Shown in pieces: positions 1-64,000 of a DNA stretch of 64,000 bases. The DNA is from Panopea generosa (Eukaryota; Mollusca; Bivalvia; Adapedonta; Hiatellidae): NCBI GenBank assembly GCA_029582155.1, contig CM055898.1, positions 24,310,839 through 24,374,838 on the forward strand, written 5' to 3'. Made by a program: the position numbers and the translations under genes. A model generated the notes under the pieces. It made no database searches and was not told the origin of the DNA. It worked only from the letters and a program-made list of their open reading frames with translations. Position 1 is the stretch's first letter. Every line of letters starts with the position of its first letter.

Positions 1-1090
1 ACCCCCGGATGTGAGAAACGTGGGGTCAACGTAAAAACTTGCTAATAACAAAGTTTACAAATGGCTTCCATATTTGGCACATGTCAACAATTATTGAATC
101 ACTAATTATTACAAACTGTTCATAACTTTTATGCTGGCACAGATCAACCAATTAAACTATCCTTTAAACCAACATGATATAAGGTTTATAACAGTTTGTT
201 CTAAACAAGGCTAATTGGTGAGTAGAAGATCAGCAATGATCAAATCAAAACATGGCGACGATATATTGTTTGGTTGTCATTTCCGTTATTTGATCATTCA
301 AATAGTTTGTTAGGTTTATATCTTGACAATTTCCCCTTTCCACCATCCCACAAAAAACAATGGGAGATGAGGATAAACCCTGTTATAAGGGTTTCATGTT
401 GTATCAGACCATGTAATAATGGGATTGCAGAGTATTAGGACATTTTCATATTTTCCCACATAATACCCAAACAGACAGACTGACTCTGTAAATAAAAAAG
501 AAGCTAACATTGAATTTTGATGGTATCAATGTTGAGATCTGATCATCACGCGCTCTTCAATGACGAAGAGATTGATGGTTAACCAGTCCAGATCAATCAT
601 TGATTGAACTCAATTTCGGTTTCAACTCTATTTTGCTGACATTAACAATTTTCGAGCGGTAACTGTGTTTTTTTGTCAGATCATTGTTTTGCATTCCGGC
701 GGATGTTTGCCTGACAGTTGCTTCAGTTTTTGCTTCTGCTTCGTGCTAATAGGATTTGAAGAGTATTAACGATTTTAATTGAATTCAGGGAAATCTGAAT
801 ATTTATTAAATGATAGTGCATGGATGATTCCATTGATTGGTTCCATTTAATTCTTTATTGCCACTTCACAAGTCCTCTTTGTTAAACATTTCTAATGTAA
901 ATTGTGGCTTTTAAAGTTGCTTAGCTTGTTTTTTTTTGGTAATATCATAAAACTGACTGCTAAAATGATTGTAGTAAAAGAGACCACAGCAGTGATTTTT
1001 GTGGTTAAGCATACATCTTGCATTCAGGAAGTCACGTGGGTTCATTCCTCAGCTGGAACCTGGGTTATACTAAAGACTTTCAAATACACG
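1..1090. other. AT-rich stretch, nothing recognised
   Basis: No exon, RNA gene or clear repeat is recognisable on either strand. Stops are frequent in all frames. Confidence 0.5.
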
Positions 1091-1267
1091 TTCTGTCAAA
1101 CCTGGTGTTTAAGCAACCAGTCAAGGGAAAATCTTTTAAGACAGGTTATTGCATCATACAGGTTAATTTTCTCTGAAATCATAGAAATGAGAAAAAACAA
1201 ATGTGACTGCTTAAGACTTATGGCTGCTCAATAGAGGTGATCGACCGCTTACACAGGTTTTACTATA
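1091..1267. mobile_element. Decayed short MITE of the CAGTCAAACCTG family
   Basis: Begins with CTGTCAAACCTGG and ends with ACACAGGTTTTACTATA, an inverted-repeat pair matching in degraded form the ends of the intact element at 5.06-6.02 kb. The interior has the family's motif of slowly varying TTAAGACAGGT and GGCTGCTCAATA blocks. It is non-coding; the 110-aa ORF crossing it has no protein features. The family assignment rests on visible motif sharing; no clean TA duplication is seen. Confidence 0.5.
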
Positions 1268-1321
1268 TTACTAAATTTTGCTTGCTCATTTTGCTTTCAC
1301 ATTAGAGAACATTTTTAGGAC

Positions 1322-1440
1322 AGGTCAGATTGGTGCAAGTATAATGTGAGTGGGTGGGAGGGCAATATCATATCCTTTTTCTGCTGTTAATACTTCAGTG
1401 TGAAAGCATTTAGAATTCTGATAGCTTAAAGCATTGCAAA
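1322..1440 (+). mobile_element. Fragment of a tRNA-derived SINE body (family B)
   Basis: The stretch with AGTATAATGTGAGTGGGTGG, followed by CTTCAGTGTGAAAGCATTTAGAATTCTG, split over two blocks, parallels the body of the better copy at 2.0-2.3 kb. The tRNA-like head is missing, so this is a 5'-truncated or decayed copy with no promoter. Confidence 0.5.
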
Positions 1441-1488
1441 GTACCATAATTATATAGTTACAAATTATATATAATGATTTTTAGTAAA

Positions 1489-1541
1489 AAGTTAGGTATT
1501 TACATAGGTTAGGTATTTGCATAAGTTAGGTATTTACATTT
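1489..1541. repeat. Small tandem repeat, ~17-bp unit
   Basis: Three near-identical copies of GTTAGGTATTTACAT separated by short A/T linkers. Too short and degenerate to assign a source. Confidence 0.6.
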
Positions 1542-1687
1542 ATTTGGTTCCTTTTGTTTTTTTAGTTTAGCATGCAACACACTTTTATACCTCAGACCCA
1601 GAGATTTTTAAATCGCTCTAGCATCTGTTATTTTAGTTTAAACCAACTTGTTTTACACTGATTGTGAAACATTAGTTCTTACAACTT

Positions 1688-1857
1688 AAGACAAATCACG
1701 TTCAAAGTCTTCCTTGGTATAACCAGTACTAAGCATATGTGTAAAAAATGTCTTGCTTTAGGACACCTTACAATGTCATAGCCGTGGCAGAGGACCGAAC
1801 CCACGACCCTCCGATCATGGGTTTGATGTTCTGCCACTAGACCATGCTCTCCACACA
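1688..1857 (-). mobile_element. tRNA-derived SINE, family A
   Basis: Read on the minus strand, it has a tRNA-like head with an A-box-like TGGTCTAGTGGCAGA (1832-1846) and B box GGGTTCGGTCC (1792-1802). These form an internal RNA polymerase III promoter. The tail contains the family's shared body, with CTTAGTACTGGTTATACC and GGAAGACTTTG. Related copies lie at 24.8, 27.1 and 56.1 kb. The acceptor arm does not pair, so this is a SINE head and not a tRNA gene. Confidence 0.75.
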
Positions 1858-2009
1858 ATGATTATTCTCAGACTAATTAATATGTTGTCCTTGTTTGTTC
1901 AGTTCTGATAATAGGATTCAATTCTGTTTTGTGCAATTTATCATGTTCAGAAAATTGTCTATTGCGCCAATAAATAAAACTAATTTTTTTTTTTCTATTT
2001 AGTATAAAC

Positions 2010-2326
2010 ACCGCGGCGTGGTCTAGTGGTAGCCCGTCCGCCTCACATGTGGAAGGTCGTGGGTTCAATCCCCGGCCGGGTCATACCAAAGACTTTAAAA
2101 ATGGTACTAGAAGCTTCCTCCCTTGACGCTCAGCATTTAGAGGAGAGTTCTAGGTCTGGTCGGCCGAGTGTCAGTATAATGTGACTGGGTGGGGTATCAT
2201 ACCATGTGTCTGCGGCATGATACTCCAGTGTAACAGCACTCAGAATACTGTCTCAAGTAGACACTGTCGCGATATGACTGAAAAATTGTTGAAAGTGACG
2301 CTAAACACCATACAACAACATCTATT
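2010..2326 (+). mobile_element. tRNA-derived SINE, family B (best copy)
   Basis: The head carries an A box TGGTCTAGTGG (2019-2029) and B box GGGTTCAATCC (2061-2071). It runs into GGTCATACCAAAGACTTT, then a body with GTGTCAGTATAATGTGACTG and GGGGTATCATACC, and ends in a short CAACAACA tail. Total length is about 310 bp. Other copies are at 10.3 kb (minus), 52.1 kb and 59.9 kb (minus). The layout resembles molluscan RUDI-type SINEs as I remember them; this has not been searched. No acceptor-stem pairing, so it is not a functional tRNA. Confidence 0.85.
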
Positions 2327-2461
2327 TAGTATACTACAGTATCTTAAAATATGAAAAAAATGCGCAATATGTGTTATACATAGTTGAATATATTTATAAT
2401 ATTCTTCACATGGAGATAATGGTTGTCAACTATTTAGAAAAATATTGTCTTTGTATCATGT

Positions 2462-2640
2462 TTGGGCTGATGGATAGAGGATAGAGTGTTGGCCGCTCAT
2501 GCCAGAGGTTGTGGGTTCAATCCCCAGCTTGACCCGATGCCTCTCGTAAAACAACACTCAGTAATGGTTCTACCCAGGAAGAGGACTCGAGAATGGTTCA
2601 TATAAGCTCTGAGCTTTCATCACAATTGAGCTAAAATAAA
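2462..2640 (+). mobile_element. tRNA-derived SINE, family E
   Basis: The head has an A-box-like GATAGAGTGTTGGCC region and a perfect B box GGGTTCAATCCC (2513-2524). The body has AACACTCAGTAATGGTTCTACC followed by CAGGAAGAGGACTCGAG (split here), and the end is AATAAATTAGTATAAACC. Relatives are at 26.4, 37.6 and 47.5 kb. The GGTTCTACCCAGGAAG block is shared with family A. Confidence 0.8.
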
Positions 2641-2995
2641 TTAGTATAAACCACAACTGTTGTTCTTGATGCCGCTGTTACTGGAAACTGTAACCATATT
2701 GCAGTGCTCTAGATAAGCTTTTTTCAAATTAGTATTTTACCCCTTCAGTGAGTATGCATTTGCTTATTTTCAAAAATGTAAAGGGTAAAAATTAACTTTC
2801 TTATCAAATTACCATTTAAAATAAACTAATCAGCACTGAAATTGAGAATAACCAATGCTTATTTTACCCCTTAATTTAAATTGCAATGCTTTATTCAGAA
2901 ATTACAAGCTTAAATACCCCCAGCTTATCTTGCAGTTGATATTATTTGGAAATTGTAATTCTCTATTGATGCTTCAACTCGTCTTTTATTTACTC

Positions 2996-5012
2996 TAGCT
3001 GGGCCTGGTTAGTTTAGTCAGTTGCACGTCTGACTATAAATCCAGGGGTCTTGAGTTCAAATCCCTGTTAATTCAGTCTCCGTGACTATTGATTGCATCT
3101 TACTGTCATTTAAATTTTGTCTCTAGCAGCTGATTAAAATGGGAAAGTGATCAGTTACTTGTGGAGATAGGTATGCTCAAGTACTTGTTAACCTTTCAAC
3201 TTGTAGAGATAGGTATGCTCAAGTACTTGTTAATCTTCCAACTTGTGGAGATAGGTATGCTCAAGTACTCGTTAACCTTCCAACTTGTAGTGATAGGTAT
3301 GCTCAAATACTTGTTAACCTTCCAACTTGTGGAGATAGGTATGCTCAAGTACTCGTTAACCTTACAACTTGCAGAGATAGGTATGCTCAAGTACTCGTTA
3401 ACCTTCCAACTTGCAGAGATAGGTATGCTCAAGTACTCGTTAACCTTCCAACATGTGGAAATAGGTATGCTCAAGTACTCGTTAACCTCCCAACTTGTGG
3501 AGATAGGTATGCTGAAGTACTCGTTAACCTTCCAACTTGTGGAGATAGGTATGCTCAAGTACTCGTTAACCTTCCAACTTGTGGAGATAGGTATGCTCAA
3601 GTACTCGTTAACCTTCCAACTTGTGGAGATAGGTATGCTCAAGTACTTGTTAACCTTCCAACTTGTGTTGGTAGGTATGCTCAAGTACTTGTAAACTTTC
3701 CAACTTGTAGAGTAAGGTATGCTCAAGTACTTGTTAACCTTCCAACTTGTAGAGATAGGTATGCTCAAGTACTCGTTAACCTTACAACTTGCAGAGATAG
3801 GTATGCTCAAGTACTCGTTAACCTTCCAACTTGCAGAGATAGGTATGCTCAAGTACTCGTTAACCTTCCAACATGTGGAAATAGGTATGCTCAAGTACTC
3901 GTTAACCTCCCAACTTGTGGAGATAGGTATGCTCAAGTACTCATTAACCTTCCAACTTGTGGAGATAGGTATGCTCAAGTACTCGTTAACCTTCCAACTT
4001 GTGGAGATAGGTATGCTCAAGTACTCGTTAACCTTCCAACTTGTGGAGATAGGTATGCTCAAGTACTTGTTAACCTTCCAACTTGTGTTGGTAGGTATGC
4101 TCAAGTACTTGTTAACTTTCCAACTTGTAGAGTAAGGTATGCTTAAGTACTTGTTAACCTTCCAACTTGTAGAGATAGGTATGCTCAAGTACTCGTTAAC
4201 ATTCCAACTTGTAGAGATTGTTAACCTTCCAACCTGTAGAGATAGGTATGCTCAAGTACTCGTTAACCTTCCAACTTGTAGAGATTGTTAACCTTCAAAC
4301 TTGTAGAGATAGGTATGCTCAGTTAATTGTTAACCTTTCAACTTGTAGAGATAGGTATGCTCATGTACTCGTTAACCTTCCAACTTGTGGAGATAGGTAT
4401 GCTCAAGTACTCGTTAACCTTCCAACTTGTGGAGATAGGTATGCTCAAGTACTCGTTAATCTTCCAACTTGTGGAGATAGGTATGTTCAAGTACTCGTTA
4501 ACCTTCCAACATGTGGAGATAGGTATGCTCAAGTACTCGTTAACCTTCCAACTTGTAGAGATAGGTATGCTTATGTACTCATTAACCTTCCAACTTGTGG
4601 AGATAGGTATGCTCAAGTACTCGTTAACCTTCCAACTTGTAGAGATAGGTATGCTCAAGTACTCGTTAACCTTCCAACTTGCGGAGATAGGTATGCTCAA
4701 GTACTCGTTAACCTTCCAACTTGCAGAGATAGGTATGCTCAAGTACTATTTAACCTTCCAACTTGCAGTGATAGTTATGCTCAAATACTCTTTAACTTTA
4801 CAACTTGCAGAGATAGGTATGCTCAAGTACTCGTTAACCTTCCAACTTGCAGAGATAGGTATGCTCAAGTACTCGTTAACCTTCCAACTTGCAGAGATAG
4901 GTATGCTCAAGTAATCGTTAACCTTCCAACTTGTAGAGATAACTCTTTAACCTTCCAGTATCCCAGGGAAGAGTGGGTAGGTTAAGTAATAGCCCTCGAT
5001 GGCATATATGTA
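2996..5012 (+). mobile_element. tRNA-derived SINE, family C, carrying an internal 1.8 kb minisatellite
   Basis: The 5' part is a normal family C head: A-box region TTAGTTTAGTCAG (3009-3021), B box GAGTTCAAATCC (3053-3064), then GGGAAAGTGATCAGTTACTTG. The 3' part, starting at 4958, is the normal family C tail: GTATCCCAGGGAAGAGTGG, GGTTAAG and CCCTCGATGGCAT. Between them, one 42-bp stretch of the SINE body has become about 43 tandem copies. Intact copies at 48.5 and 58.6 kb carry that stretch once, which shows the direction of change. Confidence 0.85.
3157..4957. repeat. 42-bp minisatellite grown from a SINE body (~43 copies)
   Basis: The unit starts ACTTGTRGAGATAGGTATGC and ends GTTAACCTTCCA. 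A ten-unit higher-order block of 420 bp is repeated almost exactly (about 3300-3718 and 3719-4138). Because 42 is a multiple of three and the unit lacks stops in several frames, long ORFs appear on both strands, including a 330-residue one on the minus strand made of 14-residue repeats. These are read-through artefacts: opposite strands are open at once and no start context is conserved. Confidence 0.9.
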
Positions 5013-5061
5013 ATTTTTTGTAATACAGTTAACCCCATTTTCAACACAATTACTTTAATGA

Positions 5062-6018
5062 TACAGTCAAACCTGTCTTAAGCAGTCAGCCAAGGGAAAG
5101 GGCCAAATTGGCTGCTTAAGACAGGTGGCTGCCTACTACAGGGTCATCAATTTTCACCCAGATTAGCGAAGTATTTTTGTATATTGGCACAATTTCACAA
5201 CCTCAACACGTTCATCCAAAGTCAAACACTTTCGTTTTGGTGGCATTGTTAACACGCTGACAATCAAAACATTTATGATTTAAGTCACAATAAATCATTT
5301 CCAAATTTTATATTTTTCCACAATTAGCGCTTTTTACAAGTGTGAACTTAATGAGTTAATTCCTTATCATTCATTAAAAGCACGAACAAACTGCCATTCT
5401 AATTATCGTCTCAAAAACGTTAGCTTCTTTAATCTTTTTATATTCCGACTTTTTCAGTTAACGTGTTTACACAAAACACTTTGATCTGTCTATTTTACCA
5501 TTTACGCAAGCTAAAAATAGCGATGTGAAAATTATCACGCACTACACTCGTGTTTGAGTTGGAAAAATTGCGATTATGTAGAAAACAATAACAGCTTTGT
5601 TTGGTTTGAGTCGGAAAAATGGCGATTATGTAGAACACAATAACAGCTTTGTTTGGTTTGTTTACGGCCAATTAAAAAAGTTTAAACTAAAAGAAATTTA
5701 TTTTAAATTAAAGATATATTATAATTATTTGATTTTTTTGGTTTTTAGTACTTTAATTAAATATTAATTCTGTGGCCGTAATGAAATTTTTATATGCCAA
5801 AATTGATATTTTACGTTAAAATTTGTTCATTTGGTGGCCGTTTTAGGAGGTTTTTTAATGCATTTTGGACGAAAAATGTTGGCCGCTGGCCGCATCGACC
5901 AGGTGACCGCCTATTGCAGTTAAATTATATAGTAAATTTCGACGGGAGGGTCTGAAACTGGCCGCTTAAGGCAGGTGGCTGCTTATAACAGGTGACCGTT
6001 AGTACAGGTTTGACTGTA
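5062..6018. mobile_element. Tc1/mariner-type MITE with 14-bp perfect terminal inverted repeats
   Basis: The left end ACAGTCAAACCTGT (5063-5076) is the exact reverse complement of the right end ACAGGTTTGACTGT (6004-6017). The element is flanked by TA (5062-5063 and 6017-6018), which fits the TA target-site duplication of the Tc1/mariner superfamily. Subterminal motifs of the GGCYGCTTAAGRCAGGTGG type lie near both ends in the same orientation. The ~955-bp interior has no transposase ORF, so it is non-autonomous. A 182-bp relative is at 12.5 kb and a decayed one at 1.1 kb. Confidence 0.85.
5550..5662. repeat. Two-copy tandem duplication inside the MITE (~57 bp)
   Basis: Two adjacent copies share GGAAAAATNGCGATTATGTAG and AACAATAACAGCTTTGTTTGG (each given as a short block). 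The duplication is inside the Tc1/mariner-type element and so happened in, or in the lineage of, this copy. Confidence 0.8.
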
Positions 6019-6029
6019 TATAATTATGG

Positions 6030-6200
6030 AATATTCAGTTTTATTGGTAGAGGAAGACATCAGAATGAATCTGAGTAGAACCACCGTCCTTCAACAAGTA
6101 ACTTGCATAAAAAATTTTGAGCGATAGGGACACAAACCTACAACCTTAGTGGTGAAAGCTGAGACTTTACCTTAGAGCACTCGACCACAGTGGACCCTCT
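6030..6200 (-). mobile_element. tRNA-derived SINE, family F
   Basis: On the minus strand, the head has a B-box-like AGGTTTGTGTCC and the body has ACTTGTTGAAGGACGGTGG, TTCTACTCAGATTCATTCTG and TCTTCCTCTACCAATAAAAC. It lies 12 bp beyond the right end of the Tc1/mariner-type MITE. The best family copy is at 57.6 kb. The B box differs from consensus at one or more positions, so the copy is decayed. Confidence 0.75.
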
Positions 6201-6773
6201 ATGCCATTAAAATGATGCTAAATATTGAAACAATTTCCTGATTCTCATTTGATTTGACACAATCTAAATGGATGTTCAGATAGTACATTTTAATTTCATA
6301 TTTGGGAAATATTTTGAAATATCTTAATGATCATGAAGGTATTTAAGCCATTGCGTGTGAGGGAACAATTTGCTATGTTACAGAATCATGACTGCCCTCC
6401 TGCGGATCAAGACAATCCTATATTACGTCTACATAATTCATTTATATATCGCAATTGAGAAAGAAAACACCGCATTAAAATATGAATGTCATACTACGTT
6501 TTAAAGATAATAGAAAATTTTCCTTAGTCCGAAAAACAGACCTTGAACCATGCAAGAATGTTAGAATTGTATTTTATCACAGTCATGGGAGTGAGTTATA
6601 ACTTTATGTAATTTTTGTTGTTGATATTTTCACCAGTGGATAATATTCTTATCTTCATGTCTTTAAAAACGCAAGTAACAATATTGTATGAAATGAATGA
6701 TAAACCAGAACAACACTTTCTTACCTTATCTTTCGGTTTTATTCCAACCATTTCATCACTTTCAAACACAAAT
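6201..6773. other. AT-rich stretch, nothing firm
   Basis: The first ~30 bases (ATGCCATTAAAATGATGCTA) resemble the 3' end of family C SINEs. The rest shows no gene, RNA or recognised repeat. Confidence 0.45.
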
Positions 6774-7085
6774 TTAACCCTTTACTTCATATAGACGCCT
6801 TTGGACACCTGTAATATAGACGCCTTTGGACACCTAATATAGATGCCTTTGGACACCTCTAATATAAATGCCTTTGGACACCTAATATAGATGCCTTTGG
6901 ACAACTTATATAGAAGGCTTTTGAATTATTGGGTGAATTATGTTTATATTAACTGACAGAGTGGAAAACAGTGAAGGAATTGTTCAGATTGCTTGTCACG
7001 AGCAATCTGAACTCTTCCTACACTGTTTTCAAAGGCCTTCTATGATTGGTGCGGGAAAATGCGTATCTATGGAATAAAGGTTTAA
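6774..7085 (+). mobile_element. piggyBac-type MITE (TTAA flanks) with a central hairpin
   Basis: Flanked by TTAA at 6774-6777 and 7082-7085. The ends are CCCTTTACTTCATATAG and the complement of a CCTTTATTCC-type right end. The centre (about 6965-7035) is a long inverted repeat whose core is a perfect 12-bp stem, GTTCAGATTGCT / AGCAATCTGAAC. A second copy in the opposite orientation lies at 49.0 kb and a fragment at 26.7 kb. TTAA target sites are the hallmark of piggyBac elements; no transposase is present. Confidence 0.8.
6794..6908. repeat. Tandem expansion within the TTAA MITE (5 copies, 25/23-bp alternating)
   Basis: GAYGCCTTTGGACACCT is repeated five times with spacings 25, 23, 25, 23, i.e. 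a ~48-bp dimer repeated. The 49.0 kb copy has this motif once and the 26.7 kb fragment twice, so the number of units varies between copies of one element. Confidence 0.85.
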
Positions 7086-8100
7086 CACATTCATAAAAAT
7101 TGTTGTGGTTGACATAATATAAAGCAATCAAAATGACAACAGATCTTGGATAAAGATATATTCAATATAAAAAAAATGTGTTTTTAAAAGTGTTAAGCAT
7201 ATCTCTAAATGAAGTCAATTATTGGGCTATAGTGGCATTATTTTGATACATTTATGCCTAACAATGACTTACGGAAACTATATACATACTGTTATACAGT
7301 ATAAAGCACCTTGGAAACATAGTTTTCTCGTTCCTTTTAAGCACTCATGTCAGGTCATCTACCAACAAATTAACTTCCTTGGAATGCAGTATAAACTGAG
7401 ACAATTAACTTGTTCTGCCTCAGAGACAGTTCCTACTTGTTTCCAAATTGGTTTGGTATTTACAGCAACTGGGAAGTTTATCTCAAAATTGACCTTTTAG
7501 AGGACTGTACTCATAGAGCATAGAAGGTAACAAGTTTGTATATTGACTAATATGGGGTCATATACTTGCAATGGGGTCATTTGCTGCTGACATCCTGACA
7601 TGGTTATGTTGGACTGAGATAACCAAGGGTTAAGTACAGACCATTATTGCATTTGATGCAGACATCCTGTCATGGAGATATTTACAGGTGAAATACTGAA
7701 CAGAACTGAGATTACCATAGATTCCACTGAGGCATTTAGTTTTAATTGGTTACTTAGGAAATTGTCGAGATTTTTTTTCTCATACTATGTATGTCCATAA
7801 TATACTACTTATTTTCCTGTTGATATAGGAAAATTCCAAATTGAAAAAAGAAAAGAAAAAAAAGTGTGCTGTTTATACTAAAGATTTTATTAGTTTTTTA
7901 AATTAAGTTCTTAAAAAGATAAAGACAATACAGTGACACAGTAGTATTGTTTGTGGGCGGTACACTGAAAATAAACCCAGATCTGTCAAATAGTTACATA
8001 AGCCAGCAATAAAACACTTTCCCAAATACATATATATGCCAAGTATTGTTGTGAATGTTTTTCAGGGAAAGGTTATTGTTCTAATAACATAGTTACTTAC
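7086..8100. other. Non-coding stretch, nothing recognised
   Basis: A 92-aa ORF here has no domain-like features. GACATCCTGACATGG and a variant about 75 bp later hint at an old imperfect duplication. An A-rich run lies near 7845-7865. Confidence 0.4.
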
Positions 8101-8101
8101 T

Positions 8102-8510
8102 TGTCCTAAACCTAGCTGTTGAAATAGGGTTAATGGTTGTAGACATACATACTTGTCTCTGAAACACAGTCCTAAACCTAGCTGTGAAACTAGGTTATAT
8201 GTGGACATAATACAAACACAGTCCTAAACCTAGCTGTGAAACTAGGTTATATGTGGACATAATACAAACACAGTCCTAAACCTAGCTGTGAAACTAGGTT
8301 ATGTGGACATAATACAAACACAGTCCTAAACCTAGCTGTTAAACTAGGTTATATGTGGATATGTACAAGCACAGTTCTAAACCTAGCTGTGAAACTAGGT
8401 TATATGTGGACATTATACAAACACAGTCGTAAACCTAACTGTTAAAACAGGTTATATGTGGATATATACAAGCACAGTTCTAAACCTAGCTGTTGAGATA
8501 GGTTATATAA
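8102..8510. repeat. ~52-bp tandem repeat with a hairpin in each unit (8 copies)
   Basis: The unit contains AAACCTAGCTGTGAAACTAG, in which AACCTAG and CTAGGTT form a short inverted repeat. It is followed by TATGTGGACATAATACAAAC. Central units are nearly identical and edge units are diverged. Confidence 0.85.
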
Positions 8511-8519
8511 ATTATGGAG

Positions 8520-9050
8520 TTGACAGAAGTTTTGTATTGAATTTGTCATGGCAACCAGCGAAAATGTGGTTATAAGGAGCATGATGTGTTATTTGTGGAT
8601 TAAAATTGTCAGATATTGTATAAAAAATTTATTGGAATGTGGTTATATCAAATTTGTCAGATCTTTTATAAAATTGCTGTTGGAATGTGGCTTTAACAAA
8701 TTTGATGTAGATTTTTTTTTTTAAGTATTATTAGCAGACGGAAACCATTAAATTGTATAAATTTCTTATTGGATTGTGGTTATAACAATTTTGGATGTTT
8801 TTATTCTTGTGAATAAAATCTTCAGTCTTGAATGAAATTGCTGTTGGATTGTGTTTTAAAAAATTGGATGTTTTTGGGATTTTTTTGTGGATTAGAATTG
8901 TCAGATTTTGTGTAAAATTGTGACTGAAATATGGTTTTATCGACCTCTTTATGTAGTATTTGTGGATTTTAATCATAAGATATTGTATAAAATTGTAACT
9001 GGCCAGTAGATATTGTATAAAATTGTAACTGACCATTAGATATTGAACAG
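8520..9050. repeat. Degenerate AT-rich tandem repeat
   Basis: Variants of AGATATTGTATAAAATTG and GGAATGTGGTTATAACAA recur at irregular ~60-bp spacing. The last two units (from ~8965) are a clean ~30-bp duplication with TATAAAATTGTAACTG. The minus-strand 101-aa ORF is the read-through of this low-complexity DNA. Confidence 0.6.
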
Positions 9051-9404
9051 TTTATTAATATAAAAAGGAAGAAATGTTCTGTAGGCCTGTTGGCTATTGC
9101 AGTTATTTTAAAATTAACAAAGAGACCTCCATAGAGTATGATCATTATGAAGATGTGATATTAGGCCTCTGTGTGAGGGGCGTTGCTGTTGTTGTTTAGA
9201 GGTAGAGTTATATATATATGTGTGTAAAGAAAGGAAAAATATTATAAAATGTTACACTAAAGAGAGAATGGCTGCTTTAAGATGTCTAAAGATATTTCAC
9301 TATGTGTGCAGTTATTTATGGCAGTATGATACTACAGGAATTAATAACGTTGATGGAAAGATCATTTTGTAAATTCTAACCAAAGTAATTCAGAATTCTG
9401 TGTG
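9051..9404. other. Non-coding stretch, nothing recognised
   Basis: Only a short TATATATATATGTGTG run near 9208 stands out. Confidence 0.4.
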
Positions 9405-9625
9405 GTCTAAAGTGCTGTCTCAATTTCACTTACCTCTCACCGCTTAAAGGTTATAGGTTCGAGACTCATCAGTTGCTGAAAAAATGTTTATGTGAGAGAG
9501 TTTGTCGGTTATTTGCGGTAGGACGGTGGTTCTACACTGATTCATTCTGGTGTCTTTCTCCTCCAATAAAACTGAATATGCCATATAAAACCTGAAATTT
9601 GTTGAAAATGGCATTTAACCTAATT
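9405..9625 (+). mobile_element. tRNA-derived SINE, family F
   Basis: Head with GGTCTAAAGTGCTGTCTCAA and B-box-like AGGTTCGAGACTC. The body has TTTGCGGTAGGACGGTGG and TCTCCTCCAATAAAACTG, and the end is GTTGAAAATGGCATTTAACC. It parallels the cleaner copy at 57.6 kb along its whole length. Confidence 0.8.
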
Positions 9626-9649
9626 AAAATATATATATATATATAACTG

Positions 9650-9720
9650 AGTCTCATGCATTAGCATTTTGCCTCAAGATCACTTTCACTGCTCAGGTTG
9701 GGGGCTTGGTAAAAAAAAAC
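9650..9720 (+). mobile_element. SINE head fragment, family F-like
   Basis: CCTCAAGATCACTTTCACTG and the following CTCAGGTTGGGGGC resemble the head of family F with a ruined B box. An (AT)n run just upstream at 9632-9647 and an A-run at the end bound it. Weak. Confidence 0.35.
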
Positions 9721-9799
9721 ATTTTTAGAAATTTTGCCTGTTGTTCAAGAAATATTAAAGTTTCAGATAACAATATTTTGATATTAGCTGCTCTTATCA

Positions 9800-10270
9800 G
9801 GGTTGTTATTAGAAGCCGGGGACTGGTCCCCCCCCCTCCCCCAGCTATTCTTACTTGAACACCTGGCTGAGTTTCTTCTGTTTTTTTTTAGGCAGACCCC
9901 CATACCCACTTCTACTTTTTCCTTTCACCCTCCTACTTCAAAACTAAATGAAAGTCCTGCCATATGGTCATATATTAATAGGAGATTAATTTGTTGCATG
10001 TGTAAAATTTGATTTCAGCATGGTTGCCACTATGCACAAGTGCAGATTAAATGCGAGTAGAAATAGTAATTGTTAAAAAACAATAATTGATGAAGGATCT
10101 AATCAGATTTAAAGGAGATTTAATTCAATTAGTGTGAATTATTCAACAATAAACAATTACCTTAAAGACGTATTCGGATCCAGTAAAAAAAAACGTCATT
10201 TTGCCATAAACAAGTTTATCAAATTAAAATCTAAAGACACTGGCAATGAGAAACAGTATTGATTGCATGA
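9800..10270. other. Non-coding stretch with C-rich tract
   Basis: GGGGACTGGTCCCC (from ~9820) is palindromic and runs into a C-rich tract. Nothing else is recognised. Confidence 0.4.
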
Positions 10271-10274
10271 CTCA

Positions 10275-10600
10275 GTTAATATTGTTGTTGTTGTATGGTG
10301 TTTAGCTTTGCTTTCAACAATTTTTCAGTTTTATCACGACGGTGTCTTAAGACAGTAGTCTAAGCGCTGCACCACCTGAGTGCCATGCCACAGACACAAA
10401 GTATGATACCCCACCTATGCACATTATACTGACACTGGGCCAACCAGATCTAGACTTTCCTTTGATGCTGAGCGCCGAGAAGGGAGCTTCTAGTAACATT
10501 CCTCAAGTCTTTGGTATGACCTGGCCGGGATAGAATAAATAACCTTCCGTCTGTGTGCGAGGCGGACACTACTCCGAGACCACTGCTGTGGTATTGCATG
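10275..10600 (-). mobile_element. tRNA-derived SINE, family B
   Basis: Minus-strand copy. The tail end (TTGTTGTTGTATGGTGTTTA) is at the left and the tRNA-like head at the right. The body contains the complement of GTGTCAGTATAATGTG and GGTATCATAC, and GACCTGGCCGGGAT marks the mutated B-box side. Diverged from the 2.0 kb copy, but collinear over ~310 bp. Confidence 0.8.
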
Positions 10601-10639
10601 ACTCAGAGACATTCTAGGATCTCCAAATGCAGGATCCGC

Positions 10640-10800
10640 CGTGACTGAGTTGTCTGAGGGATTGTCTCAAGGTCACTCAATAACTTTTACTCAGAAATTA
10701 CGGGTTCAAGTCCAGCTTGTTCCAAAATATTTATTAGAAAAAATTTGCCATTTACTTGAGGAAGGACAGTGAAAATTTTACTAAGATTCGGTAGAGCTTT
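10640..10800 (+). mobile_element. SINE, family F (decayed)
   Basis: GATTGTCTCAAGGTCACTCA, B box CGGGTTCAAGTCC (about 10700-10712), then TTTGCCATTTACTTGAGGAAG and GACAGTG. The 3' end is lost. It lies immediately downstream of the head of a family B copy in the opposite orientation. Confidence 0.6.
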
Positions 10801-11379
10801 AGACTTATTGAAATCATTTACAATGTTTAATTGACATCCTCTAGGTGATTGGCTAAAATTGAATCTTTCATCACAGTCAGGCAGACGGCAACAATAGATG
10901 ATCAGAATGCATGAATAATACAATGTGGCACAGATTTATTCTTGCAAAATTATCCTGGAAATAAGTGGTAAATCAAAAATATTAAATAGAATGTTTTCTC
11001 ATCACTTTGGCTGTAATTGTATATATCATTGCGCAGTGTCAAGGGAAGTATATTTATTTATCTGCTTAAGAAAGTCATTGTTTCAAACACAGGGCTGGGT
11101 ATGATATTAATAATGGGCTTTAAGAATATTTTGTCTGTAAAATATGTGTTGCGAGTCGCAGGGACGCAGAATGCATAATAAAATTGATCATTTTGGTTCT
11201 GATTTAGGAAACTTTGAAATTGCTTTCTGTTTATTTTGAGAAATTTATAGCATTTTAATACAATTGAATTAATATAACTACTCTTTGTTTGTGTGCGTGT
11301 AATTTGTTCTTTAAATGTGGATGAAATAAGTACATTAAAACAATTTTTACAGAACATGTCTGTAGTATCTTTTAGCTGT
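10801..11379. other. Non-coding stretch, nothing recognised
   Basis: AT-rich, stops in all frames. A 99-aa minus-strand ORF has no features. Confidence 0.4.
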
Positions 11380-12765
11380 TTAAAGGGACAGAGTTTAAAA
11401 TCATTTTACTAATGTTTGCTCATCAAAAACATCTTGAGATCAACATTCTATGAAAATGTAATGACTTGGAAATATGAAGGTCCAAGTTTTATTACCTGAA
11501 ATTTAATATATAAGAATTTATAAGCAGTCTGCAAAGGAGGATGTTTACCAGAGTTGTGCCCCTTGACAGAACAAGAAAGAAATTAATACTTGATTACCAA
11601 CTGGGGTAATTTAATCTCATATTTGTATCAAGCAGATAATTTTATAAAATTCCGCCAATAGTGTTAAATTTTTGAATATTGCTATGTGTACCTTTAGCAA
11701 AGCTGTCTATAAAGGGGCATAACTCTAAAAAACAATTGAAAGGCATTATATTTCATATGTGAAAATATAATAATAATAATAGATATTTATTTCCATTATG
11801 TTTTACCAATATGATATACCATTCTAAAGAAATATCAGTTTGTATATTTTAAGAATCTTTGTTAAAAACTTGTGTGATTTTATTTGTTTTATAATAAATG
11901 TTGACACTTTCTTAAATATGGAGTTTCAGAATGATTCATTTTTTTTTCTCCTCACAATTTTGGGAAGATGTCCCAGACCCTTGGAATTGGGAATTTTAGC
12001 AGCGTTTCCATTAAAATTGGGAAAACTTTCATTGTATCTATTTGTTCATCTTTACAAAAATGTGTATGCTTGCTTCACTAACCATTTAATTCAAGATTCA
12101 ATTTCATACTCAGTTCAGAATGGGGAAAACTTTGTTTATTTTATCAAGGAAATATAGCATGTTTCACTACAATTATTGAAGCTTTCAATTGGGAACATTT
12201 ACCACTCAATTGGGAAAAAAAGATACTATTTGCCATTTGGAATATGACCCTATGAGTTTTTGTGTGTGTGTAATTAGTGCCTTGGGGTTGTGAAAATTAA
12301 AACTAGAAACTGCCGTGTATTAAAACATTCACTATGAACATCTACACCAAAAATATGGTAATCCCATTTTGCAGTATACCGTAAACCTGTCTGTTACGAA
12401 GAAGGAAGTTTTTATGTATGTGCTCGTATAACCTTATTGTTAGTAATGCATCAAATACTGTGCTCTCCATATAGGTTTTACTTAATTCATATTACAGTAA
12501 AACCTGTGTAAGTGGCCACCTCTATTAAGCAGCCACTTGTCTTAAGCAGCCACATTTGCTATTTCCCATTGTTATGCTTTCATAAAAAGTTACCCTGTAT
12601 TAAGCAACAACCTGTTTTAAAAGGCCATTTTTGCTCCATCTCACAACTGGCTGCTTAAAACAGGTTTGACTGTATTTTTGTTTTGTTATACATTCGTAAA
12701 GGTACAGATTAATCAGTATGAACTTCAGTAAATTTGGATTTCAACATTGGAGCATGTCCCTTTAA
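11380..12765. mobile_element. Possible TTAA-flanked element, ~1.4 kb
   Basis: TTAA followed by AGGGACA (11384-11390) on the left, and TGTCCCT followed by TTAA (12755-12765) on the right, form a 7-bp inverted repeat with TTAA at both outer ends. The inner flanks are only weakly similar. A Tc1/mariner-type MITE at 12.49 kb would be a nested insertion. A 7-bp match could be chance, so this is tentative. Confidence 0.3.
12493..12674. mobile_element. Short Tc1/mariner-type MITE (182 bp)
   Basis: Ends ACAGTAAAACCTGT and ACAGGTTTGACTGT are inverted repeats with one mismatch, flanked by TA at both sides. The interior repeats AAGNGGCCACC and TTAAGCAGCCAC motifs. It matches the terminal zones of the 957-bp element at 5.06 kb, so it looks like an internally deleted family member. 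Confidence 0.8.
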
Positions 12766-12779
12766 AGTCTATCTTATAG

Positions 12780-13560
12780 ATCTAAAATGTTGCATCCGAG
12801 TATGGAAGAGAAACATTTATTAATGTAATTATTTCTGCACTAGACAATAATTATGGACAAGACTAATTAATAATATAACAGTGATAACCATCTTCTGTTT
12901 AAATATCGTGAGAAGTTCGAATTTTCACAACTCGTATCTAAAATGAAATTTGATCATTGATCATTGCAGGGCTTAGAATGATGGATATATTATAGACTGG
13001 ATCTGGGATGCTACTGGCTCTAATAGATGCTGGTGAGCACGGAAAATGTTTTGTGCTGGATTTTTGTTTCTTTAGCAATTCATTCAACAAATTCAAAAGG
13101 ACTTTATCTGAAGTTGCAGCCGTGATAAAAAAAGCATAATTGACCACTTAAGTAACAGTTTAATCAGGTGACAATGGATTTGTAGACTTGTTATGATGAA
13201 CTGGTTCTAAGCAAATTCTAATGAATATGGTGTGCTAGCAAGGACGGAAAACGTTCAATGTTTAATTTTTTTTTTTAAATCTATTCAATAGTTCTGGAAG
13301 ATTTTGATTGTAGATTATATGGTTCTCTGCAAAGAAAATTAAATTTTATTTATTGAAAGTTTGTTTTTATGAGTTTGTATTTGATTAATTAACATAAGGG
13401 TATATTGGGTGACTTTCAATGGAATTAATGAAGTAGTAATCATGATATGAAGAGAGTTATTTGATAATAAGGAAATACATTCTTCTCTTATCGAAAGGTT
13501 TGTAAGTTTTGTCCATTTCACATGTGATTTATCCAGATGTTTTTGAGAGTTTGTTGTTTC
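12780..13560. other. Non-coding stretch, nothing recognised
   Basis: AT-rich with short featureless ORFs on the minus strand only. Confidence 0.4.
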
Positions 13561-16500
13561 GGGGGGGGGGGGGTAAAAATGAGCAAACACATAAAAAATG
13601 GCGGATTTTTTGTTTGTAAAAAAAGTAACATCAAGGCACAGAAAACACGGTAATTTATTTTATACTCATTATTTTTCTTAATGCATACTCCCAAGATGTA
13701 ACTAAGTATATTGTCTTCCATCGGTAGTTCACTCCTACCTTGCAGCTATCACCATAAAAGACGCAATTCGAGAAAACTGAGAGTGTTTACATGTGCCGCA
13801 ATACATGTTAACTAAATGACACCTTCTTTTGGACTTTTTCTATGATATCACACTGTGTTTTCATAAATTTTACTGTCAGTACTGTTTTCACCACCAATTA
13901 TTTCCAAATTACACTTGATTCGTCCGTTTAAGACCTCCATGTTTTGAAATTCATATGTGTATGACAATATATGAGGGATTTCGTCAACTGTATGCCATAA
14001 ATGAATGGATGCGTTTGACGCCCAGTAGGGAAAAATAAAAATATTGTCTTCATTATCTTCGATGTTTGCTTTTTAAAACTTAGGGAAAGGCCAAGGTAGA
14101 TCCATTATTTGAATAAACCATTCAGAAACATTATCAGAGTAAGTTAACTGTTTTCAAAGAATAAATGTTACTCATTTATAAAAGAAAGCGTCCCAGATGA
14201 CCAAGACTTTAAATTAAGGAGTATATTAATTTTCGTTTTGATGACATCATATTCTCACCACCTTGTCTGTGTATACATGTAGTAACATGTATGACGAAAG
14301 GTGGTTGTATTTGACTTTTATTGAAGTCATATTCCACTCTGTTTAATACCAAATCAGGAGTGTACCTGCCTATACACAAGTACGCAGCTGGGTCCACATG
14401 ATTTAGATTTTTTTAGCTGATATCAGAAAACTCGTACGTAATATGTTTGATACTATCCAACAGATTGCAAAAACGTTTAACTATTCAGAAAAACATCTAC
14501 TTGCATTTAAAAGTGAATATGAAAATGATGATCTTGATGGAGAAACGGACCGACTTCAAAATCTTTGTGAAACTGGATGGGCAAGTCGGACAGACTCCTT
14601 GTACACATACATTTAAATAAGCGTATTCTAACGTTGTGAGTTCACTCAATGTAAAGATGTAGCATCTTGAAGTTTGACATAGTTTTACAGGATGTAATGC
14701 CTCTTAACAAGTAGTTTCAGGCAAAGGGCAATTGGAGAGCAATGTGCTTACCACACAGATTTGTCAAGTATGTTGCATCAGCTGCCGGCACAAAAGAGAG
14801 ACAGTGCTTTACTGACCTCAGAGGTAACCGTGAGAGATTCCGAAGTGAAGTATACTATATCCTGGGTTGTGTAACCAAAACACTATCCTTTCTTGTCTGG
14901 TTGAACTTATAACCATGCCAGTGCGGAAATGTTATTCAGTGTCATGCATAGAGTGCGGATTATCTATCGTCAACAATGAAAGCTAAATACTGTCTGGACT
15001 AGTCATGCTAGATAGTTACAGATGTGAGCAGATTGACATTGAAAATGTAATTTAAAAAATGCCGGTAAAAATGAATGAATGAATGAATAAATGAATGAAT
15101 AGTGTTTTACGGCGTACCAACACATCAAAGGTTATTCGACGCCAACAGGAAAAAAGATTCCAGGTTCACTCTACATGTACAAAAAAACAACAAATTAACA
15201 AACAGATTAAATAAAATACATCAACAAAATGAATATGCAGAATGAACCTTAGAACCTTGATACCTGAAGAACTGCAGAGTTTCAGCAAGTTCTATCATAT
15301 AACTTAAATTGTCGCTTCCTACGACATGCATGAGCCACAGTGATCCTATTCTTGCCATCACTCATGGCTACCTGAAACCACACAGGGGTTGATAATTTAA
15401 CCACAATAGTGAACATGACACAAAATGATAAAGTGAACATGACACCCATTTGAATGATTCCTACCCCTCTGCAGAGATCGGCAGTGATTCTATTCTTAGC
15501 CGGAACCACATGGGCTTGCTGGTAAGAAAGTCCGGAAATGTGAATTTATCTAGAACCAGGGGCGCTCAGTTGAGTACAAATTGTGACTTTGTGAAGACAG
15601 TCTTACTGTTCTAATGCCGATGATGGTAACATAAATGTTTGTTTTGCACTGAAGAGTAATGCCTGTCATTAAATAAAACATCATCAAACTTAAAAAATGT
15701 TTAACTTATTTTGTAATTATTACTATTTTGTTTTAAAAAGAAATTACCCAGAACCCTTACAACTAGACTATGGCACTCAATGTGATGGATCAATCACACA
15801 ACATCATTTAAGTGAAAAGGTGAAATTTATTTGAGTTTTCATTATTTTTTTGGCGATGTATACTCTAGTATAGAATGTACTACTAGTATCTTGAAGAAAA
15901 TGTGCCAAAAATTGTTCATGCCTATGTCTTTTCTTTATAGATGATAACGGAGAATCAAATTTTCTTTTTGGTGTTCTTAGTGGCATTGCACTAGGTGAGG
16001 GTGAAATAAATTTCCGCTTCTGCAGTCGTGACCGCTAATTTAAGGAAATGGCTTATTTTTTTCCGCAAGGCATTTTACCGGGAAAGGAAAAATCATAATA
16101 AACGACACACTATGCTGATTTTTTATTCAATGAAGCACTTAAACTGTTATAGTTTCACAAATACATAGTCTTGTTTTTTAACATACACATAACTGACAAT
16201 ATGTATATTTGTATTTTCCCTACTGGGAACACATCCATACATTTATGACATACAGTTGACGAAAACCCTCATATATTGTCGTACACATATGAATTTCAAA
16301 ATGAGGAGGTATTAAACGGATGAATCAAGTATAATTTGGAAATACTTTGTGGTGAAAATTGTGAGTTCTGACAGTAAAACTCATGATACACAGCGTGATA
16401 TCATAGAAAAAACAACAAAAGAAGGTGCCATTTAGTGAATATGGATTTCGGTACAAGAAAACACTCTCGATTTTCTCAAATTGTGTCTTTTTGTGGTGAT

Positions 16501-16664
16501 ACATGTAGCTGCATGGTAAGAATGAACTACTGATGGAAGACATTAAACTGAGTTACATCTTGGAAGTATGCATTAAGAAAAATAGTGAGTATAAAACAAA
16601 TTACCGTGTTTTTCTGTGCTTTGACGTAACTTTTCACATACCCTCAAAATATGTTCGCCCCCCC
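13561..16664. mobile_element. 3.1 kb element with ~480-bp terminal inverted repeats
   Basis: The left arm (13561-14047) and right arm (16193-16664) are inverted copies of each other over their whole length, clearly alike by eye with small indels. Shared landmarks include CACGGTAATTT, TTTCTATGATATCAC, TTTTACTGTCAG, TATGAGGG, TCGTCAACTGTATG and CCCAGTAGGGA. The outer ends are a G-run at the left and a C-run at the right. The interior has no transposase I recognise. It could be a non-autonomous long-TIR DNA transposon (MULE-like or foldback), or two copies of one repeat inserted head to head. No target duplication is obvious. Confidence 0.75.
15062..15540 (+). mobile_element. Dispersed repeat inside the long-TIR element
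   Basis: Starts with an (ATGA)n tract, then GTGTTTTACGGCGTACC and GGTTATTCGACGCC, and ends with GATTCTATTCTTAGCCGGAACCACATGG (two blocks). I recall similar (ATGA)n plus GTGTTTAACGGC sequences as common in molluscs, but cannot confirm. CAGTGATCCTATTCTTGCCA and its partner CAGTGATTCTATTCTTAGCC about 140 bp apart show an internal duplication. Confidence 0.45.
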
Positions 16665-16699
16665 TCTGTTTACAACTTCTACTGACATTGTTAAGTACT

Positions 16700-18830
16700 A
16701 TAAATATATAGGCAAAGAGTTAATTGTCTACAGTGAATTATCATAAGATATAAGGTCTTAGTTGAGGTTAATTGTTAAAAGTGAATTATCATTAAATATA
16801 AGGTCTTAGTTGCGGTTATTTGCTAACAGTGAATTATCATCAAATATAAGGTTTTAGTTGAGGATTAATTGTCTACAGTGAATTATCATCAAATATATGG
16901 TCTTACTTCAGGTTAATTGTTAACAGTGAATTATCATCAAATATAAGGTCTTAGTTGAGGTTAATTATTAACAGTGAATTATCATCAAATATATGGTCTT
17001 ACTTCAGGTTAATTATTAACAGTGAATTATCATCAAATATAAGGTCTTAGTTGAGGTTAATTATTAACAGTGAATTATCATCAAATATAAGGTCTTAGTT
17101 GAGTTTAATTGTCTACAGTGAATTATCATCAAATATATGGTCTTACTTCAGGTTAATTGTTAACAGTGAATTATCACCAACTATAAGGTCTTAGTTGAGG
17201 TTAATTGTTAACAGTGAATTATCATCAAATATAAGGTCTTAGTTGAGGGTTAATTGTTAACAGTGAATTATCATTAAATATATGGTCTTAGTTGAGGTTA
17301 ATTGTTAACAGTGAATTATCATCAAATATAAGGTCGTAGTTGAGGTTAATTGTTAACAGCAAATTATCATTAAATATAAGGTCTGAGTTGAGTGTTAATT
17401 GTCTACAGTGAATTATCATCAAATTTATGGTCTTAATTGAGATTAATTGTTAACAGTGAATTATCATCAAATATAAGATCTTAGTTGAGGTTAATTGTTA
17501 ACAGTGAATTATCATCAAATATAAAGTCTTACTTCAGGTTAATTTTTAACAGAAAATTATCATCAAATATAAATTCTTAGTTGAGGTTAATTGTCTGCAG
17601 TGAATTATTGTCAAATATAAGGTCTTAGTTGAGGTTAATTGTCTACAGTGAATTATCATCAAATATAAGGTCTTAATTGAGGTTAATTGTTAACAGTGAA
17701 ATATCATTAAATATAAGGTCTTAGTTGAGGTTAATTGTCTACAGTGAATTATCATCAAATATAAGGTCTTAGTTGAGGTTAATTGTTAACAGTGAATAAT
17801 CATCAATTATTAGGTTATAGTTTAGGGTAGGTTATATTGTTTACAGTCAGCTATAAACTGATTCATTTTAGTTGAGTTTTAATTGTTTACCGTGATTTGT
17901 CATCAATGATTAGGTCTTATTTTAGTGTTGATTGTTTATAGTGAATTATCCACATTGATTAGGTCTGAGTTGAGTGTTAATTGTTTACAGTGAATTATCA
18001 ACATTGATTAGGTCATAGTTGAGTGTAAATTATTCATAGTGAATTATCAACATTGATTAGGTCTGAGTTGAATGTTAATTGTTTTTAGTGAATTATCAAC
18101 ATTGATTATGTCTAAGGTGAGTGTTTATTGTTTATAGTGAATTATCAATGTTTATAAGGTTTAAGTTAAGTGTAAATTATCCACATTGATTAGGCCAAAG
18201 TTGAGTGTTAATTGTTTAACGTGAATTATCAACATTGATTAGGTCTAAGTTGAGTGTTAATTGTTTACAGTGAATTATCAACATTGATTAGGTCTGAGAT
18301 GAGTGTTAATGGTTTACAGTGAATTATCAACATTGATTAGGTCTAAGTTGAGTGTTAATTGTTTACAGTGCATTATCAACATTGATTAGGTCTAAGTTGA
18401 GTGTTAATTGTTTACAGTGAATAATCAACATTGATTAGGTCTAAATGAGTGTTAATTGTGTGCAGTGATATATCATTAATGATTAGATCTTAGACGTGTT
18501 TCATTGTCTACAGTGATTTATCATCGATGATTAGGTCTTAGTTGAGAGTTAGTTGTATGCAATCAAGTATTAGGTATTAATTGAGTGTTTATTGTTAACA
18601 GTGAATTATGATCATTTATTAGGTGTTAGTTGAGTGTTAATTGTTGATAGTGAATTATCAACATTGATTAGGTCTTAGTTGGGTGTTAATTATTCTCAGT
18701 GATTTGTCATTGATGATTAGTTTATTGTTAACAGTGAATTATTATTATTTATTAGACTGGTGTTAGTTGAGTGTTAATTATTTTCAATGATTTATCAAGT
18801 TTCACTGTGGTCTTTTATTCAGTATTATCA
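16700..18830. repeat. ~48-bp minisatellite, two subfamilies (~43 copies)
   Basis: Left subfamily (to ~17800): ACAGTGAATTATCATCAAAT and ATAAGGTCTTAGTTGAGG. Right subfamily (~17800-18830): ACAGTGAATTATCAACATTG and ATTAGGTCTAAGTTGAGTG, with ~49-bp spacing. The left part is more homogeneous, the right part more diverged, as expected for an array with an old and a recently refreshed end. No long ORF results because the unit has stops. Confidence 0.85.
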
Positions 18831-18849
18831 AATGGTTTTATTCATGTTG

Positions 18850-19480
18850 ATGTGTGATGATTATAATTACTCAGATGGACATATCTTGTTGTAAATGAGA
18901 TTTATAATTACTCAGATGGACATATCTTGTTGTAAATGAGATTTATAATTACACAGATGGACATATCTTGTTGTAAATGAGAATTATAATTATTCAGATG
19001 GGCATTTCTTATTGTACATGTGTTTCATAATTATTGATATAGACTTTTCTTGTTGTACATGGGTTTATAGTAATTCAGATGGACATTTCTTATTGTACAT
19101 GAGATTCATATTTATGAGAAAAACAATGCTTGTTGTACATGGGATTTATAATGATTCAGATAGCTATTTCTTATTGTACGTGGGATTTATAACTATTTAG
19201 ATAGACATCTCCTGTTGTACATGGGATTTTTAATTATTCGGATGGATTTTTTTGATACATTGGAATGACAATACATCAGTTATAACAGATCACTGTTGCT
19301 GTACATTGGATCTATAATGATTGAAATTGACACTTCTTTTTGCACATTGGAACAGTAATTGATGTGTCAGTTAATTATAACAGACAAGTGATATATGGCA
19401 TGGAATTTATAATGATTCAGATGTCTTAATGTACATGGGAATAATAATGCATCATTGATAAAAGCCACTTGTTGTTGTAC
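18850..19480. repeat. 41-bp tandem repeat decaying rightwards
   Basis: First units at 18870, 18911 and 18952 share CTCAGATGGACATATCTTG and TTGTAAATGAGATTTATAAT and are nearly identical. Later units drift to TTGTACATGGGATTTATAA with irregular spacing. It abuts the 48-bp array directly. Confidence 0.8.
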
Positions 19481-19499
19481 ATGGGGACCATAGATGAGA

Positions 19500-19800
19500 T
19501 GGACATTATTGCCCTAGGTCTACAAATGGTCCAGAGGTAAGGTACATGTATGATGTTTGTACATTTAACACGAGACACAGAGCCAGTTGCACGCACATGA
19601 AACTCAAAACCATTAGAGAAATTATGATATCTTGTTCTGCGTGACTGATCTCATCAAACAAATCCACAACCTTGATTAAATGGGATTGGAACGGGATATT
19701 GATCTTGTTTTCATTAAATTTCAATCCTTTTAAATCACCAACATTCAATTTGTGCATGCGACCCAATCTCTACCGGTGCTGAGTTTCTGTCTTTTATTGA
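19500..19800. other. Unassigned stretch with an 86-codon minus-strand ORF
   Basis: The minus-strand ORF (19506-19766) is one of the few non-repeat ORFs here. It contains a hydrophobic segment (about residues 46-66, rich in I, L, V, M and C) but no motif I recognise. No splice-site or start evidence supports it. Probably chance. Confidence 0.25.
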
Positions 19801-19847
19801 AATTATTAATTGGGAATTCCATTACATGGGTGGTAATGTCAAAGTAT

Positions 19848-19884
19848 GGGGGGGAGGGGGGGGGGGGGAGGGGGGGGGGGGGGA
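19848..19884 (+). repeat. G-rich homopurine tract
   Basis: About 35 consecutive purines, nearly all G, interrupted by two single A residues. It could form a G-quadruplex or triplex. It is also a likely assembly or length-polymorphism site. Confidence 0.9.
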
Positions 19885-19885
19885 C

Positions 19886-20360
19886 TTAATAACTAATGTC
19901 TTCTGCTGCCAGCCATACTGCCAGTCAGATGCTATTCTCATAAATATGTACCAATTTTAATCATATTTGTATAAAATCTATGCACTATTAACTTCTAAAC
20001 AATTTATTTTGCAATTTAAAAGTAGTTCCAGAATATTTTCTAATATTAACAGAGTTGTCCCTCTTTGTTACCAAAAGGCATTATGTAACATATCTCCACT
20101 TTGTTGGAAAATGAGTACAGCAAACTTGTTTGTTGACCACTTCTCTGGTTCATTACAATTATCTGCTGGCACACTATATAATTACTGAAATTTATTAGAA
20201 TATCAATTTAGAAAAAGATAATATACCAAAGACATGAATAATAGATTTCTTCAGATTGAAGCAAATATTTAGATTTTTTAATAATTGCACACAACTTTGC
20301 GATATGTGTCTGACACCTGCTTGTACAGACAGTGAGTTTATTATGACTTTCATAATATTC
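19886..20360. other. Non-coding stretch, nothing recognised
   Basis: AT-rich; a 73-codon ORF has no features. Confidence 0.4.
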
Positions 20361-20384
20361 TCACCTTGTTGAACAAGTATGGAA

Positions 20385-22585
20385 CACTTTGTAATACAAC
20401 ATAGTCACTACTGGTACCTTATTCAACATTGTCACTACTGGTACTTTATTCAACATAGTCACTTTTGGTACCTTATTTAACATTGTCACTATTAGTACCT
20501 TATTCAACATGGTTACTATGTGTACCTTATTCAAAACTGTCACAACTGGTACCTCATTGAACACTCACTAATGGTACCTTATTCAACATTGTCACTACTG
20601 GTACCTTATTCATCATTGTCACAAGTCACTAATGATACTTTATTCAGCATTGTCACTACTGGTACCGTATTCAACATTGACACTACTGGTACCTTATTCG
20701 TCATTGTCACTACTGGTACCTTATTCAACATTGTCACTACTGGTACCTAATTTAACATTGTCACTAATGGTACCTTATTCAACATTGTCACTTCTGGTAC
20801 ATTATTCAACATTGTCACTATTGGTACCTTATTGAACATTGTCACTACTGGTACCTTATTCAACATCGTCACTACTGATACCTTATGTAACACTGTCACT
20901 TCTAGTACCTTATGTAACATTGTCACATCTGATACCTTATTTAACATTGTCACTATTGGTACCTTATTTAACATTGTCACTTCTGGTACCTTTTTCAATA
21001 TTGTCACTATTGGTACCTTATTTAACATTGTCACTATTGGTACCTTTTCAGCATTGTCATCACTTATACATTATTTAACATAGTCATTATTGGTACCTTA
21101 TTCAACATTGTCACTCTGGTACCTTATTTAACAGTCACTTTTGGTACCTTATTCAACATCATCACTACTTGTACCTTATTAAACATTGTCATTAATGGTA
21201 CCTTATTCAACATTGTTGCTACTGGTACTTTGTTCAACATTGTTGCTACTGGTACCTTATTCAACATTGTCACTATTGGTACCTTATTCAACATTGTTGC
21301 TACTGGAACTTTATTCAACATTGTTACTACTGGTACCTTATTTAGCATTGTCACTATTGGTACCTTATTCAACATTGTTGTTACTGGTACTTTATTCAAC
21401 ATTGCCACTACTGGTACCTTATTTAACTTTGTCACTACTGGTACCTTATTCAACAATTCAACATTGTCACTACTGGTTCCTTATTTAACATTGTCACTAA
21501 TGGTACATTATTCAACATTGTCGCTACTGAAACCTTATTCAACATTGTCACTATTGGTACCTTATTCAGCATCATCACTACTGGTACCTTATTTAACATT
21601 GTCACTATTGGTACCTTATTCAACATTGTTGCTACTGGAACTTTATTCAACATTGTCACTACTGGTACCTTATTTAACATTGTCACAACTGGTACCTTAT
21701 TCAACATTGTCACTACTGGTACCTTATTTAACATTGTCACTACATGTTCCTTATTCAACACTGTCACTACTGGTACCTTATTTAACATTGTCACTACTGG
21801 TACCTTATTCAACATTGTCACTACTGGTACCTTATTTAACATTGTCACTACTGGTACCTTATTCAACATAGTCACTACTGGTACCTTATTCAACATTGTC
21901 ACTAATGGTACCTTATTTAACATTGTTGTTACTTGTATCTTATTTAACATTATCACTACTGGTACCTGATTCAACATTGTCACTACTGCTTCCTTATTTA
22001 ACATTGTCACTACTGGTATATAATTCAACATTGTCACTACTGAAACCTTATTCAACATTGTCACTATTGGTATCTTATTCAACATCGTCACTACTGGTAC
22101 TTTGTTCAAATTGTCACTACTGGTACCTTATTTAACATTTTCACTATTGATACCTTATTTAACATTGTCACTTTTGATACCTTACTCAACATTTTCACTA
22201 CTGGTACCTTATTTAACATTGTCACTACTGGTACCTTATTCAACATTGTCACTATTGGTACCTTATTGAACATTGTCACTATTGGTACCTTATTCAGCAT
22301 CATCACTACTGGTACCTAATTTAACATTGTCACTATTGGTACCTTATTCAACATTGTTGCTACTGGAACTTTATTCAACATTGTCACTACTGGTACCTTA
22401 TTTAACATTGTCACAACTGGTACCTTATTCAACATTGTCACTTTTGATACCATATTCAAAATTGTCACCACTGGTACCTTATACAACATTGTCACTATTG
22501 GTACCTTATTCAACATTGTCACTACTGGAACATTATTCAACATTGAGACTACTGGTACCTTATTCAACATCGTCACTATTATTCT
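20385..22585. repeat. 27-bp minisatellite with GGTACC in most units (~81 copies)
   Basis: The unit reads CACTACTGGTACCTTATTC then AACATTGT. Most units hold a KpnI-type GGTACC. A block holding the diagnostic variant TTCAGCATCATCACTAC recurs about 728 bp later (21565 and 22293) with the same variant units following, so there is a higher-order duplication of about 27 units. As 27 is a multiple of three, several frames on both strands stay open for 60-219 codons. These are array read-throughs. Confidence 0.9.
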
Positions 22586-22689
22586 TACAAGTTGTTAATT
22601 CTGACATTATTCAGGGCTAGATATGACTTGTGTATTAACTAATCAAGCTGAACACATAACTTTAATTGTTTTTTTATATTATGGTGTAA

Positions 22690-22890
22690 AAGTTTTTATA
22701 TGATAGAGTAATTGTCGCTAAGGTTGTAGGTTTGAGTCTCGCTTGCTCAAAAAAAATTATGTGAAAAAGTTACGACTTGCGGAAAGATGGCCTGGTTCTA
22801 CTCAGATTTATTCAGAGGTCTTCCTCCACCAGTAAAACTGGATATGCCATTATTATTTATCTGAAATGTGTTAAAAATTACGTTAAACTC
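22690..22890 (+). mobile_element. tRNA-derived SINE, family F
   Basis: Head B-box-like AGGTTTGAGTCTCG, then GCTTGCTCAAAAAAAATTAT, CTTGCGGAAAGATGGCC, TTCTACTCAGATTTATTCAG and TCTTCCTCCACCAGTAAAAC. The end is GTTAAAAATTACGTTAAAC. It starts ~105 bp after the 27-bp array. The 5' half of the head is missing. Confidence 0.75.
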
Positions 22891-23344
22891 ATTCTATATG
22901 ATAGCAAAAAGAATAGTGTTTTAATGACATCCCCATGCTAATCATGCAAACAGGATTTTCACAATGCAAGGGCTGTAACTCTGACATTACTTTTTTCAAT
23001 AAGGGAAACCACCAAGATTGTCAATTGTCAATTTTGACTGGGGTGCAAGGGAAGGTGTAAATGAACACAACTTCAGAACTTACACATGAGTTCAATGATT
23101 TTGGAGAAAAATGAAATCTTTAATTTTTGTCATCCATGTTGAGCATGGCATGAATTTCTTACATACAGACACAAAAAAAATCTTGTTTTTAATCAATGCA
23201 AGAAACATATTGAAAAAAAAAAAAAAAGAAAAAAAAAAAGAAACATAAAATTATTGAACTTTACCTTACAAAATAATGTTGGCAATTTTGTGAGTGCTGT
23301 TCAGGATGATCACAGTCCTGTACATTGTGCTGGTTTGTTAAAAC
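22891..23344. other. Non-coding stretch with poly(A)-rich tract
   Basis: A 28-base run of A broken by single G residues lies at about 23213-23240. Nothing else is recognised. Confidence 0.45.
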
Positions 23345-23560
23345 TAAAGTGATCAGATGGCGGAAAGTGTTGTCTAATTGCCACTTACCTCTCATTGCTG
23401 CAAGCCAGCTCTGTCCAATAACATTAAATGAGAAAATGTGCCAGTTACTTGTAGAAGGAGAGTGGGTCTACTCTACTCAGATTCTTTCTGAAACCTTCCT
23501 CCACTGATAAAACTGGATATTGTGTTGCCATATGTAACCTATTATGTGTTTAATACAACT
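23345..23560 (+). mobile_element. SINE, family F (decayed)
   Basis: GCCACTTACCTCTCATTGCTG, then CCAGTTACTTGTAGAAGGAG, TCTACTCAGATTCTTTCTG and CCTTCCTCCACTGATAAAAC. The B box is lost. The 60-codon ORF across it is the SINE body. Confidence 0.65.
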
Positions 23561-24780
23561 ATAATTGTGGAAGGCTTTGTTAGTGATGCTAGTTACACAC
23601 AATAACTGAACTTGATTTTACGAGAGGGTGGGGAGACAGTTTTACAATAGTTTTCTGCCCAAACATATACAGTTCTTACATATTTTAAAGAGAGTGAGTT
23701 CACATAAAGTCATATTTTCGATATACTCTTAATTCTTTGAACTTGAAACTTGTCTGAGAGAAAGTGAGTGAAAATGAATGAGAGGGAAAATTCTACTATT
23801 ATTTTAAGCAAGTTCTGTCCAAATTACCAAGAGTTGTGTGTACCTTTAATACCCAATAATGCTTTACAGTATATAATAATAATGTCATGTTTATTTTTTC
23901 AGCATAATAAATGGATTACTTGACAGGTAAACAAGCTTTCATGCATGTTTGTGCCTGGTATAATATATAGCTTCATCAACCAGTCATGCCCAACCCCCAC
24001 CCACCCTCATCATCTAGTTAGGCACATGCTTACAAAGAAATTAAAAGCCTTGTCATTTATACCTTTTTTTGTCTTTTATATGATTATTTTCATAATTTAC
24101 AGATAAAGATAACTTAGTATTTGTCTGAAAGTTCTCAATGTTTGGCTGGGATACACAGATTAGTCAGAGTTTACCTTTTTTCAAAGACAAACAGGCATAC
24201 GTTGTCTACCAACTTTCATTTAAATTAGGTAATATGTGGAAGCTTTACATGGTTTGCTTAAAAGTCTGGATAGTATATGCTCTAATAATAAAACTGCTCT
24301 AAGGTCATGTTAAATAAGCACACGCATGATACAGGTGCCTATTGAGTATAAATTTGTCCCTTTTGCAGCAATTCTACAGGACTGTTGACATTGCCTTTTC
24401 CATTCCCTTCAAGGTTACCCTAACACACATGCTGTAGGTAGGCTGTGACTGATTGATGTACATTAAAACCCCCAGTAGCTTTAAGAACCTATTATCATTG
24501 TTTAATGTAGATATCTATATATAATACATAATTATATAATGATGATGATATTATTTTAGGTTATATATATATATATATATTGTTAAATTGGTACTAAGGT
24601 ACTGTTCCATATGTGCAATATGCATTATGTATCATCAAAAAGAAATGTTCTTCTTGATACATCACTTAAAAAAGGCCTTTACAGTGCTATCTTTAAATGA
24701 TACTTGGACAGACAGCAAAAAAAAGAATAAAAAAAGGCTTTCTGATAGAGTTTGTGATATTTTGTTGAATGTCAGCATTC
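23561..24780. other. Non-coding stretch, nothing recognised
   Basis: A (TA)n run of about 11 dinucleotides lies near 24560-24580. No exon or known repeat seen. Confidence 0.4.
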
Positions 24781-24783
24781 ATT

Positions 24784-25075
24784 GAGCATGTGGACCAGTG
24801 GTAAAGTATTGGACCCATCAGTGCATGATGAGTGCGTGGTCCAGTGGTAGAGTATTGGACCCATCAGTGCATGATGAGTGCGTGGTCCAGTGGTAGAGTA
24901 TTGGACCCGTTATCAGACGGTCATGGATTATCCTCTGCCACAACTTGTGTCCTTGAGCAAGACATTTTATCTGCATGTGCTTAGTACTGGTTCTACCCAG
25001 GAAGACCTTAAGCGTCATTTGTTCAAGTTGTAAAAATCTTGTTTCACAATCTAGGTAAAATAAATAACATTTATT
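24784..25075 (+). mobile_element. tRNA-derived SINE, family A, with triplicated head
   Basis: The A-box part of the head (GGTCCAGTGGTAGAGTATTG) occurs three times at exactly 46-bp spacing, starting at 24792, 24838 and 24884. A single body follows: TGTCCTTGAGCAAGACATT, GCTTAGTACTGGTTCTACCC, AGGAAGACC and an AATAAATAACATT end. The B box is eroded (GGTCATGGATTATCC). The spacing and near-identity show a recent local tandem duplication inside the element. Confidence 0.85.
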
Positions 25076-25079
25076 GACC

Positions 25080-25598
25080 ACATACTCAAGAGCAGTGTTG
25101 GTTATCTCATTACCAATCATGACTCAATCAAACTGTCAGCTTTTTTCTTTTTCTTGGCCACATTCTGTTCTTCTAAAGAATCATTTCAATTCAATTCTGT
25201 CTTTTTTTGTAACATTCTATTGTTTGACGAAATGACAATGAAAACCAGATGCACATATGGAATCACGCCATAGCCATTAAGTGTTAACTGCTTACCCCTT
25301 CATTTTCAGAGTGATTTATTTTTGCTTCATTCATGGATCATTAGTTTTAAAACAAGATGCCAATATCAGTATAAATGTTCCAAATTGTAATTAGCAAATG
25401 ATATGTTTTGATAATTATATAAGGAGTTGTTTTTTTTTTTCTTCGGCCGAAGTTAATAGCTATGTCTGCCAACAGATGATTAAGTGAGCCATTTGCAATG
25501 GGCGTTAGGATTCATTTTTTGGTAAATGTTTTTGTTTTGCAAAGAAAAAATGATAAATTTTAAAAATCAATAAAAAGTCTTAGGTCATTATAAACTAA
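25080..25598. other. Non-coding stretch, nothing recognised
   Basis: A T-run of 14 lies near 25428-25441. Confidence 0.4.
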
Positions 25599-25599
25599 T

Positions 25600-25742
25600 T
25601 ATCATCCAAGTTTTTCTTAAAAACGGGGAGGGCGGGAGGATTTTAATATTATTTTTTATTTTTTTTTTTTTATTTTTTTTTTTTTTAAGAAAATAAAAAG
25701 GGTTGGGGCAGCATGATAATAAGGGGGCTGGCGGGGATCGCA
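25600..25742 (-). repeat. Dispersed repeat with T-rich core, unknown class
   Basis: Left flank ACGGGGAGGGCGGGAGG, a ~50-base T-rich core, then GGGGCAGCATGATAATAAGG and CTGGCGGGGAT. The complement of the right part matches the stretch at 62.32-62.40 kb (CCCCGCC, CATGCTGCC, T-rich). So it is a dispersed repeat in two orientations; class unknown. Confidence 0.5.
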
Positions 25743-25744
25743 CA

Positions 25745-26375
25745 TGAAATGTGCAGGTAAAGATGGCTGAAGCATAATTTCAATATTTCAGAAAGAAAAT
25801 CAAGTTATTCATACGATAGAAAAATATAATAGCAAAATATAAAAAGATAAAGAAGGCAAGTAGTAATTTCAAGATAAGTTAAACAAAATGTTGAAAGAAA
25901 CAGAGAGAAAGATGTTTGTATTAATTTCCACAGATGATGTCTCACTCCCATCGGGGAATGTTTATAATTCCGTCTATACCGTGTTATTAAGTGACTGAAG
26001 TGTTATATTGTGTTGCATCTTTTCAATTTATCTAGTTTTCATGACATGATTGCCTTTTTGTATTCGATCAGAAACTTTTGAAATGTGTTCATTCTGACAA
26101 CCTAAATGTAATTGCTGTAAATTGTATTTATTGAGTCCTTCATATGTATAATATCTATGGAAAAAGCACTAAATCAACAAAGAAATTATTTTTGGAAAAC
26201 ACAATTTGATTTTATTGAAAGTGTCGGCATCTTGTTTTTCCTGCTTATTTTAGTTAATGTAACAATAGCTGAATAGCAATGCTTATAATATACTGGACAA
26301 AAACAGAAACTTCCGGTAACATTGAAGATATTTTAAAACCAAGGAATTTTTATAATGAACGTTTGGATTTGAGAG
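25745..26375. other. Non-coding stretch, nothing recognised
   Basis: AT-rich, no features found. Confidence 0.4.
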
Positions 26376-26377
26376 GG

Positions 26378-26520
26378 GCAGAAGTCTAAATCATAGAGTG
26401 TTGGACAATCATGCCAAAGGATGAAGGTTTGAACCAATGCCTCGGACTTGAGAGGGGTTTATCTTTACACTTTCTTCACAATCATGAATAAGCTAAACTA
26501 TTGGATTCTATTGTGCCATA
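26378..26520 (+). mobile_element. SINE, family E (decayed)
   Basis: CATAGAGTGTTGGACAATCA and CATGCCAAAGGATGAAGG, B-box-like AGGTTTGAACCAATGCC, then a shortened body ending AATCATGAATAAGCTAAA. It lacks the GGTTCTACCCAGGAAG block. Confidence 0.55.
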
Positions 26521-26704
26521 AACTCTGGTAACTGAGCCACTATTAAAACCCAATCCCCTGGGATATTGATGATAAAGTTTTGACAGTTTTGAGTGAAAGT
26601 CGTGATATGTGGATGTCCACTACATGACTGGTCATCCATATTTGGACCTGTTTAATTTATATCAATTTTTTTTAACTTAATTGCCATGAAAGCTCAGAGC
26701 TTAT

Positions 26705-26780
26705 TTAACCCTTTACTTCATATAACTGACGCCTTTTGACACCTCTAATATAGACGCCTTTGGACACCTAATATAGAAGG
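26705..26780 (+). mobile_element. Fragment of the TTAA MITE (left end)
   Basis: TTAACCCTTTACTTCATATA followed by two copies of the GACGCCTTTGGACACCT motif, matching the left end of the element at 6.77 kb. The central hairpin and right end are missing. Confidence 0.75.
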
Positions 26781-26790
26781 GGGAAGAAAT

Positions 26791-26870
26791 TACTGTATTT
26801 ACCTTATGTATTGGGACAGCGAAAAATATAAACATTTGTCGGTTTCCCAATACATAGTGAAAATACGGTA
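26791..26870. mobile_element. 80-bp palindromic mini-MITE
   Basis: Arms 26791-26816 (TACTGTATTTACC.., then TATGTATTGGGA) and 26845-26870 (TCCCAATACATAG.., then AAATACGGTA) are inverted copies with a few mismatches around a ~28-base loop. The outermost TA at each end fits a TA target site. It abuts the TTAA MITE fragment. Class beyond 'foldback' is unknown. Confidence 0.65.
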
Positions 26871-27111
26871 TATAGAAATCGGAAGTTTGTATTTTTTGTT
26901 CAGTATACATCCCAATGTTGTGGTACTGTAAATGTTTGTTCTAATATTATGACTGTTGGTATCAATATGGAGGGCGTCAGATGGTTACCATTAAAGTTGG
27001 ATGAGTTTAGTTTGGAATTATGAGTATATAAGCTACATGTACATCATGTTGTTATATATACTATATATACTTCATGATGTCCATACATCTTGACTGTATA
27101 CCATTTACATT

Positions 27112-27295
27112 GGGTTGACCGCATGGTCATGTGGTAGAACATCAAACCCAGGATAAGAGAGACTTGGGATAGATCTTCAACTTGGTCATGTGACATGGCC
27201 AAGAACAACACACTTTATCTGCATGTGCTTGGTACTGGTTCCGCCCAGGAAGATCTAGGATAATTTTAAATATGATTTGTAAATTTTAGATTAAA
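27112..27295 (+). mobile_element. tRNA-derived SINE, family A
   Basis: Head GGTCATGTGGTAGAACATC, eroded B-box region, then ACACTTTATCTGCATGTGC, TTGGTACTGGTTCCGCCC and AGGAAGATC. The end is diverged. A single-head copy, unlike the 24.8 kb one. Confidence 0.75.
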
Positions 27296-27960
27296 TTAGT
27301 TTGTATTTTAACTTACTGTATTATTGTATAAAGCTTTGCAGTTCATCCTATGTAAATTTTAATAGTGTTTAAAACAAAAACAATGGTGACCATCGTCTGC
27401 AAAGAAATCTACAGTAGTTGTATTAAATGATATATATGTGATTAAATGTAATATGTTGTGAGGTAGGATTTTATTTCAGGGATAGGAACTTATTTACAAT
27501 AAAGTTTAATATCATTGTTATACTTATGTCAAAAAGTTTTTCTTCTTTTTCATTATGTTGTATTCATTTTTCAAATAGATATTTTTGTTTGTGCACATTA
27601 CAACATAGTATAACATTCAAACATAATAAACTCACAAACAGCCATTTCATCAAACTATTCTATAGAAATAACATCCTTACGCCAAGAAACAACATACATG
27701 AGTTCTTCAATTCTGATTACTCTGTCCAAATTTCTACATACATGTATTGCGTTTGCCTTTTCATCATCACATCCATTGACTTGGGCCAGACTTCCTTGTC
27801 CAATGTTTCCATTACAGTTTCAGCCTTAACAAGGGTTTGATTTTTGTTTTGTTCACCATACAAAATCTGGACCAAGCTCTTGCCCAATGATGAAAAAGTG
27901 AATATAAAATATTACATTTATGATGACTGTCTTTTGGATTAAGGATATGCTTTGTGATAA
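27296..27960. other. Non-coding stretch, nothing recognised
   Basis: A 104-codon plus-strand ORF here has no motif, and its composition matches the surrounding AT-rich DNA. Confidence 0.35.
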
Positions 27961-27969
27961 AAAAAGGGG

Positions 27970-28270
27970 CCTTTTATTTTTATGCCCCAGCCATTTGAAG
28001 AATGGAGGAGGGCATTAGGGTTATCTCTGTCTGTTTGTCTATTTGTCCATCCATATGTGTCTGTTCATCCATCAGTTTGGTAGCCAATGAATATCATAAC
28101 CTCTGAAAGGATTTTATATGCATTTAATATTTAAAGTGTAATTTTAAAATACAGGAAAAGTTTACAGGAGTGAATATAGCCATTCTTTTCCTTAATTTTG
28201 GTAAAATTTGCTGACATTTAGCGAGGTCAATCAGTGTCCTGCAGACACATTTCTAGTTCCAAGTCCTCAT
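27970..28270 (+). repeat. Dispersed repeat, TATGCCCC-type end
   Basis: TTTTATGCCCCAGCCATTTG, GGAGGAGGGCATTAGGG, then a TCTGTCTGTTTGTCTATTTG tract. I recall this kind of beginning (TATGCCCC plus a CTGTCTGT tract) from molluscan repeats. The family and the right boundary are not established. Confidence 0.4.
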
Positions 28271-28274
28271 TGTC

Positions 28275-29020
28275 ATTGATAAACATTTGAAACCTTGTTT
28301 TTGTCACCTCCTTGCACGTTAAAACAACTGAAGTTGCAATGACTTGTTTTGCAGTTGATGTAAAACAAATGATAAGTTTATATTCAATGGCTGAGGTTAT
28401 AAATGGCTTAGATCAATTTTTGATAAAATCTGCTTACTATTTTTCAACTATTTTAAACAGGAACTTTCCATTCTCAAATAACATTGATACTAGATGTATC
28501 AAACTGCACTTTTGATATCTGTGAAGAAGAGGCACTCCTGACATCTTTAAAAAAGATGTAGATTCCGTGAATATATATATGTGTATGTATTTATGTGGCT
28601 GCTGATTAATTGGTATGCTCTTCATTATTACCAATCAGCTCGATAGCATCGATGAAAGTTGCACGAAAATGGCCAATATAACTGTAAATAATTTCCACTG
28701 ATGTATCACTCAATCTCGTATTGATGTCTTACTATCCGTTACCTTGACACCTTGAATATTTTATTGATCACAATGATGTATCATTCAGCGTAACAAGTCA
28801 GATAATTCTGGTGGACCATCTGAGCTTCTGGGTAGAACAGTTGCCTCCCTTATACTACAGATAGTTCACTAATAGTTTACTACATGGCCATGTTTAAAGT
28901 ATCTCAACATGGGATCGAATTTTTGTCAGACCAAAATGAGTTTGCGCTAGTTACATTTGTTCTGGGAAAGCAAAAAGATTCTCCATGAAATTTTAAAGAT
29001 ATGGCAGCAACAATGTAAAC
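28275..29020. other. Non-coding stretch, nothing recognised
   Basis: Two short ORFs, neither with motifs. No repeat recognised. Confidence 0.4.
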
Positions 29021-29022
29021 TA

Positions 29023-29172
29023 AAAAGAGAATACCATGTTAGTAGTGTTTGATATTATCAACTTTATCAGGTGAGGCATAGCAAAAAAAAAACAAGACGA
29101 GGCTCCTCATTTTTTTGTGCTGAACCTGATGAAGTTGGTACTATGAGACACTAACATAATATTCTCTTTATC
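29023..29172. mobile_element. Foldback/hairpin element, ~150 bp
   Basis: The left arm (AAAGAGAATACCATGTTAG, then TATCAACTTTATCAGGT) pairs with the right arm (ACCTGATGAAGTTGGTAC, then CTAACATAATATTCTCTTTA) over about 60 bp each, with scattered mismatches. The loop has an A-run and T-run that also pair. A transcript would fold into a long hairpin. Class unknown. Confidence 0.7.
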
Positions 29173-29600
29173 ATGTCAATATTGATAACTCTTCTTTTTT
29201 ATGAAATTTAAAATCAAACTTTTGTTACATCCTGTAGAGATTCTGTCAAAATGTTTAATTATCCATAATGACGTCATATTCCTTATAAACTTGCATTGAT
29301 GGGATAAATCTATGTTTATCAGACAGCAGTTCTTCAACAGAAATGAATACATTGACATGATAAATACAGAAAATTAGCTAATAACATTTCCATAGCGAAT
29401 ATACATTGATTGTTTGATTTTCTTTAATCCATTTTTTTAATGATGCAATTCCTCCACATTAACTATGCAACTGTAAACAGTTTGTTATTTAAAATTAAAC
29501 ATTGATAATAATTTCACATTCACAGACTTTCAAGTACATTATATAGGAAGGGGAGAAACTATAGCTGGTTTCTTTATTAAGGATAAATAGGTGAGAAACC
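29173..29600. other. Non-coding stretch, nothing recognised
   Basis: AT-rich flank of the 22-bp array. Confidence 0.4.
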
Positions 29601-32600
29601 CTGCAATCAGGGACTAGCACTCCTGTGATCAGGGACTAGTACTTATTTGATCAGGGACTAGTACTCCTGTGATCAGTGACTTGTACTTCTGTGATCAGGG
29701 ACTAGTACTTCTGTGATCAGGAACTAGTACTTCTGTGATCAGGGACTAGTACTTCTTTGATCAGGGACTAGTACTCCTGTGATCAGGGACTTGTACTTTT
29801 TTGATCAAGGACTAGTACTTCTGTGATCAGGAACTAGTACTCCTGTGATCAGGGACTAGTACTCCTGTGATCAGGAACTAGTAATCCTGTGATCAGGGAC
29901 TAGTAATCCTGTGATCAGGAATTAGTACTTCTGTGATCAGAGACTAGTACTATTTTGATCAGGGACTAGTACTCCTGTGATCAGGGACTTGTACTTTTTT
30001 GATCAGGGACTTGTACTTCTGTGATCAGGAACTAGTACTCTTGTGATCAGGGACTAGTATTCCTGTGATCAGGGACTAATAATCCTGTGATCAGGGACTT
30101 GTACTTCTGTGATCAGGGACTAGTACTTCTTTGATCAGTGACTAGTACATCTGTGATCAAAGACTTGTACTCCTTTGATCAGGGACTAGTACTCCTGTGA
30201 TCAGGGACTAGTACTTCTTTGACCAGGGACTGGTACTTCTGTGATCAGGGACTAGTACTCCTGTGATCAGGGACTAGTTCCTCTTTGATCAGGGACTAGT
30301 ACTCCTGTGACCAGGGACTAGTACTTCTTTGATCAGGGACTAGTACTTCTTTGATCAGGGACTAGTACTCCTGTGATCAGGGACTAGTACTTCTTTGATC
30401 AGGGACTAGTACTCCTGTGATCAGGGACTAGTACTCCTGTGATCAGGGACTAGTACTCCTGTGATCAGGGACTTGTACTTCTTTGATCAGGGACTTGTAC
30501 TTCTTTGATCAGGGACTAATACTCCTGTGATCAGGGACTAGTACTTCTTTGATCAGGGACTAGTACTTCTTTGATCAGGGACTAGTATTTCTTTGATCAG
30601 GGACTAGTACTCCTGTGATCAGGGACTAGTACTCCTGTGATCAGGGACTATTACTCCTGTGATCAGGGACTTGTACTTCTTAGATCAGAGACTTGTACTC
30701 CTTTGATCAGGGACTAGTACTCCTGTGATCAGGGACTAGTACTTCTTTGATCAGGGACTAGTACTTCTTTGATCAGGGACTAGTACTCCTGTGATCAGGG
30801 ACTTGTACTTCTTTGATCAGGGACTAGTACTTTTTTGATCAAGGACTAGTACTCCTGTGATCAGGGACTAGTACTTCTGTGATCAGGGACTAGTACTTTT
30901 GTGATCAGGGACTTGTACTTCTTTGATCAGGGACTTGTACTTCTTTGATCAGGGACTAGTACTCCTGTTACTAGGAACTAGTACTTCTGTAATCAGGGAC
31001 TTTTACTGCTTTGATCAGGGACTAGTACTCCTGTGATCAGGGACTAGTTCCTCTTTGATCAGGGACTAGTACTCCTGTGATCAGGGACTAGTACTTCTTT
31101 GATCAGGGACTAGTACTTCTTTGATCAGGGACTAGTACTCCTGTGATCAGGGACTAGTACTTCTTTGATCAGGGACTACTACTCCTGTGATCAGGGACTA
31201 GTACTCCTGTGATCAGGGACTTGTACTTCTTTGATCAGGGACTTGTACTTCTTTGATCAGGGACTAATACTCCTGTGATCAGGGACTAGTACTTCTTTGA
31301 TCAGGGACTAGTATTTCTTTGATCAGGGACTAGTACTCCTATGATCAGGGACTAGTACTCCTGTGATCAGGGACTTGTACTTCTTAGATCAGGGACTTGT
31401 ACTCCTTTGATCAGGGACTAGTACTCCTGTGATCAGGGACTAGTACTTCTTTGATCAGGGACTAGTACTTCTTTGATCAGGGACTAGTACTCCTGTGATC
31501 AGGAACTAGTACTCCTGTGATCAGGGACTTGTACTTCTTTGATCAGGGACTAGTACTTCTTTGATCAGGGACTAGTACTTCTTTGATCAGGGACTAGTAT
31601 TTCTTTGATCAGGGATTAGTACTCCTGTGATCAGGGACTAGTACTCCTGTGATCAGGGACTTGTACTTCTTAGATCAGGGACTTGTACTCCTTTGATCAG
31701 GGACTAGTACTCCTGTGATCAGGGACCAGTACTTCTTTGATCAGGGACTAGTACTTCTTTGATCAGGGACTAGTACTTCTGTGATCAGGGACTAGTACTC
31801 CTGTGATCAGGGACTTGTACTTCTTTGATCAGGGACTAGTACTTTTTTGATCAAGGACTAGTACTCCTGTGATCAGGGACTAGTACTTCTGTGATCAGGG
31901 ACTAGTACTTTTGTGGTCAGGGACTTGTACTTCTTTGATCAGGGACTTGTACTTCTTTGATCAGGGACTAGTACTCCTGTTACTAGGAACTAGTACTTCT
32001 GTAATCAGGGGCTTTTACTGCTTTGACCAGGGACTAGTGATCCTGTGATCAGGGACTAGTTCCTCTTTGATCAGGGACTACTACTCCTGTGATCAGGGAC
32101 TAGTACTTCTTTGATCAGGGACTAGTACTTCTTTGATCAGGGACTAGTACTCCTGTGATCAGGGACTAGTACTTATTTGATCAGGGACTAGTACTCCTGT
32201 GATCAGGGACTAGTACTCCTGTGATCAGGGACTTGTACTTCTTTGATCAGGGACTTGTACTTCTTTGATCAGGGACTAATACTCCTGTGATCAGGGACTA
32301 GTACTTCTTTGATCAGGGACTAGTACTTCTTTGATCAGGGACTAGTACTTCTTTGATCAGGGACTAGTATTTCTTTGATCAGGGACTAGTACTCCTGTGA
32401 TCAGGGACTAGTACTCCTGTGATCAGGGACTTGTACTTCTTAGATCAGGGACTTGTACTCCTTTGATTAGGGACTAGTACTCCTGTGATCAGGGACTAGT
32501 ACTTCTTTGATCAGGGACTAATACTTCTTTGATCAGGGACTAGTACTCCTGTGATCAGGGACTAGTACTCCTGTGATCAGGGACTTGTACTTCTTTGATC

Positions 32601-33738
32601 AGGGACTAGTACTTTTTTGATCAAGGACTAGTACTCCTGTGATCAGGGACTAGTACTTCTGTGATCAGGGACTAGTACTTTTGTGATCAGGGACTTGTAC
32701 TTCTTTGATCAGGGACTTGTACTTCTTTGATCAGGGACTAGTACTCCTGTTACTAGGAACTAGTACTTCTGTAATCAGGGACTTTTACTGCTTTGATCAG
32801 GGACTTGTACTCCTGTGATCAGGGATTAGTACTTCTATGATCAGATACGAGTACTCCTGTGATCAGGTACTAGTACACCTGTCATCAGGGACAAGTACTT
32901 CTGTGGTCAGGTACTAGTACTCATGTGGTCAGGGACTAGTACTCCTGTGATCAGGTACTAGTACTCCTATGGTCAGGGACTAGTACACCTGTCATCAGGG
33001 ACAAGTATTCCTTTGATCAGGGACAAATACTTCTGTGATCAGGGACTTGTACTTCTTTGATCAGGGACTAGTACTCCTGTGATCAGGTACTAGTACACCT
33101 GTCATCAGGGACAAGTTCTCCTGTTATCAGGTACTAGTACTCCTTTGGTCAGGTACCATTACTCGTGTGGTCAGGGACTAGTACACCTGTCATCAGGGAC
33201 AAGTTCTCCTGTGATCAGGTACTAGTACTCCTTTGGTCAGGTACTAGTACTCGTGTGGTCAGGGACTAGTACACCTGTCATCAGGGACTAGTACTCCTGT
33301 GAGCAGGTACTAGTACACCTGTCATCAGGGACAAGTTCTCCTGTGATCAGGTACTAGTACTCCTTTGGTCAGGTACTAGTACTCATGTGGTCAGGGACTA
33401 GTACACCTGTCATCAGGGACAAGTTCTCCTGTGATCAGGGACAAGTACTCGTGTGGTCAGGTACTAGTACTCGTGTGGTCAGGGACTAATACACCTGTCA
33501 TCAGGGACAAGTACTCCTTTGATCAGGGACAAGTACTTCTGTGGTCAGAGACTAGTACACCTGTCATCAGGGACAAGTACTTCTGTGATCAGGGACTAGT
33601 ACTTCTGTGATAAGGGACTAGTTCTTCTGTGATCAGGAACTTGTACTTCTTTGATCAGGGACTAGTACTCCTCTGATCAGGGACTTGTACTCCTCTGATG
33701 AGGGACTAGAATTCCTGTGATCAGGGACTAGTTCTGCT
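29601..33738. repeat. 22-bp minisatellite, 4.1 kb (~188 copies) with higher-order structure
   Basis: The unit is TGATCAGGGACTAGTACTCC plus TG or variants TTCTT. Most units carry TGATCA and ACTAGT palindromes. A diagnostic variant, TTACTAGGAACTAGTAC, recurs at 30969, 31981 and 32751; spacings are 1012 and 770 bp, i.e. exactly 46 and 35 units, showing block duplications. From ~32820 a different subfamily (ACACCTGTCATCAGGGACAAG, GGTACTAGTACTCCTTTGG) takes over. The 22-bp period prevents long ORFs. Confidence 0.92.
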
Positions 33739-34250
33739 GCGTCATCATACAAATTTTGCGAAGTCATTTACATTAATATTTGATCTACACTGATGGACAG
33801 ACGTAATGCACAACAACAGCATGTCTTCCTCCAGTGAGTGTGAGACCTGATAAAGCATTATTGTTGACTGTGGCTAATTAATAGTCTAGACATAATTTGT
33901 TTTCATGAAGAAAACTCTTCCTCTTTGATCTATCGTAAGTAACGTTATTTACAGTAATATATAAGGAATTACCAAAGTAAAGCCCCAAGATCGTAGACGA
34001 TAAATTGCTTATTGTACAAAGTAGTTTTTGATGTTGGTTGCACTGATCCCATATAAAGTAGTGCAAAGTAAGTGCAGACAGTCTCTTTAATAAGTTATGG
34101 ATCAAGTCTGATTTTTATTCTGGTTGGTCTTTAATGCTCCCAAATAGTCTCAAAGCATTAAGCTTTCTGGCTGTTTATTACAACAAAATTATTTGCAAAG
34201 ACGTACCACATTTTACATAATTTTGCTCTCAGTAAGTTAATTAATCAATA
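33739..34250. other. Spacer between two arrays, nothing recognised
   Basis: No repeat, RNA gene or exon seen. Confidence 0.4.
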
Positions 34251-34251
34251 G

Positions 34252-35219
34252 CGCCCCATCTATATGATAATAGAATTATAATAACACCCCTTCTATATGA
34301 TAACAGAATGATAACACCCCATCTATATGATAACAAAATGAAAATAACACCTGATCTATATGATAACAGAATTATAATAACACCCCTTCTATATGATAAC
34401 AGAATGATAACACCCCATCTATATGATAACAGAATGAAAATAACACCTGATCTATATGATAACAGAATGATAATAACACCCCTTCTATATGATAACAGAA
34501 TGATAACACCCCATCTATATAATAACAGAATGAAAATTACACCTCATCTATTTGATAACAGAATGATAATAACACCCCATCTATATGAAAACAGAATGAA
34601 TATAACACCCCATCCATATGATAACACCCCATCTTTATGATAACAGAATGATAATAACACCCCTTCTATATGATAACAGAATGATAACACCCAATCTTTA
34701 TGATAACAGAATGATAATAACACCCCTTCTATATGATAACAGAATGATAATCACACCCCATCTATATGAAAACAGAATGAAAATAACACCCCATCCATAT
34801 GATAACAGAATGATAATAACACCCCTTCTATATGATAACAGAATGATAATAACACACCTTTTATATGATAATTGAATGATAATAACAACCCATCTATATG
34901 ATAACAGAATGATAATAACATCCCATCTATATGATAACAGAATGAAAATAACACCCCATCTATATGATAACAGTATGATAATAACACCCCTTCTATATGA
35001 TGACAGAATGATAATAACACCCCTTCTATATGATAACAGAATGATAATAACACCCCATCTATCTGATAACAGAATGATAATCACACCCCATCTATATGAT
35101 AACAGAATGATAATAACACCCTTTCTATATGATAACAGAATGACAATAACACCCCTTCTGTATGATAACAGAATAATAATAACACCCCATCTATATGAAA
35201 AGAGAATGATAACAACACG
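34252..35219. repeat. 33-bp minisatellite (~29 copies), 30-bp variants
   Basis: The unit is ATAACACCCCATCTATATGA plus TAACAGAATGATA. Some units lose three bases (30 bp). Both 33 and 30 keep frame, so 85-128-codon ORFs appear on both strands; they are array read-throughs. Confidence 0.9.
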
Positions 35220-35843
35220 TTACGTTTTTTTGTTATTTCTGTGAGATAAGACATATTTTTCCAATTTGGAAAAAAGCATTGCTTATTTTCCTGTGTCTAA
35301 AGCATATTAATTGTCCCATGTCTAAAGTTTCAATTCCAACAGATTTTCAAACATTTCTTAGTAGAATGTGCAACCAGCTGTCAAGTTTACTTAACAAAAA
35401 CACTAGTACACAACTTTTTCTAATGTCAAAATGTTTTTTCTTAATAAGTTCTGGTTCTGGTCAATTCCAACTACTTTTTTTCAAAATATCGTGGGCCATC
35501 ACACACCCATCTCTCACGGAAACCCATCAGTATCACCAGGTTTGATTAACTTAATAATATCCTAGGTAAGAGTTACATAAAATCTTCATCAAATGATTTG
35601 CTATTATGTTGTTAACATGCTTACATTTATATCAAAGTAAAATCTTGATTAATTAGTTAATTAATGTTTCGTATAAAATAAAGTACACCTTTATGCCAGT
35701 TCAATAATGACAATCAGCTTTATATATGTTACTTTAATTAAATAACTTCAAAGGTTTTAAAGAACATATAATTGAGGATTGCTCATCTCTCTGTACAGTT
35801 GAGCAATATCTTGTCTCAGTGAATAAAAGTTGCTGTCTTTATT
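35220..35843. other. Non-coding stretch, nothing recognised
   Basis: An 88-codon ORF has no motif. Confidence 0.35.
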
Positions 35844-36312
35844 AGTTCACCTGAGCAATTTAAGTAACATATATATCTCTAACTGATCAAGTCGGATAAT
35901 AATGTTAGAGTTATGGCCCTTGAAGCATAAAAAACTGCACTTTTTGACCTTTTGTGCACTCTTAGACATAGCACTTGCATTTTTCATTTGATCCTCATCA
36001 AACTTACACAGTAGGTATATAACCATAATATCTTTCACAAACCTGGTAATTAATGTTAGAGTTATGGCCCTTTAATCATCAAAACTTGCCATTATTGACC
36101 TGTTGTGTGCACTTTCACACCCACATTTTTCATTTGATTTTCATCAGACTTATACAGTACCGGTAGTTGTATAACCATGATCACCAAACTCAGCTGACTA
36201 AATTTAAATGTTTGAGGTAAATGACCCCTTGCATTAATAAAAATACCATCTTAGGGATTGTCTCATAGCTCTACGACAGGTGAGCAATTAAGGGTCAATG
36301 TGGCCCTCTTAT
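35844..36312. mobile_element. Dispersed element with TTCACCTGAGC-type end
   Basis: Left end TTCACCTGAGCAATTTAAG, right end GACAGGTGAGCAATTAAGG then TGTGGCCCTCTTATC. CACCTGAGC versus the complement of CAGGTGAGC gives partly inverted ends. Internally a ~152-bp unit is present twice, marked by AATGTTAGAGTTATGGCCC at 35901 and 36053. I recall this repeat as abundant in molluscs; unverified. The 212-bp insert at 59.99 kb shares its CACATTTTTCATTGGATC / TATATAACCATAATATCT blocks. Confidence 0.6.
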
Positions 36313-36849
36313 CATGTGTCATTGAACCAGTCTACTGGCAATAATTTCTGATTGATCAAATTCCATTTTACATAATATAAATTTGTTTCGAAATGGCTGT
36401 CACAGTGTGATATTCTAAATTTCAAAATATTGATGCACGTAACATGCAGATAAAGGAGATCACCACCCCGCCTTCTGCAATGTAAGTCCCCTAACGAGGA
36501 TGTACACCATTCACAAGTGTGGATTATATAAGAGTAAATATGGTAAATAAAGTCTTGGTGAATATCAGTAAACAACTGAAAAAAATGAAATTTCAGCTGA
36601 TAATGCTATTGATATTCTTTAGAAAAAGTGTAAAAATATCACTTTAGAAATTGATTTATACTTTTCTTTTAATTAGTTTTTTGTGCAAATTGAAATTTAA
36701 CTTTTTTGTAGGTAAGTAAATCTATAATAACAAAAAATGCAAGTTGTGTATAAGGAAACCATGATATGCACAAAAAATCTTGACAAAGCCTTGTTATTTA
36801 TATATATAACATTTAACTTTGGTTGTGAATTTTCTTATCCACAATGCAG
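36313..36849. other. Non-coding stretch, nothing recognised
   Basis: AT-rich, no features found. Confidence 0.4.
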
Positions 36850-36850
36850 C

Positions 36851-36905
36851 TGTGCCCGGTTATCTCAGCTGGTAGCATGTCTGACTATTAATCCAGTGGT
36901 AGTAA
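36851..36905 (+). mobile_element. SINE head fragment, family C
   Basis: GTGCCCGGTTATCTCAGCTG, GGTAGCATGTCTGACTATTA and ATCCAGTGG match the tRNA-like 5' part of family C up to, but not including, the B box. ATAATCAGAT / GTTTCCAGTAACCAA just downstream recurs at 37108-37145. Confidence 0.7.
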
Positions 36906-37149
36906 GTTAGTAATCAAATAATCAGATAATGTTAATGTTTCCAGTAACCAAAAGTTGTAATAGTTTCTGCTACTTACATGGTTATGTACACCCTTTTTCT
37001 TCACATTTTTGTATGGTCATAATTGCTTTTCATGCTGATATTTTTACAAGTGTAAGTGGTAGACAATTCCACAACAAAGATGCAGGTGCACACATGGATG
37101 ATTCAGATGGAATAATCAGATGATGTATGTTTCCAGTGACCAAGAAATT

Positions 37150-37430
37150 ACATTGAATTGATTGAATATTAAGCGTAATTTTTATGCCTTTGAGGGCTAA
37201 CAGACGATCAATTAACCTAACCACTGTTGCCTGGGATCCTGAAAAGTTAACCAGTACTCAAGCACACTCAATCTCCACAAGTAATTGATAACTTTCCCAC
37301 TTGAATCAGCAGTGAGAGACGAATGATATTGAGACACAATGTCTTATATCAAGCATGACGGAGACTGTTGCCAGGCAGGGATTCTAACTCACGATCCCTG
37401 GATTGATAGTCAGACGCGTAAGCAATTGTA
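37150..37430 (-). mobile_element. tRNA-derived SINE, family C
   Basis: Minus-strand copy, tail left (TTGATTGAATATTAAGCG), head right (CTGGATTGATAGTCAGACGC). The body carries the complements of CTCAAGTACTGG, GTTAACTTTTCAGGATCCC, and the 42-bp segment in single copy. The 3' tail is the short TCAA-type simple repeat typical of the family. Confidence 0.8.
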
Positions 37431-37611
37431 CATCCTGGCCCAAGAAATAACAATTGTTTCCCCTTATAATACAATGATTTTCATAACGGAAAAAGTAAAT
37501 TTATGTACACATTTCAAATTAAGTGGGTATTGGGCATTTTCTTATGCATTTTTTATGCTTAATTTTTTATTTTAATTGCAATTTCATTATATTTAATTGG
37601 TTATTTAAGTA

Positions 37612-37815
37612 AACACAGGCCAGTAATGTAATGGATAGTGTTGGCAGCTCACACCAGAGGCTGCGGGCACAATCCCCAGCTCGACGCGATGCCGCTCATA
37701 AAACAACACTAATCAGTACTGATTCTACCCAGGAAGATGCTTCGAGAGCGAGCATTTCATATAAGCTTTTTAAGCTTTCACCACTATCAAGCCCAATAAT
37801 TTAGTATAAACTATT
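37612..37815 (+). mobile_element. tRNA-derived SINE, family E
   Basis: GTAATGGATAGTGTTGGCAG head, eroded B box GGGCACAATCCCC, then CAGTACTGATTCTACCC, AGGAAGATGCTTCGAGAG and AATAATTTAGTATAAACT. Collinear with the 2.46 kb copy. Confidence 0.8.
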
Positions 37816-37941
37816 TATGTAAACAGGCTGCTTATTTGTTGATCTGTGTTCACTTTGACTCAGAATAAGAAACAGTCATTGAAAAACTGCATGGTGAAAG
37901 TGACAAGTAACATCGTATACAAAACATTGATATAATCGTCA

Positions 37942-38150
37942 GTCCTATTTAACTAAGTCGGTATGCATCTCACTATCAATCTAGGGGTCGTGAGTTTGAA
38001 TCTTTGCCTGACTACAGTCTGTATGACGATTGGCCATGAACTCTGTTCTGCAATCATGAGTTTCCCACCTCTGATTATGTGGCAAAGTAGTCAGTGACTT
38101 GCAGAGAAAGGACCTGGTGTGTCTAGTAACTACGTAATCCCAGTAGAGAT
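37942..38150 (+). mobile_element. SINE, family C (decayed)
   Basis: TCACTATCAATCTAGGGGTC, B box GAGTTTGAATC, GACTACAGTCTGTATGACG and GTCAGTGACTTGCAGAGAAAG are recognisable. The 3' third is lost. Confidence 0.65.
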
Positions 38151-38190
38151 GACAAGGCGCACTGACAGCTGTTGAATAACTAAAATAATG

Positions 38191-38645
38191 TTAAAGGGAT
38201 TATATTGGCATATAACCGTCAATTTCCTGTCCTAAGATGCACTTATGACTTAGAGATATACGTGCCTAAAGTGTCTAATTACATAACCTCTTTATTACAA
38301 ACATCGGGTTTCTGAAGCCACATTTTTGTTTTTGTTTACATTTGCCATTTTCAACGAACCACTTTCGGGTTTCTGATTAATCATCGGATAACATCGTGAT
38401 GACTCGTTTCCAATCTCTTTTTCGAGGTTTTGTTCAGGATGTTTAAGTTCAATGTAAACATTGCGCAATACTTTATTACCGGACGTATTAAAGTTTTGGC
38501 CAATATTCAATTACTGTTAATTTGATAACTTTCAAGTAAATAAAGGTTATATGTCAATAGATAAGCATTATTTTGTGCACACTGCATACAGGAAAAGTCT
38601 GGATTAACAGCGTGTTTGTGTTACTTGCCAATATAATCCCTTTAA
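38191..38645. mobile_element. TTAA-flanked MITE with perfect 16-bp terminal inverted repeats
   Basis: AGGGATTATATTGGCA (38195-38210) and TGCCAATATAATCCCT (38626-38641) are exact reverse complements, directly flanked by TTAA on both sides. The 447-bp interior has only a 71-codon ORF with no transposase signature. The TTAA target and A/G-rich end fit a piggyBac-type non-autonomous element. Perfect ends suggest a comparatively recent insertion. Confidence 0.85.
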
Positions 38646-39385
38646 TATAAAACAATCACTTCAAATCTATATAAACTTTTATTTTTCTGTAATTGAGAGC
38701 AACATATGTAAAGTAATAATTAACTTTTTGGCTTTTTCATCAGGCACTTGTTAGCCTAAGCAGCAGCCTTCATTTTCTGCATGATATCATGTAATCAATA
38801 AAACAAATCACAGAACATAAATATGTTCATACCATGTTTGCTTTTTATTTTTAACAATTGCAAAATTGTGTATGTAACTTCTTGTAAATACTAGCCTCAG
38901 AGAAAATCAACAAACAAAACTTTCATTAAAAATGAGAGACATAAAATATTTACAAGCTGACTTGATTATGTGATTACGTTATTTCAATGGGAAAAGATAG
39001 ACTGGGAAGAATTTCCAGGGAAGAAATTACAAAGTTCAAATCAAATAAGGCTGGCCTAAGATTAAATTAATTAACAAAAACTAGTGACTACCTGGAACTT
39101 GCGGTCTCATGGGAAATTGACAACCATTCTTGTTTAGCTCATATACAGTTTGTCAGCTGATTGTTCTTTCAGGCAATACTTATAGTCTGAAGGAATATAC
39201 TACAGCTTGGGAAATCATACAGAGGAGGCCAGTAAACATCAGTGATTTTCCTGTTTTACTGACGTTCTGCTCCAATAGGATCCCTTTTAACTATAATAAA
39301 CTCCAGGATCAAATTGTCATCTAAGAAGGCTATCAGGCAGCTAGTTTATATGTGCTGTTACATGTATGGCTGTCCCTCAAGCTAC
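38646..39385. other. Non-coding stretch, nothing recognised
   Basis: AT-rich, no features found. Confidence 0.4.
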
Positions 39386-41900
39386 ATCAAACTGACCAAA
39401 CTACATCTAATTGACCTGACACGGGCTGTCAATCAAACAAGTTGATGATCCAATCAGCAGTCAATATTGGTTCCATTTCTACCATTTTGCTTAGACAAAC
39501 AATGTATAAGTAACACTACATTGTACTTACTTGCACATTCAAAGAATAAGTAACACTACATTGTATTTACTTGGAGAATCAATGTATAAGCAACACTTCA
39601 TTGTATTTACTTTGACAAGCAATGTATAAGCAACACTTCATTGTATTTGCTTGGACAAACAATGTATAAGCAACACTTCATTGTATTTGCTTGGACAAAC
39701 AATGTATAAGTTACACTACATTGTATTTACTTGGACAAACAATGTACAAGGTAGACTACATTGTATTTACTTGGACAAGCAATGTTTAAGTAACACTACA
39801 TTGTATTTACTTGGACAAGCAATGTGTAAGTAACACTACATTGTACTTACTTGGACAAGCAATGTATAAGTAACACTACATCCTATTTACTTGGACAAAC
39901 AATGTATAAGTAACACTTCATTGTATTTACTTGCACATTCAAAGAATAAGTAACACTACATTGTATTTACTTGCACATTCAAAGAATAAGTAACACTACA
40001 TTGTATTTACTTTGACAAGCAATGTATAAGCAACACTTCATTGTATTTGCTTGGACAAACAATGTATAAGTTACACTACATTGTATTTACTTGGACAAAC
40101 AATGTACAAGGTAGACTACATTGTATTTACTTGGACAAGCAATGTTTAAGTAACACTACATTGTATTTACTTGGACAAGCAATGTGTAAGTAACACTACA
40201 TTGTACTTACTTGGACAAGCAATGTATAAGTAACACTACATCCTATTTACTTGGACAAACAATGTATAAGTAACACTTCATTGTATTTACTTGGACAAAC
40301 AATGTATAAGTCACACTACATTGTATTTGCGTGGAGAATGTATAAGTAACACTATATTGTATTTGCTTGGACAAGCAATGTATAAGTAACGTGTCATTGA
40401 TTTTACTTGAAAAAACAATGTATATCAGTAACACTACATTGTATTTTCTTGGACAAGCAATGTTTAAGTAACATTACATTGTATTTACTTAGACAAACAA
40501 TGTTAAAGTAACACCACATTGTATTAACATGGACAAACAATGTATAATTAACACTTCATTGTATTTACTTGGACAAACAATGTTAAAGTCACACTACATT
40601 GTATTTGCGTCGACAATGTATAAGTAACACTATATTGTATTTGCTTGGACAAGCAATGTATAAGTAACACGTCATTGATTTTACTTGGAAAAACAATGTA
40701 TATAAGTAACACTACATTGTAATTTCTTGGACAATCAATGTTTAAGTAACATTACATTGTATTTATTTGGACAAAGAATGTTTAAGTAACACCACATTGT
40801 ATTTACATGGACAAGCAATGTATAATTAACACTTCATTGTATTTACTTTGACAAGCAATGTATAAGTAACTGAACACTGTATTTATATGGACAAGCAATG
40901 TAAAAGTAACAGTAAATTGTATTTTCTTGGACAAGCAATGTATAAGTAACACTACATTGTATTTACTTGGACAAACAATGTATAAGTAACACTACATTGT
41001 ATTTACTTGGAGAAGCAATGTATAAGTAACTGAACATTGTATTTGTTTGGACAACCAATGTATAAGTAACACTACATTGTATTTACTTGGACAAGCAATG
41101 TATAAGTAACACTTCATTGTATTTATTTGGACAAGCAATGTATAGGTAACACTTCATTGTATTTACTTGGACAAGCAATGTAGAAGTAACACTACATTGT
41201 ATTTATTTGGCGAAGCAATGTATAAGAAACACTACATTGTATTTGCTTGGACAAGCAATGTATAAGTTACACTACATTGTATTTATTTGGACAAGCAATG
41301 TATAAGTAACACTTCATTGTATTTACTTGGACAAGCAATGTAGAAGTAACACTACATTGTATTTATTTGGCGAAGCAATGTATAAGAAACACTACATTGT
41401 ATTTGCTTGGACAAGCAATGTATAAGTAACACTACATTGTATTTATTTTGACAAGCAATGTATAAGTAACACTTCATTGTATTTACTTGAACAAGCAATG
41501 TATAAGTAACACTACATTTTATTTAATTGTCCAAGCAATGTATAAGTAACACTACATTGTATTTGCTTGGACAAGCAATGTATAAGTAACACTTCATTGT
41601 ATTTGCTTGGACAAGCAATGTATAAGTAACACTTCATTATAGTTACTTGGACAAGCAATGTATAGGTAACACTACATTGTATTTATTTGGACAAGCAATG
41701 TATAAGTAACACTTCATTATATTTACTTGGACTAGCAATGTATAAGTAACACTACATTGTATTTAATTGACCAAGCAATGTATAAGTAACACTACATTGT
41801 ATTTGCTTGGACAAGCAATGTATAAATAACACTTCATTGTAGTTACTTGGACAAGCAATGTATAAGTAACACTACATTGTAATTACTTGGACAAGCAATG
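39386..41900 (+). repeat. Dispersed repeat whose unit expanded into a 40-bp minisatellite (~60 copies)
   Basis: The left ~100 bases (TGACCTGACACGGGCTGTC, AATCAAACAAGTTGATG, CCAATCAGCAGTCAATATTG) are unique to the repeat's body. From 39489 the unit ACAAGCAATGTATAAGTAAC plus ACTACATTGTATTTACTTGG is tandem to 41900. Each unit has an inverted CAATGTA / TACATTG. A 360-bp (nine-unit) block from about 39621 is repeated exactly 360 bp later, and a 160-bp (four-unit) block at 41161 recurs at 41321. A minus-strand relative at 47.69 kb has the unit only about once. Confidence 0.88.
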
Positions 41901-42269
41901 TTACGTGGGCAATAGTCTTTTTTGCATCAGGTCAATTGTTTTTCCCATCAGAAATAAAAAAGAAACAGTCTCCAAATGAAAACCCTTATAAAGAATAGCA
42001 AGCAACCATGGTCAAGAGGTTACCCCTGTGGCCCCATTGTTGTTCCTCTTAAGATAACAAGCAACCACTGCCTCTAGAGAGATTTCTGTTGTTGTAAATA
42101 AGCTTATTTTACACTGCCACCAGTTTACTCAAGGGCGATGCCCCCAGAAGAGAGTTTATCTTTTTATGTTTGCAGGGGATAGTGCAGGATACAGATTATA
42201 ACCCATCATAAGTTTCTTCTGGTTCTTAAGCATGCTCGGTGTATAGCAAAGTTACACAGGCCTTCTGTT
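41901..42269. other. Non-coding stretch, nothing recognised
   Basis: AACAAGCAACCA-type words recur twice (~42000 and ~42056); otherwise nothing. Confidence 0.4.
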
Positions 42270-42382
42270 TAAAGTCCCATCCAGTTGACTGAAAGTATTT
42301 TTAGTTGGCCAGCCCCGGTAGTCGAACCCTCAACCCCAACACTAGAAGTCTCATGCTCTACCAACTGAGCTCATGGGGCTTA
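42270..42382 (-). mobile_element. tRNA-like SINE head, unassigned family
   Basis: On the minus strand, GCCCCATGAGCTCAGTTGG, GGTAGAGCATGAGAC and a GGGTTCGACTACC B-box region look like a tRNA. The D stem (GCTC/GAGC) pairs, but the anticodon stem has a mismatch plus wobbles and the T stem does not pair. It is therefore a SINE head or tRNA pseudogene, not a functional tRNA. Confidence 0.55.
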
Positions 42383-42387
42383 GCGAT

Positions 42388-42540
42388 GTCATTGACAATT
42401 ACCTCTCATCACTGAATCACGGGGCAGGAGATACTTTAGCACTCACTGGTTAAACTTAAAGGATTCCAGGAAAGAGTGGTTCGGTTTACTGAGTGTCCAT
42501 TAGCCCTCGATGGCATAACAGTGAGGTTAAATATTCTTAC
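42388..42540 (+). mobile_element. SINE 3' fragment, family C
   Basis: TTACCTCTCATCACTGAATC, AAGGATTCCAGGAAAGAGTG, GGTTCGGTTTACTG and GCCCTCGATGGCATAAC belong to the family C body and tail. It directly abuts the opposite-strand tRNA-like head, giving a chimeric junction. Confidence 0.6.
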
Positions 42541-42890
42541 AAACAGAATTGATTGTAACAACTACCAGGAGAATGGTTTCATGTTTTCTTTACAAACAAT
42601 CATTTATCATTAGAGCCCTATAATAGTGTACACAGCCTTCCTTATGGCCACAATCAATTCCACTGTAATCACAGGGTAGAGGAAGACTTGCTGGAAATTA
42701 TTAGCTTCTGACTTTCTATTTGGTACAGACAGTATTAACTGTCTCATTTCCGATGAAATATCCAACTTCATTGAATAAAGAAGAACGCAACATACATTAT
42801 TTGATTTGATTTCTGATTATTTTGGCTATAACTTTTCTGAAGTACATCTTTATTATACAAACAACGCATGCTTTACTGAATTGTTAATCA
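42541..42890. other. Non-coding stretch, nothing recognised
   Basis: No features found. Confidence 0.4.
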
Positions 42891-42892
42891 TC

Positions 42893-43105
42893 ATAACTTA
42901 GTGGAGTCCGTAACACGTCTGACTAATAATCAAGGAGTTGCAAGTTTGAATCCCCAACCCAGCCACATTCTCCGTGATGATTGATAACAACATTGTGTCT
43001 CATAATTATTTGTCTCTCACCTCTCATTCAAGTGGGAAAGTTATCAGTTATTTGTAGATATGGGTGTGCTAGAGTACTGGTTAATCTTCTAGTATCCCAG
43101 GATAC
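42893..43105 (+). mobile_element. tRNA-derived SINE, family C, 3'-truncated
   Basis: ACACGTCTGACTAATAATC, B box AGTTTGAATCCCC, TCTCCGTGATGATTGATAAC, CAAGTGGGAAAGTTATCAG and TAGAGTACTGGTTAATC, ending after TATCCCAGGATA. The 42-bp segment that expanded at 3.16 kb is single here. Confidence 0.8.
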
Positions 43106-43570
43106 TGATTTAAAAATGGAGTACCGGTAATAATCTATATAAACAGACATTGAACACTCTTGTTTTGTGAGAGATGAAAGGCTCATGCACAAACATTCTT
43201 CTATGTGGAGAATAATCCTCAGTATATTAATTAATGTTAACACTCGTTAGAGGTTGTTCCATTGATTGTCCAACACCTACGCAGGTATATCCCCAATACA
43301 TCAATATTTAAAGGCATTTTTCCAATCACAGACATTTGCCAAGATTGATTTTTTCTCCTTTAAACTTAATAGCACTGTCACATGACCTGACATCAGATAT
43401 CTGTTGATAGTATCACTTTGTAATACTGATTACGGCTGAATTGACATTACAGACATTATTTTTCAGGTGCAAATAGCAATAACAGTATGTTGTACGTGGG
43501 AATTGTTTTATGTGTAAGGCATAGTTTAATATGTGTTTATTCAACTGCATAACCAAAATAATTAAATATG
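43106..43570. other. Non-coding stretch, nothing recognised
   Basis: AT-rich, no features found. Confidence 0.4.
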
Positions 43571-43571
43571 G

Positions 43572-43735
43572 TGAGTCCTGCATGATCGAGATGGACCCTG
43601 CAACTGTGTCAAGATTACTTGTATCTCACTGCTGAGGTCATGGATTCAAGCCCAACTGGGGCCATCACTTTTTGTGAGAAAGTTTGCCATTAACTTGTAG
43701 AGAAACAATGTAAGCATCTGTTTTTTTTCCATAAT
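43572..43735 (+). mobile_element. SINE, family F (3'-truncated)
   Basis: TATCTCACTGCTGAGGTCATG, B-box-like GGATTCAAGCCC, TTTGTGAGAAAGTTTGCC and ATTAACTTGTAGAGAAAC match the family; the CTTCCTCC part is missing. The 33-bp array begins within ~15 bp of its end. Confidence 0.65.
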
Positions 43736-43747
43736 ATAATCTTCTTG

Positions 43748-44876
43748 CCATAAATTTGATCTAAATATGACATGCTCCAGCCATAAACTTAATCCAGATA
43801 TGACAGGTTCTGGCCATAAACTTGATCAAGATATGACAGGATTAGCCATAAACTTACTCTAGATATGACAGGTTCTAGCCATAAACTTGATCAAGATATG
43901 ACAGGTTCTAGCCATAAACTTACTCCAGATATGACAGGTTCAAGCCATAAACTTACTCCAGATATGACAGGTTCTAGCCATAAAATTACTAAAGATATGA
44001 CAGGTTCTTACCATAAACTTATTTTAGATATGATAGGTTCTAGCCATAAACTTACTCTAGATATGACAGGTTCTAGCCATAAACTTGATCAAAATATGAC
44101 AGGTTCTAGCCATAAACCTACTCTAGATATGACAGGTTCTTGCCATAAACCTACTCAAGATAAGACAGGTTCTAGCCATAAACTTGATCAAGATATGACA
44201 GGTTCTAGCCATAAACTTACTCTAGATATGACAGGTTCTAGCCGTAAAGTTACTCCAGATATGACAGGTTCTAGCCATAAACTTGATCAAGATATGACAG
44301 GTTCTAGCCATTAACTTACTCCAGATATGACAGGTTCTAGCCATAAATATACCTCAGATATGACAGGTTCTAGCCATAAATATATCTCAGATATGACAGG
44401 TTCTAGCAATAAACTTACTCCAGATAAGACAGGTTCTACCCATAAATTTACTCTAGATATGACAGGTTCTAGTCACAAACTTACTCCAGATATGACAGGT
44501 TCTAGCCATAAATATACTCCAAATATGACACGTTCTAGCAATAAACTTACTCTAGATATGTCAGGTTCTAGCCATAGACTTACTCCAGATATGACAGGTT
44601 CTAGCCATAAATTTATTTTAGATATGACAAGTTCTAGCCATAAACTTACTCTAGATATGACAGGTACTAGCCATAAACTTGATCAAAATATGACAGGTTC
44701 TAGCCATAAACCTACTCTAGATATGACAGGTTCTAGCCATAAACTTGATCAAGATATGACAGGTTCTAGCCATAAGCTTACTCTAGATATGACAGGTTCT
44801 AGCCATAAAATTAGTCAAGATATGACAGGTTCTAGCCATAAACTTACTCCAGATATGACAGGCTCTAGCCATTAAC
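43748..44876. repeat. 33-bp minisatellite (~34 copies)
   Basis: The unit is ATGACAGGTTCTAGCCATAA plus ACTTACTCCAGAT, with a recurring ACTTGATCAAGAT variant. The plus strand stays open for 149 and 182 codons (11-residue repeats rich in T, G, S, H and K), split by one TAA at ~44312. The frame is open only because 33 is a multiple of three, and there is no flanking coding context. Confidence 0.9.
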
Positions 44877-45422
44877 TTAAACGCATTTTTTAACTTGACC
44901 TAAATATATATTTCAACTTCCCCCATGTGATCGCCATTTGATAAAATGGCGACAAAAGCAGACGAAGACATTTCAAATCATAAATTTTAAATTTTGGGTA
45001 CAAAAATGAGGGGTTAATTTTAATGACCATAATTTGGTAATAGAGTTTTAAGTTAAATTTTCAACTATCCATAAACATTTTGATAACTTACCTCCTTAGA
45101 ATATATTTAAAACAATTTGACAGGTTTTCATGATTGAGTAACTTTGTAGTAAACTGTGACGTAATTATGGCTCGTGCACTGTGAAATCTTGTGAGAATAG
45201 CGAGGAAATAAAAATGGCCTTGAACTAAGGTAAAATGTCTCAATTTAAACGCATTCTACAATATATTCATGCACAGTTTCAACGTATTTGAATTAAATAT
45301 TATATACCAAGCATCGCTTTTATTTCATTTATTCTCCCGCATAATTGTACTTACACTTACACATATGTATACAGGCTATTGTTTATAGACATACCATTAG
45401 TGAAGAAATGGAGATAACGTGA
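44877..45422. other. Non-coding stretch with a small perfect hairpin
   Basis: TCGCCATTTGATAAAATGGC plus GA (44931-44952) is a perfect 9-bp stem with a 4-base loop. TTAAACGCATT occurs at both ~44877 and ~45244, each followed by TTTCAAC, hinting at an old duplication or element. No gene seen. Confidence 0.45.
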
Positions 45423-45423
45423 A

Positions 45424-45515
45424 AACATGTTAAACCTCTATAAACTGGAATTCTCTCTAAACCAGACTTTTTGTTCAGTCCCAACTTTGTCCAGTTTAGA
45501 GAGGTTTCATTGTAT
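45424..45515. mobile_element. Short palindromic MITE with AAACCTCTNTAAACTGG ends
   Basis: The left arm AAACCTCTATAAACTGG and right arm CCAGTTTAGAGAGGTTT are inverted copies with one mismatch, and the right end runs to TCATTGTA. Ends of the type CAGTGAAACCTCTCTAAAC are known from pogo/Tigger-like and other Tc1/mariner MITEs. The outermost bases on the left are eroded. Confidence 0.65.
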
Positions 45516-46055
45516 TTTATTATTAGAATTGAAATTCAGTTACAATTTCACTATTCCTCTAGTATGAGCGATCAACGCTCCATTCACTGCATGACCACCC
45601 AGTTTATATATTTTTACTCTGCTTAAAGAAATAATCATGTGTTACATAATAGTTATGTAGATGAATTATTCAGACATGTGTCACATATGGTACAGTGACA
45701 TAATTCAATTATTTAGAAGTCAATTTGTCACCATTGTTCCCCTAGACTTTGTATATGACTGGCTGAATTTTCTTCCTTCATTCTTGCAATATTCAACTCT
45801 TCATTTCAACAAGAATTCAGCAATCATGTGTGATTTATCTAATATTTTGTCTGGCCTGATTGATAAGGTCAGGATCATCATTAATCTAGTCGTCCTAGAC
45901 AACATGTTTCCTTGGCCTCGGATTCCCTAGTTTAGATGCCTGAGAAATCGCCTGGTTGTTCCTCTTTCAATCCTTACATCTTTTTTTATAATCTTGTTTT
46001 TACTCTTGATTTTCTTTCTGTAGCATCAAGATGTTTACTTTCATATTATTTTTGA
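45516..46055. other. Non-coding stretch, nothing recognised
   Basis: An 89-codon ORF has no motif. No repeat recognised. Confidence 0.35.
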
Positions 46056-46057
46056 TT

Positions 46058-46817
46058 TTTAATAAAAGTTGATTGTTTAGTTTTCAATAAAAGTTGATTG
46101 TTTAGTTTTCAATAAAAGTTAATTGTTTAGTTTTCAATAAAAGTTGATTGTTTAGTTTTCAATAAAAGTTAATTGTTTAGTTTTCAATAAAAGTTGATTG
46201 TTTAGTTTTCAATAAAAGTTGATTGTACAGTTTACAATAAAAGTTGATTGTTTAGTTTTCAATAGAAGTTGACTGTTAGTTTTCAATAAAAGTTGGTTGT
46301 TAAGTTTTCAGTAAAAGTTCAGTAAAAGTTGATTGTTTAGTTTTCAATAAGAGTTGATTGTTTAGTTTTCAATACAATGTTGATTGTTAAGTTTTCAGTA
46401 AAAGTTGATTGTTTAGTTTTCAGTAAAAGTTAATTGTTTAGTTTTCAATAAAAGTTGATTGTTTAGTTTGCAATACAAGTTGATTGTTTAGTTTTCAATA
46501 AAAGTTGACTGTTAGTTTTCAGTAATAGTTGATTGTTATAAGGTTTCAGTAAAAGTTCAGTAAAAGTTGATTGTTTAGTTTTCAATAAAAGTTGATTGTT
46601 TAGTTTTAATAAAAGTTGGTTGTTTAGTTTTCAGTAAAAGTTGATTGTTTAGTTTTCAATAAAAGTTGATTGTTTAGTTTTCAGTAAAAGTTGATTGCTT
46701 AGTTTTCAGTAAAAGTTAATTGTTTAGTTTTCAATAAAAGTTGATTGTTTAGTTTTCAATAAAAGTTGGTTGTTAAGTTTTCAGTAAAAGTTGATTGTTA
46801 AGTTTTCAGTAAAGTTG
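46058..46817. repeat. 25-bp minisatellite (~30 copies)
   Basis: The unit is AGTTGATTGTTTAGTTTTCA plus ATAAA. A variant block, GTTTTCAGTAAAAGTTCAG followed by TAAAAGTTGATTG, occurs at ~46306 and ~46544, which suggests block duplication of about 238 bp. Strong A/T strand asymmetry within the unit. Confidence 0.9.
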
Positions 46818-47488
46818 ACATTTGGGTTCCATAACTTAATGACTCTAGCTTAATGACATGTTTGTTGGGTTTGGGCGAGTACAATCAGACTCGGGTTTGG
46901 ATCTGTCATGGACTTAGAACAAAGTTCATGACAAATTGACCCAGTCTGGTTGCAGGTGCACAAAACCTTGCTCTTCCTATGTCGTCACATCATACATGAG
47001 ACTTGGTACATAAAGGTAGCCCAGACTGTGGCCATTAATACTCATATACGTTACGGAGAGAGCTAACTGGGAGTAATCTATATGAGTGAGGATTAATACA
47101 AAATTGGCAATGCAAGTGACATTAGCACAAGTATTGTAACTCTTATGTCAGTAAACTGATACTACTAATTAGAAAATTAAACATTTTGCCGTCACACAGT
47201 TTTAACCAAAAGAAATGAGATTATGTCTATTTTTCTTTTAGAACGTCATTTTCATTTCGGATTTACTTAATTATTCATAAAATTAACTATATGACCTATA
47301 AAAGTTTGTTGTGAGAGCTATTAAGTATCACTTAATTATCACAAATAGAGGTCTTTCAGAGTTTAATAGCTCTTTTATTGCACAAAATGCATTAATAATG
47401 TATACCTACATTCATATTTGCAGAGCTTATTTTAGCCCAACGTCTTGCTTGTAATGCTATCTTAAGGCTATGGTTCCAGCGCTTTAAG
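46818..47488. other. Non-coding stretch, nothing recognised
   Basis: No features found. Confidence 0.4.
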
Positions 47489-47489
47489 C

Positions 47490-47645
47490 GGAACGGTATA
47501 TTAGTGAATTGGTTTAAGTGTTTGATACTCACGACAGAAGTTGTGAGTTCAATCCCCGCTGATGTCTTTCCATGGCATGACCTTTAAAACACAACACTCA
47601 GTACTGGTTTTACCCAGGAAAACAAATTTGAGAGTAATTGACCTG
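47490..47645 (+). mobile_element. SINE, family E/A-like (decayed)
   Basis: TTTGATACTCACGACAGAAG, B box GAGTTCAATCCCC, AACACTCAGTACTGGTTTTAC and CCAGGAAAACAAATTTGAGAG. The A box is gone. Confidence 0.65.
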
Positions 47646-47649
47646 ATAC

Positions 47650-47840
47650 GAGAATGACTACCGCTCTTCGCACTGACCACAAATCATTGTCCAAGTAAAT
47701 ACAATGTAGAGTTAATTTATATATCATCAGCTTTTCTAAGAAAAAAAGTGAAATAGAAAGCAATATTGATCGCTGATTGGACTGTTGAGTTGTTTGATTG
47801 ACAGCCCATGTCAGGCCAATTAGTATATTTTAGCTATAAG
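47650..47840 (-). repeat. Single-unit relative of the 40-bp array's parent repeat
   Basis: On the minus strand: GGCCTGACATGGGCTGTC, AATCAAACAACTCAACAG, CCAATCAGCGATCAATATTG, then CTCTACATTGTATTTACTTG. The order matches the left flank and first unit of the array at 39.4 kb, but the 40-bp unit occurs only about once. It marks the pre-expansion state. The element's class is unknown. Confidence 0.75.
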
Positions 47841-47849
47841 AAATCAAAC

Positions 47850-48212
47850 TTGAAACCAACAGTTATTTTGTAACAAACACTAACATCTTCAGACTGATTA
47901 ATTATGTGTCCCTATAATTAATAAACTAGTAATCAAGGTCATCAATCAAGTCAGTGTCAGAACATTTTTGATATCTTCTGATCATCCGTATTTACTAATT
48001 ATCCTCCACTGTTAGTCAGACCAGTCCGAGGCTTTGCAGAGAGTCTTCAATCATCAAAAATATGACAAATATTCCATCCCTTTTACATCTATAACACTTA
48101 CTGATTTTCTCCTATTTGTGGATTTGGAATATTCTGGTATCATTAGAAAGAATAATTAATAAAGTTGTACTGACTGATTACAGAACTGTGGTTAGACTGA
48201 TTTATTTGCAGG
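47850..48212. other. Non-coding stretch, nothing recognised
   Basis: No features found. Confidence 0.4.
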
Positions 48213-48214
48213 AG

Positions 48215-48425
48215 CTAACACGCAGGTTTATTGGTTAACCAGTGTGGTAAAACACAGGTTAATTGGTTAACCAGTACAGTAACACACATGTTAATTGGTT
48301 ACCAGGACAGTTAAACATAGGTTAATTGGTTAACAATTACATGAGTAACACACAGGTTACTTGATTACAGGGACAGTAACACACACGTTAATTGGTTACA
48401 GGGACAGTAACACACAGGTTGATTG
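48215..48425. repeat. ~33-bp tandem repeat (6-7 copies)
   Basis: Unit words are ACACAGGTTAATTGGTTAAC and CAGGGACAGTA, with variable length. Decayed at the left. Confidence 0.8.
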
Positions 48426-48487
48426 ATCTTGGTCTATATTGTTTATAAATGGTATAATTGGAATGAACCTATGTCAGTTATCATTGT

Positions 48488-48775
48488 CACTATGCCTGAC
48501 CTGGTTAGCTCCCTTGGTCCACTCCAATAAGGTGTCTGACTATCAATCCAGGGGTCTTGAATTCGAATCCCTGCCCAGACACAGTCTCTGTTATGATTCA
48601 TATACAACATTGCATCTCTCACCACTGATACAAGTGGGAAAGTTATCAGTTACTTGGGGGTATGCTCGAGTACTGGTAAACCTTCTAGGATCCCAGGAAA
48701 GAGTGGTTAGGTTAACTGTTAGTCCTTGATGGCATGAAAATGACACTAAATTTTTAAAGGTTTTTGCTGAGGGAT
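48488..48775 (+). mobile_element. tRNA-derived SINE, family C (complete)
   Basis: GACCTGGTTAGCTCCCTTGG head, GGTGTCTGACTATCAATCC, B box GAATTCGAATCCC, AAGTGGGAAAGTTATCAG, TATGCTCGAGTACTGG, TCTAGGATCCCAGGAAAG and CCTTGATGGCATGAAAATG. A useful reference for the single-copy state of the 42-bp segment. The ORFs on both strands here are SINE read-throughs. Confidence 0.85.
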
Positions 48776-48820
48776 GTTGTTTTTAATTTTTAAAGGTTTT
48801 TGCTGAGGGATGTTGTTTTT
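48749..48820. repeat. 36-bp exact duplication at a SINE 3' end
   Basis: AATTTTTAAAGGTTTTTGC and TGAGGGATGTTGTTTTT occur twice in tandem with no visible differences, directly after the SINE tail. Confidence 0.85.
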
Positions 48821-48999
48821 ACTTGGATTAATTTTTGGGTCTTCCTATACCAAAAAAATAAATAAAGTTGTTTCTTGGATATGGCATTGTAACCCACATC
48901 CAAAAAATAATAATGATTTAAAATGGCACATGGAAAATTTGAAATCTTTGTTCACTTATCAACTTGATATTTACACCTAGGTATAATCATGTGATGGTG

Positions 49000-49229
49000 T
49001 TAACCCTTTACTCTATAGATACGTGTTTTCCTGCACCAATCACAGAAAGCCTTTGACAACAGTGCAGGAAGAGTTCAGATTGCTCGTAATGAGCAATCTG
49101 AACACTTCCTGCACTGTTTTCCACTCTGTCAGTTAATAAAAACATAATTCACCCATTGCTGATACGTGGTGAATTAATGCTTTCAGTATTAGAGGTGTCC
49201 AAAGGCGTCTATATGAAGTAATGGGTTAA
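49000..49229 (-). mobile_element. piggyBac-type MITE (second copy, TTAA flanks)
   Basis: TTAA at 49000-49003 and 49226-49229. Ends CCCTTTACTCTATAGATACG and, complemented, CCCATTACTTCATATAGACG. The central hairpin (about 49052-49118) has the same core stem GTTCAGATTGCT / AGCAATCTGAAC as the 6.77 kb copy, and the whole element is in the opposite orientation. It has the GGACACCT motif only once. Confidence 0.85.
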
Positions 49230-50398
49230 TCTCCAAGTGTAAGATAAGAAAATTAATGCAAATTAGTGTTTTGAGAAGTTATCAGTATGCCTGTAAAAAT
49301 TCTTTAAAAAGTACAAAGCTCAATAGAGTTTCTTTGCAATACTTCCTGTTATAATTATTGATGAAATCAAAATATATTTAACGCTTTTTGTTAAAGAATG
49401 CCAAAATATGATGGCCTCTACCATGATCAGAGTTGTTCATTTTTTCAAAATGAAAAGGAAATTGTGCATGTTTTTTTATTTAATATTTACATCATGTTTA
49501 CATAATATATGTCAGAAATTGTGTTAATTAAATGAAGATTTAAAAAAATTTCTGTGTGTAACCTTCATTTAAAAAAAAATTAAAATCTATTTTTTTACAA
49601 AGACTGCAAATAGGCATTTGTCCAACTCTGACTGCAAAACATGTGCACATCTCGTGACGTGTGCAGTTTGAAACTGATTCCACGGCTGCTTCTGTTAATT
49701 TGATATCTCTCTACAATGGTTCTCATGAAAAGTAAAAGAAATAAAGAAAAGAAAATTAAAATTTAAAATGACAAGAATCTTTGTGTTTGCTGCAATGTGC
49801 TGGCATTTTAATGATGGAAGAATCTTTCGTTAACATAAAGATAAACATTAAAGATTTTCATGTCGATAAAAACCCCAAAGATCCACTTTCTAACATCTCG
49901 TTTTACAATACTAAAATGTGCAAGTCTTTCTTTACGACGTAAATATGTAAAACATTATTGCTTTCGTTCATGAAAATGAAATCATCAGCATTTATAAAGG
50001 ACAGAAAGTGGTAATTTGGCAAGAAGCACTTTGATTATGACTTTGGACATTGTTTTGTTAATGGAATGTGTAAGATATTATTTTTTTTTTTTTTAAGTTG
50101 AAAATTTAGTCGAATTTGCAGTTGAAAATTTAGTTCAATTTGCAGTTGAAAACTTAGTCCAATTTGCAGAATGCCAAACTGTATAATATATTAAGGCTAT
50201 AATTTTGAGCTGTGCTCATAAACCAAGTAAACGATCTTAATTTAATAAGAAATAACAATATCATTGTCTTACGATAAACAAGTTTAACAGATGTAAATAA
50301 TTAGTGGCTGGAAGCAAAAATTGACCAGTGTCTTCATGACCGCAATCTTAAGTTTTCACCTCAGCTGATATTGTGTGTAATAGACTTTACTATGCAAC
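49230..50398. other. Non-coding stretch, mostly nothing
   Basis: Contains a 16-base T-run at ~50079 and a three-copy 24-bp repeat (50095-50168: TTGAAAATTTAGTCGAATTTG-type units, given in part). Confidence 0.5.
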
Positions 50399-50400
50399 CA

Positions 50401-50525
50401 TATGACCCCATTAGCTCAGTCAATAAAGTATCTGACTGTCAATCCAGGATTGTGACTTCGAATCTTCACTTGGCCAGAGTCTCTGTGATGATTGATATAC
50501 AACATTGCATCTTATAACCTGTTAT
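50401..50525 (+). mobile_element. SINE 5' fragment, family C
   Basis: GACCCCATTAGCTCAGTCAA, TATCTGACTGTCAATCCAGG, B-box-like ACTTCGAATC, GTCTCTGTGATGATTGATA. Truncated after CATTGCATCTTATAACC. Confidence 0.75.
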
Positions 50526-50561
50526 GTAAGATTTTAACAGTGCTTTGCTAACAAAATTTGC

Positions 50562-50640
50562 AGTGGTGTTTTTGTGATAGAGTGTCTGCCTTGCACGCAA
50601 AAGGTCATAGATTTGATTCCCGGCCCATACATATGATATT
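50562..50640 (+). mobile_element. SINE head fragment, family B-like
   Basis: TGATAGAGTGTCTGCCTTGC, ACGCAAAAGGTCATAG, B-box-like GATTTGATTCCCGGCCC. The body is missing. Confidence 0.55.
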
Positions 50641-52140
50641 TTCAGGACTCAAACCTGTGAATTTAGTAATTTTTTCATGTGAGATTCATGCCTTAAACTG
50701 TGAGTTTTTTTAATGTATATTTTAGCGTGCGAAATTCAATCATTTTTATAAAAATTTACATATGTGGATAAATGGATTTAATTATGAGCATCATAATGAT
50801 GTTTAAAATTAAAACTGAGTATAATTAAGTCACTTACAACATCTAACAGGAAAAGAAGTTTCAAAAACAAATTTTTTCTTTAATTATATCATATTTTATT
50901 TTCATGATTTATGTCATTTTTCTACTTATTTCTACATTGTTTCTATTACATTCAATTCCATACTTTGAGTTTAATTACACACACCAAGGTCCTGTATATA
51001 ATCTTTTTTATAATTCCTTGCACACTCTCTCTCTCTCTGCAGTTTTAAAAAGACACAGAATTGATCAGGATACTTTTGACTGATTATTGATTTTGACACT
51101 CATAGATTGAATAAATTCACTATTCAAAACTGGTAGTTCTGTTGTTGCGGGGATGGTGTATTCTTTAGTCTTTTCCTCAATCTAATTGATAGACAATACT
51201 GGTCTGAGTCATTGGCACAGCTTCAGAACTGAAAAATATAAATTATCAAAAATAAATATTTGTTTTTATCTGCAAATTTTTTACTTGTGGTTTTACATAA
51301 GCTTTTGGTAGTGTCAGGATATGTTACAGGCAGAGTCTGATATTGATTATTTTTATTCATAATCATATGAAATATTAAATAGAAATAATTTTAAGTATTT
51401 TCATTTTTACCATGTTTAAGCATTTCCAGCATCCATTTCAATATGAATGTTTTTTCATCCTGGCCTTGTGTATTCACCTAAAAAATATATATTTATACAC
51501 ACCTTCCAAAACAGGCACTTTATATCTAGTATCTGAACACAGGAACTCCAGGGACCAAAGAACACCTCAACGAACAACAAACGTTAGAAATAATATTACT
51601 ACCTTTGACTCGATACCCTCTCGTCACGTTAAATGGGAATGTGCGTTTCTGTATTGAAACTAGATAAACGAGTAATCATCTTTCCAACAACAACCTGGTA
51701 GAACATAAATAAATCATCTCAGTAAATGCAATGTATATATTGCTTTAAAAATATGAAAACAAAACTTCAAAGACTGACCTACCAACACCAAACATCAATT
51801 CAATGCGTTAATAATCAATTATCAAAATACAATACAAATTGCTTCTATTTGTTTACTTAACAACAATTGCTCCATTTACCAGAACCCCCCTCCCTCGAGG
51901 CATACTGTTGAAGACACATGTTTTGTTTTGCAAATTACCAGGTGCGTGTCTTTTGGTTAACTTGGATTTGTTAAAAAAAAAAAAAATAAGCATAAACAAG
52001 CTAAATGGCGGACATTATTGTAAAACTCTGAAAAAAGTGGTCAACTTCTCTACTTTTGAAATATGGTTTTATTGTGAGATTTTGATCACGACCCGTGAGA
52101 TCGTAAATTGGTAAAAAAAACTGTGAGATTTTGTCTCACG
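50641..52140. other. Non-coding stretch, nothing recognised
   Basis: A (CT)n tract lies near 51022-51040. An 81-codon and a 91-codon ORF have no motifs. A poly(A) run of 15 lies at ~51972. Confidence 0.4.
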
Positions 52141-52144
52141 CTGT

Positions 52145-52412
52145 TAGGTATCACATGTATGCTGGCCGGGTTATACTAAATACTTAAAAGATGGTACTTG
52201 AAGATCCTTTGCTTGGCGCTCAGCAACTAGATAGTTCTAAGGTCTCAGGTCAGCCCCGGTGTCAGTATAATGTGACTGGGTGGGGTATCATACCATATGT
52301 CTACGGTATGATACTCCTGTGTGGCAGCGCTCAGAATAATGTCTCATGTATACACCGTTTTAATACAATTGAAAAATTGACGAAAGCGATGCTAAATATC
52401 ATACAACCTTAA
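52145..52412 (+). mobile_element. SINE, family B, 5'-truncated
   Basis: GGCCGGGTTATACTAAATAC, then GGTGTCAGTATAATGTGACT and GGGTGGGGTATCATACC, and the tail GAAAGCGATGCTAAATATC plus ATACAACC. Only the very end of the tRNA-like head remains. The 73-codon ORF is the SINE body. Confidence 0.8.
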
Positions 52413-52414
52413 CA

Positions 52415-53125
52415 GGCTTAAACATTCTGGAAATAAGATCACTGGCAGAGTGACTCGTATCCCTATCCGTATATAATATCTACAGCAACTATTATTGTCA
52501 CTATTGTCAGTCAACTTTTCTAATTTTAAAAGTGATACATCTCAGACACAGGTAGCTATGGGGCTTTCCAATTTTAGACAAATTAGTCATCTATAGATAC
52601 ATAATTTAAACAGAAGTTGTCGACATTCTTCCTAGAATAGAGCTCTGTAAAATTAAGAAACTTTTTGAAATTTCTCTCAGACTGTATTTAAGGCATCTTA
52701 AATGCACAAGTTTTGAATGCTTTTGATTAATCCCCTAGGCTTCTGGAGGTAGTATTAAGAGTTTTAGGAGTTTTAGTGAGTTGAAATTGGACTTTCACAG
52801 ATTAAAGTTACTCGGGATGGTCCAATGACCACTTGAACGTACAGGTCACTTGCATTATATTATGGAAAACCACTTATATTTAATTTTTACCTGTCATTAT
52901 GATTTAGTCAACTGTTACTATAACTGGACCTGTTCACTTGTATTAGAATGTTCCTGGCATGACATGACTATCATAGTCAATAGATCCGGTGATTGCTCAA
53001 ATTTGAAGAATCAGCTGCTCAGTTTTCTACCACAAATATATTGTGTGTCCGCTATTATCGTATAACTTTATAATAGAAACAAATCAAAATTTGCAGAAAT
53101 GTTTATCTGTTGTACACAAAATTAA
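52415..53125. other. Non-coding stretch, nothing recognised
   Basis: No features found. Confidence 0.4.
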
Positions 53126-53127
53126 GG

Positions 53128-53397
53128 TTCATTCACACTAGATCAAAGACAACTTTGAAGGTCAACCATTCTTGAGAATATTCTTAGACTTGAGCTTGAA
53201 AATCCAAATTTCATCCTCAGATATCTAGTTAATCATGACATATAGAATAATTGTTAGTGTTAATTTGACTATAATACAGTATGTCCCTATAAGCTTGCAA
53301 ATTTTGGTCTCAAAAAACGGTCTCTAAGTGTATTTTTCAAAATTCATTCTTGAGTTCAAGTCTAAGAATATTCTTAAGAACGGTTGGTGAATACCAG
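53128..53397. mobile_element. Foldback MITE, ~270 bp
   Basis: AGAATATTCTTAGACTTGAG (left) pairs with CAAGTCTAAGAATATTCTT (right), with further pairing outward: GGTTCATTCAC at the left end against TTGGTGAATACC at the right. Arms are ~40-50 bp with small gaps. No ORF and no clear target duplication. Confidence 0.65.
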
Positions 53398-53399
53398 TC

Positions 53400-54085
53400 C
53401 AGAAGTTATATCATTGTGTTGCAACTGTTATTGTACAACTTAATGATGGGAATGAGCCAAATTAAACTGAAATTATTTTGACAATAAGTAGATAATGAGA
53501 AGAAGTGATATACAAAAAATGTAAAATAGTTTGTATTACGAGCCGTCACTTCCGTGGTAAAATGTGTTTTATTTCTACATTAATTGTTGGCTTAGCATCT
53601 GTATTCTTTTTTGTACATTGCTATTAGTATAAAATCAATCCCAGTTTCTGGTTCAATTAACAATGGCTGCAGCTGTGTATGTAATGATAATGTTAGATTA
53701 TAGGTCACAATGTGACAGCTGCGCATGCATTTATGTATGTAATAAATGCATATTATGTATGTATCCTTCTGCATAATGAGTGTACTTGGTGAATCAGAAT
53801 ATAGGAATCATTAGTGCAAGGAAATAATTGAGATGATTTCTTATTCTGCTTTTTAACTGTGGAAGAATTTTACTAATAGCCAAGTAACATTATTACGATA
53901 TAATGGTTATCCAAAATGAACATGATAAACGGGGAATGAATTACTGATGAATTCTGCTTAGTGCATATTTAAAAGTGTTTATATTGGAAGGGTTTGCCAT
54001 GATTAAAATAGTTTAGAATTATTAATACTCAATGATGCATATTCAGTTTAATTGTGTGAGAGGGCCATGTTTGTAAATATTGTCA
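53400..54085. other. Non-coding stretch, nothing recognised
   Basis: A short ATGTATGT/GCAT-rich simple tract lies at ~53722-53765. Confidence 0.4.
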
Positions 54086-54087
54086 TA

Positions 54088-54390
54088 TAAACAATGATTG
54101 ATCGAAAGAATATTTAACATCATTTTTATGCCATTGATGGCTAACAGACGTTTTGTTAATCTAACCGCTGTTTCCTGGGAACCTTAAAGGTTAACTAGTA
54201 CTCGAGCACATCTCGCGTCAGCAAATAAATAATAACTTTCCCACTTGAATCAACAATGTGAGATGAATGATAATGAGATGCAATGTTGTATATCATTCAA
54301 TGCTGAGACTGTGGCAGGGCAGGGATTCACACTCGCAACAACTGGATTGATAGTCAGACACACTGTCAACTGAGCTCATTGGGCACGCGT
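54088..54390 (-). mobile_element. tRNA-derived SINE, family C
   Basis: Minus-strand copy, tail GATCGAAAGAATATTTAAC at left, head TCAACTGAGCTCATTGGGC at right. The body carries the complement of TCGAGTACTAGTTAACC and CAAGTGGGAAAGTTATT. The 42-bp segment is single. Confidence 0.8.
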
Positions 54391-55101
54391 CGTATAATCA
54401 AGGGAGGATTTGCAATGATCAAAAGAATATAAATTTGATGTTGACTCAATACTAAATTAATGTTTAATTGAAAGCTACATTGTACAAAAATTCTAGGAAG
54501 GATTTGCAATGAATCAAATAAATATAACAGTTTTTATATCAGCTTCAATACTCCATTGAAGGACGATGTTTTTATACCCCCGACAAACAAAGTTTGAAGG
54601 GGTATATTGGAGTCACCCTGCGGTTGGTCTGTCGGTCTGTCGGTTTGTCGGTCTGTACGTTGCAATTTTCCTTGTCCGGAGCATCACTTGAAAAGTACTG
54701 GATGGAATTTCATCAAACGTCATACAATGGTAGAATATAATGAGAGGAAGTGCAGTGTACAAGAAACATAACTTTATTCTTGCTAATTACAGAGTTATTG
54801 CCCTTTGATATTTTTTCTTGTCCGGAGCATAACTTGAAAAGTACCGGATGGAATTTCATCAAGCTTCATACAATGGTAGAATATAATGAGAGGAAGTGCA
54901 GTGTACAAGAAACATAACTCTATTCTTGCTAATTACAGAGTTATTGCCCTTTGATATATTTCTCTTGTCCGGAGCATTACTTTTAAAGTACTGGATGGAA
55001 TTTCATCAAACTTCATACAATGGTAGAATATAATGAGAGGAAGTGCAGTGTACAGGAAACATAACTCTATTCTTGCTAATTACAGAGTTATTGCCCTTTG
55101 A

Positions 55102-55305
55102 AGTAGCAAAGACTTATTGTTTCTTACTCGATATTACGGCTTTCGTCTTTTGGTACAACAACCTACACATCGTAAAGGCGGTATTCTGGATCTCCTGTTT
55201 GTAAATAGAGATTTTGTCGACAGTGCTTTAGACATTATCCCGACGTACTACAGTGACCATTTCATAGTGTCATTGGCAGTTCCACTCAGAACTATGTTAT
55301 AAAGT
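55102..55305 (+). pseudogene. Fragment of a non-LTR retrotransposon endonuclease domain
   Basis: The reading frame from about 55102 to the stop at 55300-55302 encodes ~66 residues. They contain LLVQQPTHRKGG, ILDLLFVNRD and SDHFIVSL in the order found at the C-terminal part of endonuclease/exonuclease/phosphatase-fold (EEP) domains of LINE-type elements. These have a PT(H/R)...LDL(V/L)F block followed by the SDH motif, whose His is catalytic. The rest of the endonuclease and the reverse transcriptase are absent. The fragment sits exactly where the ACCCCCGAC element's tandem units stop, so it was inserted or captured there. It is a relic, not a functional gene. Confidence 0.7.
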
Positions 55306-55800
55306 GCACTAAACCCACAAGTGCATCGTAGTAACTGTTCCATACTTAATAATAGAGTTCAAGTGTCAAAAATGTAATGAACATATGCTATTTGTTAACA
55401 AACAATGCATAAATGTTCAAAACTTTCAATTGCTCCAAAATCATAGCAGTGTCATTTGTAATGAACTGTATACAAAGACTTTGCCAAATGTTTATAAACT
55501 GTCTTCTTCATAAAAAGCCATCAGTGATAACAGTTTAATAAAGTTCATGAAAGAACCAAGTTAATGAATACATGGAGTTCGTGCAAAGCAGGTTCGATAT
55601 TGTATTCCAAGTGCTCTTGTTTGTTTCTTATCCATAAAATTGTTGTCCCTCAACATAACTCGAAAAAGAATAACATTTATTGATTGCCATGAAAGCTTGT
55701 ACACTGCACAATAATTAAAAAGACCGTTTTTAATTTTAACAAAACCATAAAAAAATTAACAATACAAAAAACTCAATCCATAACATTCTCTTATATTAAG
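55306..55800. other. Rest of the inserted segment, nothing recognised
   Basis: No further retrotransposon frame can be followed. AT-rich with many stops. Confidence 0.4.
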
Positions 55801-55894
55801 TATTTTTTTTGTCTGGAGCATAACTTTAAAACTATTGGATATAATTTAATAAAAAATTTCATACAATGGTAAACCATTTTCTGTCATGGCGGCG

Positions 55895-55923
55895 TTCGGG
55901 GGTGGGGGGGGGGGGGGGGGGGG
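55895..55923 (+). repeat. Poly(G) tract
   Basis: A run of about 23 G preceded by GGGGGT, within the 3' end of the ACCCCCGAC-type element. Probably unstable in length. Confidence 0.9.
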
Positions 55924-56027
55924 TATTCATCACCTTTAGTGATAGCTCTAGTTTTTGTTGAATTGATTTGGGGCTATATTGTACATTAATCAAAAAGGAT
56001 TTGTAATGATTAAAATGATTCAGGGCC

Positions 56028-56120
56028 CAGTGATCTTAGTTGCTGTCTTTTGACCTCTCACTGCTGAGGTCAGCTTGATGTTGTAGTTTGCTAGTTTGAG
56101 TCATCCTTCACCAATAAAAC
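56028..56120 (+). mobile_element. SINE, family F (internally deleted)
   Basis: AGGGCCCAGTGATCTTAG, TTGACCTCTCACTGCTGAG, AGTTTGCTAGTTTGAGTC and CCTTCACCAATAAAACTAG. The middle is missing, and a family A SINE follows directly. Confidence 0.6.
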
Positions 56121-56318
56121 TAGATTAAAGCATGTGATCCAGTGATAGAGTATCTGACCCAGGGTTGGAAAATTGTTGGTTCATTCCTCCGCAAATGCTA
56201 TTTTGTGGTGTCCCTGAGCAAGACACTTTATCTGCTTATTGATTCTACCCAATAAGACCTCAAGCTTGATTTGTCTAAGGTAACTTGTTTCACAATCGAG
56301 ATAAAAAATATTTGTCAT
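56121..56318 (+). mobile_element. tRNA-derived SINE, family A
   Basis: CATGTGATCCAGTGATAGAG head, mutated B box TGGTTCATTCC, GTGTCCCTGAGCAAGACAC, TTGATTCTACCCAATAAGAC, CTTGTTTCACAATCGAG. The 42-bp array starts ~40 bp after its end. Confidence 0.8.
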
Positions 56319-56355
56319 TTTGTTGGAAAATTGCATTACAGTACAGCATTTTACA

Positions 56356-57490
56356 GTAGTTAGTTGATATGACTAAGGGCTACATTGAAGTTTTAAGCTA
56401 GTTAGTTGATATAACTGAGGGCTACATTGAAGTTTGAGGCTAGTAAGTTGATATGACTGAGGGCTACATTGAAGTTTGAGGCAAGAAAGTTGATATGACT
56501 GAGGGCCACATTGAAGTTTGAGGCTAGTAAGTTGATATGACTGAGGGCTACATTGAAGTTTGAGGCTAGTTAGTTGATATGACCGAGGGCTACATTGAAG
56601 TTTAAGGCTAGTAAGTTGATATGACTGAGGGCTACATTGAAGTTTGAGGCTAGTAAGTTGATATAACTGAGGGCTACATTGAAGTTTGAGGCTAGTTAGT
56701 TGATATGACTGAGGGCTACATTGAAGTTTGAGGCTAGTAAGTTGATATGACTGAGGGCTACATTGAAGTTTGAGGCTAGTAAGTTGATATGACTGAGGGC
56801 TACATTGAAGTTTGAGGCTAGTTAGTTGATATGACTGAGGGCTACATTGAAGTTTGAGGCTAGTAAGTTGATATGACTGAGGGCCACATTGAAGTTTGAG
56901 GCTAGTAAGTTGATATGACTAAGGGCCACATTGAAGTTTGAGGCTAGTAAGTTGATATAACTGAGGGCTACATTGAAGTTTGAGGCTAGTTAGTTGATAT
57001 GACTGAGGGCTACATTGAAGTTTGAGGCTAGTTAGTTGATATGACTGAGGGCTACATTGAAGTTTGAGGCTAGTAAGTTGATGATTGAGGGCTACATTGA
57101 AGTTTGAGGCTAGTTAGTTGATATGACTGAGGGCCACATTGAAGTTTGAGGCTAATTAGTTGATATGACTGAGGGCTACATTGAAGTTTGAGGCTAGTAA
57201 GTTGATATGACTGAGGGCTACATTGAAGTTTGAGGCTAGTAAGTTGATATGACTGAGGGCTACATTGAAGTTTGAGGCTAGTTAGTTGGTATGACTGAGG
57301 GCCACATTGAAGTTTGAGGCTAGATAGTTGATATGACTGAGGGCTACATTGAAGTTTGAGGCTAGTAAGTTGATATGACTGAGGGCTACATTGAAGTTTG
57401 AGGCTAGTAAGTTGATATGACTGAGGGCTACATTGAAGTTTGAGGCTAGTAAGTTGATATGACTGAGGGCCACATTGAAGTTTGAGGCTA
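56356..57490. repeat. 42-bp minisatellite (~27 copies)
   Basis: The unit is GAGGCTAGTAAGTTGATATG plus ACTGAGGGCTACATTGAAGTTT (written in two parts). It is very homogeneous: most differences are AGTAAG/AGTTAG and CTAC/CCAC. One unit at ~57080 has a 2-base deletion. The 63-codon minus-strand ORF is a read-through of 14-residue repeats. Confidence 0.92.
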
Positions 57491-57604
57491 CTGCTGCTGT
57501 TTGTTTCTGTTGATAAGTAGGGATATTTTTTTTATAAAGTGACAGTAAAGATTAAGAAACTGTTATTATATAAAAACTTCTTAATTGGTTTATTAATATC
57601 TGGG

Positions 57605-57830
57605 TCCTCCCTGCCCGAGTGGTCTAAGATGTCATCTCAAGAGCACTTGCCTCTCACCATTAAGGTTGTAGGTTTGAGTCATGCTTGCTCAAAAAACTTT
57701 ATGTGAGAGTTTCCAGTTACTTGCAGAAGGACGGTGGTTCTACTCAGTCTGAGGTCTTCCTCCACCAGTACAACCGGATATGCCATATATAACCTGAATT
57801 GTGTTGAAAATGGCGTTAAACCCCATTAAA
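57605..57830 (+). mobile_element. tRNA-derived SINE, family F (reference copy)
   Basis: CTGCCCGAGTGGTCTAAG head (Ser/Leu-tRNA-like), B-box-like AGGTTTGAGTCATGC, TATGTGAGAGTTTCCAG, TTGCAGAAGGACGGTGG, GGTCTTCCTCCACCAG, GATATGCCATATATAACC and GTTGAAAATGGCGTTAAACC followed by an A-rich end. The longest of the family here. Confidence 0.85.
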
Positions 57831-58304
57831 AAAACATAAAATTACATTCCTTATTACTTTAACTTTGAAAATAAAAAAAATGTTTTTAAAATGATATTAG
57901 TTAGAATTTTAATAAGTTTGATAACTTTGGTAAATTTAATGTGTTTAACCTGGGATACCTTAATTAAAATTTAATATCTAACATTTAATGATAAAAGAAA
58001 ACTACTTTGAAAACAAAAAGCAGCTGAATAATTAGTTTTATCTCATAATTTTAGATAAGTTGGAGTTAGTCTAATATTGAATAATCACATATGAACTTTT
58101 CACTTATAAAACTTATAAATTTAGTAATATATCACCTTGTTATTAATCATATAACACTGGCAGCTAAGGTCACACGTTTATAAAGTAATAAAAAAGTAAG
58201 TCAGATCTAAGCATGCTGGACTTCACAAATGCAGCTTTGTTTGCTCATTTTGTTTGATTATCTGCTTGCATTACTTTAAGTATATTTTACTCCTGATATT
58301 TCAT
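57831..58304. other. AT-rich stretch, nothing recognised
   Basis: No features found. Confidence 0.4.
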
Positions 58305-58505
58305 AAACTATAATAATAATAATAATGATAATAATGATAATGATAAAATATTGATGATAGTAATAAAATAATAATGATACTGATCATAATGATAATCATA
58401 ATAATGGTAAAATAATAATGGTAATGATCATAATGATAAAAATAATAATGATGATGATGATAATGATCATAATAATTAAAACAATAATGATAATAAAAAA
58501 TAATG
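58305..58505 (+). repeat. (AAT/ATG) trinucleotide microsatellite, ~200 bp
   Basis: Mixed ATAATAATGATAATG-type repeats with scattered interruptions. The complementary ORF (H/Y/I-rich) is meaningless. Confidence 0.9.
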
Positions 58506-58570
58506 ACCATATTTTACCAAAAAAACTCAGTTATACTATATATAAGTTCAATCTGTTAACCTCACTGTGA

Positions 58571-58875
58571 GCAGGGCCCAATTAGCTCAGTCAGTAATGT
58601 AACTGACTATCAATTTAGGGGTCGTGAGTTTTAATTCCCACCCGGCAACAGTCTCCTTGATTATTGATATACGACATTGTGTCTCATTATCATTCATCTC
58701 TCATCACTGATTCAAGTGGGAAAGTTATCAGTTACTTTCCCAGATTGGGTATGGTCTAGTACTGGTTAACCTTTCCGGATCCCAGGAAACAGTGGTTAGG
58801 TTAAATGATCGTCTGTAAGCTCTGGATGGCATAAAAATGACGCTTAATATTCAGTCAGTTCAATCAATCAATCTT
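58571..58875 (+). mobile_element. tRNA-derived SINE, family C (complete)
   Basis: GGGCCCAATTAGCTCAGTC head, CTGACTATCAATTTAGGGG, B-box region GAGTTTTAATTCCC, CAAGTGGGAAAGTTATCAG, GTCTAGTACTGGTTAACC, GGATCCCAGGAAACAGTGG and CTGGATGGCATAAAAATGAC. The tail is TTCAATCAATCAATC, showing the (TCAA)n 3' end. Confidence 0.85.
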
Positions 58876-59284
58876 TTCGTATTAGAGTCCTTCAATGTAT
58901 TATAAAAATCTCCTTTTAAATATCTGCTTCTGTGAAATGTTCTTTCTGTTTAATCTGTGGTATTCAGGTTAAAGACAGATTGTAGATTAAAGAGTACATA
59001 TTTCCAAATTGTCAAAACTTAAATGATGGAATGGTACTTTTAATGGCTTGTCAATACATAAGTAGGTCAGTTTGTGTGTGGAAATGTTAATATTAAAATT
59101 TGATAAAGAATATTCAGTGATCCAGAGGACATTTACATTATGGACAAGGTTGGTAGTCGCGGGTTTGAACCCAAACTATAGACCTTTTATAATGGCCTCA
59201 TTATCATAAATCCACACCAAATATGCTGTTCTACCAAAAAAACGGGCACATGATCTCTGAACTTGCTAAACCATCTTGCTAATA
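58876..59284. other. Non-coding stretch with a weak tRNA-like patch
   Basis: GGTTGGTAGTCGCGGGTTTG followed by AACCC (about 59148-59172) has a B-box-like GGGTTTGAACCC; the rest of a tRNA or SINE is not recognisable. Confidence 0.4.
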
Positions 59285-59578
59285 TAATTGATTGATTGAT
59301 TGATTGAATATTTAGCATCATTTTTATGCCATCAAGGGCTAACAGACGATCAGTTAACCTAACCACTGTTTCCTGGGATTAACCTGTACTCGAGCACACC
59401 CCATCTCTGCAAGTAACTGACAACTTCCCCACTTGAATCAGTGGTTAGAGACGAATGATGAGACACAATGTTGTGTATCAATCATCACGGAGTCTTTTGC
59501 CAGGCGGAGATTTGAACTCACGACCCCTGGATTGATAGTCAGACGCGTAACCGACTAAGCTAATCGGGACCCAGCTTG
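59285..59578 (-). mobile_element. tRNA-derived SINE, family C (complete)
   Basis: Minus-strand copy with (TTGA)n at the left as its 3' tail and TAAGCTAATCGGGACCC at the right as the head. The B box is intact in complement (TTTGAACTCACGACCCC). It lies ~400 bp from the plus-strand copy at 58.6 kb, in inverted orientation. Confidence 0.85.
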
Positions 59579-59940
59579 CTTATATAAATAAAAAATATCA
59601 AAATGTCAGCCTTAGCACTGGCAGAAATATAGAGAACACTTCTCACAATCTTGCAGCTTAAATTAAATTAACTGGGGTTGGCATACCTTGAAAGGCCAGA
59701 CATGTTGGTAATATTAAGTTTTGTTTGCAAAAGAACATGTTGAACTCAACTAGTTGGGGTCAATTTTCCTTGTAATTATTAGATTTAGATAATGATACAC
59801 ATATGGTGTTTGTCAACTGAGCACACAATAAACGAGATGATTCCCTTGGGGTATTGTTATAATATGTATATTATACCCTTCATGAGCGTCACAAGTGTGT
59901 ATCCAGGGAGACAGAACATTGCCTGTAATGCATGAATCAT
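59579..59940. other. Non-coding stretch, nothing recognised
   Basis: ATAATATGTATATTAT near 59860 is a near-palindrome; nothing else. Confidence 0.4.
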
Positions 59941-59942
59941 AG

Positions 59943-60460
59943 TTGTTGTTGTGTGGTGTTTAACAACGCTTTCAACAATTTTTATATCACTTGAACAAAG
60001 CTCAAGCTGTGCTGTTTTGATCACCTGTTATCTATCCGCTGTCGTCCATTAACTCTAGCACTCACATTTTTCATTGGATCGTCACTAAACTTGTATAGCA
60101 GTTATATAACCATAATATCTGGGACAAGTTCTTGAACTGGCCAAAATGGACTATTAGTGTCAGAGTTGACATTAAAAAATGCACTATTCCACTTTGTTTA
60201 GTTATATCATGATGATGTCTACTTAGTATTCTAAGCTCTGCCACGCTGGATTATCATGCTGCAGGACATATTGTGATGCACTGTGTGATTCCCCAGACCT
60301 GACCTAGAACTTTCCTTTAAATTCTGAGCCCCAAGTAATTTAGGAAGCTTCTAGGACCATTTTTCAAATCTCTGGTATGGCCTGACCCAGGGATCGAATT
60401 CATGTTTTTCGCATGCAAGGCCGATGCTGTACCACTGGACCAGGGCTGCAGTACATAATG
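59943..60460 (-). mobile_element. tRNA-derived SINE, family B, interrupted
   Basis: Minus-strand copy with tail GTTGTTGTGTGGTGTTTAAC at the left. The body resumes after the insert with ATCATGATGATGTCTAC, and the right side has GACCTAGAACTTTCC, GGTATGGCCTGACCC and a head with GCTGTACCACTGGACCAGG. Removing the 212-bp insert restores collinearity with the 10.3 kb copy. Confidence 0.8.
59990..60201. mobile_element. 212-bp insertion with 8-bp target duplication (hAT-like MITE?)
   Basis: Flanked on both sides by TTATATCA (59982-59989 and 60202-60209), of which uninterrupted SINE copies have one equivalent. The ends CTTGAACAAAG and, complemented, CTAAACAAAG form short imperfect inverted repeats. 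Eight-base duplications are typical of hAT elements. The interior shares CACATTTTTCATTGGATC and TATATAACCATAATATCT with the element at 35.84 kb. Confidence 0.7.
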
Positions 60461-61075
60461 TATTGTAATATCAACTGGCATTGTTTATGGTTAACAAGTC
60501 AGAATACTAACCTTCAAATTGTCAGCCATTTTATTATTTATAAACAGATGATTAAAATAAATGCTTCATTGAATTATAACATGGTTTTGATTTTCATTAA
60601 ATTTTATTTAAAGTAACAAGAAAATTATTATATAAACAATCAAAACCAATTGAGGGAGAAATCAACATCTTCGTCCCAGACCTCGTATAACCTTCCAGGC
60701 GCAGTCATTCTAGGAATCATATTCTGAACTGAAATTCAATTGAAAGAACCAATGAATGAATTTTATTTTGTGATATTAAATTAAAATTGATTTTTCAGTA
60801 TAATGGTAGCCCTGCATTATGTTTATATGTCTCAGGCCAGATTCATATCAAGCTGAGATTGTCCAACATCCTTAAACAAGTAACTTATTTATTTTGCATT
60901 GATCGTGAAAAAAGTTCTACAACTCAGATCAATCACCCTAAAAATATTCCTAGGTTGAATCAATACAAAACGTGTTCGATAAAGTGTCTCGCCCAAGGAT
61001 ATCACACATATCAGTCATGGAGGTGAATCAACACCCTGACCCCCCCACTCCCCATACATGCATTCAGCATGTAAC
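60461..61075. other. Non-coding stretch, nothing recognised
   Basis: A 79-codon ORF has no motif. A C-rich CCCCCCACTCCCC patch lies near 61040. Confidence 0.4.
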
Positions 61076-61077
61076 AA

Positions 61078-61245
61078 GTTACTCACAGACTTTCCAGCAG
61101 AAAGCTGCAGTTGTGGTTTCTGGCTAAGCTTTGTCCAAATTGTTTGTGAGAAAGTTTATCAGTTGTTAAATGTAGAAGGACATTGGGGTTCTACTCAGAT
61201 TGACTCCAGTGTTTTTTTTTACCCCAAATATTCAGCGAAATTTGG
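61078..61245 (+). mobile_element. SINE, family F (decayed)
   Basis: TTTGTGAGAAAGTTTATCAG, GTAGAAGGACATTGGGG, TTCTACTCAGATTGACTCC. The head is unrecognisable. Confidence 0.5.
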
Positions 61246-61882
61246 CCCCATGATTCCTCTCTCAGAATAGTATGTTTTTTCCCCCCCCTAAGGTCTGATT
61301 TATTCCCCTAAAAAAAAAAAATAAATAAATAAAGTTGTCTTTTAAGTGTAGTTTAATGCCAGTTTAACAGTTTAAAACAATGATAACAGGGATGTTGACC
61401 TGTTAACTGTTTTAAACATACATACTTATGATTTCTTTTGTTTTGTTTTTTTATTTTACGACCTATCAAAATTCCCACAAATGTTCATTTTTCCTTCTTC
61501 AAAAGGCATCAACCCACTTCACCAAAAAGTAAAAAAAAACAACACTGCACTCTGATGTCTCCCTTCAGCTGCCAAATACAACTGTAAGATGTTGAAAATG
61601 GTGTAAAACACTCTTATCAGCCATTATGTAACAAGTCAATTAGAATTGGATCTAATTAGTTTATAAAAGTTGATTTTAACTTGATTGGGAAGAAAGCTCA
61701 GAGTTTATATGGATCGCTCTGAAGTTCATTTCTTGTGTAAAACCAGGATTCGAGGTTATCAAACTTTGTTGCATGCTCAACTCATGGTTTCAAGCTCAAC
61801 TTAAAAATGAAAGGACTCGTTCTAACTAAATAAATGTAAATACCTGAAACTTTCTTCTTCAAATTAGCATAAATTCTTTCAA
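61246..61882. other. Non-coding stretch, nothing recognised
   Basis: Contains a (AAAT)n patch near 61305-61335 and C- and A-runs. Confidence 0.4.
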
Positions 61883-61883
61883 A

Positions 61884-62178
61884 GTTGATTGATTGATTGA
61901 ATATTTAACGTCAATATTATGCCAGCGAGGGCTTACAGACGATCAGTTAACCTACCGGTAACCACTGTTTCCTGGAATTAACCAGTACTCGAGCACACCC
62001 ATCTCTGCAAGTAACTGATAACTTTCCCACTTAAACAAGCGTCGAGAGTTGAATGATAATGAAACACAATGTCGTATATCAATCATCACGGAGACTGTTG
62101 CCTGGCGGAGATTCGAACTCGCAACCCTTGGATTGATAGTCAGACACGTAACTGACTGAGCTAATTGGGCCCAGCTTT
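61884..62178 (-). mobile_element. tRNA-derived SINE, family C (complete)
   Basis: Minus-strand copy. (TTGA)n tail at the left, then complements of GTTAATTCCAGGAAACAGTG, TCGAGTACTGG, GTGGGAAAGTTATCAG; B box in complement TTCGAACTCGCAACCC; head CTGAGCTAATTGGGCCC at the right. Both promoter boxes look intact. Confidence 0.88.
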
Positions 62179-62179
62179 C

Positions 62180-63035
62180 AAAGTTGAGACAAAGTTAGGT
62201 GTGTGGACTTCAGTTTGGATTTATATGTACATCTTGCAAATTGTGTTAAAGTACGAATTTGATTTGAACATGAAAAAGGTTTTATAAGGCCATAATCAAT
62301 AAATGGCTAGATTATCATCCCCGCCCGCTCCCTAATTTTCATGCTGCCTCCGACCAATTTTATTTATTTATTTATTTTTTTATTTTACATTGTTTTTGAA
62401 AGATCACCGGGGCAAGTATTGGATAAGATGTGACCTCTTGCATGAGTGGGCATCACCCTATTCACTGCTTAATTTAATTGATAATCAGAACGCTACTGGA
62501 CACCATTTTGTATTTTTGTTGTAGAAAAAATTTCAACAGAATAGTAATCAACTAAGAAAACCATTTGTGGGCCACTTTTTCCTGTTAGAACCAAGAATTT
62601 CTCATTCTCGATTTCCCAGTAGGGAAATCGGCCATTGTTCCATACTCATTTTTTAGGTTTTACATTATCATTCCATTACATGAAATTACATCATTTGTCA
62701 TTTGCAAAAGAGTTTTTTTTTACCGGTTTTTGTCAGGAAACAATTACGCTATTGCAGGGTATGTGCTGCTGGCCCTGTATATTAAAGTTGTCGCAGCAAG
62801 ACTACCAACGTTTAGAGTGTGATAGATTTATGTTGTGCACGATCTAGTGTATTTAGCAGAAACCTAAAACAAAAAGTTCCCAGCTTGGTTTTGTTTGTCA
62901 TGGTCACCATTTTATGTCAACACATATTACAGATAATATGTATTTAAGGTAAAATAAAAAAAGAGTTGTTTACCTCTTAATAGGAACACAATTGCTACGT
63001 ACCAAGCAAGGCTATTATATACATACTTGGAACAA
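62180..63035. other. Non-coding stretch with one dispersed-repeat fragment
   Basis: 62318-62400 (CATCCCCGCCCGCTCCC, TTTTCATGCTGCCTCCG, then a TTTA-rich run) is the opposite-strand relative of the repeat at 25.6 kb. The rest shows nothing. Confidence 0.45.
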
Positions 63036-63039
63036 TTTT

Positions 63040-63370
63040 GTCACGGTAACTGATCAAGGTCATGACATGTTTTTGTCAAAGTCACTTGTCAAGGTTCAAA
63101 CCATAAACAATTTTCTTGTCAAGGCCACTTATCAAGGTCATAAAGATAATCTTGTCAAGGCCATTTATCAAGGTCATAGAGATAATCTTGTCAAAGATTC
63201 TTATCAAGGTCATATCAAAACATTTCATTATAAGAATATTATTTTTAAGGTCATTTAATAGTCATTATTATATTAACTATATCATATTAGTTGACTCAAG
63301 GTCAAACTGTAGGTCACTTACCTAAATAGAATCACGGTCACTTATCAAGGTCATGACATATATTTAGAAC
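63040..63370. repeat. ~36-bp tandem repeat, decayed
   Basis: TTATCAAGGTCATARAGATAATCTTGTCAAGG-type units (shown as TTATCAAGGTCAT and ATAATCTTGTCAAGGCCA) are clean at 63110-63215 and diverged on both sides. Two overlapping frames stay open over it. Confidence 0.8.
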
Positions 63371-63553
63371 AATAAAACAAAGCAAAAGTGAGATAAATAT
63401 TATATAAGTATTTTGTTAACTCTTTCTTTATCAGTTAAAACCTTGTAAAACTAGCTGTGTTCAAATCAGTAGGGCTAGATTTCATTAGGGCTCGTTCAAA
63501 TGTATGTGTTTTAAATGAACATTTGAGGATTTTTGCATAACTGCTGTATTAAC

Positions 63554-64000
63554 ACATTATACAACAGAGGCAGCTGCTGTACATTTACCATTTTATATAT
63601 TTATACATTATACAACAGAGGCAGCTGCTGTACATTTACCATTTTATATATTTATACATTATACAACAGAGGCAGCTGCTGTATATTTATCATTTTATAT
63701 ATTTATACATTATACAACAGAGGCAGCTGCTGTACATTTACCATTTTATATATCTATACATTATACAACAGAGGCAGCTGCTGTATATTTATCATTTTAT
63801 ATATTTATACATTATACAACAGAGGCAGCTGCTGTACATTTACCATTTTATATATTTATACATTATACAACAGAGGCAGCTGCTGTACATTTACCATTTT
63901 ATATATCTATACATTATACAACAGAGGCAGCTGCTGTATATTTATCATTTTATATATTTATACATTATACAACAGAGGCAGCTGCTGTATATTTATCATT
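63554..64000. repeat. 51-bp minisatellite running off the window (~9 copies)
   Basis: The unit is ACATTATACAACAGAGGCAG, CTGCTGTACATTTACC and ATTTTATATATTT. Each holds the palindrome GCAGCTGC. Variants TACATTTACC/TATATTTATC and TATATTTAT/TATATCTAT alternate in a non-random order, suggesting duplication of multi-unit blocks. The array is cut by the window end. Confidence 0.9.

Follow-up and report, generated by a model that had tools for sequence, protein, structure and literature searches.

A minisatellite inside a SINE copy of Panopea generosa and further tandem arrays built on the same SINE family

A 42-bp tandem array occupies the interior of a SINE copy in the stretch of Panopea generosa DNA analyzed here (64 kb; hereafter, the window). 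We consider it very probable that this SINE was inserted and decayed, and that a 42-bp piece of it was subsequently duplicated in place and grew, as one instance of a process of minisatellite formation that operates across the genome. On the basis of the other arrays read in this genome, we lean toward the view that SINE copies become tandem arrays repeatedly and, for the most part, independently of each other, and that the stages of this conversion have been kept, from an identical dimer via tens of units to an array of ~14.6 kb. The proposal of a SINE-born array made in the initial annotation is supported by the DNA sequence in four respects: the unit is internal to the SINE, SINE flanks are present on both sides, the piece is single in the other SINE copies of the window, and the head-to-tail junction is confined to the focal locus.

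The focal array and its parent SINE

Tandem Repeats Finder placed the array at positions 3157-4941 of the window, with a period of 42, 42.3 copies, 89% matches and a score of 2645. Its head-to-tail junction, TTAACCTTCCA followed directly by ACTTG, occurs 43 times in the 64-kb window when up to two mismatches are allowed; in 100 shuffles, the mean was 0.11 and the maximum 2. Both counts agree with the approximately 43 repeats of a SINE-body piece reported in the initial annotation, and the SINE head and SINE tail that it had placed before and after the array were recovered by alignment to the SINE consensus. When the array is divided into its units, 39 are complete 42-mers, two measure 67 bp, and the last one is shortened. 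The features of the locus are as follows.

2997-3156, + strand: SINE 5' part (putatively tRNA-like head and start of the body), consensus 1-164; 76.5% identity over 166 aligned columns, alignment with other copies
3157-4941, + strand: 42-bp tandem array, unit equivalent to SINE consensus 165-207; Tandem Repeats Finder, unit mapping, locus-unique junction in the genome search
3325-3744, + strand: ten-unit (420-bp) block, copy 1; 5 of 420 bases differ from 3745-4164, minimum of differences at lag 10
3745-4164, + strand: ten-unit block, copy 2; comparison with 3325-3744
4207-4340, + strand: two 67-bp units (42-bp unit plus 25-bp partial unit, twice); unit cutting, Tandem Repeats Finder 4151-4352 with period 67
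4929-4957, + strand: final unit, reduced in length by an internal deletion and running into the SINE tail; sequence reading, unit cutting
4957-5006, + strand: SINE 3' part, consensus 207-264, extreme 3' end unrecognisable; 75.9% identity over 58 aligned columns

A different dispersed repeat is located immediately 3' of the SINE tail (5061-5144) and recurs in the window at 5955-5992 and 12519-12675.

The earlier statement that the array also grew by duplication of a 420-bp block is borne out by the near-identity of the two ten-unit blocks, and differences between units across the array are smallest at a lag of 10. Since assemblers are prone to misjudge near-identical blocks of this kind, the array or its length might be taken for an assembly artefact. 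We regard this as very improbable, given that the units differ from each other by 8.3% on average, that their variants form an ordered set, and that twenty comparable arrays were read elsewhere in the genome. Long open reading frames run through the array; a coding meaning for them was set aside, because the 42-bp unit amounts to 14 codons and can itself keep a frame open.

The focal array is a single-locus minisatellite and not a satellite. Its unit resembles a piece of a dispersed element (83.7% match to SINE consensus 165-207 over 43 columns) and the array lies inside a copy of that same element, as is expected of a minisatellite derived from a transposable element (TE). The 39 full units exceed the minimum of four middle units by which the tandem SINE part of the squamate SINE-derived satellites (sSats) is recognized; however, these satellites are further defined by one unit occurring at many loci, whereas the genome search found the focal junction at one locus only. 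Satellite DNA is characterized by long arrays that belong to one family and lie at many loci or in heterochromatin, and with respect to locus count the focal DNA is one array of 1.8 kb. What had been described as the birth of a satellite from a mobile element is therefore upheld as to the origin in a SINE, but the product is a minisatellite at a single locus.

Our consensus of the parent SINE measures 297 nt and was built from 15 rows taken from the window and from fetched loci, with its ends set by hand; three of these rows are array-bearing SINEs (L016 with its duplicated counterpart L017, and a SINE from L019). Ordinary copies of ~297 nt form one length class without coding capacity and are dispersed over many contigs. 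ARAGORN, run with relaxed settings on the consensus, placed a tRNA-like fold at 7-78, but the body, at 180-256, yielded a fold as well. The SINE head and the tRNA-Val gene of the window (ARAGORN, 2011-2082), ~1 kb upstream, have 26 nt in common at 88%. Together with the fold, this likeness suggests that the head may be tRNA-like; with Rfam, no tRNA was matched in any of three ordinary SINE copies or at the focal copy.

Six other SINE copies in the window had been named as carrying the 42-bp piece once. The piece is indeed single in all six, but its 3' end is shorter by ~10 nt in the copies at 59.4 and 62.0 kb, and a few internal nt are missing from it in the copy at 48.5 kb. Additional copies or fragments lie near 6.2, 36.8, 37.9, 42.4, 50.4 and 58.6 kb, and no SINE of the window except the focal one was found to have the piece in more than one copy. 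A deletion of ~10 nt just 3' of GGTTA is common to the SINEs at 59.4 kb, 62.0 kb and L019:112-395, and perhaps marks a subfamily.

The reverse order of events, in which the array came first and either received the SINE by insertion or gave rise to the SINE body, is extremely improbable. Nothing was found in its favor; the unit is internal to the SINE and single in ordinary copies, and the correct order of head and tail is kept on either side of the array. No array of the focal unit was seen without SINE flanks, and the other SINE copies examined mostly have the piece once. Searching the 1.474-Gb assembly (39 contigs) for the focal junction with up to three mismatches returned 39 matches, every one of them at the focal locus (39/39), while the reversed-pattern control returned 0 in the genome. 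This distribution argues that the focal array was most likely born in place.

Further SINE-derived arrays in the genome

Each of the 20 further arrays that we read in the P. generosa genome is built on a piece of the focal SINE family. A search with three focal units, of which the best 40 of 209 candidates were scored, gave multi-unit matches outside the focal locus; 14 stretches (L013-L026) were fetched and, with L016 and L017 as well as L024 and L025 merged, represent 12 arrays. The eight later arrays, to which searches with tripled SINE pieces led, are L033, L063 (merged with L065), L064, L066, L068, L069, L070 and L071. The resulting number of 21, focal array included, is a lower bound, the array-like places from searches with tripled pieces having been only partly fetched. 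A singular origin event at the focal locus is ruled out by these at least 21 arrays.

Unit lengths of 29, 34, 35, 37, 40, 42, 43, 44, 45, 46, 49, 53, 70 and 84 bp occur among the 21 arrays. Positions between 153 and 249 are the source of 17 of them, the SINE head (5-51) of three, and 53-126 of one; the L014 unit matches the SINE over only 24 of its 43 bp. Most arrays have unit limits of their own. Those of L018 and L020 are nearly alike, and these two arrays are possibly not independent of each other. In 14 of the 21 arrays (the 12 in the flank test, L014, and the C10 array), both SINE ends are visible, and in the remaining seven, at least one end was not found or lies outside the stretch.

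The arrays form a graded series. At its lower end stands L015, a two-unit array formed by a 53-bp duplication whose halves are 100% identical, followed by L066 with four units, L022 with 5, L063 with 6, L064 with 9, L013 with 11, and L014 and L023 with 18 each. Larger arrays are those of L019 (24 units), L021 (~27), L033 (27), L016 (~28), L020 (30), the focal locus (42) and L018 (77). The arrays of L026, L068, L070 and L071 are truncated by the stretch ends, and that of L069 is irregular, with a 70-bp unit. The longest array among those read is the C10 array (L024, L025, L067), which extends from 47363944 to ~47378526 and comprises ~14.6 kb and ~347 units, a length that spans ~500 unread bases between two fetched stretches. 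Its 42-bp unit consists of SINE 183-220 plus 4 nt, with the SINE head on one side of the array and the tail on the other.

Some array-bearing DNA has itself been duplicated. L016 and L017 (C2:25.08 and 26.15 Mb) carry the same SINE with a 40-bp array in opposite orientations and at a distance of ~1.06 Mb, a duplication whose copies are of unequal length (27.6 versus 24.6 units). L063 (C21:0.756 Mb) and L065 (C10:70.43 Mb) are 99.2% alike over 1201 bp and contain the same six-unit SINE array. Scores equal or similar to theirs were obtained at C19:0.456, C11:0.360, C1:4.93, C25:3.94 and C21:4.75 Mb, several of them near contig ends, which suggests that these places are further copies of one duplicated block.

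Order of events, mechanism and the role of the SINE

For the 21 arrays, the SINE flanks were compared with the SINE consensus and the units with their own consensus. In all 18 arrays with a measurable flank (L068, L069 and L071 have none), the units were more alike than the flanks were to the SINE consensus; the self-made consensus somewhat favors the units in this comparison, and homogenization by gene conversion can lower the apparent age of an array. At the focal locus, the units were 94.7% like their own consensus, and the flanks 76.3% like that of the SINE. Expansion therefore came after insertion and decay. Both halves of L015 carry two identical substitutions that are absent from the 15 aligned rows, and the L015 duplication thus postdates the insertion of this SINE.

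These data also bear on the idea that a source SINE already contained the tandem repeat, or that reverse transcription produced it, and that it arrived or spread by retrotransposition. Internal duplications in SINEs are known (PMC10702118), and L018 and L020 nearly agree in their unit limits. Nevertheless, we give this idea very little credence, because the focal junction is found at the focal locus only, most other arrays differ in their limits, the substitutions common to both L015 halves are specific to that copy, and the arrays are younger than their flanks in 18 of 18 cases.

In the favored sequence of insertion, decay and in-place growth, the SINE would have been inserted at the focal locus long ago and would then have decayed, before 42 bp of its interior underwent a single DNA-level duplication, possibly via slippage, template switching or the joining of a staggered break. 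The register set by this first duplication would have allowed more slippage or unequal exchange, and subsequent growth would have added single units, the 420-bp ten-unit block and partial units of 25 bp. Unequal exchange or slippage as the mode of growth is suggested by the ten-unit block together with the 67-bp units. How the first duplication and the growth came about enzymatically is inferred, as is a general process, rather than the SINE, as the driver.

Breakpoint microhomology relative to the SINE consensus averaged 1.17 bp in 12 arrays (L014 and the eight later arrays were left out) versus 0.81 bp for random placement (P = 0.15); it was measured on the consensus and not on each founder, and the limits of L018 and L020 were set by eye. 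Microhomology as the cause was rejected, since over these 12 arrays it does not exceed random placement. With so little of it, slippage, template switching and end joining are all possible first steps. The focal piece has end repeats of 0 bp on the consensus, so that the short direct repeats of the Haber and Louis model are absent from it; in L015, its own sequence, read by eye, suggests AAG at both ends of the duplication. We do not treat short direct repeats at the piece ends as defining for this family, because the Haber and Louis and slippage models combined may account for no more than 6% of TE-derived arrays, according to the account given in PMC3389668.

The window itself contains 13 arrays of at least 300 bp, which take up 18.2 of its 64 kb (28%) and have units of 22-146 bp. 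The SINE family makes up 5.7% of the window bases outside arrays, from which 0.74 SINE-derived arrays are expected; one of 13 was seen, in a comparison that comprises one window and one event. For the other twelve arrays, no overlap with the SINE consensus was found at E 1e-6. A preference for SINEs over other DNA is thus unsupported in the window, and we read the focal array as a product of general minisatellite formation made legible by SINEs. The 40-bp unit of a 60-copy array (39486-41901) matches 28 nt at 47717 (92.9%) and 24 nt at L051:1144 (91.7%), and this array may also derive from a dispersed element.

A stronger role for the SINE would follow if its body, at ~155-250, started tandem duplications more often than other DNA. 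We consider such a hotspot unlikely, although several observations speak for it. The arrays are concentrated between consensus 153 and 249 (17/21), and the short palindromes CTCGAG, AGTACT, GGTTAACC and GGATCC lie within 185-213. When pieces of the focal copy were tripled and used as queries, the unit led to 13 array-like places besides the focal one (best 40 of 182 candidates scored) and the piece 3' of the unit to 11 (12/12 scored), compared to 4 and 1 for the first and second head pieces (20/20 and 12/12 scored) and to none among the best 40 of 72 candidates for the piece just before the array; 3082-3123 and the part beyond 4998 were left out. Array-like was judged by eye in these searches, as several neighboring matches or one match over ~2 units. 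However, these are minimum counts rather than rates; at most 40 candidates were scored per search, and common words were skipped. In addition, several of the 11 places are probably copies of the one duplicated block represented by L063 and L065. Moreover, the focal unit was the query by which 13 of the 21 arrays, counting the focal array itself, were detected or defined, which biases their position; arrays also come from consensus 5-51 and 53-126, and the SINE share of the window arrays is as expected. Tripled pieces of the consensus had yielded three array loci for the unit (best 40 of 108) and one for 85-126 (best 40 of 851). They are poor controls, as near-exact ordinary copies took most of the scored places, and it was because of this swamping that we switched to pieces of the focal copy.

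Relation to known SINE-derived arrays

The value of the P. generosa arrays lies in their graded series within one genome, and it is the number and grading of the events that merit attention. The onset of minisatellites is poorly explained, known models covering perhaps so small a part of the TE-derived cases (PMC3389668). Here, the ancestral sequence and the flanks are readable and many stages exist in parallel, so that a known template is available for comparison with the starting duplication, and the steps of growth can be ordered. If SINE copies are repeatedly and mostly independently converted, the SINE would serve as a built-in label with which birth rate, breakpoint rules and minisatellite growth become measurable across very many known starts.

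SINE-derived tandem arrays are already published for other SINE families, namely for human Alu and for those of squamates and a limpet. Bivalve SINEs have been included in a survey of transposable elements (PMC10294476), and we found no account of a single-locus, SINE-flanked minisatellite in a mollusc in the open-licence literature that we searched.

Human minisatellites have been derived from Alu and other TEs (PMC3389668, citing Jurka and Gentles 2006); 23% of human minisatellites and satellites are reported as TE-derived, with Alu as the top source after exclusion of two families that have built-in repeats (PMC3389668). As we propose for P. generosa, units in these human arrays are described to arise inside single TE copies after insertion and to grow by local duplication, and AluS likewise has regions with more arrays (PMC3389668). 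Alu-derived arrays have a mean of 2.3-2.4 units, depending on the subfamily (PMC3389668), versus 2 to ~347 units here, in a search that favored long arrays.

In the limpet Patella caerulea, PcH-Sat derives in part from a Nin-SINE and is, like the focal array, a SINE-derived tandem repeat of a mollusc (PMC11121367). Unlike the focal array, it has a 179-bp unit, makes up ~10% of the genome and is mainly pericentromeric, and the sections of that report available to us describe no single-locus, SINE-flanked stage (PMC11121367).

The squamate reptiles, with their SINE-derived satellites sSat1-3, provide a further parallel (PMC10702118). There as here, a SINE piece is present in tandem in a few to hundreds of units, with limits that differ among taxa; in a cobra sample, sSat units were 89% alike versus 64% for the SINEs, and sSat loci with both SINE ends, which the focal locus resembles, are reported as an uncommon variant (PMC10702118). 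The two systems differ in that sSat units measure ~70-290 nt, compared to 29-84 bp in P. generosa, and in that snakes have one uniform major sSat variant at many loci, whereas the limits are mostly locus-specific here (PMC10702118). Finally, most sSats keep one SINE end (PMC10702118), while both ends can be seen in two-thirds (14/21) of the P. generosa arrays.
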